From positions 1 through 42,791 of the IMG/VR virus record IMGVR_UViG_3300047386_000233: DNA of 42,791 nt; one strand, written 5' to 3'. This DNA is from a virus. Of the stretch, positions 1 to 42,791 are shown in pieces. A model generated the notes under the pieces. The model had not been told where the DNA came from and did no database searches. It saw nothing but the letters and a program-made list of their open reading frames with translations. Positions within the stretch are counted from its first letter, which is position 1, and every line of letters begins with the position of its first letter. A program made the translations under genes and the position numbers.

Positions 1-2853
1 AGCTTTTTTTGCTAATTCAGGGTCTTGCATGCTTTCTGATATGCTTTTAAGCTTATCAATTTTAGGTTGGTACTTTGCTTGATATTGATCTAATCTTTTT
101 TGTAAAAACTTATTGTCGGTCTTTACTTTAAGAGTCTTCATAAAATCAAAAAGACTATTGCTTACGCTAATTTGATTTTCTGGTGATAAACCGGATTTTA
201 AAGTTTGATCCAACGCAGCATGTAAAACTTCGTGAGCAGCTGTATTTACAACACCGTCTTTAAAAGCTTCTGCTCTATTTATTAATATTATTTGGCTACC
301 ATCTTTTCTAGTTATAGTTTGACCATAAGCATCGCTATAATTTACAATAGGTTTCTTACCGTCTTCTTCCCTAATTTTATCTACTAACGCGTTTACGGTT
401 GCTTGATCATCTGCAAATTCAATATTTGCCCCTTTTACGCTTTTTAATATTTCAACCGCTCCTTTTTCAGATTTAACTGTTTCAGCTAATAATGCTTCTT
501 TTGCAGAAACATTATTTAACTCTTCATTTATTTCTTTAATCCTAGCTTTTTCTTCTTTTACTAATTCAGGATCTTTATTTGCAATATTTTGCTCAATGTT
601 ATTTTTTTCTATTATTAAGTCAAATGCTTTTTTTCTTCCAGATTCACTAAATGTTTTTGGAATTTTTAATCCAGAATTTCTTATAGTACTTAAGTTTTCG
701 CTTTCGTTCCTGTATTCTTCTTGTGTAATTTCACCGTTATCCAGTTTTCTCTGTAAATTACTTTCAGCTTCTTTAAAAAAATTATTAGCAGCTTTAAGAC
801 TTGATCCAAATTTACTTGTTAAATCAAACTTTGTAGCTACATCCCTAGCTGAATTTCTTAATTCTGAAACAGATTGCCTATATACGCTTGCTCCAAAAGG
901 TATAAAGAATCCAGCTAAACCACCTCCTAATGCAGCCTCTCTGTTAGCTTCAGTATCTATATATTTACCTATACCACTAAGTCCTTCTAATTGAGTTCCT
1001 GTGCTTATTTGCGAAGCTAAATTTTGACCTAATTCAGTACCAGCTTCTCCAATACCCGCTATAGATTGCTGTTTTAACCCTCTAGCTGTAGATTTTACAA
1101 ATTGTTTTACCTCGCCTTTATATAAAGAGCCTAGTGATTTTCTTAAAGTACCACCTAGCCCTAATGCTTTCATTGTATTTTTAGCAACTTTAGTAGCTCC
1201 TAATTGTTCTAGACTAGCGGAAACTACACCTGTAGCAGCAGCCTGCGCTTGAGAAGCGTATTTGCCTTCCTTTAATGCTTCTATAATGTTTTTTTCGTTG
1301 TATTCTAGACCATCATTTTTTAAACCCTGCTCTATAGCCCCCATATAAGAAGCTCCGTATTCCATAGTGAACATAGACATAAACCCTGCTCCGGCTAGCA
1401 CTGGATTACCTGTCATTGCCCCACCGGCTGCTACCGCCATGTAAGGTGCGGATGCTGATATAGTTTTTATAATGTCCTTAAATTGTACCCCATCAGAAAA
1501 ATCTGCTTGAGTAAAAAGAGAACCATATTCAGAAGAGTCCATAACATCTTGTATATCTTCAGCAATTGATTCCTGTGTTAAATTAATTTGATCTTCAAGA
1601 TATTTTATTTTATCTTTTACAGTACCGCTTTTACCTCCAACTCTAGTATTGCTTTTTTGACTAAAAGATCCGCCATATATTACTTTAGCATCCTCTTTTA
1701 ATTTACCAGATTCAACATCATTTTTTAACCTAGTTATTTCGTCATACTTATTCTGTAGTTCTACTTGTTGAGCTGCTACTTGAGCTTTGTTAAAGTCTCC
1801 TCCCATTTGTACAAATGTACCTCTAATAGGCTCTACAACATTTGAAAAAATGCCAGTAGGATCATATTGATCAAGAAAATCTATAGAGCTTAAAAAAGCG
1901 CTTTTGTATCTTCCAAACTTTATATTTTCCTTTTCAGCAACTTTACTAGCTACTAATTGTAAGTCTTTTACAGTGTTTTTATAAGCGGCAGATTGGGACA
2001 CCGGATCTATTACAAGTTCTTTCCATCTATTATCGTACGCTTTTTCAGCTTCAGCAATTCCCTCGGGGGTGTTGAAATCATATTTATCTCTTAATCCAAG
2101 AGCGTAATCTTTCAGCTCTCGTTCTGCTTTTTTAGAGGCTATTTTTATTTGATAGTTTATAAGTGGGTTTTCTGCAATTGTTTTTTGTATACCTTGATCT
2201 AAAGCTATATTAAAATCTTTCTTATCATCAAAAGCATCAAAATTGTTTGGTAGATTTTTAGAAAACTGTTTTTCAGCGTCTTCTGTAGGTATTGAATCGT
2301 AAGTATTAGTTGATTGATTGTATTGCTGCCTAGTGTACCTAGGAGCTTTATTAGCTAATTGTGATGCTGCAAAATTTTGCCGGTATTCTATATCATAATT
2401 TTTTAAAAATTCATAAATACCTTCAGCCTTTAATATACCCTCAAAGCTATCCTTATAATCTTGCAATTGTACACTATAAGGTTTTTCATTGTAACCAGTA
2501 GTTCCGTCTTCTTTTAAATAAGTCCCGTATATTTCTTTTTTTTCAGTATCTCTTTTGTAATCTTCAAATTCTTGTTGAGTTACTTCCCTACCGTTTATAA
2601 TAAATGGCTTAGGGTCTTCTAAATCCGAAGGAGTATCTACCGAAGGTAATTCCGTAAAACCTGCTTGTGATGCTGTCATTGGTTGCTGCACTGCATCCGC
2701 ATCCTCTACAGTGCTTGTTGGAAAATCCTGTGGTTCGTCTTTTTCAAAAGTAATTTTATGTTTACTAATATAATCTTCCATAGAAAGATTTGCTAACTTT
2801 GCAGCATTTTTTATTTCTTCTTCAGAGTATTTAAAACCGTCGTATATATACAT
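1..2853 (-). CDS. Giant virion protein with HEXXH motif, partial (3' end outside window)
   Basis: An open frame of 951 codons starts at the ATG at 2853 and runs off the left edge without a stop. The N-terminus (MYIYDGFKYSEEEIKNAAKL... followed by SMEDYISKH) resembles the start of large virion proteins in Bacteroidetes phages; this is from memory. The middle is a charged, helical region. Around residues 450-500 there is a Gly/Ala-rich hydrophobic stretch (SAPYMAVAAGGAMTGNPVLA), and a second lies near residue 640 (GGGLAGFFIPFGA). Near residue 876 is NTAAHEVLHAALD, an HEXXH zinc-peptidase motif. It is the last visible gene of the late block, after the internal virion proteins, so an ejected or capsid-internal protein with a metallopeptidase domain is a reasonable inference. 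Whether the peptidase is active cannot be judged without the C-terminus. Confidence 0.85.
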   Translation of the reverse strand, partial: MYIYDGFKYSEEEIKNAAKLANLSMEDYISKHKITFEKDEPQDFPTSTVEDADAVQQPMTASQAGFTELPSVDTPSDLEDPKPFIINGREVTQQEFEDYKRDTEKKEIYGTYLKEDGTTGYNEKPYSVQLQDYKDSFEGILKAEGIYEFLKNYDIEYRQNFAASQLANKAPRYTRQQYNQSTNTYDSIPTEDAEKQFSKNLPNNFDAFDDKKDFNIALDQGIQKTIAENPLINYQIKIASKKAERELKDYALGLRDKYDFNTPEGIAEAEKAYDNRWKELVIDPVSQSAAYKNTVKDLQLVASKVAEKENIKFGRYKSAFLSSIDFLDQYDPTGIFSNVVEPIRGTFVQMGGDFNKAQVAAQQVELQNKYDEITRLKNDVESGKLKEDAKVIYGGSFSQKSNTRVGGKSGTVKDKIKYLEDQINLTQESIAEDIQDVMDSSEYGSLFTQADFSDGVQFKDIIKTISASAPYMAVAAGGAMTGNPVLAGAGFMSMFTMEYGASYMGAIEQGLKNDGLEYNEKNIIEALKEGKYASQAQAAATGVVSASLEQLGATKVAKNTMKALGLGGTLRKSLGSLYKGEVKQFVKSTARGLKQQSIAGIGEAGTELGQNLASQISTGTQLEGLSGIGKYIDTEANREAALGGGLAGFFIPFGASVYRQSVSELRNSARDVATKFDLTSKFGSSLKAANNFFKEAESNLQRKLDNGEITQEEYRNESENLSTIRNSGLKIPKTFSESGRKKAFDLIIEKNNIEQNIANKDPELVKEEKARIKEINEELNNVSAKEALLAETVKSEKGAVEILKSVKGANIEFADDQATVNALVDKIREEDGKKPIVNYSDAYGQTITRKDGSQIILINRAEAFKDGVVNTAAHEVLHAALDQTLKSGLSPENQISVSNSLFDFMKTLKVKTDNKFLQKRLDQYQAKYQPKIDKLKSISESMQDPELAKKA

Positions 2854-2881
2854 AGTTATTTTTTTTATTTAATTAAATTAT

Positions 2882-4228
2882 TTAGGAATCCTTAGTAGGA
2901 AGCGACGGCTTAGGGTAACCTAATGCGTCAGATAAAAATTTTATGTTTGTATAACCCCCATCCATGACATCTGAAAACTTACCTTGAGCACTTTTTTGTT
3001 GAAGAAACCATCTAACGTCTCCGTTTTTGTCTTTCTTGCGTATTGCCTGAACGTTAGGGTCGTTAAAACTATATATAATTGGAACATCGCCTTTAATTCC
3101 TTCTTCAATAGTTTTATTAAAAACTTTTATTCTTCTTTTTTCTTCTTGCAATTGTTTTTGTTGAGTAAATGTTAACTCCGTATCTGTATTGCCTTTCCTT
3201 TTTTCTGTTAAATCTTTAGTAACACCAAAAATATTATAAGTCGCTTTTGTTTCATTTATTAACGAGTTCATTAAAGCTTCCTTAATTAAATCTTCTTTAC
3301 CTTCTCCAGTTAAATCATCATCATAGCTAAGATCTGGCTTGTTGCCTTTATCAAGAGTATTATTGTATAATCTTATTTTTTCTCTAGGTGATAAACCTGC
3401 TAATATCATATCAGCGTTAGGTTTTAATACTTTTTTAAAATAATCTTCAGTTACCCTAGCCCCTGTACCACCTTTTCCGTCTTTAATTATTGCTCCTTCT
3501 GCGCTTATAAATTCACCAAATCTCGATTTAAAATCGTTTGTATTAAGAGTTGCTTTTATAGCGGTAGACATTTCTTTAGTGACATCTGGAATTACAGGAG
3601 GCATTTGTGTAGTTGCAACGTTGTCGTTTATAACGCTCCCCACGAATTTCTCCCCGTCTTTTGTTTTTTGATAAACATCTAAAGAAAAAACAATCTGACC
3701 ATTTTTATTTGTTTTGTATCTAGCTTTTGTTCTTCCTTCCACTTGGTTTGATAAAACAGCCATTTTTGCATAAAGCTCTGGGTTCTCCTTAGGATCAACA
3801 GCTCCAGGCATGCCAGGTATTTTATTAACCTGCTCCATCATAGCTTCTTGAGACATAGCAGTATTCTTTAACATGTTAGCCATATTGCTCCCTATGTTTT
3901 CCATGCTATTAATAAAGGTTTTTTCTTCAGCTGTTCTTTTAGCTGGATCCTTCATTAAAAGACGATTCATCAAATTTAATTGTTCGTCTAAATCACCAAA
4001 ATCCGCAGTTGGATTTTTAGACTGTGTTTGCATTATAGAGTTTTGAGCGTCAGCCACCCTCTTATCAGCTTCAGCTCTAATAGCGGCAGTTTTAGCAGCA
4101 TTATCAGCGTGTATTTTATTTATACTGGATACGATACCTGTGCCAACCCCTGCCAGTGTTTTTTGCAAATTTTGTTGAATTTGCATCGACTGTGTATCTA
4201 TATATTGTTTTGGATTTCTATAACTCAT
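2882..4228 (-). CDS. Internal/tail-associated virion protein, coiled-coil (448 aa)
   Basis: This ORF starts 12 bases after the preceding stop and ends 28 bases before the next start, as in a tight operon. The N-terminal 100 residues are helical and rich in Gln, Ala and charged residues (NAAKTAAIRAEADKRVADAQ), with no signal peptide and no membrane segment. The rest is a mixed, soluble sequence without a motif I recognise. Its place between the gp14-like protein and the giant HEXXH protein suggests an internal virion or cargo protein of a podovirus-type particle. No enzymatic function is visible. Confidence 0.8.
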   Translation of the reverse strand: MSYRNPKQYIDTQSMQIQQNLQKTLAGVGTGIVSSINKIHADNAAKTAAIRAEADKRVADAQNSIMQTQSKNPTADFGDLDEQLNLMNRLLMKDPAKRTAEEKTFINSMENIGSNMANMLKNTAMSQEAMMEQVNKIPGMPGAVDPKENPELYAKMAVLSNQVEGRTKARYKTNKNGQIVFSLDVYQKTKDGEKFVGSVINDNVATTQMPPVIPDVTKEMSTAIKATLNTNDFKSRFGEFISAEGAIIKDGKGGTGARVTEDYFKKVLKPNADMILAGLSPREKIRLYNNTLDKGNKPDLSYDDDLTGEGKEDLIKEALMNSLINETKATYNIFGVTKDLTEKRKGNTDTELTFTQQKQLQEEKRRIKVFNKTIEEGIKGDVPIIYSFNDPNVQAIRKKDKNGDVRWFLQQKSAQGKFSDVMDGGYTNIKFLSDALGYPKPSLPTKDS

Positions 4229-4240
4229 CTTATATTTTTT

Positions 4241-5143
4241 TTAATCGGCCCATGAAGGTCTGTAACTTAGATCTATACTAGGGTTTTCTATTCCTACTGG
4301 ATCAGGTAATTCTGTTGCGACTACCATATCTCTAGATTCAGTATAAGGATTTGCTTGTCGCGAAGCTAAGCCTGTTAATAAGTTTCCACCGATAGAAGCT
4401 AAACCACCAATTAACCCTGCAGTATTTGCTTGCCTAGCAGCTGAAGCTTGCATTGCTTGTGCCTCAGCTCCAGCTAATTGCGCAGATACTCTATCTAGCT
4501 GTGCCATTTCTCTTTGCTCTTGAGTTTGAAACATAAATTGTTTTCCAGCAGCATCTAAGCCTTGCACTCTTCCACCCTCAGCAATTTGTATACCCTGAAC
4601 TCTTGCCGCTTCCTGCATTCTCATTCTATCTAGTTGTTGCTCGCCCTGTGCTCTTAATCTTTCGTTATTTGATTCTTGCTGTTCGATATTAGCAGATACA
4701 CCTTTTTTACTTTGTAAAGCTGCTTGAGCTAAAGCTGTAGCGCCTCCTGATCCAGAGCCAGTAGCTCTTAATGTATCTAATGTATTAGCTAATGATATAT
4801 CAGCTTGTTCTATTTGCATTTCTGCTGCTTGAGTAGCTACACTTAGATTAGCGTATGGGTTAGATAATGTAGAGCTAAGGTCTTTAGCTAAGCCACTTAA
4901 ATTCTTAACACCTGAGTATGGGTTGGTTATTTCTTGTCTACTAGCTTCTAATACACTTAATTTTCTTTGAAGCCTAGCTTGCTTTTGTTGAGCTTGTCTT
5001 TCAGCTCTTCTTCTTCTTCCACTACCAAATATAGATCCTACAAACTGAAGACCACCTGATATTAAAGCTGCTCCAGCCATTGTCAGCTCTGCCATTTGAA
5101 CATTACCTTGTCCAAAGAAAAATATTTCTAAAAATTCTATCAT
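4241..5143 (-). CDS. Internal virion protein, T7 gp14-like organisation (300 aa)
   Basis: A short hydrophobic segment (residues 19-40, TMAGAALISGGLQFVGSIFG) is followed by an Arg-rich stretch (GRRRRAERQAQQKQ). Then comes a long Gln/Ala-rich helix (about 45-210) and a second hydrophobic stretch near 240-260 (AGLIGGLASIGGNLLTGLAS). This layout is that of podovirus internal virion proteins that enter the host membrane during DNA ejection; the similarity is in architecture, not a proven homology. The start at 5143 lies 12 bases after the upstream stop. An internal ATG at 5095 (MAELTMAG) would remove an odd hydrophobic N-terminus (MIEFLEIFFFG) and is a good alternative start. Confidence 0.8.
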   Translation of the reverse strand: MIEFLEIFFFGQGNVQMAELTMAGAALISGGLQFVGSIFGSGRRRRAERQAQQKQARLQRKLSVLEASRQEITNPYSGVKNLSGLAKDLSSTLSNPYANLSVATQAAEMQIEQADISLANTLDTLRATGSGSGGATALAQAALQSKKGVSANIEQQESNNERLRAQGEQQLDRMRMQEAARVQGIQIAEGGRVQGLDAAGKQFMFQTQEQREMAQLDRVSAQLAGAEAQAMQASAARQANTAGLIGGLASIGGNLLTGLASRQANPYTESRDMVVATELPDPVGIENPSIDLSYRPSWAD

Positions 5144-5155
5144 ATTGTTTGTTTT

Positions 5156-6535
5156 TTATCTTCCATAAGTTGCACCTACTGCAAATAATTCCTTTAATCC
5201 ACCTGGATTAGTTGTAGAGTCAGTTGTCATATATACACTTAGGTAATGACCTTTTAACCCTGAAATAGCCGGACCTATTAATACCTGCCCAGGTAATACA
5301 TCACCTGTATTTTGCGCTGCATTATTTTTAATAGCTGCAACATATTCGTTTTGTTTTCTGTCAAAACCAGCTCTATATTGAACATTGTTTTCAACATAAG
5401 CACCTTCGTTATAACTATATATTCTAGATGATTCATCAATAACTGTTGTCCACTGGTTATTAACATCTAATACAGGCTGTATCTCATCTGACTTTATATA
5501 ACTTATTTCCCAACCATTACTACCTTCATAGTTTATAGTTTTAAATGTTTTAATTCTGGTAGGATCTGGATTTATAATAAATTCAATAATACTAGGATTA
5601 GTAGATCCTCCATAAAAAGAAGCTCTAGGAGCAGAACTATCGTAGTGCTTATATACATTGGAACCGCTTGTTGTAAAAAAGTTTCCGTTAGAACTAAACC
5701 CCCAGTCAGGCTTATAAGAATAAAAACTACTCCATCCGTTAGTTGCTTCATCAAAACTTAATGTTTGGTAAGCACTATTATTTGTATTATAATTTTGTAA
5801 TGATAACGTGTAATTCTTACTGTAGACATCGTAAGCACCTAGTATTTTACCATCGTCTGCAACGTTTAGTAAATTTTCTCTAAAAAAGCTACGCATTCCG
5901 TAGTTTGATATTTCAGTAATACCATCCATTGAAAGCCTTAATACAGCATTTCTATTTTTGTCTACAAAGTATTTTTGATACCCGTAAACAGCAAAAGACT
6001 CTGGGTTTTTAGAAATACCAAACTCCCCGGCATAAGAAACTATCTGCCCTATAACTAAATTCGTCGATGTTGTTATTGGGTTGCCTTCAGCAGAATATAT
6101 AGCGTCTTTATCTATTAAAGCTCTATTTACTTTTCTTTCTTGGAATATAATCAAGTTAGTATCTTCAGCGTAAAGCTTTTGTATACTTCCATTGATAGGA
6201 TCAACACTTCTAGTTATTTCTTCAGCAACACTAAATTGGTTTGTTTGGTTAATACCTGTTCTAGAATTTAAAGGACCAGAATATATTAGTGAATTTGAAA
6301 GTCTTTGTTGACTATCGTTGTCTTCTACAATATATGCTTTAACACCTAAATCTGTAGACGTATTATTATAGCCACCTCTTATTCTTGATTCTTCTATATA
6401 CCAATCCTCTTGAATAGTAGTGCTAGCTGGAGCTGTCCAAGCGGTAGCCCCAGTTTTTTGATAACCAACAGGAGCGTCAGCTATTCTCTTCACGTAAAAT
6501 GAGTTAAAATATCCTACTTCTAATGTTACTGGCAT
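5156..6535 (-). CDS. C-terminal half of muzzle-like tail-tube protein on its own ORF (459 aa)
   Basis: The sequence reads like the C-terminal part of the large tail-tube/stabilisation proteins of crAss-like and related phages. These are usually part of one long chain. Recognisable stretches are LEVGYFNSFYV near residue 5, ESRIRGGYNNTSTDLGVKAY near 50, and YGYQKYFVDKNRNAVLRLS near 190, followed by GITEIS. It begins 30 bases after the 1357-residue ORF that carries the expected N-terminal part, so the two products probably assemble together in the tail. The separate ATG start follows an A-rich leader like other genes here, which argues for a genuine split rather than a sequencing error. Homology is from memory. 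Confidence 0.8.
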   Translation of the reverse strand: MPVTLEVGYFNSFYVKRIADAPVGYQKTGATAWTAPASTTIQEDWYIEESRIRGGYNNTSTDLGVKAYIVEDNDSQQRLSNSLIYSGPLNSRTGINQTNQFSVAEEITRSVDPINGSIQKLYAEDTNLIIFQERKVNRALIDKDAIYSAEGNPITTSTNLVIGQIVSYAGEFGISKNPESFAVYGYQKYFVDKNRNAVLRLSMDGITEISNYGMRSFFRENLLNVADDGKILGAYDVYSKNYTLSLQNYNTNNSAYQTLSFDEATNGWSSFYSYKPDWGFSSNGNFFTTSGSNVYKHYDSSAPRASFYGGSTNPSIIEFIINPDPTRIKTFKTINYEGSNGWEISYIKSDEIQPVLDVNNQWTTVIDESSRIYSYNEGAYVENNVQYRAGFDRKQNEYVAAIKNNAAQNTGDVLPGQVLIGPAISGLKGHYLSVYMTTDSTTNPGGLKELFAVGATYGR

Positions 6536-6565
6536 ATTTTATTTATTACTTGTTTTTTGTTAGTA

Positions 6566-9500
6566 TTACGGTGGCGTAGGGCAATTGGTATTTCCGTATG
6601 TATCGTCACCAAAAGTTACGTTAAAGAAACTATCACCACTGCTACAACCTGATCCTGATATCCTTTGTGTTATCAATCTATATTCCCCCTCTAAATTAAA
6701 CGTAAATGAATCAGTATCTGTTATGTTATTATCACTAGACAAATTTTCTGATAATGCAACTGTACCTCCTGTTGATTTAGTTGCTTGAGTCCAAGAACTA
6801 TTGGCATCAGATCTGTATTGTATTGTATATATAATTTCAGAAGTAGCCGTAGTGGATGTATTTCTAAAGGAAGTATTAATATACATAACTCCCTGGGTTA
6901 ATGCACCGGTTGAAACAGGCTGTACATCTGAAGGAGCTTGATCACTTACATTGTAATATATAGTACCAGATTGATTATATCCTGTAGGATAAGACCCTGT
7001 TGCCCCTGCGATATCACTTGCTAAAAATTGGTACTCTATAGATTCTGCACAATTAACTGTATCAGGTGTTCTTTGATTTCCTCTACATATAGCTACTGGT
7101 ACATTTGGTATACCGGTAGTAAACTGTATAGCACATTGAGTTGAAAGAGAATCAGACCCAACGCCATTCAGGTCAGAAACCTTAACTGTTATGTTGTAAG
7201 TAACTTCGTTTGTTAATGAATAACCACTACCCATTTGTAATCTGCCTGGCACAGTATTTGAAAACTCAAAAAACCCAGCGTCTAGATCCGTGGTAACTCC
7301 ATTAACTGTTTTAGTTCCATTACCCACTTTACTCCATAATAAATTTAAAGTATTAACGGCTGGTGTTCCTGAGGTATCAGCGCTCCCGTTATCATCTACA
7401 GTGAAGTTTTTTATTACGGTAGAGGTATTATTTAATCCAGTAGGATTAGAACAATTTATATTTCTAGGGGCTACGTTTGTTAAAGATATATTATTTAAAG
7501 TTATATCGTCAGTATAGGTTCCAGAACCATCATTATATGTTACATTAACTGTTATAGTATATACGTCGTTAACAGCGCTGTTTGAAGTATATACAAATCT
7601 AGAATTAGAATTTGATTTTATTTCAAATCTATTAGTGTTAGAATTTAAAGATACAGAAAAAGTATCATTAGGTACTGTTTGATTAGGAGCTGTTATGTTT
7701 ATATTATTTATAGTAATATTACTACTAGCTGCTACACTACCGCTTCCTGTTATAAAATCAAAATTATTTCCAATTGCCTGTTCGCTATTGATACTTTCAG
7801 GAAAAGTGGCTGCGGTAAAATTAGCGCTAACTAAGCCTCCGTATTGAGAATCTATAAGTGAATTTAATGTTATTAAATTACCCGATAACGAAGTTTCCCA
7901 AAATATATCTAATATAGAATAAGCTGGTTTTGTCTCTGCAATTGATAAAAACGGGATCATAGAAAGCTGGTTATTATTCGAACTGTCATAAACAGATGTA
8001 GTAAAGACTCTAGCTCCTATTGAATTATTTCCATTTTCAGTAGATGATATCTTTACAACCAACGGGTTTGATTCCCCATCGTATATAGATGGATCTGGCC
8101 CTGTTGTTCCCCAAGGTATTTTACCTGTTGGTTCTGGTATTTCGTTAACATCTTCTATACCACTAGTTGGATCTCCTGGAGTAAAATAATTATATGTTTG
8201 TAATATAGCTGATTCTCCATACTCTCCTGACGTAACAGCTGGTTTAAATGGAATAGCTTGTATTTCCATGTCTCTTACTGTAGCAATACTTAACACATTT
8301 TGTGAGATGCTATTTGGATAGTATTGAGCATTCCAAGGGGTATCTTTTCTGTAAGAAGCTTGTGGCTTATTATCTATAATAGGATTATTAACTCTTATAG
8401 TTATTATTTCGTCACTATTATACTCGTTATCGCTAGGTCCAACCTCTTTTAGATTTCTAGGTATTTTATTAATATTGTCACTAATTAAAGTTGTAAAAAA
8501 CAATTTATTAGTATCAACCTGTTGAGTTACAGGATAACCATTAATAAATCCAGGTAGGTAAACATTGTAATATTCCTGCTCTTGTTGTTTTACAACAATC
8601 TTGTAAGAATACCATCCCAATGGGTTTGAAGTTGAATACACTCCAGGGTGACCATCTTGACTTGACCCTGATTCACCTATAGTTTCATTTAATTGTACAC
8701 TTAAAACGTCTCCTAACCATTGAATAACAGGATCCGTTGTTTGTCTATCTAAGGTATTATATGGATGAAAAACTGTTGAGCCAGGTATAGATGATACGTC
8801 ATCATAGGAAGAAAGTATAACATCAGATTGTCTACCATATCTATCTGACAAAACAAAACCAACTTGATATGTTCTGTTTTGCTTTAAAGTATGTTTAGGG
8901 AACTGTGTGTAGTTATCGTATCTTGTATCCTTGTTTTGCGCTGTTGCGCTAAAAGCTATTTTATTTGGGCTGGAATGCTTGTCTAGGTAATTACCATACA
9001 CTATTCTATTACCTATAACTTCTTGACTTAAAGCTTTAACAGGTACCTTGTCTGATACTCTAGTTGTTTGGTTTTGGGGTAAAGTTTTATACGGTTTATT
9101 TGAGGTGTAATTGTATTCTACATAATATTCAGAAATGTCTCCATGTATAAAATCATCATAAGCAATACTAGGTAAAACTGTTGTAGACGGGGTAATGTTT
9201 AGAGTATCTAAAACCTTAACAGCTAAAGCATCAGATTCTTTATATAGAATATCTATTTCGCTTAAGTGAAGGTTGTTAATTAATTGAGTGTAATTAGCAT
9301 TACCGTCTGGAGTTGGTATTTTTAATAGTATATTGTCAATGTTGTTTTCAAACCAAGATATTATCGTTGATTTGTAAGCATTATCCATATCATCTGTGGT
9401 AGAATCTAATCCACCTCCAAACTCACTGTAATTACGAGGGATAAACATAGGTTGACTAAATGGAGCCATTAATGAGTACTCGTTATCTTCAAATTTAAAT

Positions 9501-10639
9501 CTATAACTAAATCTAACAAATTTATCGTCTAGCCATTCTGAATCACCTCTCCAGTTTATATCGTAATCAGGATTATCGCTTATGCTAATAAAACTGCCAT
9601 CAGGCAATGTAGTTTCTTTATCTAAAGTTATTGTTATAGACTGAAAAGCACCTGTATTGTCAACAACTGAAACACTTGCAACTCTAGTGTCTACTGGTAT
9701 TCCTGAAACAGTAGAGGTAACTAAATCTCCTATTTTTGGTATACCATTATTACCGTTATACAAAAATTCGGCGTCTACAGTTGAGGCTCCTTTTATTTGA
9801 TAAGTCTTATTAGGGAATGTTCCTGTTATGGTAGCATTTCCTGATGAGCGGTTGGACATGTACTTACTGCTTTTGTTAGTCATCGAACTTCTGCTAAAAT
9901 CCAATTTAGTTCCGTTAGATATAGTAACACTACTTGACAGCGTTAATGTATTAGCAGCTGGCTTGCCTATGACAACAATCAAACCTGTTATTTGTTGTGT
10001 AGCTAATTTATCTTTTTCAGTAACTATGTCTCCAACTTTTACACCTGAAGAATCTGCGACTACTATTGTAGAAGAATTACTTGCTGCAGCTGTTAAGCTA
10101 GTTTGAAATCTATCCATTACTAATATAGGCTTATATGGAGCGTACTTAGCTACCGATATTTGATCCTCATTAGTGTAATGCCCTAAAGGTTTAGTAACAT
10201 TTATTTTTCTAGGTTGGTTATAATTGTCTGTCCAAAATAAAAAATCTTCAATTAAATTTATACCGGTAATGATATAATCTTTATTAAAATTTAAAAAAGA
10301 CCCTTGGACTAAAATAGTAGGTGCCTGCAGTCCAGTGCTTAAATTTACACTGAATATATAATGATCAGTATTGTTTGTTGCAATAAAATAACCTATATTG
10401 TTGCTTTCATCTACTGTATATCCTATTATTTCAATGTTCGGATCATTACTACCTGTAGACAAAGATAAATCAGATATTTTTACATTTCCTAAAATATTTT
10501 CAAATTCACCTACAGTAGACCCCTCGGATCTACTTATAGACAAGTTTTGAGCTTTTCTATATTCACCATTAGGCATTATACGAGGATCAAGATCTTGATT
10601 CATCTTGCCTTTAAGAAATGTATTTTTAATTTCAGCCAT
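6566..10639 (-). CDS. Large tail-tube ('muzzle'-like) protein, N-terminal part with Ig/cadherin-like insert (1357 aa)
   Basis: The start (MAEIKNTFLKGKMNQDLDPR, then NGEYRKAQNLSISRSEGSTVG) is characteristic of the largest tail-tube protein of crAss-like phages and many marine phages. Beta-rich sequence follows, with receptor- or tube-like features, up to a conserved-looking PAYSILDIFWETSLSGNL near residue 920. After that come repeated Ig/cadherin-like beta segments rich in Asn, Thr and Ser (for example NDTFSVSLNSNTNRFEI and NDVYTITVNVTYNDGSGTYT) to the C-terminus, which ends GNTNCPTPP. The usual remaining C-terminal domain is found on the next ORF. Role: tail nozzle/tube below the portal. It sits 6 bases after the ring protein gene. 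Confidence 0.85.
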   Translation of the reverse strand: MAEIKNTFLKGKMNQDLDPRIMPNGEYRKAQNLSISRSEGSTVGEFENILGNVKISDLSLSTGSNDPNIEIIGYTVDESNNIGYFIATNNTDHYIFSVNLSTGLQAPTILVQGSFLNFNKDYIITGINLIEDFLFWTDNYNQPRKINVTKPLGHYTNEDQISVAKYAPYKPILVMDRFQTSLTAAASNSSTIVVADSSGVKVGDIVTEKDKLATQQITGLIVVIGKPAANTLTLSSSVTISNGTKLDFSRSSMTNKSSKYMSNRSSGNATITGTFPNKTYQIKGASTVDAEFLYNGNNGIPKIGDLVTSTVSGIPVDTRVASVSVVDNTGAFQSITITLDKETTLPDGSFISISDNPDYDINWRGDSEWLDDKFVRFSYRFKFEDNEYSLMAPFSQPMFIPRNYSEFGGGLDSTTDDMDNAYKSTIISWFENNIDNILLKIPTPDGNANYTQLINNLHLSEIDILYKESDALAVKVLDTLNITPSTTVLPSIAYDDFIHGDISEYYVEYNYTSNKPYKTLPQNQTTRVSDKVPVKALSQEVIGNRIVYGNYLDKHSSPNKIAFSATAQNKDTRYDNYTQFPKHTLKQNRTYQVGFVLSDRYGRQSDVILSSYDDVSSIPGSTVFHPYNTLDRQTTDPVIQWLGDVLSVQLNETIGESGSSQDGHPGVYSTSNPLGWYSYKIVVKQQEQEYYNVYLPGFINGYPVTQQVDTNKLFFTTLISDNINKIPRNLKEVGPSDNEYNSDEIITIRVNNPIIDNKPQASYRKDTPWNAQYYPNSISQNVLSIATVRDMEIQAIPFKPAVTSGEYGESAILQTYNYFTPGDPTSGIEDVNEIPEPTGKIPWGTTGPDPSIYDGESNPLVVKISSTENGNNSIGARVFTTSVYDSSNNNQLSMIPFLSIAETKPAYSILDIFWETSLSGNLITLNSLIDSQYGGLVSANFTAATFPESINSEQAIGNNFDFITGSGSVAASSNITINNINITAPNQTVPNDTFSVSLNSNTNRFEIKSNSNSRFVYTSNSAVNDVYTITVNVTYNDGSGTYTDDITLNNISLTNVAPRNINCSNPTGLNNTSTVIKNFTVDDNGSADTSGTPAVNTLNLLWSKVGNGTKTVNGVTTDLDAGFFEFSNTVPGRLQMGSGYSLTNEVTYNITVKVSDLNGVGSDSLSTQCAIQFTTGIPNVPVAICRGNQRTPDTVNCAESIEYQFLASDIAGATGSYPTGYNQSGTIYYNVSDQAPSDVQPVSTGALTQGVMYINTSFRNTSTTATSEIIYTIQYRSDANSSWTQATKSTGGTVALSENLSSDNNITDTDSFTFNLEGEYRLITQRISGSGCSSGDSFFNVTFGDDTYGNTNCPTPP

Positions 10640-10645
10640 TTAATT

Positions 10646-11848
10646 CTAGTGTTTTATCCATTTAGATTTACCTCTCATTACTTGAACTATTTCATCAAGT
10701 TTTATGTTTGATAGTCTTATTTTAGCGTTTCTTAATTTAGCGCTTCTCTCTTGCTTTAATCTTCTAACTATATATTCAGGTTGGTTTATTCTAGAAGCTA
10801 CGATAGCGTGGCTTATATGAGCATATAAAGCCTCTTCTGCCAGCTTAGGAACTTGAGTATCCATATCGTAGGCTAATCCATCAGATATATACTCTAAAAC
10901 TATAAGTGCGCCAGCTAAATTACTTGAGAAAGACATCTTGCCTTCTCTGTGGTTTATAGTAAACCATCCGTTTACTTGAGCATACTGAGGATCTAATCCG
11001 TAATTTTGACCTAAAAGCTGCTCATCCCAACCCCAATTGTCATATCCTTCGTTATATAAATCTTCTACATTATCTTGATTTATTAAAGTATCGTCTGCTG
11101 TTCGCCATCTTTCCTCTGTTATCGATGTTCCCTCAAGGTTGTTACCAAAGTTGTCTTGTGTTGGCACACCCTTAGAATCCTGTACAGGTGTTTCAAATGG
11201 GTTTGTAGTTAAATTGTTTGCAGGATATATAGGTCTTTTTACACCTAACTGATCTATCCAGGACACCTTTGTGTAGTTTACGTAATCTTGTGGTATCACG
11301 ACACTTAATTCAGGCGGTATATTTAATTCTTGTGATTTGATACTTTTTAATGTATCATAGCTAAATTCCTGCATTCCACGTTTAGCGTGAAATATTATAT
11401 CTGTTCTTTTGCAACTAGGTATTAATTTACCAGTTCCAACATAAGCTATTTGAAAGTTGTTTATTACATCTTCTAAAGAGATGTAACTGTAACTACCGTA
11501 ATTTTCTTCAACAGTATTACCGTAAGCATCTCTGTTTCCATATTCACCACCACTTAATATTTTTAATTGAACAACAATACTTGTATTAGCTGCTAAATTA
11601 CCTGTAAATGTTATTGTATTACCTGAAACAGTGTAAGCTGAAGTGTATTCTGTATATGTTAAAACACCAGCGTTTGCGGTGTATAACTTAAAATTATTTA
11701 AAGCGTAGTTTTGCTGAAGAGGATCATAACTACCAAATACTAGTTCAGTATCAAATGTAGTTGTGAAGGCTTGCCCAGCACCAGCTGCAGATAAGAACTT
11801 TTGTGTACCCGCGTAATATTGCTGATTATTTTCTGTAATTAAGCCCAT
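10646..11848 (-). CDS. Tail ring/adaptor protein (400 aa)
   Basis: An N-terminal beta-rich domain (about 1-110) precedes a conserved C-terminal part. The signature stretches are AKRGMQEFSYDTLKSIKSQE, VVIPQDYVNYTKVSWIDQLG, INHREGKMSFSSNLAG and a C-terminus of NAKIRLSNIKLDEI followed by RGKSKWIKH. From memory these are typical of ring/adaptor (tail tubular A-like) proteins in marine and crAss-like phages that sit between portal and tail tube. It is located between the smaller ring protein and the giant tail protein, as expected. There is no membrane segment or catalytic motif. Confidence 0.85.
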   Translation of the reverse strand: MGLITENNQQYYAGTQKFLSAAGAGQAFTTTFDTELVFGSYDPLQQNYALNNFKLYTANAGVLTYTEYTSAYTVSGNTITFTGNLAANTSIVVQLKILSGGEYGNRDAYGNTVEENYGSYSYISLEDVINNFQIAYVGTGKLIPSCKRTDIIFHAKRGMQEFSYDTLKSIKSQELNIPPELSVVIPQDYVNYTKVSWIDQLGVKRPIYPANNLTTNPFETPVQDSKGVPTQDNFGNNLEGTSITEERWRTADDTLINQDNVEDLYNEGYDNWGWDEQLLGQNYGLDPQYAQVNGWFTINHREGKMSFSSNLAGALIVLEYISDGLAYDMDTQVPKLAEEALYAHISHAIVASRINQPEYIVRRLKQERSAKLRNAKIRLSNIKLDEIVQVMRGKSKWIKH

Positions 11849-11854
11849 GTATTA

Positions 11855-12550
11855 TTAAGATTTTTCGTTTATGTCTTCTTGTTGTATTTTTTGTGCCGCT
11901 ACTTGTATTATAGTAGGGTCTTGTATTATAACTCCTGAGTATAATAATATACCTGTAACAACATCAACTTGCTCAGATGGATGTAGTTCGAAGTTTACTG
12001 AAGAACTAGGGTCATAAATATACTGTCCTAAGCTACCAACTGAATATCCCCAATTTATCATTGCAGGTTGTTTCAAGTAGGATACTTGAATATCAGATGT
12101 TATACTTGTTGGATATACACTTATTTTAGTGTCTTCGTATAAAAATACAGGTTGTTTTTTAGTTGGCGCAAGTAATGGTGCTCTTTTTATTTTGTACCAT
12201 TCGTTTCTTTCCACCATTTGAGCTTCAATAGTATCGTTATAAATTACAGTACCTAGCCTATAAAAGTTTGGCAATGAAGCGGTTGTGAAGTGATCTGTTG
12301 AAAATGTAGGTGTGGCTATTGTTTTAAATATATCTAGTTTTTCTTCTAGGTTTTTAACTCTGTTAGCATACTCATTATCATTCTCCGGTATACGTAACTG
12401 TTGATTCAGGTCACTCATATATTTTTCAAATATACCTTGCTGAACTTGATTACCTACTTTATTAAACTCATCTGGGGTTATATAACCTCTCTGTTGTTGG
12501 TTAAGTATTAATAAGACAGTTTTATAAACTAAATCTACATTTATAGCCAT
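11855..12550 (-). CDS. Small ring/head-tail connector protein (231 aa)
   Basis: The N-terminus (MAINVDLVYKTVLLILNQQQ, then RGYITPDEFNKVGNQ) matches the start of ring/connector proteins in crAss-like and similar phages, from memory. Residues 30-80 form a helical region with a short coiled coil (NRVKNLEEKLDIF). The remainder alternates beta strands and helices. It lies directly upstream of the larger ring protein with only 6 bases between them. A structural role at the head-tail junction is inferred from this context and the conserved N-terminus. Confidence 0.82.
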   Translation of the reverse strand: MAINVDLVYKTVLLILNQQQRGYITPDEFNKVGNQVQQGIFEKYMSDLNQQLRIPENDNEYANRVKNLEEKLDIFKTIATPTFSTDHFTTASLPNFYRLGTVIYNDTIEAQMVERNEWYKIKRAPLLAPTKKQPVFLYEDTKISVYPTSITSDIQVSYLKQPAMINWGYSVGSLGQYIYDPSSSVNFELHPSEQVDVVTGILLYSGVIIQDPTIIQVAAQKIQQEDINEKS

Positions 12551-12575
12551 TATTTATTTTTTTATTATAATACCA

Positions 12576-12598
12576 GCCAGCCACGTTAAGTGACTAGC
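12576..12598 (-). terminator. Hairpin between two late genes, possible weak terminator or processing site
   Basis: On the minus strand, GCTAGTCAC and GTGGCTGGC form a 9-bp stem (three G-T pairs) with a 5-base loop TTAAC. It lies between the stop at 12617 and the start at 12550. No clear T-run follows on the transcribed strand, so it may attenuate or stabilise the transcript rather than end it. Confidence 0.35.
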
Positions 12599-12616
12599 TA
12601 ATATTAGTATTACATG

Positions 12617-13459
12617 TTATTCTAAGTTTTTCTCTACTGACCTATAAACTTCTACACCTTCGTCGGTTTTAAAGTAAGCTGCCATTGCAGAGTAAGGATT
12701 TTCATCAAAAGGTACAGTCATTAATTTCCTACCATTTGATCCCCAAGTAAATGTTCTTTGATCTTGAGATAATTTTATAATACCCATTTCAGAAGCTTTT
12801 ATAGCTATGTTTCTTAATTGAACATTATCGTCGTTTGCTAGCTCCATGAATAAATCTGGGCTTTTCTTTGCAAACAATAAAAGATCTCTTTTTAATTCTT
12901 TAGTTGTCATAGTTGAAACCTTAGAACCTAATTCAACGCGAAGTATTGCTTCAGCATCATCAATATCCATGGTTCTTGCAGCCATCATTGCGTCAATTTG
13001 AACTTCTAAATCCTCTAATTCATCTTCAGCTATAGCAACAGGATTGTGTTCATAGTATTTGTTGCCCAACAATGGGTGATATAGAGATAATAATTTTTGT
13101 AGATTTTGTTGTTCTTTTTTAACGTAAAGTACACCGTCTTTAAACATTATATGTCCCAATGTAGCTTGCCCACTTTGCTCGTCTATAAAAGGAGAATTTT
13201 GATTGGTCGCGTATCTAATTTCTCTTTGTATTCCTTTTTTCTTATCAAAGTATAATAAAGGATGTCTTGATGTGTGTTTTGATGAAATTGTTAAAGTTAA
13301 AGGTGCTTGACCTATAACTATATACATTCTATCTTTTATTTCCCAACTTGGTTTTGCTGGTTCTTGTTTTTTTGGAGCAGTCATTACTTCTTGCTCTTGT
13401 ACTATTTCTTTATTTGCTACAGGCTTTTTAGCTGTAGGCTTTTTTGCATTTGCTGCCAT
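12617..13459 (-). CDS. Virion structural protein downstream of major capsid gene (280 aa)
   Basis: Residues 1-40 are Lys/Pro/Ala-rich and probably disordered. A compact domain follows with RHPLLYFDKKKGIQREIRYA, NQNSPFIDEQSG and LYVKKEQQNLQKLLSLYHP. An acidic helical part (AEDELEDLEVQIDAMMAART) and a C-terminal domain come after. I recall similar proteins immediately after the major capsid gene in marine T4-like and crAss-like phages, where the function is not settled. Head completion or decoration is possible. It is separated from the capsid gene by an 86-base gap with a hairpin. Confidence 0.8.
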   Translation of the reverse strand: MAANAKKPTAKKPVANKEIVQEQEVMTAPKKQEPAKPSWEIKDRMYIVIGQAPLTLTISSKHTSRHPLLYFDKKKGIQREIRYATNQNSPFIDEQSGQATLGHIMFKDGVLYVKKEQQNLQKLLSLYHPLLGNKYYEHNPVAIAEDELEDLEVQIDAMMAARTMDIDDAEAILRVELGSKVSTMTTKELKRDLLLFAKKSPDLFMELANDDNVQLRNIAIKASEMGIIKLSQDQRTFTWGSNGRKLMTVPFDENPYSAMAAYFKTDEGVEVYRSVEKNLE

Positions 13460-13495
13460 AATATAATATAATAAAATTTTTAATAAGAGTAATAA

Positions 13496-13522
13496 TTACC
13501 CCTGTCAGTTCAACAAGGGTAA
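13496..13522 (-). terminator. Hairpin after the major capsid gene
   Basis: TTACCC and GGGTAA form a 6-bp stem around a 15-base loop. It lies 24-50 bases past the capsid stop codon in the direction of transcription and is followed by an AT-rich run (ATTATTACTCTTATTA). It may partly terminate, or protect the 3' end of, the abundant capsid transcript. The absence of a continuous T-tract keeps this tentative. Confidence 0.35.
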
Positions 13523-13545
13523 CTACTACATTAATTTAATCAGTA

Positions 13546-15027
13546 CTAGTCTGTGAATAACACAAAGTTATTAGCTCCTTGAGTTACTAAACATCTTTCA
13601 GATAAGAAGTGAACCTCCATAGCATCTAAATCAGAAGTAGCAGCGCCACCTACAGATCCAGTGATCCAGTTTTTCATTCTTCTATCATCAGCTTGAGAAG
13701 CTCTATATCTTACGTGTAAGAAAGGTCTTCTGATGTTAGTTCCTAATATTTGGTCATAAACTGTAGAAGTTCCGGCAGGTACTAATACACCTTCGATACC
13801 AGCATCAGCAACACCTCCACGAGTAGAAGCATCGTTTAAGTATTTCCAGTCAGTTTTGTAGAAGTCATAAGAACCTCTTCTGAATCCAGAGAAACCTAAG
13901 TTTAATGCCATTTCTTCAGAGTTTTCAAATACACCAAAAGAACTACCCCCTGCATACACAGCAGCAGTTGGTGATCCTAAAGGACCATTAGCTCCAATAC
14001 CACCTAACATATCATCAAAATCTAAAGAAGTTTCTCTATTTAAGAATAACATGTTTTCTTCGATAGCTCCCTGAGTATCCAAGTTTTTAAGTATTGAATC
14101 AAACTGAGCTAAACCAGTTGCTGCAGTAAAGTCTACTAATACATTTCCACGGCTTTTAACAGCAGCGAAAAGACCTTCAGTACCTCTAGCAGTTGTAGTT
14201 GAGCTTCCAGATTTCAATTCGCCTTCTACCATAGACATTTCTAAGTAGTCTTCAAAACGTAGTCTAGTTTCAGACTCAGCTTTTAAGTACCATAAGAAAC
14301 CTCCTTGACCAGACTCAGTAGCTACTTCAACCCATCCAATCTGAGCAGTGTCAGATCCGTTGATTGCATACTTGTCTTTAATGATAATAGGAGAGTTAGA
14401 ATACTGAGTGAAAGAAGGGGTTACAGAAATTCTATTAGAATCTCCAGTTCCTTTTCCATATTCAGATCCGTAAACAAAGATTTTTAAGTTTGGTCCACCA
14501 GTTACTAAGTCAACTTCAGCAGCACCACCACCGGTTCCGTCTAAAGCTTCTTGAGAGTAAGGTGCTACAGTTAATGCACCAGCAGCTAAAGCACTACCAG
14601 GAGTTGCACCAGATGCAACAACGTAACAGTTTAATTCTGCTCCATTTGCAGGGTTCATCACTACAATTGTAGAACCAGGAGATACAACGTTCTCAATACC
14701 AGCTGCTACAGGAATAGTTAAAGTAGATACTTTTGCTCCTACTGCTCCAGCTACAGTTGCTATAACATTTTCGTAAGAGATGTGTAATCTATTTTGCTCA
14801 GACCATACTACTTGGTCAGAAGTCATTGGCATTTCAGCTCCTACCATTCTTAAGAAACCTCCTAAAGTTCTATTTCCATAGCGCTCTACTTCAGCTTCAT
14901 AAATTTCCGGTAAGTACTGTTGTGCGAAGTCACTCGTTCCATCAGTAAAGTTTAAATAATTGCCTTCTAAGGCTTGTTTTTTTGGCGTTGGGACTAAACT
15001 TCCGAACGCTGGGCTTACATTTGCCAT
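13546..15027 (-). CDS. Major capsid protein (493 aa)
   Basis: The segment DFAQQYLPEIYEAEVERYGN, followed by GGFLRMVGAEMPMTSDQVVW near residues 33-75, is a strong signature of HK97-fold major capsid proteins in crAss-like and marine Bacteroidetes phages, from memory. The length fits that family. The C-terminal part (RRPFLHVRYRASQADDRRMKN) is also typical. The frame has a more regular, GC-richer codon choice than its neighbours, consistent with a highly expressed gene. It follows the scaffold gene by 14 bases behind an A/T-rich leader and is followed by a hairpin. Confidence 0.92.
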   Translation of the reverse strand: MANVSPAFGSLVPTPKKQALEGNYLNFTDGTSDFAQQYLPEIYEAEVERYGNRTLGGFLRMVGAEMPMTSDQVVWSEQNRLHISYENVIATVAGAVGAKVSTLTIPVAAGIENVVSPGSTIVVMNPANGAELNCYVVASGATPGSALAAGALTVAPYSQEALDGTGGGAAEVDLVTGGPNLKIFVYGSEYGKGTGDSNRISVTPSFTQYSNSPIIIKDKYAINGSDTAQIGWVEVATESGQGGFLWYLKAESETRLRFEDYLEMSMVEGELKSGSSTTTARGTEGLFAAVKSRGNVLVDFTAATGLAQFDSILKNLDTQGAIEENMLFLNRETSLDFDDMLGGIGANGPLGSPTAAVYAGGSSFGVFENSEEMALNLGFSGFRRGSYDFYKTDWKYLNDASTRGGVADAGIEGVLVPAGTSTVYDQILGTNIRRPFLHVRYRASQADDRRMKNWITGSVGGAATSDLDAMEVHFLSERCLVTQGANNFVLFTD

Positions 15028-15041
15028 AATTTTAATTTTTT

Positions 15042-16178
15042 TTAGTTAAATTTTTTTGTTTTAATTCTAAGTTTAGAAGAATCATAACCGCTTATTGACT
15101 TAACTTTTATTCCATTTACAAACTCACCCGAGGCGGTTTGCCTTGGTTCTGTGCTAGGATTTTTAGACTTGTTAACTATTTCTTTAGTAGCGTCTGTTCT
15201 TCCTTGTTCATAAAAATGATTAATAATCTTGTCAGCATTTGAAGCGATATAAATAGCCTTGTGATAACCTTCTGTATCTTTTACATTACCTTTTTCGTCA
15301 AGAAACTTTCCTACGAAATTGTTAATGCTTGATTGGCTCTCTGCAACTTTACCCGGGTCTTGTAAACCATATCTAAACTTCTTTTTACCTACATTAAAGT
15401 CAAAACCTTTGAATTCATTAGTAAAGTAATTATTTGTTTTTGATTTAAAGTCCGAGTGCTGCTGCTCAGCTACTTTCTGATCTTCTTGATATCGGTTGAA
15501 AAACTCCATTGCTTTTTGTTGTTCCTGAGTAACGCCGGGTCTCAACTTGATTTCGTCGTAATATTTACTCTTGGTGTTTTCCAAAAAGCCTTTTGCTTTT
15601 GCAACTTCTTCTTTAAACGCAAGTTTCTTTTTGCGTATATCTTTTTCCTCGTCTATGTCTTCATCGTAATCGTAGTCCTCTAATAGTAGGCTAACGTCAT
15701 CTGATTCTAGATAAGGTTTTGTTTGTTTATAATATTCTCTTAATAATGTTTTATCATCAACATTTGAGTAGTCTGCGTTTAGTCTAACATAGTCTTCTAC
15801 TGATCCGCCTGTTTCTTCCATGAATGTAACAAGTTTTTCTATGTTTTCCGGTAATACTCTTTGTTCAGCTACCTGTTTATACTCTTCAGCGGCTGATTGT
15901 AATTGATCATTTGGAGAAGTATCGTCGCTTTCGTCTACAATCTCTATAATACCATCCTCTTGTTCTGTTTCCGACGTGTCGTTAACAACTACAACGGGCT
16001 CTTCAATAACATCTTCTTTAACTTCTGGTATTACTACTTTAGCAGGTTCTTCTGCTGCTACTTCCTTCGCTTCATCTATATTAACCTTTATAGGTTCATT
16101 AGATTGATTGCCTAATTTCTTAGGGCTTGTTTTCTTGGATTTAATTTTAAAATCCCCTTCTTGTTTTACTTCTGACAT
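15042..16178 (-). CDS. Capsid scaffolding protein (378 aa)
   Basis: The first 25 residues are Lys-rich. Residues 30-130 are very acidic and low in complexity (VVIPEVKEDVIEEPVVVVND). A charged helical coiled-coil middle (about 140-260) precedes a basic C-terminus (LRIKTKKFN). This composition, and the position between portal and major capsid protein, is that of a scaffold protein. No protease motif is seen, so proteolytic removal of the scaffold would need an enzyme from elsewhere. Confidence 0.82.
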   Translation of the reverse strand: MSEVKQEGDFKIKSKKTSPKKLGNQSNEPIKVNIDEAKEVAAEEPAKVVIPEVKEDVIEEPVVVVNDTSETEQEDGIIEIVDESDDTSPNDQLQSAAEEYKQVAEQRVLPENIEKLVTFMEETGGSVEDYVRLNADYSNVDDKTLLREYYKQTKPYLESDDVSLLLEDYDYDEDIDEEKDIRKKKLAFKEEVAKAKGFLENTKSKYYDEIKLRPGVTQEQQKAMEFFNRYQEDQKVAEQQHSDFKSKTNNYFTNEFKGFDFNVGKKKFRYGLQDPGKVAESQSSINNFVGKFLDEKGNVKDTEGYHKAIYIASNADKIINHFYEQGRTDATKEIVNKSKNPSTEPRQTASGEFVNGIKVKSISGYDSSKLRIKTKKFN

Positions 16179-16205
16179 AATATAATATAATTAAATAATT
16201 GTTTA

Positions 16206-18614
16206 TTAGCTAGGGCCGAACTCTTCTATTCCAAATCCACCTAACACATCATTACCTGATGATTCAAAGTTTTTAGGTAATCCCTCTGTTTGTCTTTGTT
16301 GTATCAACTCAGACTGTTGGGACCCTTGCATTTTTATTCTTTTATCTTTTCTATCTTCAATTTCTTTCTCTTTAGCTCCTTCTGCGTTGGCTCTTACTTG
16401 AGCTAGCTGCATATTGAAGTTAAATTCTTCAGCCATCAACTCTCTTTTTATTTGAGCTTCAGTTTGCATTCTTTGTATTTCAAACTGCGACTTGGCTTGC
16501 TCTATGCTAACTTTTTCCTGGGTGAGTGCTTGTTGTTTCTGCACTTCAGCCATTGCTGCTTTTTCAGACGCTTCAGCATTTGCTTGCGCTTGTGCTTGAA
16601 TATTAGCTTGCTGTTGTTCTTGCTCTCTTTTTATTTTTTGTTTTTGCCTAAGCTTTAAGAATTGGTTAGCTAGTTTTATGTTTTTTATTTGTCTAATATC
16701 AATCGCATCGGATAAAGCAATTGCTTGCGTTTGTAAAGCTACTTGTATATTTTGTTCTAACAAAGCTTTTTCTTCATCTTCTGGTTCAAGCTCTAAATAA
16801 ATACCAAAATCATGCAACTGCAAACTCATTAATTCCTCAAGAGTTTTAGTATTAAATGTACTTATAGCATTTGTTAAAGCATTTTCTGTTAAAGGGTTTT
16901 CAATCACATCAGCTACCTTCAGACTTATGTTTTCACATGTTCTAACAGTTAGATACAATAAAGAGTCTAACACGTGTTTAGTCGCAATATTGGAAGCGTT
17001 GGCTGCCATTTTTTGTAAACCTACTAAAGAATCTTTATTAGGAGCACTACCATCTCTTGCTTCATTTAATCCGGTTACATCTCTTATCATTTGTAAATAA
17101 TACTGATATGTACCTATTAAACTTTGTATTTTTGCTTGACCGCTTGAAGACGATAATTCTTGCACAGGTACTTTACCTCTATTTAATTCACCGTCTTGAG
17201 TCAATGATCTACCTACAACAGAACCTGTTTGAAAGTACATGTTTAATGCTTCGGCTGGATTGTATGTTGTCCCGTTACCTAAATCTACTTCAGCTAAACC
17301 ATCCATATCTAAGAATACACCATCTGGTACTATTCTAGACATTACTTGTTGTAATTTAAGATGTGTTATTTGAATCATATCAGCAAAGCTAGTAATTTTA
17401 CTAACTATAGACTCTATACGTCCTTTATACATTCTAGGTGCTGATATACAGTAATTCATCATTACTTTTGTAGTATCAGCTGTTGGTCTAGTCATATTTT
17501 CAGCCAACTTCCATTCTAGCATTATATTTGTACCTAACACTTTTGCTCCAGTATATAAAACTTCTATTGTTCTAGATATTCTTTCAAAGTTATCGTTAGC
17601 CGGGGGGTTAAACGTGTCAGGCTTTTCTAATGTTTTTTCTAATCCTTGATCTGTTTTCTTTATTTTAAATACTTGGTCTGAATATGTTTTGTACTCAAAG
17701 TATAATACTTGTATTGTATTTTCATCATAATTACCCCAGTTAGTTACATACTGTGAATTACCAGGCATATCCTGTATTTTTTCTAATTCAGCTGGTGATA
17801 AATTTGGAAACTGCTTTTTAAGCTCTGCTAAAGAAATTGATTTAACTTCACCTACATAATATATATCCTCAAAGTTTGGATCCTCTGTATATGAATAAAT
17901 CATATTAGCAGGGTCAACATAGTCAGTAACGATACCTTCTGCTTTGTTAAACGATGTTTTAACAGCTCCAATACCTATAGTAGTTAAATCATGAGCCAAA
18001 CGTTTTTTTGTTTGCTCATACTTATTAAAAGCTAATACATTATTTATAACCTCCTCTTCTGCAATTTCTACATTTTGCTTAGGTGTCATTTGTAAATGTA
18101 TATCTAACTCTTCTCTGTTCTCAGGTAAACTTTCTAAGTCTCCTGTTGTTGAGAAGTCCATACCTAAGTTTTGTTTTATGTTTAACAAAGCTTTTTTAGT
18201 ATTCATATCTTTTTCAACGGCCGCTGCGTAATCTGTTCTGCTTTTTACAGAAAAAGGATCTTGAGCAAAAGCGTTTATATCGTATGACTTGTTTGACATT
18301 CCGTTTACAACAATATCAACAAATTTTGATATAACTGGTATTGGTTTCCAATCTAAATTAAGATAAGATAAATCGCCATTAATAGACAATTCATCTTTAT
18401 ACTTTTGTATTGATTGCTCACCTCTAGCGTATAAACGTAGCGAGTGAAAGCTATTCCAATTGTTTAAGTATCTATTACCATTACCTCTTCCTTGATTGAA
18501 CCATTCTTGTTCAATAGCTCTAGAGACTTGTAAGCCATAATCGTAACTAGCTTTTACTTCGTCGCTAACAACCTGGTTAGGGAAAGAACTATCGGTATTT
18601 GTTTGTATTTTCAT
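16206..18614 (-). CDS. Portal protein (802 aa)
   Basis: The sequence LRLYARGEQSIQKYKDELSI, then GDLSYLNLDWKPIPVISKF near residues 60-105, is typical of portal proteins from marine and crAss-like phages, from memory. The size fits that family. Residues 640-760 are a long Gln/Ala/Glu-rich coiled coil (EVQKQQALTQEKVSIEQAKS), expected of the portal barrel or clip extension inside the head. The ATG lies directly after the TerL stop with no gap, so the two are translationally linked. The portal forms the DNA entry ring at one capsid vertex. Confidence 0.92.
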   Translation of the reverse strand: MKIQTNTDSSFPNQVVSDEVKASYDYGLQVSRAIEQEWFNQGRGNGNRYLNNWNSFHSLRLYARGEQSIQKYKDELSINGDLSYLNLDWKPIPVISKFVDIVVNGMSNKSYDINAFAQDPFSVKSRTDYAAAVEKDMNTKKALLNIKQNLGMDFSTTGDLESLPENREELDIHLQMTPKQNVEIAEEEVINNVLAFNKYEQTKKRLAHDLTTIGIGAVKTSFNKAEGIVTDYVDPANMIYSYTEDPNFEDIYYVGEVKSISLAELKKQFPNLSPAELEKIQDMPGNSQYVTNWGNYDENTIQVLYFEYKTYSDQVFKIKKTDQGLEKTLEKPDTFNPPANDNFERISRTIEVLYTGAKVLGTNIMLEWKLAENMTRPTADTTKVMMNYCISAPRMYKGRIESIVSKITSFADMIQITHLKLQQVMSRIVPDGVFLDMDGLAEVDLGNGTTYNPAEALNMYFQTGSVVGRSLTQDGELNRGKVPVQELSSSSGQAKIQSLIGTYQYYLQMIRDVTGLNEARDGSAPNKDSLVGLQKMAANASNIATKHVLDSLLYLTVRTCENISLKVADVIENPLTENALTNAISTFNTKTLEELMSLQLHDFGIYLELEPEDEEKALLEQNIQVALQTQAIALSDAIDIRQIKNIKLANQFLKLRQKQKIKREQEQQQANIQAQAQANAEASEKAAMAEVQKQQALTQEKVSIEQAKSQFEIQRMQTEAQIKRELMAEEFNFNMQLAQVRANAEGAKEKEIEDRKDKRIKMQGSQQSELIQQRQTEGLPKNFESSGNDVLGGFGIEEFGPS

Positions 18615-20825
18615 TTATCTTAATATTTTAGACATAGAACCTCTATTATCATATCTTTTAATTCCTAAATCGTAAACCTTTTTTTGCACAGGGCTAACTG
18701 GTGAATATAAGTTTTTATTACAAGCCATTATTGCTAAACCGGAACTAATAGAAGCATCGTGTTTTGTTCTATTATTTATATTGAATTTACCCCAATCCTC
18801 TAATGTTCTTTGAAAGTACATATCTCCGTATCCAGCTTCTGTTTGACCAACGCAAGTTTCTATATATGATTCTATGGCTGCAGCGTGTGCTTGCTTTATA
18901 TCCTCACTAGAGTTTGGTATACCACCTATTTCTCTTTCAGTTACGGATAATTTGTTTAATCTTTTATCAGGTCTATTCATTGAAAAACCTCTATAACCTC
19001 TTCTTTTGAAATGGTACAGTAATCTAGGTTTGTTATTTTCAGCAAGTAATGGCATACCGTAAAATACACAAGCCATTAATACATCTTCAAAAAATATCTC
19101 AGCAGTTTGTGGTCTAGCTATATATTCTAAAAAGAATCTGTTAGGTGGAACATCTTCCATACTAAACTTAGTTAAACCGTGTAAAGCTCCGTTAGAACCT
19201 CTTTTATCAACTGTGCCTGATATATCATAACTGTCACAACCAAAAGCGCCGCAGTGTTCATTACCTGGGTATTTGGTGTTACCTTTTAGTATAACTCTGT
19301 TTTGCATTTGCACCGGAGGCACCCAGCTTATATTAAACCTACCGTTCTTGTTAGGCACAAATATAACTTTAGAGTCTTTGATGCCGTTTTCCCACATGAA
19401 GCTACCTTTAGTTATTATCGATGTGTTTCTAAGGTCTTCATTGTAATCTATTTGTTCATATATCTTCGTTAAATTAAACAAAGATTGTTTTGCTTCATCT
19501 CTAAAAGCGTGTTGCTCTGTTCTTGGAAATTGACGATAGTATTCGTTCAATCCGTCTTGATCATTCTTTAGTCCTTCTACTTCATTATTCCAATAATCAA
19601 TTACACCTTGTTTTATTAACGATCCATCAGGACCTTCAACTGGTTTTTTTGGCGTTTCAAATACAGGAAATCCAAAAGAATCAATGTATCCTTCGTAGTT
19701 CCATTCCATAGGTATGAACAAACTATATAATCCTGAACGAGTCTGTCCATTGGCGTTTCTGCTTGTTGCATCTGAGTCATAGTATAGTTTTTTAAAATTC
19801 TCACCACCCTTATCTAAAGCATTTGACGTACTACCCATCATACACTTACCTATAATTCTAGAACCTAATCTTAAACAAGTTTTAGTAACCCTCCAGTTAT
19901 TAAGTATGTTTGTAGGCTTTTCCCATTTACCACTTTCATCGTGGATTAATAGTTTTAGTTTTTCACCATCGTACGAGTTGTCCCCGGTGTTCTTCCAGTC
20001 GATTGTTGTATCGAGCCCGGTAATTTCCTGTAACTTTTCATTGGTGTCGAGCTTCTTACGGGTGAACTTTGACGCTGGTACCCTATACGCGAGTTCCGTC
20101 TTCGGTCTGTCCATACCGTCCTGGATGGGCTTGAAGAAGAAAGGGTAGTTAACTGAAATGGGTACGACCTTATCAGTAAACATCTTTTTGGCGTCTGGCC
20201 CTGACTTTGATAAAATGCCAAATCTTGAATCTGTGGATATTGTTGCCTGATTAACCGCCTCGCCTGATGCCATGAAAGAGAAACCTGACCGTCGGTTTTT
20301 AAGATAACACATTCCGTAACACCGTACATCTGCTTTACAAGCTTCCCAGAAGATGAAGAATAATCTGTTTGATTCTCTAAAATCTGCTTGCCCAACATCA
20401 ATCTTGGACCACTGCAGGTACATGTAGTGAGTACCAGTAATATAAGAAGGCTTATCTTTGTTAAAAAACCAAAAACCTTCTTCACGCCTTTTAAACTCTG
20501 TGTCAATATAATCATACCATTTCTCTTTAAATTCAGTAGGATATTCATCCCAATCAAACACCGATTTTATTTTAGAAAGCTCTTTAGGGTATTCAGTGTA
20601 ACTCCATTTATTACCTTCGAACTTAATAACATTACTTTCTTTTGGTAATGCTATTTTTACCCCTTGTATTTCGTAAACCTCTCCTATTTGTCCGGTCTTA
20701 CTAATCACCACTATATCGTGATCTTCATTGTAACCGTACTCCCATTTCTTATACCTATTTAACCTTTTTACTACCTTAGGTTTAATATAGTCTTTTAATA
20801 CTGTAACTAAAGTTTGCTCGTACAT
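18615..20825 (-). CDS. terL: Terminase large subunit TerL (736 aa)
   Basis: The packaging motor's ATPase and nuclease. A degenerate Walker A (LKNRRSGFSFM) is at residues 175-185. Walker B with catalytic Glu (KLLIHDESGKW) is at 291-301, and a motif III-like GSTSNALDKGG is at 331-341. The RNase H-like nuclease is indicated by Asp531 and Asp534 (GCDSYDISG), an acidic residue near 596, and Asp690 (TKHDASISSGLAIMA). The start codon overlaps the previous stop (TAATG). Residues roughly 180-285 are encoded by DNA of about 45-50 percent GC, well above the surrounding 33-40 percent. An alternative frame stays open there but reads as a shadow. Confidence 0.95.
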   Translation of the reverse strand: MYEQTLVTVLKDYIKPKVVKRLNRYKKWEYGYNEDHDIVVISKTGQIGEVYEIQGVKIALPKESNVIKFEGNKWSYTEYPKELSKIKSVFDWDEYPTEFKEKWYDYIDTEFKRREEGFWFFNKDKPSYITGTHYMYLQWSKIDVGQADFRESNRLFFIFWEACKADVRCYGMCYLKNRRSGFSFMASGEAVNQATISTDSRFGILSKSGPDAKKMFTDKVVPISVNYPFFFKPIQDGMDRPKTELAYRVPASKFTRKKLDTNEKLQEITGLDTTIDWKNTGDNSYDGEKLKLLIHDESGKWEKPTNILNNWRVTKTCLRLGSRIIGKCMMGSTSNALDKGGENFKKLYYDSDATSRNANGQTRSGLYSLFIPMEWNYEGYIDSFGFPVFETPKKPVEGPDGSLIKQGVIDYWNNEVEGLKNDQDGLNEYYRQFPRTEQHAFRDEAKQSLFNLTKIYEQIDYNEDLRNTSIITKGSFMWENGIKDSKVIFVPNKNGRFNISWVPPVQMQNRVILKGNTKYPGNEHCGAFGCDSYDISGTVDKRGSNGALHGLTKFSMEDVPPNRFFLEYIARPQTAEIFFEDVLMACVFYGMPLLAENNKPRLLYHFKRRGYRGFSMNRPDKRLNKLSVTEREIGGIPNSSEDIKQAHAAAIESYIETCVGQTEAGYGDMYFQRTLEDWGKFNINNRTKHDASISSGLAIMACNKNLYSPVSPVQKKVYDLGIKRYDNRGSMSKILR

Positions 20826-21100
20826 TATCTAGATCTTCCTTCAGCAAAACCCCTAAAAGCTTTTTCTTCTTTAGCTTCTTTAGGTTTTTCGTTTAACATT
20901 GCATCCTCTTGTTCTATTCTAGTAAGTATTTCAAAAGCATCGAATATGGCTAATTTTTTAGTTGCAGCAGCGTTTTTAAGTCTGTCAGCTGATATATCAT
21001 CTTCTGAGTCAACGATCTTTTCTTCTGCCACTTTAATTAACTCCTTAACTGCTTTTTGCCCAGCTAGGATTATATTCTTCTTGGTTTCTTTTGTGTTCAT
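20825..21100 (-). CDS. Small helical protein, candidate small terminase subunit (91 aa)
   Basis: This is a short, all-helical, charged protein (LIKVAEEKIVDSEDDISADR, then LKNAAATKKLAIFDAFEILT) with a basic C-terminus (FRGFAEGRSR). It overlaps the end of the upstream gene by 56 bases and is coupled to TerL by a TAATG stop/start. Position directly before TerL makes a small terminase or packaging cofactor role plausible. No helix-turn-helix is obvious, so this is inference by context only. Confidence 0.75.
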   Translation of the reverse strand: MNTKETKKNIILAGQKAVKELIKVAEEKIVDSEDDISADRLKNAAATKKLAIFDAFEILTRIEQEDAMLNEKPKEAKEEKAFRGFAEGRSR

Positions 21101-21650
21101 ACTTTATAACAATATCATTAGATTTCATACAATAAACTCTCTGATCATCTATTATAAAGTCCCATTCGCTTCCAGGCGTAAAGCCTACTGTGTCTCCTGG
21201 GTTAATATTAAGCGCTTTTAAAGAACTATTACCTATTTTTAATATACCAATAAGCTCTTGCTCTTTTTGTGATCTTAAAGTGTCTTTGTTTTTTAAAGGC
21301 ATTACAAAACACCTGTCTCCAAATGATTTCCAATCCTCTGTATTTTTATACAAATATATCTGATCTGCTGAACAAAAGTGTAAATCATCTTTAAAATGAG
21401 ATCTACTTCTTTTCTTATTGCCTCGGATATCATAAAAAACTCTAAATACATTATGATGTATTATTATGATGTCTCCTTTCTTTATACTTGTTTTAAAAGC
21501 TTTTGGTGTTTCAACCACTATAGCTAAATTGTTTACAGACTTAAAGTCTTCAATTTTAGTGTTTAGTATTAATGTAACGTCGCCTAGCTTTATTTTATTG
21601 TCGTATCTATCGCCAATTGGTTTAACGATAAAATCGTATAGACTTCTCAT
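21045..21650 (-). CDS. Double GroES-like (chaperonin-10 fold) phage protein (201 aa)
   Basis: Two segments look like GroES barrels. The first, around residues 25-110, includes VVETPKAFKTSIKKGDIIII followed by HHNVF. The second, around residues 105-190, includes ELIGILKIGN, then NINPGDTVGFTPGSEWDFII and YCMKSNDIVIKYE. The pattern 'V...T...IKKGD.I' followed by a beta strand resembles the core of co-chaperonin 10, and similar proteins occur near terminase genes in marine phages, from memory. It could be a co-chaperone or a structural protein that reuses the fold. A separate canonical GroES is encoded at 24480-24746. Confidence 0.75.
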   Translation of the reverse strand: MRSLYDFIVKPIGDRYDNKIKLGDVTLILNTKIEDFKSVNNLAIVVETPKAFKTSIKKGDIIIIHHNVFRVFYDIRGNKKRSRSHFKDDLHFCSADQIYLYKNTEDWKSFGDRCFVMPLKNKDTLRSQKEQELIGILKIGNSSLKALNINPGDTVGFTPGSEWDFIIDDQRVYCMKSNDIVIKYEHKRNQEEYNPSWAKSS

Positions 21651-21878
21651 TTAATATTCTAAATCATACTCAACGGATATTGCCATGTTAGAGTTAAACT
21701 TCTTCCATGGCATAACCTCGTTTCCTTTCTTTATGTAAATACTGTAAGAATTAGATTGTGTGTCATGTAATATGCAATCTATAGTATGTCCTCCGTAAAC
21801 GTTTTGCCCTACTGAGTAGTGCATAGCGTCATTCTTATAGTCAGAACCTATACTTATTTTTCTTACAACAGAACTCAT
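21651..21878 (-). CDS. Conserved phage protein of unknown function (75 aa)
   Basis: A small, mostly beta-type soluble protein (MSSVVRKISIGSDYKNDAMH, then YSVGQNVYGGHTIDCIL). It is packed between two neighbours, starting at its upstream gene's stop region and ending one base before the next start. I recall similar sequences near terminase genes of marine phages without an assigned role. No motif for catalysis or DNA binding is visible. Confidence 0.72.
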   Translation of the reverse strand: MSSVVRKISIGSDYKNDAMHYSVGQNVYGGHTIDCILHDTQSNSYSIYIKKGNEVMPWKKFNSNMAISVEYDLEY

Positions 21879-22138
21879 TACTCAGCTACCTCAAGAGTTT
21901 TTGTTTCCTCTTCTTGTTTAGCTTCTTCATAAGTTCCATCAGCTAAGTTTACGGTAATGTCTCCGTACTCTTCTCTGATTTCAGCTTTGATACCATCTAA
22001 TTCTTTTACAGCTTCAAAATGTGCTGATAGGTATTCTGCTTTTCTTGCCTCTAAAAATCCTACTTCCGTAAGTATAGAGTTCATTTTTCCTGTTGCGTCT
22101 TTAATAGACTTTAATTGTTCATCTGTTAATTTTCCCAT
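21878..22138 (-). CDS. Small acidic helical phage protein (86 aa)
   Basis: A helical protein with heptad-like patterns (LKSIKDATGKMNSILTEVGF, then LEARKAEYLSAHFEAVKEL). It ends in a short YGDITVNLADGTY segment and an acidic tail. This form (helical hairpin, then YG.I.vNL) is common among small proteins in the head/packaging regions of Bacteroidetes phages, function unknown. Its stop overlaps the next start. Confidence 0.75.
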   Translation of the reverse strand: MGKLTDEQLKSIKDATGKMNSILTEVGFLEARKAEYLSAHFEAVKELDGIKAEIREEYGDITVNLADGTYEEAKQEEETKTLEVAE

Positions 22139-22193
22139 TTTATTTAATTTAATTGGTTACTGTTATTACTATTATTACTTGTTTTAAATCTTT

Positions 22194-22595
22194 TTACTTT
22201 TTAAATAAAGGCCCTAGCTTATCTACTATCTTCTCACCACTTCTACCTATTACATAACCTCCAATACCTATTTCTAGCAAGTTCCAGAATTCTGGTTCTA
22301 AAGCAGGTGTTATTAAATGCGAGGATAGTTGTGATATGAATTTTGTATATATAATTATAAAGCCAAAAGAAAGCATAAGTATTGGTCTCCAGCTTCTCTG
22401 TAACCAATTACCTTTAGCTTCTGATACAATTATTTCAGTTTGCATTCTTTGCAACTCTAATTGAGCATCTTGTAGTACTTTAAATATTTTATTTCTAGCA
22501 GCAAGCCTTTCTTCTTCGTTAGTGAATAGATCATCAACCACGTCACCAACTTGTTTAAAAACTTTAGTACTGAAAAATTCTAATATTTTTTTCAT
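22194..22595 (-). CDS. Holin, 3-TM type (133 aa)
   Basis: An N-terminal amphipathic/charged part (1-60, FKVLQDAQLELQRMQTEIIV) is followed by the signature GNWLQRSWRPILMLSFGFII near residues 62-82. Two or three hydrophobic segments follow, ending in LLEIGIGGYVIGRSGEKIVD. This arrangement matches the holin family known from gene transfer agents and many phages (3TM holin). It would permeabilise the inner membrane at the end of infection. It lies next to a small HEXXH protein; no classical endolysin is recognised in the window. Confidence 0.85.
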   Translation of the reverse strand: MKKILEFFSTKVFKQVGDVVDDLFTNEEERLAARNKIFKVLQDAQLELQRMQTEIIVSEAKGNWLQRSWRPILMLSFGFIIIYTKFISQLSSHLITPALEPEFWNLLEIGIGGYVIGRSGEKIVDKLGPLFKK

Positions 22596-22907
22596 TTACT
22601 TTGCTTTTTTATATGCTTCTTTTTCCCAAGGTAAATTTTTAGCTCCTTCACTCATTTGAGCTCTTGAATATTTTTTACCTTTCCAGTACACATTGTTGTC
22701 ATCATAATCTAAATCACCGCGCTTCATTTGGTCTATATGTACCTTTTCATGGTTTATGACACTATTTAATTTAGCGGGAGATAAGTTATTGTTTATAACA
22801 ATAGTACCATTATTGTTTGCTTTTCCTAAAACGCCGTCTTCCATATCTACGCTATAAATAGGTGTATTATCTATAGCGTATGGAGGATTTTGTAATTTAA
22901 AAGACAT
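22596..22907 (-). CDS. Small HEXXH protein, possible metallopeptidase (103 aa)
   Basis: Residues near 52-60 read INHEKVHIDQ, an HEXXH zinc-binding motif. The preceding part (TPIYSVDMEDGVLGKANNNG) resembles a family of small proteins found near holin genes in marine phages, from memory. A third zinc ligand is not identified. The gene ends exactly where the holin begins. A lysis or structural role is possible, but no cell-wall binding domain or signal peptide is present. Confidence 0.78.
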   Translation of the reverse strand: MSFKLQNPPYAIDNTPIYSVDMEDGVLGKANNNGTIVINNNLSPAKLNSVINHEKVHIDQMKRGDLDYDDNNVYWKGKKYSRAQMSEGAKNLPWEKEAYKKAK

Positions 22908-22911
22908 TAAC

Positions 22912-23076
22912 TTACTTTTTGCAGTGCTTAGACATCCAAGAACCTTTCATAGCTAATGGAGATTTACCTAATTCAGATCCATATCCTTTGTTAAGGTTTT
23001 TGATAGCAGAAGCTTTGTCTACTACAGGATTGTCTTTAATTAAGTTTTTCTTTTCTTGCTTGTTGTAATTTTTCAT
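22912..23076 (-). CDS. Small basic protein (54 aa)
   Basis: A short ORF starts with ATG at 23076 and ends 4 bases before the next start. It is Lys-rich with a distinctive C-terminus (GKSPLAMKGSWMSKHCKK). Codon use and tight fit between neighbours support a real gene. Function unknown; it could be a minor virion component like the neighbouring small basic proteins. Confidence 0.7.
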   Translation of the reverse strand: MKNYNKQEKKNLIKDNPVVDKASAIKNLNKGYGSELGKSPLAMKGSWMSKHCKK

Positions 23077-23094
23077 TTTTATATTTATTTATTA

Positions 23095-23415
23095 TTAACA
23101 ATTCCACCTTCTTCTAGCAGCTCTACCTCTTTCAGAAGTCCAACCTTTTGATCTAGCACAGAATGATTTTCTTCTTTTAGCAGCTTTACTTCCTTTCTTT
23201 AATTTAGAAGGAGGAGTCGTTACGGCTGTTTGCAATTTACTACCAGGGTTATCTCTTTTATATTTCTTAACCCCCTTTTCAGACATACCGCCACCTGCTG
23301 CTGCTCCCGTGCCGGTCTTGTTTGCTTTGTTGTAATATCCTTTCGATTTCTTTTTAGAAGGCGCCGGTGGTTTGCTCTTCTTTAAGAAAGGACTTGATAA
23401 TTGTGTAAATGCCAT
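23095..23415 (-). CDS. DUF6321-like basic phage protein (106 aa)
   Basis: A Gly-rich, strongly basic protein. The C-terminal half carries GVKKYKRDNPGSKLQTAVT, then SKAAKRRKSFCARSKGW and a final RRRWNC. From memory this matches the DUF6321 family seen in marine phages. The conserved Arg/Lys and Cys residues would suit binding to nucleic acid inside the virion, but that is inference. It is among several small basic genes in the same transcript. Confidence 0.8.
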   Translation of the reverse strand: MAFTQLSSPFLKKSKPPAPSKKKSKGYYNKANKTGTGAAAGGGMSEKGVKKYKRDNPGSKLQTAVTTPPSKLKKGSKAAKRRKSFCARSKGWTSERGRAARRRWNC

Positions 23416-23418
23416 ATC

Positions 23419-23565
23419 TTATTCTTTTAGTTTTACCCACTTAGATAACGTATAACCTATAGTTACCAGTAGTAATAATATTTTTAAATATACTTCTATA
23501 TTAGTCATAGTTACCGCCATTGTAGCGAGATTTATTGCGTATAATTTTATGTCCTGAGCCAGCAT
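23419..23565 (-). CDS. Small single-TM membrane protein (48 aa)
   Basis: A short frame from ATG 23565 to TAA 23419 encodes a protein with one clear hydrophobic helix (VYLKILLLLVTIGYTL, residues 26-41) followed by a basic C-terminus (SKWVKLKE). It fits exactly between its neighbours. It could be a lysis accessory protein such as a small holin-like or spanin-like component, since the holin lies about 1 kb downstream. This role is a guess. Confidence 0.65.
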   Translation of the reverse strand: MLAQDIKLYAINLATMAVTMTNIEVYLKILLLLVTIGYTLSKWVKLKE

Positions 23566-23572
23566 AATTTTG

Positions 23573-23785
23573 TTATTTAGCTCGTTGTGTAATAGGTCCT
23601 TTTATAGAGCTACACCCGCAGTGTGCTTTAGAAATTTCCATTCCGTATTTACCTGAACTAGAACCTTTACCTTTTGGTAATGCATCTAAGTTTAATGGTC
23701 CATCCCATATAGCGTTCTGCCCTGATGCTTTGTTTTTAATGTTATCCATGTCTTTATTTTTAAGTTTATTTTTTATATCCTTCAA
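23573..23785 (-). CDS. Small protein of unknown function (70 aa)
   Basis: A Lys/Asn-rich N-terminus is followed by a Gly/Ser-rich C-terminus with closely spaced cysteines (KAHCGCSSIKG). It overlaps the upstream gene by 20 bases. Not recognised. The Cys pair might bind metal, but there is no full zinc-finger pattern. Confidence 0.65.
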   Translation of the reverse strand: MKDIKNKLKNKDMDNIKNKASGQNAIWDGPLNLDALPKGKGSSSGKYGMEISKAHCGCSSIKGPITQRAK

Positions 23786-24059
23786 CTCTAGCTTTTATAA
23801 CATCAGCTCTAGTAATTTCGCCATCTCCATTTTGATCTTCAAAATATAAAGGTGTTATTTCTCTTTGAGGCATGCTTTTAGCTCTTTCTTCAGGTGTTCC
23901 AAATACATATTGAGCATTTGAAGCTTGACTTGGATTAAATACAGGTTTAGCATTACCCATTTCATTTGAAGGTACAGGTACTCCCGGATTTTGCAAAACT
24001 GGTTGCTCAGGGTTTTGGAAAATTGGTTGGCCCAATAATTTTTCATCTTGTTTTATCAT
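23766..24059 (-). CDS. Small protein with EF-hand-like loop (97 aa)
   Basis: The first two thirds are Pro/Gln/Asn-rich and probably unstructured (GQPIFQNPEQPVLQNPGVPV). The C-terminus contains FEDQNGDGEITRADVIKARV. The loop D-Q-N-G-D-G-E-I-T-R-A-D matches the EF-hand/dockerin calcium-binding consensus, with acidic ligands at positions 1, 5 and 12 and Gly at 6. A single loop suggests calcium binding or a dockerin-like contact in the particle. The function is unknown. Confidence 0.75.
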   Translation of the reverse strand: MIKQDEKLLGQPIFQNPEQPVLQNPGVPVPSNEMGNAKPVFNPSQASNAQYVFGTPEERAKSMPQREITPLYFEDQNGDGEITRADVIKARVEGYKK

Positions 24060-24483
24060 TGTTGACGTTTTTTATAGATACACTTAATACTTTATCGGTA
24101 TAAGTGCTTCCTTTCATTATTTTATTTCTGCTACTCGTAGGTATATCATCTTGACCTAGCATAATCCTATAAACTCTATTTATAAGTTGCTTGCCTTTAA
24201 ATGATACTTTATATATATGATACTTTTGAGTAGTCCTATTTCTTTTTCGCCAAACAGAGATCCAGTCTTCTTTCAACAACTTATTCCACCTTCTATTGTC
24301 CCAACTGTATGAAAACGTACCTGTTTTAAAATCTTGCTTAGTAAACATATCTAAACAATCTAAATAAATTAATAGCTCTAGATCAGCATCATTTAAGTCA
24401 TTATTTCTACATGCCCATTTACGTATGATTCTGTAGTGCTTTAACAACCCTAATTTTTTAACGTCACTAGCATCTATTCTCAT
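24043..24483 (-). CDS. Winged-helix-like DNA-binding protein (146 aa)
   Basis: The sequence has the look of a MarR-type winged helix: helices at 10-50 (LKHYRIIRKWACRNNDLNDA, then DLELLIYLDCL), a central helix pair, a basic recognition region (WDNRRWNKLLKEDWISVWRK), and a wing (NRTTQKYHIYKVS). I recall close relatives in marine phages annotated as MarR-like or hypothetical. It may regulate late genes or act as a virion protein. It overlaps the groES-like gene by 4 bases. Confidence 0.78.
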   Translation of the reverse strand: MRIDASDVKKLGLLKHYRIIRKWACRNNDLNDADLELLIYLDCLDMFTKQDFKTGTFSYSWDNRRWNKLLKEDWISVWRKRNRTTQKYHIYKVSFKGKQLINRVYRIMLGQDDIPTSSRNKIMKGSTYTDKVLSVSIKNVNNDKTR

Positions 24484-24746
24484 AAAACTACAACTATATC
24501 TTGCATTTTTATAACTTGATACGGATCACCTTCTATTTCTATTGTGTGACCAGCGTGTCTATCGTAGTAAATTAAATCACCCTCGGTTAGACCTGCTTTG
24601 GTTGCTTCTTCTCCAGGAGATATTACAGATGCTTTAATGTATCTTATATCTTCCCTTTGTTTCTCGGCAAGAAGTAAACCGCCTTTAGTAGCGGCCACTC
24701 CTTCTTTTTGTTTTTTTATTATTAAGTTTCTACCTATCGCCTTCAT
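24480..24746 (-). CDS. groES: Phage-encoded GroES co-chaperonin (88 aa)
   Basis: The chaperonin-10 fold is recognisable: IGRNLIIKKQKE at the start, a mobile loop (GVAATKGGLLLAEKQREDI, residues 17-35) with the hydrophobic GLLL tripeptide region that contacts GroEL, then ASVISPGEEATKAGLTEGDL, followed by the final strand. It is a little shorter than the usual 95-97 residues. It overlaps the end of groEL by 17 bases, so the two are translated together. It likely caps the phage GroEL, and possibly the host GroEL, for folding capsid or other phage proteins. Confidence 0.9.
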   Translation of the reverse strand: MKAIGRNLIIKKQKEGVAATKGGLLLAEKQREDIRYIKASVISPGEEATKAGLTEGDLIYYDRHAGHTIEIEGDPYQVIKMQDIVVVL

Positions 24747-26283
24747 TTGCTCTTAAATTATTAATTACACAATCAGTTGATAATATAGTAGTAGCTACAG
24801 ATGCAGCATTTCTTAATGCACTTTTGGTTACCATTAACGGATCAATTATACCGTGTTTAACCATATCTACAGGTTCTCCTGTTATTGCATTCAAGCCAAC
24901 ACCTTTGTCTTGCGGCTGCGATGCTGTGATACCTGCATTTTCTAATATTGTAAAGTAAGGCGCTTTAATAGCTTTTAATAAGACTTCTTCTCCTAATCCC
25001 TTACTTTTAATATATGTTGAAGCATTTAACAACGCAACGCCTCCACCTGGTACAATACCTTCTTTAACAGCGGCTTTTGTTGCACAAATAGCATCTTCAA
25101 CTCTATCAGTTTTTTCTTTTAACTCTACTTCAGAGTTTGCACCAACTTTAACCACTGCGATTTTAGCAGTTAGCATTGATAATCTTTTTTCAAGCTTTAT
25201 AACTTCCCAGCTTTTCAGCGTGTTATTCGTAAGCTTTTCTTTTATGCTACGTATTACATCCTTTATCTTTTCGGACGCCTCAGAGACCGTTATAACAGTG
25301 TCCTCGTGTGAGGTAACGCTTTTTAAACAAGATCCTAAATAATCTACGTCAATTGAATCAAGGTCATCGCCTAAATCTTCGTTAACTATTGTAGCTCCAG
25401 TTAGTAAAGAAAGATCTTCAAGTACTTCTCGTTTGCTAATACCATAAGTAGGAGCATTGATTACATTTACTTTTAGATTACCTTTCTTTTTATTGGTAGC
25501 CAGAGTTGATAAAACACCTTGTTCTAAATCGCCTATAATAAGCAAAGGTTTATTGTTTTTTATTACGTACTCCAGCACTTTTTGTATATCTCTTATAGTA
25601 TTAACTGGTGATTCCATGATTAATACTAATGGATTTTCTAATTCAGCTGTTTTTGTTTGTTCATTTGTAATGAAATGAGAGTTTGTTAAACCTTTGTCAT
25701 AAGGTACACCTTCAATTAATTCAGAAACAGTTTTACCGTCACCGGCAGTTTCCATCATTACAATACCTGTATTATCTACAGATCTAAACGCATCAGCTAT
25801 AATAGAACCTAATTCATTGTCATTATTAACGGATATAGAAGCTATATTGTCTAGCATGTCACCTTTTACGTCAACCGCTAGCTTTTCTAAATACTTAATT
25901 ACTTTTTCAACTGCAGAATTAATACCATCTTTTATTTCTCTAGCATTTTTCTTTTCTGAAACAGCATAAGCTTCTTTTAATATAGCGTGTGCTAATACAG
26001 TTGCAGTAGTTGTACCGTCACCTGCTTCTTGTACTGTTTTTCTAGCAGCTTCTTTTAATAATGTAGACCCCATGTTTTCCACTGGATCAAACAATATTAT
26101 AGAATCAGCTACAGTTACACCGTCTTTTGTTATAACGGGTTTACCCGTACTATCCTCAAGCATCACGCATTTACCGCCAGCCCCTAATGTAGAGCTGACA
26201 GCATTTGCTAACTTCTCTATTCCTTTAAACACTTGATCTCTAGCATCATCACCAAAGTTCAAGTTTTTGACAATTCCGTTCAT
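24730..26283 (-). CDS. groEL: Phage-encoded GroEL chaperonin (517 aa)
   Basis: A full-length chaperonin-60 with the ATP-site residues in place: Asp54 in ITKDGVTVAD, Asp89 in GDGTTTATVLA, and Asp397 in RVEDAICATKAAVKEG, followed by PGGGVALL. Apical-domain hallmarks are SHFITNEQTKTAELENP and KPLLIIGDLEQ. It lacks the Gly-Gly-Met C-terminal tail of bacterial GroEL and ends INNLRANEGDR. Gene order is groEL then groES, the reverse of the bacterial operon. The lack of the tail and the divergence suggest a long-resident phage gene rather than a recent host acquisition. Confidence 0.95.
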   Translation of the reverse strand: MNGIVKNLNFGDDARDQVFKGIEKLANAVSSTLGAGGKCVMLEDSTGKPVITKDGVTVADSIILFDPVENMGSTLLKEAARKTVQEAGDGTTTATVLAHAILKEAYAVSEKKNAREIKDGINSAVEKVIKYLEKLAVDVKGDMLDNIASISVNNDNELGSIIADAFRSVDNTGIVMMETAGDGKTVSELIEGVPYDKGLTNSHFITNEQTKTAELENPLVLIMESPVNTIRDIQKVLEYVIKNNKPLLIIGDLEQGVLSTLATNKKKGNLKVNVINAPTYGISKREVLEDLSLLTGATIVNEDLGDDLDSIDVDYLGSCLKSVTSHEDTVITVSEASEKIKDVIRSIKEKLTNNTLKSWEVIKLEKRLSMLTAKIAVVKVGANSEVELKEKTDRVEDAICATKAAVKEGIVPGGGVALLNASTYIKSKGLGEEVLLKAIKAPYFTILENAGITASQPQDKGVGLNAITGEPVDMVKHGIIDPLMVTKSALRNAASVATTILSTDCVINNLRANEGDR

Positions 26284-26365
26284 ATTTAATTTAATTTGAT
26301 TTAATTTAATTTACCTTTTTCAGGTATACGAGTATTATTACTCGTTTTGTTCAATTTTTACCTAT
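26284..26365 (-). promoter_or_regulatory. groEL leader with perfect inverted repeat
   Basis: The 82 bases before groEL contain ACGAGT, six bases, ACTCGT (26328-26345), a perfect 6-bp inverted repeat, then low-complexity repeats of TTTAAT next to the start codon. The hairpin is followed by a T-rich run only on the plus strand, so it is not a normal terminator for this operon. It may be an operator or a transcript-stabilising hairpin. It does not match the CIRCE consensus of groE operons. Confidence 0.35.
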
Positions 26366-26728
26366 TTATTCTTCTACCGGTGGCGCAGGTACTCCAATAG
26401 TCAACGTAACACTTGTAGGTGTAATCAAACTATCTATTTGATTTTGTATGCTTGATTCAATACTAGCAACTTGCTCGTCACCCATTGCTCCTTTAGTCCA
26501 AGCAACTACTTCATCATTTGTTAATTGATCAAATGGGATGAACTCTGTTATCTGGCTTGTGTCTAGGGATTGTGTTCCTATGTTTGTAGCTGAGTAAGCA
26601 ATTCCTTCTGGATTTAATTGATCTGAAGTACCTGTTACAATCCAGTGCACATTGTACACTACATCCGCTTCGTTGTTTTGTTCTGGGTAGCAATCTACTG
26701 TTTTGCAATTCCAATCGTAAGTTGTCAT
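26366..26728 (-). CDS. DUF7936-like small phage protein (120 aa)
   Basis: The pattern YDWNCKTVDCYPEQNNEADV, then VYNVHWIVTGT, and later FDQLTNDEVVAWTKGAMGDE, matches from memory a small family (DUF7936) found next to tail-fibre genes of marine phages. It has a soluble, mixed fold with a Pro-rich C-terminus. A tail-associated or fibre-assembly role is suggested only by position. Confidence 0.8.
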   Translation of the reverse strand: MTTYDWNCKTVDCYPEQNNEADVVYNVHWIVTGTSDQLNPEGIAYSATNIGTQSLDTSQITEFIPFDQLTNDEVVAWTKGAMGDEQVASIESSIQNQIDSLITPTSVTLTIGVPAPPVEE

Positions 26729-26752
26729 AATCGTTATTTGTTTATTTATTTA

Positions 26753-26959
26753 TTAATATTCTTCTTTTGTGTTATTTTCATCCGAATGAAAGTATAGTCT
26801 TATATCTTCAGGTTCGTGTAGAACTATTGTTTGTTCGTATTCTTCAAAACTGTAAAAATATTTACTGTTTAATAATAATATATCGTCTTTATATAAATCA
26901 TTATGGTTGTGAATATCCTCTAAAATTGGATAACCTATCCTTGGACCCAGCGTACGCCG
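26753..26959 (-). CDS. Open frame without ATG, possibly joined to the upstream gene by +1 frameshift
   Basis: After the 57-residue gene, the +1 frame is open for 68 codons down to a TAA at 26753. It reads like real protein in codon use (DDILLLNSKYFYSFEEYEQT, then VLHEPEDIRLYFH). It has no ATG, GTG or TTG; a CTG at 26950 is the nearest non-canonical option. Slipping +1 at CCA-TAA-T (26906-26902) would extend the 57-residue protein by 49 residues to 106. A single-base sequencing or assembly error would give the same picture. Confidence 0.5.
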   Translation of the reverse strand, partial: RRTLGPRIGYPILEDIHNHNDLYKDDILLLNSKYFYSFEEYEQTIVLHEPEDIRLYFHSDENNTKEEY

Positions 26960-27074
26960 CTACAAAGCCTTTGCTAGCAGCGCCGTTAAAACAAGAAACT
27001 AAATTATTAGGACCTTCAACTATATTAGCTCTTACGTCTTGTAGTGAAAAAGTATTTGTATTTGGTACTGCCAT
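26901..27074 (-). CDS. Small tail-associated protein ending in FRGYS motif (57 aa)
   Basis: The start (MAVPNTNTFSLQDVRANIVE) and end (KDRLSNFRGYSQP) resemble short phage tail proteins of the type 'SLxxVxxEL ... LSNFRGY', known next to tail fibres in Bacteroidetes phages, from memory. Its ATG overlaps the stop of the S74-type fibre gene (TAATG). The C-terminus may be extended by a frameshift (see the open frame that follows). Confidence 0.7.
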   Translation of the reverse strand: MAVPNTNTFSLQDVRANIVEGPNNLVSCFNGAASKGFVAAYAGSKDRLSNFRGYSQP

Positions 27075-30000
27075 TATTTCTCTAGTTTTTGTATTCTTGT
27101 TTCTAATTCAGCAATTTTTGCTATAAGTAAATCTATATAAGCAACAGACTTAAATCCTTCACTGTCTTCTCTTACAAACTCAGGGTTGGTTTTTTCTAAC
27201 TCTTGAGCTATAACACCATATCTTTTCTGTCCTTTTTCTGTTTTTAATTCAAAAGTTTTCCAATCTGCTTTAACTCTATTATCACATACTTTTTCAACAT
27301 TTTCTTTTAGTCTTTCGTCGGATGATAATATAAAGTTAGTTGCAGTAACGGTATTACTAAAAGTTGTTGCACCAGTTGCGCCCATAAACATTCTAGTGGC
27401 GTAACCATTACCGTTACCTAATCTAATAGCAAAACTAGAGTTTCCATCATCTCTACCTTGAAGAACTAAACCACCGTATTTAGAAAACGCTGTCTCAGTT
27501 TGAGCTGTAGGGTTTGTAGTGTATATAGCTGAACCGTCCGGCAAAGCATTTGCTTGCGCTTGCGATACGTATGATCTTATGTCAATATCTCTCCAGTTAC
27601 TAGTAGTATCTGTTGCTGATATTCTAATACCATTATTAGTTCCCGATATTACATCAAGTTTCAAGTTAGGACTTGTAGTTCCTATACCTAAGCTGCCTCC
27701 ATTAATGTAGCTGTTACCACTAGAAACTATTTTTGTTTGAAGGCTATTATCTGACCTCCTAAGCAACAGCTGAGCGCTTCCTCCATTAAACCACACTCCT
27801 GATGATGAAGTTCCCGAGCTGTTAAAACTTACAAAACCCCAATCACTACTTACCGGAGCTTGAGATCTTACAGTGCCATTAACGTGTAATTTATCGCCAG
27901 GAGTAGTCGTTCCGATACCAACGTTGCCTGTATCACCTTTAATTACCATTTTAGAGGAAGACCTCGTAATAAAATTGTGGCCATAATAACCTTGATACTC
28001 TAGCTTTGCCTCTGCAGTGCCAGTAGAGCCATTATACTTAATATTTCCGTGAACATAATAAGCTGTATCAAAAGATAATCTTTTATTGCTAAACATACTA
28101 ATACCTCCCGAAGAAACTACATCTGCATTTGTATCTGGAGCAGGTCCTAAAGTAGCTGTACCCACGTGCAGCTTAACCGCAGGATTAGTCGTACCGATAC
28201 CAACGTTACCGTTTGCTAAAACTGTTAAAGCCTCTCCAGAAGTACCGCTGTATATTCTATATCTATCGTTGTCAAATCTAAATGTTACAGGATTTGCAGA
28301 GGTAGATGATCCCTCTAAAACATACCCGTAATTAGTAGCTGAAAATAGCTTTGAGCCAAACGTAGATAGTACTTTTACGTGGTTAAAAGATGATGTACCT
28401 TGATCTATTTCTATAACATTACTACCTTGAACAGATATCTTACCAGGAAAACTAGATGTTCCATCAGCTTTGCCTATATACGTAGTATTTCTACCAGCCC
28501 AGCCGCTACTCCAGTTATCAGGTGAAGAGTTAACTTCTAACCCTTGTTCTGCATTTATATAAAGATATTCATTTGTTTGTCCTGTAGCGTAAGAATAAGA
28601 TTCTCCTGCATTCAATACAAGTTGCTGTCCATTACCTCTTATATCTCCTGCTATAGTTAATGCCCCTGAAAAAGTATCTGTGGTATTTAGTAGGTAGCTG
28701 TTTAAATCTCCTGAAGCAGGTACTCCTAAGAAAGTTCTAATAGCAGCTTTGTCACTACAAAATCTAATAAAGTCATCTGCTCCGTTATTAACCCTAAAAG
28801 CCATTCCCCCACTTATAGTGCTTTGATTTGCGTAATTAGACCTAAATAATCTTGCTCTAATATCAGCTGATGAAGTCCTATAAGCTATAGTATTAGCAGT
28901 TGCAGCAGTTGTTGCATTAGATGTTACTGTAAACGTAGTGTTGCCACTTTGATTTGCAGTTGCATCCATAGAGCCGCTTAAACCAAGACCAGAAGTTCGC
29001 CCGTCAATTTGACCATTTCCTATAGAAGCAGCGGAAGCATAATAACTTCCCTGTTGACCATCTAGTAAATCTGCATCTAAACCAGAACCTGCTCCGTCGT
29101 TGCCAGAACTCCATAACTTATACCAAGTACCCCACGTAGTTGCACTTGCTCCTATTCTTGTCCATAAGTTACCATTAGCAGTATAAGCTATGTTTATAGG
29201 CATTCCTCCAGATAAGTCTGTAGTATTGCTATAACTTCTCCAAGTCATTTGACCGTTGTAAGTACCGCCATCACTTAGCCCGTTTGTTGAATTAGACTTA
29301 AAGTCATAACGCACTCCGTTGGATGTTGTGTTTGGAACAGGATTAGTACTTCTTGTGTCAAAAGAAGGTAAAGAAACTGCATTTAATGTTACAGATCCAG
29401 AAGTTCCACCTCCATTAAGCCCACTTCCAGCAATTACTGCAGTTATATCACCTTGCGGAACTCCTGCTATAGCGTTATCTACATAAGCCTTATTAGCAGC
29501 ATCAGTAGTTGCACTTACTGTATCTACACCTTGTATTCTTCCAGTGCCTCCAAGCACTATATCTCCGCCTGATACCGTTAAGTCCCCTGCAAAAGTCGCA
29601 TTACCACTTTGAAAAAATTGTTGTTTTGAAACTCCACCGAAATCAAAAGAAAATATATCATTACTTGCTTCAGTATGCCATAACCCATAATTAGTAGCTC
29701 CGGCTAAATTTATCATAGGTTTTTTAGTGCCTGGTGTGTAAGGTACTAAAAACCCACCTGAAGCGGTTATTGTACTTGCTGCAGATATTGCCCCAGCCGC
29801 TGTAATACTCCAATTGTTACCTGATAAAGGATTGCCTCTAAAGAGATGATTATCACCACTTGAATTTCCATGGTATTGGGTGTTGGCATAATTATAGTAA
29901 GTGCTAACACCACTTTGTATATAAAAATTACCACCTGTAAAAGCAGTACGCCCTGCAGAATCACTATAAAAGTAACCATCAGTTCCATCTCCCACTCTTA

Positions 30001-30880
30001 GTCTTGGAACAGTTAAATTAGTTCCATCATATGAGAAATTATTATTAAATGATACGTTTGCCGTAGTGCTCCAAAAAGCTACTTTATTTGCAGCTCCTAA
30101 ACCTGATAATGTAGAACTATTATCTACTTTTTGCCAAGCGTCTGTACCTGCACCATTGTCTACATATATAGCCCAGTCACCAACAGCCCAATCGGTAATA
30201 CCTGATAGGTTTGTTGAACCTGCAACGGTAACAATCCAAAACTTTCCATTATCTTGTGTTGTCCCAGCAAGAGTTGGTGTGTCTGTAGATGCATTCCAGT
30301 TTCCTTCAAAAGCTAGTCCTGAAGGTATGTTTCCTATTTCTGTGTCTACATAATTCTTAGTAGCAGCATCTTGTGCACCTGTTGGATTTACAAGACTTGT
30401 TATTCTTGCGGTTGAATTAAGATTTAATTGCGTAGCATTTGTTAATTTAAGTATAGAATCTGTTGCATCATCTACGGCATTTAAATACATAGTTGCTGTA
30501 CCAGTAAATACAATACCTTCGCCTGGATCAGATATAACAAGCTGATTTACTCCCGATATATTATAATTACTACCAGTAATACCACCATTAGCTAGTGTTA
30601 AACCATCAATACCACCATCTGCGCCTATTTTACCGCTAAAACTTTTTATACCAGTTACTGTTTGATTTGTGCCAATTGTTACATAAGGACCACCAATTAT
30701 TGCAGAACCTGATCCGTCAACCCAATCTATACCTGCGGCAGTTGAAATTAAAACTTGGTTAGAAGCACCCGACTGGCCATTACTGTCTAGTAGCGTTCCT
30801 CCCGCTTCTAAACTAACTGCCGTAGATATGTTATTACCAGATATGTCTAATAATCTTCTTGTTCCCGTTACTGTAGCCAT
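27074..30880 (-). CDS. Tail fibre/tailspike with C-terminal S74 intramolecular chaperone (1268 aa)
   Basis: The N-terminal and middle parts carry repeated fibre modules (AATKNYVDTEIGN, AANKAYVDNAIAG, LDADLLDGQQGSYYA, and several GNVGIGTTNPAVKLHV-type repeats). The last 85 residues are a peptidase S74/ICD domain: LSSDERLKENVEKV with the cleavage-site Ser-Asp near residue 1186, then RYGVIAQELEKTNPEFV and a terminal trimeric coiled coil (LIAKIAELETRIQKLE). Such domains trimerise the fibre and then cut themselves off. This is probably a receptor-binding protein. It starts one base after the previous gene. Confidence 0.92.
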   Translation of the reverse strand: MATVTGTRRLLDISGNNISTAVSLEAGGTLLDSNGQSGASNQVLISTAAGIDWVDGSGSAIIGGPYVTIGTNQTVTGIKSFSGKIGADGGIDGLTLANGGITGSNYNISGVNQLVISDPGEGIVFTGTATMYLNAVDDATDSILKLTNATQLNLNSTARITSLVNPTGAQDAATKNYVDTEIGNIPSGLAFEGNWNASTDTPTLAGTTQDNGKFWIVTVAGSTNLSGITDWAVGDWAIYVDNGAGTDAWQKVDNSSTLSGLGAANKVAFWSTTANVSFNNNFSYDGTNLTVPRLRVGDGTDGYFYSDSAGRTAFTGGNFYIQSGVSTYYNYANTQYHGNSSGDNHLFRGNPLSGNNWSITAAGAISAASTITASGGFLVPYTPGTKKPMINLAGATNYGLWHTEASNDIFSFDFGGVSKQQFFQSGNATFAGDLTVSGGDIVLGGTGRIQGVDTVSATTDAANKAYVDNAIAGVPQGDITAVIAGSGLNGGGTSGSVTLNAVSLPSFDTRSTNPVPNTTSNGVRYDFKSNSTNGLSDGGTYNGQMTWRSYSNTTDLSGGMPINIAYTANGNLWTRIGASATTWGTWYKLWSSGNDGAGSGLDADLLDGQQGSYYASAASIGNGQIDGRTSGLGLSGSMDATANQSGNTTFTVTSNATTAATANTIAYRTSSADIRARLFRSNYANQSTISGGMAFRVNNGADDFIRFCSDKAAIRTFLGVPASGDLNSYLLNTTDTFSGALTIAGDIRGNGQQLVLNAGESYSYATGQTNEYLYINAEQGLEVNSSPDNWSSGWAGRNTTYIGKADGTSSFPGKISVQGSNVIEIDQGTSSFNHVKVLSTFGSKLFSATNYGYVLEGSSTSANPVTFRFDNDRYRIYSGTSGEALTVLANGNVGIGTTNPAVKLHVGTATLGPAPDTNADVVSSGGISMFSNKRLSFDTAYYVHGNIKYNGSTGTAEAKLEYQGYYGHNFITRSSSKMVIKGDTGNVGIGTTTPGDKLHVNGTVRSQAPVSSDWGFVSFNSSGTSSSGVWFNGGSAQLLLRRSDNSLQTKIVSSGNSYINGGSLGIGTTSPNLKLDVISGTNNGIRISATDTTSNWRDIDIRSYVSQAQANALPDGSAIYTTNPTAQTETAFSKYGGLVLQGRDDGNSSFAIRLGNGNGYATRMFMGATGATTFSNTVTATNFILSSDERLKENVEKVCDNRVKADWKTFELKTEKGQKRYGVIAQELEKTNPEFVREDSEGFKSVAYIDLLIAKIAELETRIQKLEK

Positions 30881-30881
30881 A

Positions 30882-32627
30882 TTATATTTTTTTACCTTTT
30901 AATTTAAATCTTGTCATTTTGTTTTTAATACTTGGGTTCATCTCTGAAGCGTACTTCGTGCCTAACATTATACTGTCTTTAGTGTCGCTCATTTTGTAGG
31001 CGTTTTTACTAGCATCACCGCTACCAGTAATTTTGCATAGCAATTGATTACCGCTAGATGAAAAGTTATGCTCCGCAGTATCTGTTCCCGTGTAAGACTC
31101 CCAAGATGCTCCATCGTTATTTGAAACAAAAAAATTGATTGAACACCCACTTGGTACAAAATAATCTATTTGATTCCAATAAACAAAGTCAATATCAGCA
31201 GAGTTGTCTAAAACGTACGGGCCGTAAGTTATTTCCCAGTTTTCTATTAATTCATTACGTAGTGAATCGCTGTATATCTTAAAACTATGACCATCATAAC
31301 CATAACCCATTTGTACCCACCAAGGAGTTCCATTAGCTGAGTACATTCTAAATATGTTGGTGCCATAATCTGATCTATAAGATCTACCTCTTCCAAGCGA
31401 AGTCGTGTCTTCGGTTACATTATCATGTCTATAAAGAGCAACATACCTGTTATTGGTAGTGTCAATCCACCCAGATATCATAGCTTTACCTCTATCTGCT
31501 GTTGTTGGTATAAAATCAGGATATCCTATCATTTTGTCAGTATTAGAGTTAGCGTTTGCTGTTTGATACTTCGCACCTGCTCTAAATAAGTTTGCATAAT
31601 TTTGACCCGGGTTTGTAGTACCTTCGTAGACTGTTTGCAGTATAGTAGGTTTTGTTCCTGTAAAGCAAGGAGTTATATCCACTTTCACGTGCCTTCCAGA
31701 GGCTCCAACCCAAAACACATTAGGCGCGTTTACAGGGTCTGGAATAAACCATCCTTGTTCGTAGCCGTCATCACCAGCTCCTGCATCACCTAAATCACAC
31801 CATACTGATTGAGGGTTGCTAGTAGAGGCATTTAGTATTATAGAAAAGTTAGCATTGTAGTAATTAGCCCACAAAATTCTGTCATTGTGTTCATCATACA
31901 TAGTCCAACCTCTATAGCCATTCCTATCAACCGCAGCAGAACCTGGATACATTATATTTCCAGCAGTCGCATCCATCCATAATCTTTCTTCTGCGCCTGT
32001 TGATATATTTCTACGCATTACTCTCTTGTAATGTCTTGCATCATATTCTGAAGCATATATCCAGTCACCAGCAGCAGACAAAGCGCCTGTATAATAAAGA
32101 CCTACACTGCTAACATAACCTCCTCCCGTATCTTGGGATCCTATAAATATTTGAGGGTTACTGTGAGTAGGTCTAGGGTCTTTTACAAAAGTAGTACCTC
32201 CGTTCAGTAGGCCACTATAGTCAAAAGTTGTATAACCATCTACATTATACGTCATTACAACTCCTTTGTGAGAATCTTTAGATATAGCTATAGACTGTAT
32301 GTGATTATAAGTGCTACCGCTATCTCTCCATAAAAAATTGGTGTCATGAAAAAGCTTAGTTAATGAGCCGTCGTTGTTTAACCTTCTAACCGCCATGCCA
32401 TCGCCCCAACCAACAGTAAATAGTAAATCACCATCTACTTCATAACTAGTGCAATAACCTATAGATCTATCGCCTCCATCATAATCACCGCTGCTACTGC
32501 TATGAGTGGTATTACTAATACCTCTCTTAGTAACAGGGACTATAGCAACCTGTCCAGAGTAATCATTCGTTGCACAACCTATTATTGATTGTATATTTGC
32601 TCTATCTAACGTAGTTGATTTATACAT
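30882..32627 (-). CDS. Tail-associated protein, beta-propeller-like (581 aa)
   Basis: The sequence has repeated blade-like segments with aromatic and Asp/Gly turns (SYEVDGDLLFTVGWGDGMAV, HIQSIAISKDSHKGVVMTY, GYRGWTMYDEHNDRILWANY). The C-terminal domain may bind carbohydrate (FVSNNDGASWESYTGTDTAE). It lies within the tail-fibre cluster, so host recognition is likely but unproven. The N-terminus starts inside the last codons of the small upstream gene. Confidence 0.78.
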   Translation of the reverse strand: MYKSTTLDRANIQSIIGCATNDYSGQVAIVPVTKRGISNTTHSSSSGDYDGGDRSIGYCTSYEVDGDLLFTVGWGDGMAVRRLNNDGSLTKLFHDTNFLWRDSGSTYNHIQSIAISKDSHKGVVMTYNVDGYTTFDYSGLLNGGTTFVKDPRPTHSNPQIFIGSQDTGGGYVSSVGLYYTGALSAAGDWIYASEYDARHYKRVMRRNISTGAEERLWMDATAGNIMYPGSAAVDRNGYRGWTMYDEHNDRILWANYYNANFSIILNASTSNPQSVWCDLGDAGAGDDGYEQGWFIPDPVNAPNVFWVGASGRHVKVDITPCFTGTKPTILQTVYEGTTNPGQNYANLFRAGAKYQTANANSNTDKMIGYPDFIPTTADRGKAMISGWIDTTNNRYVALYRHDNVTEDTTSLGRGRSYRSDYGTNIFRMYSANGTPWWVQMGYGYDGHSFKIYSDSLRNELIENWEITYGPYVLDNSADIDFVYWNQIDYFVPSGCSINFFVSNNDGASWESYTGTDTAEHNFSSSGNQLLCKITGSGDASKNAYKMSDTKDSIMLGTKYASEMNPSIKNKMTRFKLKGKKI

Positions 32628-32767
32628 TCTTTTATTTCAAATTTAAGTAATTGTATTGTATTGTCGTTAAATCCTTTTGGGGCATTATTAGCCATTTCCA
32701 TTTCTGACTCTAAAGCTAGCTCGAATTCAGCTAAGCATTTTTCCCAATATTCTCTTGTCTCTTCCAT
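32606..32767 (-). CDS. Small acidic helical protein in fibre cluster (53 aa)
   Basis: ATG at 32767 to TAG at 32606 fills the gap between two fibre genes, starting 2 bases after the upstream stop and overlapping the next gene by 22 bases. The protein (MEETREYWEKCLAEFELALE, ending LKFEIKECINQLR) is helical and acidic. Function unknown. A small fibre-assembly chaperone would fit the location. Confidence 0.7.
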   Translation of the reverse strand: MEETREYWEKCLAEFELALESEMEMANNAPKGFNDNTIQLLKFEIKECINQLR

Positions 32768-32769
32768 AA

Positions 32770-34677
32770 TTAAGATGCTACTACTTCAACCCAAAATTGG
32801 TGAAAATTACTACTAGTACCTACACTTCTCATGTAAGACGCATTCTGTCCACTGTAAACCAAAGTGGCATTTGATCTATTCAAAGCGGCTAATGTTGTTT
32901 GAGAATCCATGTATATTTCAATATGATCTATGAATCTTGAGTTTGGTTTTTCATATTGTATATAGTAAGCCGTGTTAAGGTTTACAACGGTCATGTTTGT
33001 TACAGATAATGCACTTACGGTATAAGATTTACTGGTTGTTGCAGCTGCTGAATATACCCCTTGGCGAACGGCATAGATACGATAGGACATAGTACCCCCG
33101 GTTACAAAAGTTGTATCTACTACGGTCATTGTTGATGAAAAATCATCAGAAGTTATTTGTCCTATAATACCATAATCTCCTCCGTCGTCAGAAGACCATA
33201 CTTGATAGTAATCTATATCTGAAGTAGCAGACTCGTTAAATTCTATTTCAATTGTTTCGCCTACTATTGTACTTGTTACTGTGGAGGGTGCCGCGGGAGT
33301 TATTATTGCAGCTACAGAGTTATCTACATAACTTTTACTTGCAGCATCAGTCGAGGCTACTGGAGTGGCTGGTATTGTCACTTGTCCAGTAAAACTACCA
33401 GTTCCAACTACATCTAATTTAGAAGCTGGACTACTAGTCCCGATCCCGACGTTGCCTCCGTTAAAATATGAAGTACCGTTGGCATTTAATTTAACCTTAA
33501 CAGAGTTGCTAGATAAGAGAAGAAGTTCACCTGCTCCACTTGTGTCTTCTAAAGAAAATATTTCATTAGTATCATTAAACCACTGAAAACCTTCTGTTAA
33601 CCCCGTGCTATTTATTACTGTTTGACCGTTTACCTCTAACTTAGCACTAGGACTAGTTGTCCCGATACCAACGTTGCCAGTGTTATCAATACGCATCCTT
33701 TCGGTATTATTAGTTCCGAATCTTAAATCACTATCTAATATTTGGTAGATTGTAGCATTTGTTGCATTCATTTGCAAACCGCCATTAAGTCTAGCGAAAC
33801 CGTTAACGTGAAGTGTTACACCCGGTGAACTTAAACCTATACCTACTCTACCAGAAGAAGTTGTTAATATTGTATTGCCAGGAGTACCTGCTCTAATTGT
33901 TAAAGGCGTAGTGTTAGCGGTTATGTCTCTAATTTGAAAGTTAGTGTTTACACCGACAGAAAAGTTTCCAGTATTATCTGTATCTACTAGTCTAATGTGA
34001 TTATTAGTAGTATTAACAAAAAGAGTACCATCTATATTAGCGTTACCATTGACATCTAGTTTCTGCCCAGGACTAGTCACCCCAATACCTAAGCGTTGAT
34101 TTGCATGATCTATATATAAGGGTGTTGGTACATCGTTACTCCTCATTATAGAAGAAACAGTAATAGACCCAGCGCTTCCTCCAGATACTTTACCTACTAA
34201 ACCTATATTTTGTATAAAATTAACACCAGTTGGTTTCGTTAAAGTTAAACCACCACCTGACTTAACATATATAGTGTCTCCAGTTACAGGTGTTACACCA
34301 TCTATTGGACTTGTTGTTATGTTTAAAAGCTCACCTGTTATTACTACTTTACCAAATGCATTGTTAACAAGGTCAGTCTGTAATAAACCTATAGCAGCCA
34401 TTTTATCTTCATCAGAAGCATCAGCAGCGTCTATCTCAATAACATCTGTAGCACCTACTGTACCTGTTTGATACACTGGCGTACCTTTAGATATAGTGAC
34501 ACCTGAAGTGTTTTTACATTCTATAACAACTAGTTTTGATTCTGAAGCAACTATAGAGGATTGGTCTATCCAGTTGGTTTGGCTACCAGTTGAAGAAAGT
34601 ATTTGACCAGCCGTACCTATATCATTACCTCCATCTCTGAGCCCAGCTTGTACTTCTATATCACTTTTAAACTTCAT
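32770..34677 (-). CDS. Tail fibre with FnIII-like C-terminus (635 aa)
   Basis: The N-terminal domain (about 1-190) contains KGTPVYQTGTVGATDVIEID, typical of phage capsid or tail decoration. It is followed by fibre repeats (RLGIGVTSPGQKLDV, NVGIGTTSPSAKLEV, GIGTSSPASKLDV) and one AASKSYVDNSVAA segment. From about residue 455 there are two fibronectin-III-like beta domains (IDYYQVWSSDDGGDYGIIGQ, IDHIEIYMDSQTTLAAL). Unlike the 1268-residue fibre there is no S74 domain. Probably a receptor-binding or side-fibre protein. Confidence 0.85.
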   Translation of the reverse strand: MKFKSDIEVQAGLRDGGNDIGTAGQILSSTGSQTNWIDQSSIVASESKLVVIECKNTSGVTISKGTPVYQTGTVGATDVIEIDAADASDEDKMAAIGLLQTDLVNNAFGKVVITGELLNITTSPIDGVTPVTGDTIYVKSGGGLTLTKPTGVNFIQNIGLVGKVSGGSAGSITVSSIMRSNDVPTPLYIDHANQRLGIGVTSPGQKLDVNGNANIDGTLFVNTTNNHIRLVDTDNTGNFSVGVNTNFQIRDITANTTPLTIRAGTPGNTILTTSSGRVGIGLSSPGVTLHVNGFARLNGGLQMNATNATIYQILDSDLRFGTNNTERMRIDNTGNVGIGTTSPSAKLEVNGQTVINSTGLTEGFQWFNDTNEIFSLEDTSGAGELLLLSSNSVKVKLNANGTSYFNGGNVGIGTSSPASKLDVVGTGSFTGQVTIPATPVASTDAASKSYVDNSVAAIITPAAPSTVTSTIVGETIEIEFNESATSDIDYYQVWSSDDGGDYGIIGQITSDDFSSTMTVVDTTFVTGGTMSYRIYAVRQGVYSAAATTSKSYTVSALSVTNMTVVNLNTAYYIQYEKPNSRFIDHIEIYMDSQTTLAALNRSNATLVYSGQNASYMRSVGTSSNFHQFWVEVVAS

Positions 34678-34699
34678 GTACTAGATTTTATTGTTATTA

Positions 34700-36322
34700 T
34701 TACCCTATTTTTTGTACTAATACTCTTACAGAGTTAGTAGGTGTAGCTGCAAATGTTATTGTAGCTTGCGTGGTTGAGCCTCTTTCAACATCGGCGTAAA
34801 CAGTCTCGTTTGTGGTTACATCGTAAAGTTGTATGATAACGTCTTTAGTTCCTAAACTATGTGTTATAGTAGCTGTATCTGTTATTGTTACAGCGTATGA
34901 ATTATCTGCGTTTGTTTCGGTGTTAGTTACCGTAGCCGTGCCATTAGAGTATGCAACTGATATACCAGTTCCACCAGCAACGATCACAGCTCCTTTTTGA
35001 GCAGCAGCTGAATCTTTTATACTAACAGTTGCAGTTCCACTCGAGTATGCGACTTCTATAGGATCTGACTCTGCGACTATTACAGCACCTTTTTGACTAG
35101 CTGTAGAATCTACAACATCTAAAGTAGCTGTACCATTTGTATATGGAACGGTTACTGTTGCGCTAGTTCCAGGAACTACATTTCCAATACCAACTGTTGA
35201 AGCATCAGCTAGATCAATGTTATTTTGTACAGTTGTCCAGTTAGCTAAAGCACTTGGATTATCTTGTTCTGCTATTAAAACATCACCTACTCTTAATTGC
35301 TCTCCGAAGAATGTACCGTCAGCTGTAACAGTGTATGTCCAACCTTTCTTTATACTATTTGGAGAAGTAGTTAGGTCTGGCGAATTTGTCGATGCGTTAT
35401 AACCACCTTGATAACTTAAAGCTCCTGTCACTGCTTGATCAACATATCCTTTAGTTGCAGCGTCTGTAGCAGAAGCTGGAGTTGCTAAATTTATTATTTT
35501 AGCAGTATTCATATTAAGATCACCTGTAATGCTTGTGTCAGCGTCAATGCTAACTTCGTCATTAAAGGTACTCATACCCTGTACAGTTAAATCGCCTTGT
35601 AGCGTTATAGTGTCATTTAAACTTACAGTTACTGTATCTGTTGCTCCAACAACTGTGGTTATGTTGGTACCACCGGCTATATCTAGAGTATTACCGCTGT
35701 TTATAACCTGATTAGTTCCCGAATCGGCTGTTACACTAAACGTGTAAGCTTCGGCTGAAGGCATTGTTACTGTTTTAACGTTTAAAGCAGTAATGTGACC
35801 AGTTGTATTAGTTGTTACAGAATCTACAACTGTAAATGTACCCGCGTAACCAGGAGAACCTGTAGATGTTGTATCTGTTCTAGTTGTTAAATCGTGATTA
35901 ACAATAGGTATTGGCCCTGTTTGATCTGTTACATTTATATAAGTACCGCCTTGTACTTCGGTTATATCGCCTTGAGGTACTGTCGCCCACGTATTATCTT
36001 TTGTTAAGAAACGTGTAGCTGCAACCGCTGTACCGTCCGAAGCAGAAAGATCCGCTGTAACCGTTACTGCCCCTGATGTTGCTGAGTTAGGAGTTAAATC
36101 AATATATGTACCATCTGTTGTTGTAATAGTTTCTACACCACCACCTACTTCTTCCCAGGAGGTGCCGTTGTACTGCTTTAGCACATTGCTTGTGGTATTA
36201 AAATACAACTGACCTTTCACAGGTGATGATCCTGCGGCTGCGTCATTTGGTTGATTTTCTATTACGCCTTGTAATAGCTCGTTTTGATTAAGATCAATAC
36301 TGTTTAAAAAGTTTATTGCCAT
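34700..36322 (-). CDS. Tail fibre protein (540 aa)
   Basis: The N-terminus (MAINFLNSIDLNQNELLQGV, then SSPVKGQLYFNTTSNVLKQY) is typical of phage fibre proteins. The middle has ATDAATKGYVDQAVTGALSY and a module similar to one in the 1268-residue fibre. Two near-identical repeats (ASQKGAVIVAESDPIEVAYS, AAQKGAVIVAGGTGISVAYS) precede a C-terminal domain (SLGTKDVIIQLYDVTTNETV) found at the tip of fibres in marine phages. The paralogous modules show this cluster grows by duplication and exchange. Confidence 0.87.
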   Translation of the reverse strand: MAINFLNSIDLNQNELLQGVIENQPNDAAAGSSPVKGQLYFNTTSNVLKQYNGTSWEEVGGGVETITTTDGTYIDLTPNSATSGAVTVTADLSASDGTAVAATRFLTKDNTWATVPQGDITEVQGGTYINVTDQTGPIPIVNHDLTTRTDTTSTGSPGYAGTFTVVDSVTTNTTGHITALNVKTVTMPSAEAYTFSVTADSGTNQVINSGNTLDIAGGTNITTVVGATDTVTVSLNDTITLQGDLTVQGMSTFNDEVSIDADTSITGDLNMNTAKIINLATPASATDAATKGYVDQAVTGALSYQGGYNASTNSPDLTTSPNSIKKGWTYTVTADGTFFGEQLRVGDVLIAEQDNPSALANWTTVQNNIDLADASTVGIGNVVPGTSATVTVPYTNGTATLDVVDSTASQKGAVIVAESDPIEVAYSSGTATVSIKDSAAAQKGAVIVAGGTGISVAYSNGTATVTNTETNADNSYAVTITDTATITHSLGTKDVIIQLYDVTTNETVYADVERGSTTQATITFAATPTNSVRVLVQKIG

Positions 36323-36327
36323 TTTTT

Positions 36328-37179
36328 TTAGTTTAAGTACGCTTTGCCTGAAAAGCCAGCTGAAAAGTTTATTGTTAAGTTATTTTTATCTACGTATGTT
36401 ATATTACCGTACATGAGTACGTTATTATTGTTTACTACAGACACTGATGGAAATTTATCCATATCATGCTGTATGCTCCAGTTAGCAGAGGGCGTTCCTT
36501 GGGTAAACTCAAAAGTTTCTTTAGCCCAAACGTTGTCTCCTCGTAGGAATGTAGTATTATCAGGCGTACCAGTAGCTGACAATGATGCTGTGAGTTCTAC
36601 ATTACCTGTTGTAGGTATTGTAGGCGTCATATCTATAAACGTAGTGTCAGATGTGTCAATACTATCGACACCTGGAGCACCTTGTTCTAGATAAAAGTTT
36701 ACAAGAGTGTAGTAGTGATCCATATTTATAGATCCATTACCTCCTATGTATTCTAATGTTAATGTGTAGAAGTTAGTTGTACCAATTTGCGTGTACCCTC
36801 TCATTATATAGTGCCCAAATGAACCTTTACCGGCTACATCTTGGAACATTACTTGTTCGTCTACTAAATATTCTAAGAAAGGTGAAACAATTTGACCTGA
36901 TAGGTCCATGTTCGATATAACTATAGACGTAATGCTTGACCAAGGCGTGTTGTCTCCTTGACCCGCAGGAAAAGCAAAAGTACCTGCTTTATACGAAGGG
37001 TCTTGAACAAACTGATAGTTCATCTGACCGGCAATTGCCACCTTACCGTTTATATTCAAGTAGTCCGCCACTGCTTTAGCTGTGTACTGCTTTGTCTGCC
37101 TGTTGACAGAGTCAGTACCCACCCAAGCATCTGTATCAGTTATAGTCTGATCGTAAGGATATGAATATATTATTGCCAT
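36328..37179 (-). CDS. Tail fibre/tail tip protein (283 aa)
   Basis: The N-terminus (MAIIYSYPYDQTITDTDAWV, then TKQYTAKAVADYLN) is a frequent opening of phage fibre proteins. A beta-rich middle and a C-terminal domain (NWSIQHDMDKFPSVSVVNNN, ending NFSAGFSGKAYLN) are likewise known from fibre tips in marine phages. It starts two bases after the preceding small gene. Confidence 0.83.
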   Translation of the reverse strand: MAIIYSYPYDQTITDTDAWVGTDSVNRQTKQYTAKAVADYLNINGKVAIAGQMNYQFVQDPSYKAGTFAFPAGQGDNTPWSSITSIVISNMDLSGQIVSPFLEYLVDEQVMFQDVAGKGSFGHYIMRGYTQIGTTNFYTLTLEYIGGNGSINMDHYYTLVNFYLEQGAPGVDSIDTSDTTFIDMTPTIPTTGNVELTASLSATGTPDNTTFLRGDNVWAKETFEFTQGTPSANWSIQHDMDKFPSVSVVNNNNVLMYGNITYVDKNNLTINFSAGFSGKAYLN

Positions 37180-37181
37180 GT

Positions 37182-37448
37182 TTACCTTTTGTTTTGTCTT
37201 CTTTCGGCTTTAGTACCGTCTTTTTTATGCTTAGCCTGTGTTCCACCTCTATTATGAGACGATGTAACACATCTTTTAGTATTATGGTCGTAATCGTGTC
37301 CTTTAGGACAATCTATCCTTTGACTCTCAGCTTTCATTCTCCTCCTTCTCGCCGTCATAGCGTATTTCTTATCTCTGATAGCCTTAGCTTTCGCTGCTGC
37401 TGGACTTAATTTCTGTTTCGGTCCGCCTTTTCTTCTTGGTTTTGCCAT
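37182..37448 (-). CDS. Small very basic protein, first gene of the late block (88 aa)
   Basis: Lys/Arg-rich throughout (AMTARRRRMKAESQ) with a central CPKGHDYDHNTKRC segment whose two Cys and two His could bind zinc. It is the first gene of the minus-strand block and directly follows the control region. A nucleic-acid-binding virion or regulatory role is likely from composition only. Confidence 0.72.
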   Translation of the reverse strand: MAKPRRKGGPKQKLSPAAAKAKAIRDKKYAMTARRRRMKAESQRIDCPKGHDYDHNTKRCVTSSHNRGGTQAKHKKDGTKAERRQNKR

Positions 37449-37500
37449 AATATTGTTTTCGTATACATTATATACTTACATGTTATACCTAAATTTTACA
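37449..37500 (-). promoter_or_regulatory. Candidate promoter of the late minus-strand block
   Basis: On the minus strand, TATATAATGTATACGAAAAC lies just before the first late gene. It resembles the downstream half of the plus-strand promoter motif (GATAATATATACGAATCT) but lacks the upstream ACAAACTAAATACGA part. No other minus-strand copy was noticed, so late transcription might start here. Confidence 0.35.
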
Positions 37501-37512
37501 ATATATAAAAAT

Positions 37513-37558
37513 GTGACAATAGCCTCTTATTAATATATATAACTAGCTAATGTCGCAC
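37513..37558. repeat. Hairpin element, copy 1
   Basis: GTGACAATAGCC, an AT-rich palindromic loop, and GCTAATGTCGCAC form an imperfect stem. A near copy lies at 39078-39122. The pairing is kept in both copies although bases differ, which hints at selection for structure. Confidence 0.6.
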
Positions 37559-37843
37559 TTTCTGAAATAAAAAAATATTGCAAACACTGGGGTATGGGGT
37601 TGCACCCTTACATTACCTCCTCATTTCTATAGGAAAACGCGTTTCAGATTTAGGGGCCCCCTGTCTTTTTTTCGGCTTCGGCATACGGTTTCGGCTTTTC
37701 GGTGTGGTTTACGGTGCGACTTCAGGCTTTTGCTATCGGGTCTGGCACTGCCAATTGATGATCCCGCGTTTGGATCCTGGCATTTGGATCTTGTACTGCT
37801 GCAGCGCAGCTTTGCGTATAGCATACGCTGTATAGCATTTATT

Positions 37844-37883
37844 ACAAAGCGAATACGATGGAGATTCGATAATATAGGTGAAT
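37844..37883 (+). promoter_or_regulatory. Early-type 40-bp promoter motif, copy 1
   Basis: Upstream half (ACAAAGCGAATACGA) then nine bases and GATAATATAGGTGAAT. It precedes the first plus-strand gene by 15 bases. Confidence 0.8.
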
Positions 37884-37898
37884 CTAAAATTAATAATT

Positions 37899-38051
37899 AT
37901 GTATAAAACAAACAGTCAAGCGTGGAATGAGGTCATGAGCAACATCAAAGAGGATGAAAGACAAACTAAAATATGCCAACAGATGTTTGGACAGGATAAC
38001 CTTGGGGGATTAACAGAAGAGCAACGAAATAAATTCTGGGCTAATGTATAA
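37899..38051 (+). CDS. Small acidic protein, paralogue A of a duplicated family (50 aa)
   Basis: ATG 37899 to TAA 38051. Sequence starts MYKTNSQAWNEVMSNIKEDE and continues with ICQQMFGQDNLGGLTEEQRN. It aligns end to end, without gaps, with the protein at 38920-39072, and all changes are in-frame substitutions. That makes both real genes. It is soluble and helical, with no recognised function. It lies 15 bases after promoter copy 1 and overlaps the next gene by 8 bases. Confidence 0.82.
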   Translation: MYKTNSQAWNEVMSNIKEDERQTKICQQMFGQDNLGGLTEEQRNKFWANV

Positions 38052-38184
38052 GAAAGAAATCATAACCAGACCAGATGGAACCAGCTATGTGCAATGCATC
38101 TGGGTCGGAGAGCAGGATCAGGATCTTACCAGGGAGCAGCAACTGATCGCAGCGCAGCTCAAAGCCTGGAACACGACTGAGTAA
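38044..38184 (+). CDS. Small protein of unknown function (46 aa)
   Basis: ATG 38044 to TAA 38184 (MYKKEIITRPDGTSYVQCIW ... LIAAQLKAWNTTE). It overlaps the stop of the previous gene (ATGTATAA), so translational coupling is likely. GC content is higher than in most early genes, like the adjacent noncoding repeats. Not recognised. Confidence 0.65.
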   Translation: MYKKEIITRPDGTSYVQCIWVGEQDQDLTREQQLIAAQLKAWNTTE

Positions 38185-38251
38185 TGCACAGGGCCGGAGG
38201 CGTTAGCCGAAGGCTGTATAGCATGTATAGCATACTGCGTATAGCATTTTG
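38185..38251. repeat. Cluster of three TATAGCAT elements
   Basis: TATAGCAT occurs at 38217, 38226 and 38240, just ahead of promoter copy 2. Two more copies lie at 37817 and 37831, just ahead of promoter copy 1. Their fixed association with promoters suggests operator sites. Confidence 0.5.
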
Positions 38252-38291
38252 ACAAACTAAACACGATCTTATTTCGATAATATAAGTGAAT
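38252..38291 (+). promoter_or_regulatory. Early-type 40-bp promoter motif, copy 2
   Basis: ACAAACTAAACACGA, nine bases, GATAATATAAGTGAAT, 19 bases before the next ATG. Here the motif is preceded by TTTG. Confidence 0.82.
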
Positions 38292-38310
38292 AACAAATAA
38301 TAATAATAAA

Positions 38311-38433
38311 ATGAAAAATCTAATATTAAATTTCTTAAAAACAAATCCAAATCAAGAAGAAATAGAAAACTTTTATTGTAAATATATTTTACCTAAAACA
38401 AAACTTTCAATCTCTGAAATATTAGAAGAATAA
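38311..38433 (+). CDS. Small protein of unknown function (40 aa)
   Basis: ATG 38311 to TAA 38433 (MKNLILNFLKTNPNQEEIEN ... LSISEILEE). It lies alone between two promoter motifs, which is the main support. It has a helical start, an acidic C-terminus and no membrane segment strong enough to call. Not recognised. Confidence 0.68.
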   Translation: MKNLILNFLKTNPNQEEIENFYCKYILPKTKLSISEILEE

Positions 38434-38437
38434 AATT

Positions 38438-38477
38438 ACAAACTAAATACGAAGTGAATTCGATAATATAAGTGAAT
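38438..38477 (+). promoter_or_regulatory. Early-type 40-bp promoter motif, copy 3
   Basis: ACAAACTAAATACGA, nine bases, GATAATATAAGTGAAT. Starts 4 bases after the previous stop codon. Confidence 0.83.
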
Positions 38478-38512
38478 AACAAATTAATTAATAACAACTA
38501 AATAAATAAATT

Positions 38513-38851
38513 ATGAGTAATCAAGAACTAATTACAAACGCAATCGCAAACATGAGTAACGAAGAGAAAGCAGCGATCTTTCCACCAATCACAAGAGCTA
38601 ACTTTGTAGTCCGCAAATCATGGCTGGGTCGAAATCAAATCATAACTTTCAACACAAAAGCTACTAAAACAAAGCCAAGTGTAAAAGTAACGTACAACCA
38701 CGATGAAGTACTGGAACTAATGTTACCTAAACTAAACATCATGCCATGCTGGATCAAAAGAGGGTACTGGTCACAGTCGACTGATATGCCAGCCAACACG
38801 AGACATCTATCTCAAAGGGAAGTAATAGAGACTGAGGCTACTGAAAAGTAG
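38513..38851 (+). CDS. Early protein of unknown function (112 aa)
   Basis: The largest gene in the early block. A helical N-terminus (NQELITNAIANMSNEEKAAI) is followed by a beta-type basic domain (RANFVVRKSWLGRNQIITFN, KPSVKVTYNHDEVLELML) and a polar tail. An A-rich leader precedes the ATG, without a Shine-Dalgarno sequence. The basic, nucleic-acid-binding look is only suggestive. It has its own promoter motif directly upstream. Confidence 0.8.
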   Translation: MSNQELITNAIANMSNEEKAAIFPPITRANFVVRKSWLGRNQIITFNTKATKTKPSVKVTYNHDEVLELMLPKLNIMPCWIKRGYWSQSTDMPANTRHLSQREVIETEATEK

Positions 38852-38866
38852 TCTTAGGATCCCCTA

Positions 38867-38906
38867 ACGAACCAAATACGAATACTAAACGATAATATAA
38901 ACGAAT
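38867..38906 (+). promoter_or_regulatory. Early-type 40-bp promoter motif, copy 4
   Basis: ACGAACCAAATACGA, nine bases, GATAATATAAACGAAT. Two substitutions in the upstream half, spacing unchanged; 13 bases before the paralogue B start. Confidence 0.8.
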
Positions 38907-38919
38907 AAAAACAATAATT

Positions 38920-39072
38920 ATGTACAAAACAAATCAACAAGCATGGAAAGAAGTAATGAACAGCTTTAAAGAAGACGAAAGAAGAACAGCTATCTGTCAA
39001 AAAATGTTCGGGCAAGACAATCTGATCGGTCTGTCTGATGAACAGAGAGAAGCATACTGGAATGCGATCTAA
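38920..39072 (+). CDS. Small acidic protein, paralogue B of a duplicated family (50 aa)
   Basis: ATG 38920 to TAA 39072 (MYKTNQQAWKEVMNSFKEDE, then ICQKMFGQDNLIGLSDEQRE). Same length as paralogue A, with the conserved core KEDER, IC.MFGQDNL and EQR. A duplicated hairpin follows its stop within 6 bases. The family is retained twice in a compact region, which implies a useful function, but none is recognisable. Confidence 0.83.
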   Translation: MYKTNQQAWKEVMNSFKEDERRTAICQKMFGQDNLIGLSDEQREAYWNAI

Positions 39073-39077
39073 AAAAC

Positions 39078-39122
39078 GTGACAATAGCCTACTATTATAT
39101 TAATATAACAAGCTAACGTCAC
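39078..39122. repeat. Hairpin element, copy 2
   Basis: GTGACAATAGCC and GCTAACGTCAC pair as 5 bp, a 2x2 internal loop and 4 bp. The loop itself contains the palindrome TATATTAATATA. Sits just after paralogue B and might terminate its transcript. Confidence 0.6.
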
Positions 39123-39254
39123 ACTTTTCACTTCTCCGCTTCGGATGTTCCGTTGCGAGACCTTGGCCTGGGTATTTTGCTATACACCGGAAGAGTAGAC
39201 TCCGCCCTACAAGACGTTTAAATGCTATACATCACCCAATATGCTACGATCTTA

Positions 39255-39347
39255 AGTGAAAATCACCTAAAAACCTCCACTTTGTAGTGAAATTAACTAA
39301 AAAACACTCTATTTGTAGTGAAATTACCTAGTTTTACTCAATAAGAG
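39255..39347 (+). repeat. Three 31-bp direct repeats (iteron-like)
   Basis: AGTGAAAA/T begins at 39255, 39286 and 39317, exactly 31 bases apart. Copies 1 and 2 agree along most of the unit (CACCTAAAAACCTCCACTTTG against AACTAAAAAACACTCTATTTG, given in register). Copy 3 diverges after AGTGAAATTACCTA. A period near three helical turns suits a protein binding the same face of DNA. Confidence 0.65.
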
Positions 39348-39401
39348 AGGTAGTGTAATACTTTCTCTACTATTTTTACTCACTAATATAAATACACCTT
39401 T

Positions 39402-39441
39402 ACAAAACAAATACGATCACCTATCGATAATATATGTGAAT
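39402..39441 (+). promoter_or_regulatory. Early-type 40-bp promoter motif, copy 5
   Basis: ACAAAACAAATACGA, nine bases (TCACCTATC), GATAATATATGTGAAT; 15 bases before the next ATG. Confidence 0.83.
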
Positions 39442-39456
39442 TTAAAAATAATAACA

Positions 39457-39642
39457 ATGAAAACTATAAAATACTACTTTAACCCTGAAACCATTAATCA
39501 CTTTCAATTCTTAAGTTCTTATCTTTCGGGTGAAGAGCTTTACGAAAAAATCCAAGAATTCGTCGAAATAGACTGTACTTTGGAAGATGGTGAAACTGAA
39601 GAAGAAATAGTGGATGAATTGTTAAAACAAGTGACAAACTAA
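39457..39642 (+). CDS. Small acidic protein (61 aa)
   Basis: The start chosen is ATG 39457 (MKTIKYYFNPETINHFQFLS) because the in-frame GTG at 39436 lies inside the promoter motif, before any plausible transcript start. The C-terminal half is very acidic (CTLEDGETEEEIVDELLKQV). Its stop codon TAA is part of the next promoter motif (ACAAACTAAATACGA). Function unknown. Confidence 0.78.
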   Translation: MKTIKYYFNPETINHFQFLSSYLSGEELYEKIQEFVEIDCTLEDGETEEEIVDELLKQVTN

Positions 39643-39673
39643 ATACGATCACCTAACGATAATATTAATGAAT
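39634..39673 (+). promoter_or_regulatory. Early-type 40-bp promoter motif, copy 6
   Basis: ACAAACTAAATACGA, nine bases, GATAATATTAATGAAT. Overlaps the end of the previous gene. Confidence 0.82.
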
Positions 39674-39687
39674 TTAAAATAATACTT

Positions 39688-39894
39688 ATGAAACCAAAAA
39701 ATGTAGAATTTATCGAAGAATTTATAGAAATACTAGGTGGCGACAATTTTTTCCTATGCGACCTGATCGATCAAGAAGAACTATTTACCATGCAAGATGA
39801 GTTGGCGAGTTTAATATGTAGTCACGCTAATGCCGGAACTTCAGTGGCAAGACATTTAGTACCATTATTACCTAACACATTTAAAGTAGAGTAA
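39688..39894 (+). CDS. Small acidic protein (68 aa)
   Basis: MKPKNVEFIEEFIEILGGDN, then FFLCDLIDQEELFTMQDELA; a helical acidic protein starting 14 bases after promoter copy 6. It heads a run of four tightly spaced genes ending at 40324. Not recognised. Confidence 0.78.
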   Translation: MKPKNVEFIEEFIEILGGDNFFLCDLIDQEELFTMQDELASLICSHANAGTSVARHLVPLLPNTFKVE

Positions 39895-39895
39895 T

Positions 39896-40021
39896 ATGGA
39901 AGTGAAAATGCAGGAATGGCAGTGGAATATAGTAAAAGAAGTATTATATGACTACTTAGACGAGTATGATCACAGAGAAGACGTAAGAGAAGTATTAATT
40001 AAAGTAAATGAACAATTATGA
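39896..40021 (+). CDS. Small acidic protein (41 aa)
   Basis: ATG 39896 to TGA 40021 (MEVKMQEWQWNIVKEVLYDY ... VREVLIKVNEQL). It starts one base after the previous stop and overlaps the next start by four bases (ATGA), a classic coupled arrangement. Helical, not recognised. Confidence 0.72.
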   Translation: MEVKMQEWQWNIVKEVLYDYLDEYDHREDVREVLIKVNEQL

Positions 40022-40101
40022 GTGAGTACGGATTTAATAGCGAACAAGAGTATGAAGAGTATGCACAGTTAATGTGGTTAATACATAACAATAGAGAATA
40101 A
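40018..40101 (+). CDS. Very small protein (27 aa)
   Basis: ATG 40018 to TAA 40101 (MSEYGFNSEQEYEEYAQLMW, then LIHNNRE). ATGA overlap with the upstream gene and a one-base gap to the next ATG support it. The short length keeps confidence moderate. Confidence 0.55.
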   Translation: MSEYGFNSEQEYEEYAQLMWLIHNNRE

Positions 40102-40102
40102 T

Positions 40103-40324
40103 ATGATGACAATGAAAGAAGTCTGCGAATACGTCGCACAAAAGAGAAAAGCGGATGCTATACATCACCGCAAAACGGTAACCCAGGGTGAATATTGTTC
40201 AGGGTTAACAGCAAAAGAATACCGAAAAGTAAGAACTAAAGGTAAAGGATCGGGTAGTAAAGGTAGATCATTTTCTCACACTAAATTGTGGAATCACTAC
40301 AACCAACCGGTGACTACAAACTAA
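40103..40324 (+). CDS. Small basic protein (73 aa)
   Basis: MMTMKEVCEYVAQKRKADAI, then a Lys/Gly/Ser-rich basic tail (RKVRTKGKGSGSKGRSFSHT). A first helix and a basic extension suggest nucleic-acid binding. The second and third Met codons are alternative starts. The stop TAA lies in promoter copy 7. Confidence 0.75.
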   Translation: MMTMKEVCEYVAQKRKADAIHHRKTVTQGEYCSGLTAKEYRKVRTKGKGSGSKGRSFSHTKLWNHYNQPVTTN

Positions 40325-40355
40325 ATACGATCACCTATTGATAATATATACGAAA
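40316..40355 (+). promoter_or_regulatory. Early-type 40-bp promoter motif, copy 7
   Basis: ACAAACTAAATACGA, nine bases, GATAATATATACGAAA. Overlaps the end of the previous gene; 14 bases before the next ATG. Confidence 0.82.
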
Positions 40356-40369
40356 TTAAAATAATAATA

Positions 40370-40468
40370 ATGAGAAATTTTAAACACAAAGTACTATTTG
40401 TACTAAAGCGAGCAAACAAAGTATTAACCGATCTTGGCACCGCTGCGGCCTGGGCAATAAGAAATTAA
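40370..40468 (+). CDS. Very small basic protein (32 aa)
   Basis: ATG 40370 to TAA 40468 (MRNFKHKVLFVLKRANKVLT, then DLGTAAAWAIRN). It follows promoter copy 7 with the usual A-rich leader and ends two bases before the next gene. A basic amphipathic helix; not recognised. Confidence 0.65.
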   Translation: MRNFKHKVLFVLKRANKVLTDLGTAAAWAIRN

Positions 40469-40470
40469 CT

Positions 40471-40725
40471 ATGGAATTATGTGAAAATATAACCGTGAAC
40501 GGTTGGGATTTTGAACTAGTAGAAAACGATGTAGATGATATATTCTACCAATGTAGAGGCGAAGTAATGTACGACGACGAACACGATGAAATGCCAGAAC
40601 CAAGTCTTTGGCGAGCAGCGCAAAAATTAGTAGATATACTAGTGAATGACGGCTTAAGAGTATACGCCGGTCACTCTGAAAAGGGCTGGGTAGAAGTAAC
40701 AATAAATGTAAATAATGGAACATAG
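40471..40725 (+). CDS. Acidic protein of unknown function (84 aa)
   Basis: MELCENITVNGWDFELVEND, an acidic region (YDDEHDEMPEPS), then LWRAAQKLVDILVNDGLRVY and GWVEVTINV. The alternating strand-helix-strand pattern suggests a small alpha/beta fold. Overlaps the next gene by 11 bases. Confidence 0.8.
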   Translation: MELCENITVNGWDFELVENDVDDIFYQCRGEVMYDDEHDEMPEPSLWRAAQKLVDILVNDGLRVYAGHSEKGWVEVTINVNNGT

Positions 40726-40969
40726 AGGATATTCATATAAAGAAATTCAAGTAACAAATTGGCGAGATGTCACGTCAACAATGTACCAATGTAACGACGT
40801 TGATCTACTCAAACATACAGATGTAAGCGTGTTCACAAAGTTTACTGAAAAGCGAATGCAAGAAGCGATCGACTACTATATAGATAATGTGGAGTACCAT
40901 AAAAACTTAAAAACATTGACCGAAAAAGCGGTAAAAGATTTTTACAAACTGAATACGATTAAAGATTGA
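40715..40969 (+). CDS. Small protein of unknown function (84 aa)
   Basis: MEHRGYSYKEIQVTNWRDVT, then a helical C-terminal part. The last codons (DFYKLNTIKD, stop TGA) are themselves the promoter copy 8 sequence, so coding and promoter overlap. Not recognised. Confidence 0.78.
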   Translation: MEHRGYSYKEIQVTNWRDVTSTMYQCNDVDLLKHTDVSVFTKFTEKRMQEAIDYYIDNVEYHKNLKTLTEKAVKDFYKLNTIKD

Positions 40970-40983
40970 TAATATATACGAAT
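40944..40983 (+). promoter_or_regulatory. Early-type 40-bp promoter motif, copy 8
   Basis: ACAAACTGAATACGA, nine bases, GATAATATATACGAAT. Lies across the end of the previous gene, whose TGA is within it. Confidence 0.82.
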
Positions 40984-40997
40984 CTAAAACTAATATA

Positions 40998-41180
40998 ATG
41001 AAAAATACAATTAAATTTATCCACTCAAAACAAATAGTATTAAACGGTAAAGTATATAAACCATATCTTGTCGGTGAGTTACCATCAACGTTCGGTTTTA
41101 TCTACAACGAAGATAAAGATCAAGAAGGTATAACTGAGTGGTTCAACTACAAAGGATTAACTTACTTAAAAAAACAATAA
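40998..41180 (+). CDS. Small protein of unknown function (60 aa)
   Basis: MKNTIKFIHSKQIVLNGKVY, then KPYLVGELPSTFGFIYNEDK; beta-type small domain with a final WFNYKGLTYLKKQ. It starts 14 bases after promoter copy 8 and is followed one base later by the next start. Confidence 0.77.
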   Translation: MKNTIKFIHSKQIVLNGKVYKPYLVGELPSTFGFIYNEDKDQEGITEWFNYKGLTYLKKQ

Positions 41181-41181
41181 T

Positions 41182-41301
41182 ATGAAGTTAGCAGCGGATC
41201 TATTACAAGAATTATCAATGTACATCAACCTCAACTACGAAGATGATTGGTACTTACAAGAAAAAGTAAATGAATTAAAAACTAAAATATATGAGCAATA
41301 A
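41182..41301 (+). CDS. Small protein of unknown function (39 aa)
   Basis: ATG 41182 to TAA 41301 (MKLAADLLQELSMYINLNYE ... VNELKTKIYEQ). Helical. Coupled to both neighbours: a one-base gap before it and an 11-base overlap after it. Confidence 0.7.
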   Translation: MKLAADLLQELSMYINLNYEDDWYLQEKVNELKTKIYEQ

Positions 41302-41482
41302 AAGAAACTTATACGAAATAGCGGAGAGCGTCGCTGACATAACTCTCGAACTAATGGAAGACAGTATTGACTGGCAACTAGGCGATTATCCCGCCGACGG
41401 TGACGACTACAATGCTATACACCAACAAGTAATGCAACGTGCGATCGAAATAATGTACAAACAAAACACGATCACCCAATGA
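41291..41482 (+). CDS. Small acidic protein (63 aa)
   Basis: MSNKRNLYEIAESVADITLE, then LMEDSIDWQLGDYPADGDDY; the C-terminal residues (YKQNTITQ, stop TGA) are encoded by promoter copy 9, as in the gene ending at 40969. Helical and acidic, not recognised. Last protein gene before the RNA locus. Confidence 0.76.
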   Translation: MSNKRNLYEIAESVADITLELMEDSIDWQLGDYPADGDDYNAIHQQVMQRAIEIMYKQNTITQ

Positions 41483-41496
41483 TAATATAAATGTAA
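41457..41496 (+). promoter_or_regulatory. Early-type 40-bp promoter motif, copy 9, drives the RNA locus
   Basis: ACAAACAAAACACGA, nine bases, GATAATATAAATGTAA. No start codon of a gene follows; the first RNA stem begins 4 bases later. Confidence 0.8.
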
Positions 41497-41497
41497 T

Positions 41498-41612
41498 ACG
41501 GAAGCAAACATCGGTGGACCGGCCGGTATATCTAATAACGAGCTTAACTAGGACTCCTACACTGTAGACCCTTACTCGAGACGAAAATGAGTTAGACGCC
41601 GATCACGCTTCC
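41498..41612 (+). ncRNA. Candidate structured noncoding RNA
   Basis: Directly after promoter copy 9, GGAAGC (41500-41505) pairs with GCTTCC (41607-41612). Then, past a small internal loop, ATCGGTG (41510-41516) pairs with CGCCGAT (41597-41603). Inside lie the palindrome ACCGGCCGGT and two possible small hairpins (TAGG-ACT-CCTA; ACTC...GAGT). There is no ORF of note. It is not a tRNA, and I do not recognise the family. Confidence 0.5.
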
Positions 41613-41940
41613 TTATAATATGACTAGAGTTTTACGGTATATAGCTCTCAAGAAAATACGAAAACCGAAGGTGTACCTTGGGCTTTTCCCGATGACACTG
41701 GCAACTAGGTCAGGTTTAGTACTGAAGTAGGTAAACGTTTTTTATATAACCTATAATGACTATGGCTACCGACGGGTATGAGGTTCGAGTCCTCACTAGT
41801 TACAAAAGTTAACTGAACTGGTGAGGGATCGTTATGAACTCAGGAATGTTAACAAACCCAGCGAATAAATAACAAACCTGCGTACTGGTTGAGTGTAACT
41901 AAATCAAGGTACCGGAGAGCGGTTAGGAAATGTCTGGGTA
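41613..41940 (+). other. Inter-tRNA stretch with further pairing, no protein gene
   Basis: TGAC-TAG (41629-41635) can pair with CTA-g-GTCA (41706-41713) in competition with the tRNA-like stem at 41702. ACCCAG (41856-41861) pairs with CTGGGT (41934-41939), closing an 84-base domain that contains ACCG-GAGAG-CGGT. No ORF above 40 codons in a sensible context is seen. Confidence 0.4.
41702..41803 (+). ncRNA. tRNA-like element with T-arm and acceptor but abnormal centre
   Basis: The T-arm is perfect (TGAGG-TTCGAGT-CCTCA, 41779-41795), followed by CTAGTTA. This pairs with CAACTAG at 41702 except the first position (C-A). A 3-bp D-stem (CAG/CTG) and a 5-bp stem TAGGT/ACCTA with a 16-base loop follow. 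The remaining 25 bases include TACC-GACG-GGTA. No normal anticodon loop is found. An alternative 5' strand TAACTAG lies at 41545. Confidence 0.4.
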
Positions 41941-42005
41941 GGACGTGAATGGTTAAACGTTATACAATATGTATTGTAGTGCGGGTTCGATTCCCGCCAC
42001 GTCCA
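41941..42005 (+). ncRNA. Short tRNA-like RNA lacking a normal D-arm and anticodon arm
   Basis: Acceptor GGACGTG/CACGTCC pairs perfectly, and the T-arm GCGGG-TTCGATT-CCCGC is canonical, with discriminator A at 42005. Only 33 bases lie between them, about 8 fewer than normal. They contain a 6-bp hairpin TACAAT-ATGT-ATTGTA instead of a 7-base anticodon loop. It ends 4 bases before tRNA-Met. Confidence 0.5.
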
Positions 42006-42009
42006 CTAT

Positions 42010-42083
42010 TGCGCGGTAGAGCAGCTGGTTAGCTCGCGAGTCTCATAAACTCGAGGTCGGAGGTTCGAATCCTCCCTGCGCAC
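42010..42083 (+). tRNA. tRNA-Met (anticodon CAT)
   Basis: A complete cloverleaf: acceptor TGCGCGG/CTGCGCA, D-arm GAGC/GCTC with loop AGCTGGTTA, anticodon stem CGAGT/ACTCG with loop CTCATAA (CAT at 42044-42046), variable AGGTC, T-arm GGAGG-TTCGAAT-CCTCC. CCA is not encoded. T1-A72 pairing and lack of three GC pairs in the anticodon stem argue for an elongator rather than an initiator; a modified Ile-CAT tRNA cannot be excluded. Confidence 0.96.
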
Positions 42084-42103
42084 CTAATTTAAAAATAAAA
42101 ACA

Positions 42104-42307
42104 ATGAGTAAAACAAAATTTAACGGATTTGAAAAGTATTTCATCCAAACAGCGTTAAGACACGCTATCGAAGAAGCAGAAAAAGATGTATTAGCCGCTG
42201 AGGCTGACGGTAAAAGATCAATATATGCACCTGGTTATTTCACCTTGGTGGGTAATGAGATCATTGATAAAGTAAATAGTATGACACTTAAAAAATACCA
42301 AGATTAA
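42104..42307 (+). CDS. Small protein of unknown function (67 aa)
   Basis: MSKTKFNGFEKYFIQTALRH, then AIEEAEKDVLAAEADGKRSI and GYFTLVGNEIIDKVNS; a helical soluble protein. It starts 20 bases after tRNA-Met behind an A-rich leader and without its own promoter motif, so it is probably read from the promoter at 41457 together with the RNAs. Confidence 0.78.
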   Translation: MSKTKFNGFEKYFIQTALRHAIEEAEKDVLAAEADGKRSIYAPGYFTLVGNEIIDKVNSMTLKKYQD

Positions 42308-42309
42308 TT

Positions 42310-42349
42310 ACAAACTAAACACGACTACCTATCGATAATATATATGAAT
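42310..42349 (+). promoter_or_regulatory. Early-type 40-bp promoter motif, copy 10
   Basis: ACAAACTAAACACGA, nine bases, GATAATATATATGAAT; two bases after the previous stop and 16 before the next ATG. Confidence 0.83.
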
Positions 42350-42365
42350 TTAAAATACAAATAAC

Positions 42366-42599
42366 ATGAAAAATTTACTACAATCAATCAAACCTAAGTA
42401 CATCAAACTTATTAAACAAAGTGACTACAAGTTTACTTCATCAAGAATTATTGCTAAACTAGAAAGTAGCAAGTGGTATGGCGAGCTAACTATACAAGAG
42501 ATCAGAGATATATATGATATGTGTAATATAAACGCACTCAGAGTATCAGCGTGGGACTACAGGTTTGGCGATAACATTCTAATAGACGGCGATGACTAA
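42366..42599 (+). CDS. Small protein of unknown function (77 aa)
   Basis: MKNLLQSIKPKYIKLIKQSD, then a helical part (WYGELTIQEIRDIYDMCNIN) and WDYRFGDNILIDGDD at the end. It lies after promoter copy 10 and overlaps the next gene by 7 bases. Not recognised. Confidence 0.76.
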   Translation: MKNLLQSIKPKYIKLIKQSDYKFTSSRIIAKLESSKWYGELTIQEIRDIYDMCNINALRVSAWDYRFGDNILIDGDD

Positions 42600-42791
42600 G
42601 CAAGAACTACAACAACGAGCTAGCGACAAAGCTTTCGCTAAAATGTCTATGCTCCTAATCACTATTGAGCAAAACAAAGAAGACATACGTACAGGCAACT
42701 ACGGTGGTGTTACATCACACGAGATGGATATAGTATTAAACAGTAATAAAATAGAATTAAAGGTGTGGCAATACATCGCTAAATTAATAGA
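42593..42791 (+). CDS. Small protein, partial at right edge
   Basis: ATG 42593 opens a frame that runs off the window (MTKQELQQRASDKAFAKMSM, then LLITIEQNKEDIRTGNYGGV). Helical so far. It overlaps the previous gene, so is likely in the same transcript. Function unknown. Confidence 0.7.

Follow-up and report, generated by a model that had tools for sequence, protein, structure and literature searches.

The window analysed here, a 42,791-nt stretch of viral DNA, raises the question of what kind of RNA lies at positions 41941-42005, where the two ends of a tRNA enclose a centre of 33 nt. A sequence-only reading had described perfect acceptor strands and a perfect T-arm, a 6-bp tetraloop hairpin within the 33-base centre, and an intact tRNA alongside, and had proposed a possible tRNA mimic.

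Layout and predicted fold of the element

All of the described parts were recovered on the plus strand at exactly these positions (Table 1). The acceptor forms 7/7 pairs, the T-arm has a perfect 5-bp stem with the loop TTCGATT, the predicted fold reproduces the hairpin, and the tRNA alongside is a tRNA-Met (CAT), which is all that ARAGORN calls at the locus and the sole report of Rfam at gathering threshold. No anticodon arm of a decoding tRNA was found in the element by sequence, ARAGORN or predicted fold. The element folds at -24.9 kcal/mol (z = -3.05), as good a value being reached by 1 of 200 shuffled sequences, and the MFE fold places a short AATG/CGTT stem within the D-loop segment, whose counterparts in relatives read TGGTTAGAC and TGGTTTTGAC. 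Because the acceptor is followed by A and then CTA, the sequence does not encode CCA, which would need to be attached afterwards; the earlier prediction that RNase P, RNase Z and the CCA-adding enzyme would recognise the RNA is plausible.

Table 1. Features of the RNA array, the element and its neighbour (window coordinates).
Feature	Position	Strand	Basis or remark
Phage promoter-like motif GATAATATAAATG, head of array	41481..41493	+	12 matches in window
RNA module 1, closed by GGAAGC/GCTTCC	41500..41612	+	fold z -2.30
Module J	41625..41668	+	also in L047 and L022, at other array positions
Module D, second tRNA-like element; T-arm 41779-41795, acceptor-like AACTAG/CTAGTT	41702..41803	+	
Module F hairpin (GTTAAC...GGGATCGTTATGAACTC...GTTAAC)	41808..41853	+	
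Module A, ACCCAG/CTGGGT-closed RNA with GCGAATAAATAACA	41856..41939	+	
Mini-tmRNA (tag-less tRNA-like domain, TLD), main finding	41941..42005	+	fold, RF00023, 59-copy family
Acceptor 5' strand GGACGTG	41941..41947	+	A3, against G3 in nearly all relatives
D-loop segment AATGGTTAAAC, without canonical D-stem	41948..41958	+	aligned to tmRNA D-loop
6-bp hairpin, ATGT loop, in place of tmRNA P2/MLD/pseudoknots	41963..41978	+	predicted fold; modules here in relatives
T-arm GCGGG-TTCGATT-CCCGC	41981..41997	+	
Acceptor 3' strand CACGTCC and discriminator A (42005)	41998..42005	+	
Ordinary tRNA-Met (CAT), neighbour	42010..42084	+	ARAGORN, Rfam

An identical 65-mer, with the same plain hairpin as its insert, is present in three other contigs (L003, L012 and L013); the flanks of L013 are those of the window, and the flanks of L003 and L012 differ. 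In relatives, which the earlier reading had suggested searching, the element is conserved, and 59 distinct copies of its shell were collected. In none of the relatives seen does a full-length tRNA occupy the locus, which rules out the simple deletion or assembly error that such a tRNA would have shown.

Relation to tmRNA and to a family of similar copies

The interpretation of the element as a tmRNA-derived tRNA-like domain without mRNA-like domain or pseudoknots is well supported by sequence comparison. The earlier description of a tRNA-like RNA thus holds, including the missing anticodon arm, and what it had overlooked is that this is specifically the tRNA-like domain of tmRNA. In a search with an E-value threshold, the Rfam tmRNA model RF00023 aligned to 41941-42008 end to end, from model position 1 to 374 with the centre missing, and the E-value of 6e-11 argues that the element is not a chance match, at a score (31.7 bits) below the gathering value of 47. 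In related phage contigs, sister copies exceed the gathering value, with 53-66 bits over 81-82 nt. Copies of class 2 (GGGGGTG...CACCTCC, D-loop TGGTTTTGACG) do so in 10 of 37 related records despite their length of 81-82 nt, the maximum being 66.1 bits over 81 nt. Since the window copy falls below the tmRNA gathering value, and its twin in L013 reaches 29.8 bits with the generic tRNA model RF00005 (gathering 29), the tmRNA identity of the window copy rests on the family.

The window copy has the 7-bp acceptor, the D-loop without canonical stem, the T-arm and the A73 of a tmRNA. An mRNA-like domain with a tag reading frame is absent from the 33 nt between acceptor and T-arm, and so are pseudoknots, for which these 33 nt leave no room and whose region the RF00023 alignment omits with the model centre. 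In the family copies, the stretch between the shell halves showed no tag frame of the kind present in known tmRNAs. ARAGORN calls tmRNAs in 5 of the 14 loci that share the T-arm and 3' acceptor (L004, L005, L006, L009 and L010), so that tmRNAs do use this identical 3' end. The phage tmRNAs of L009 (4928-5260) and L010 (151-483) encode a tag of 22 residues, GADNKCPDFIPDWVMDEVLVAV, with an ending other than ALAA. Membership in the YrlA Y RNA-like family (RF02553) was rejected: the match, at 24.8 bits against a gathering value of 69, is low and spans two RNA genes, and was therefore treated as chance.

The terminase of the window is closest to that of MW202828 (64.7%) and also matches Flavobacterium phage elemo, 15 Cellulophaga records, and Tenacibaculum and Maribacter phages. 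A crAss-like phage had been considered and was set aside because the terminase search points to these phages; the match to Crassvirales MH552500 reads, by eye, as an ordinary tRNA-Leu. Cellulophaga phage phi38:1 carries a full tmRNA (RF00023, 87.6 bits), and one tmRNA is reported for Cellulophaga phage Calle in passages of PMC8776804. A stripped phage tmRNA would therefore be the economical origin of the element.

Several other RNAs in these phages are of note in their own right. The phi38:1 tmRNA (NC_021796.1, 26803-27164; L158, 1501-1862) is unannotated and overlapped by a hypothetical CDS, and its ARAGORN tag ends in EVAVGV, not ALAA. In Maribacter phage Panino (PP540027; L100, 3990-4110), the T-arm and CACCTCC-A precede GGGGGTGATTGGATTTGACAGC, a T-arm-first order that is the layout of a circularly permuted tmRNA; the annotated tmRNA feature of PP540027 spans 27557-27889, where two tRNA features overlap with it, and its boundaries seem to be wrong. 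MW202828.1 holds two odd, unannotated tRNA-like RNAs (L239, 224-398), neither found by ARAGORN: one of about 108 nt whose anticodon arm contains an insert, the other of about 61 nt and seemingly without that arm, at 47.3 and 37.2 bits with RF00005.

The family was assembled by scanning viral contigs. The scan for the 24-base T-arm plus 3' acceptor gave 14 stretches, and further pattern scans added more shells, for a total of 61 distinct rows; removal of spurious nested rows with the acceptors GGTTGGA and GGATGTG left 59 distinct copies. The first pattern fixed the T-arm and 3' acceptor, another acceptor bases 3-7 and the D-loop, and others the class-2 D-loop with its insert or a 15-mer of module A, so the constancy of these letters in the copies found proves nothing. 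Candidates passed the filters if they had seven acceptor pairs, a T-stem of 5 bp and a D-loop of GGT type; the 59-copy set also required GG at the 5' end, and a 28-copy set a 3' acceptor matching CACGTCC in at least 5 of its 7 letters. Both sets exclude L014, L023, L100, L101 and duplicates, and the related contigs are mostly fragments. In the 59 copies the acceptor has 7 bp, the D-loop is of the GGT type and lacks a D-stem, and the T-loop reads TTCGANT, in part because the filters required it. The discriminator is A in 58 of 59, lengths range from 65 to 149 nt, and class 2 accounts for 14 copies, with one near-constant insert instead of a variable one. Two exact-pattern scans of bacterial and archaeal species genomes returned 0 stretches each. 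No SmpB gene was found in any of the 37 records searched, so SmpB of the host would have to serve.

G3.U70 is the alanine determinant. Owing to the pattern and filter bias, it was counted in the 28-copy set only, whose members were found without a pattern fixing base 3, and there 26 of the 28 distinct copies retain it. Pair 4-69 and three pairs of the T-stem vary on both sides, while 3-70 remains G.U in these 26 copies, a pattern pointing to selection for alanylation. In the window type and in L047 this pair is A3-U70 instead, so the window copy is probably not alanylated. Judging from the sequences, charging has probably been abandoned in the branch of the window type and L047, and the window copy, given its A3-U70 pair and its empty hairpin, has probably kept processing and fold and lost charging.

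In full tmRNAs, the P2 helix leads to the tag frame and the pseudoknots. The helix at this position averages 6.4 bp over the 59 copies, against 3.3 bp in shuffled inserts, and by the same measure it has at least 5 bp in 50 copies and fewer in 9. In the 39 class-1 copies, 190 of 234 P2-position cells (81%) are paired, versus 65-98 of 234 (28-42%) when the register is slid. The shell covariation score in an 18-sequence alignment (A3, from which L127 and L109 were dropped) is 0.347 against 0.103 for shuffled data (0/500 reaching it); the P2 helix is just 55.7% paired there because classes 1 and 2 differ in register. Alignments A1 and A2 contained misaligned rows, and no counts were taken from them. 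The shells hold inserts of many kinds, several of which recur outside TLDs in the arrays of other contigs, and several others of which occur once and not outside TLDs. At the level of sequence and predicted pairing, it is shown that in the relatives many different modules fill the place of the lost part and a covarying helix closes them. By the same comparisons, the element is a member of a family with exchangeable modules at the anticodon/MLD position.

The array of RNA modules upstream

The element stands at the end of an array of RNA modules headed by a promoter-like motif (Table 1). With at most one mismatch, this motif has 12 matches in the window versus 0.86 expected, 10 of them on the plus strand between 37868 and 42346, and in that span and orientation the repeated promoter-like sequence GATAATATANATG stands ahead of small genes and of the RNA array. 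A sigma-70 and terminator scan gave no useful result, and no ORF of at least 40 aa lies between 41483 and 42103. Module D, in whose sequence no recognisable anticodon arm could be read, recurs in many related arrays, with a 7-bp version in L033; the fold of 41625-41804 is no better than shuffles (z = 0.51). The module F motif is found elsewhere in arrays and also inside TLD inserts, and module A keeps the same core under closing stems that differ by locus (CCCAG/CTGGG, TGTGCAG/CTGCACA, CTCAG/CTGAG). Inspection of the modules by eye gave no support for a group I intron, a self-cleaving ribozyme or an rRNA mimic.

Module motifs cluster in 39 stretches (the window itself, L001 as its copy and some same-contig pairs being counted), and their order varies. 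Where a TLD is recognised, it is mostly the final array element, except that in L110 and L138 it is followed by a J-like motif and in L033 and L113 by D-type modules. Between the window and L047, both flanks are exactly shared (131 and 94 bases, with 41481-41611 identical), two blocks, F+A (41804-41937 in the window) and J+D (41625-41788), are swapped, and the TLD inserts are different. Block 41857-42008 reappears in L003 with one base different and in another context. On these comparisons, module order in the array is shuffled between phages.

In many loci, a gene for a Cys-rich protein of about 60 residues with paired cysteines (MYCKCG...GYKTC..CS...SVHRAWRRK; L003, L048, L051, L107, L122 and others) ends just 5' of the array, and in L122 the TLD follows immediately upon the stop codon of this gene. 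This protein was not found in the window; searches of PHROGs and Pfam gave 0 families, and tblastn in phage records gave no match.

Possible functions and comparison with known systems

On sequence grounds we lean, by a modest measure, towards an RNA that is processed like a tRNA, ends in CCA and acts as scaffold or end-cap for exchangeable modules of RNA, with a link to trans-translation in most relatives. The array would be transcribed from the phage promoter motif at 41481, and RNase P and RNase Z (or exonucleases and the CCA enzyme) would excise the TLD in the fashion of a tmRNA. Stable and compact, the CCA-ended shell would then serve exchangeable modules as scaffold or end-cap, either carrying or delimiting them. 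As G3.U70 is kept in most relatives, AlaRS, EF-Tu and SmpB would recognise these too, and such copies would become tag-less competitors in trans-translation. A fuller version is offered tentatively: flavobacterial-type phages may have made the TLD of tmRNA into a natural scaffold, whose shell, alanylatable in most copies, caps recombining and nestable modules that slot into the former place of the tag message. The module array might then be an RNA kit for counter-defence or host takeover.

The TLD could instead be a decoy of trans-translation that binds SmpB and EF-Tu, charged in the G3.U70 relatives, and enters stalled ribosomes without a message, so that tagging is blocked or bypassed to the benefit of the phage and the inserts are tolerated passengers. 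The features bound by AlaRS, EF-Tu and SmpB are G3.U70, the D-loop, the T-arm and A73; their retention (G3.U70 in 26/28) and the lack of a known-tmRNA-like tag frame between the shell halves agree with a decoy. However, the window copy has A3-U70, the shuffled modules outside the TLD are left unexplained, and phage RNA decoys of SmpB were not found in the literature searched; we regard this explanation as rather unlikely. Decay is a weaker candidate still, whether of a phage tmRNA or as a functionless scar of an ssrA attachment site. A3-U70 in the window copy would fit it, as would L002, which retains just the T-arm and 3' acceptor beside the same tRNA-Met. Nevertheless, the 5' and 3' halves are paired with compensatory changes across the family, the block shared with L003 is the same save one base in a different context, and an attachment scar would retain the 3' half only, which makes a remnant improbable.

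A split or mini-tmRNA that still tags, with GCGAATAAATAA (Ala-Asn-Lys-stop), located in module A or in some inserts, as a very short message, might be suggested by the presence of the motif inside the TLD insert in L008 copy 2, L062, L017/L033 and L200. The same core, however, occurs in hairpins outside any TLD (L051, L067) and is missing inside 55 of the 59 distinct TLDs. It looks like a structural motif, and the invariance of the exact 15-mer was selected, this being a search pattern; continued tagging is very improbable. An ordinary tRNA pseudogene with a deleted anticodon arm is hardly credible: the RF00005 score of the L013 twin lies just over gathering, but no relative seen has a full tRNA at this locus, and sister copies exceed the tmRNA gathering value.

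A tmRNA is usually viewed as a single molecule with two inseparable halves. Here, phages appear to keep the tRNA half, with the alanine identity pair in most copies, and to swap the message half for exchangeable structured RNAs. If the scaffold interpretation is true, ribosome rescue could be probed or blocked by natural means, the laboratory tRNA scaffold would have a counterpart in nature, and pull-down could identify the targets of a set of RNA motifs not described before. The recurrence of the same shell with many swapped-in RNA pieces suggests a previously unnoticed phage RNA toolkit. A tag-less phage tmRNA was undescribed in the literature searched, which lay outside preprints and most subscription journals and included passages of PMC11590407, PMC8776804 and PMC8545117.

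With tmRNA (ssrA, RF00023) and phage tmRNAs such as that of phi38:1, the family shares the acceptor (with G3.U70 in relatives), the D-loop without canonical D-stem, the T-arm, A73 and, where the anticodon stem would be, a P2-like helix. It differs in having neither tag frame nor pseudoknots and in measuring 65-149 nt instead of about 360, and the window copy differs further by A3-U70. Permuted tmRNA (RF04321, a weak 13.3 bits on the window) is likewise a tmRNA with altered layout, whereas the order here, 5' acceptor, insert, T-arm and 3' acceptor, is unpermuted. YrlA Y RNA-like RNAs (RF02553) also have a tRNA-like module within. In the laboratory tRNA scaffold for recombinant RNA, foreign RNA is reportedly placed in the anticodon stem; both systems hold foreign RNA in a tRNA-like shell, and the one described here is natural, tmRNA-derived and carried by phages, with a putative carrier function.
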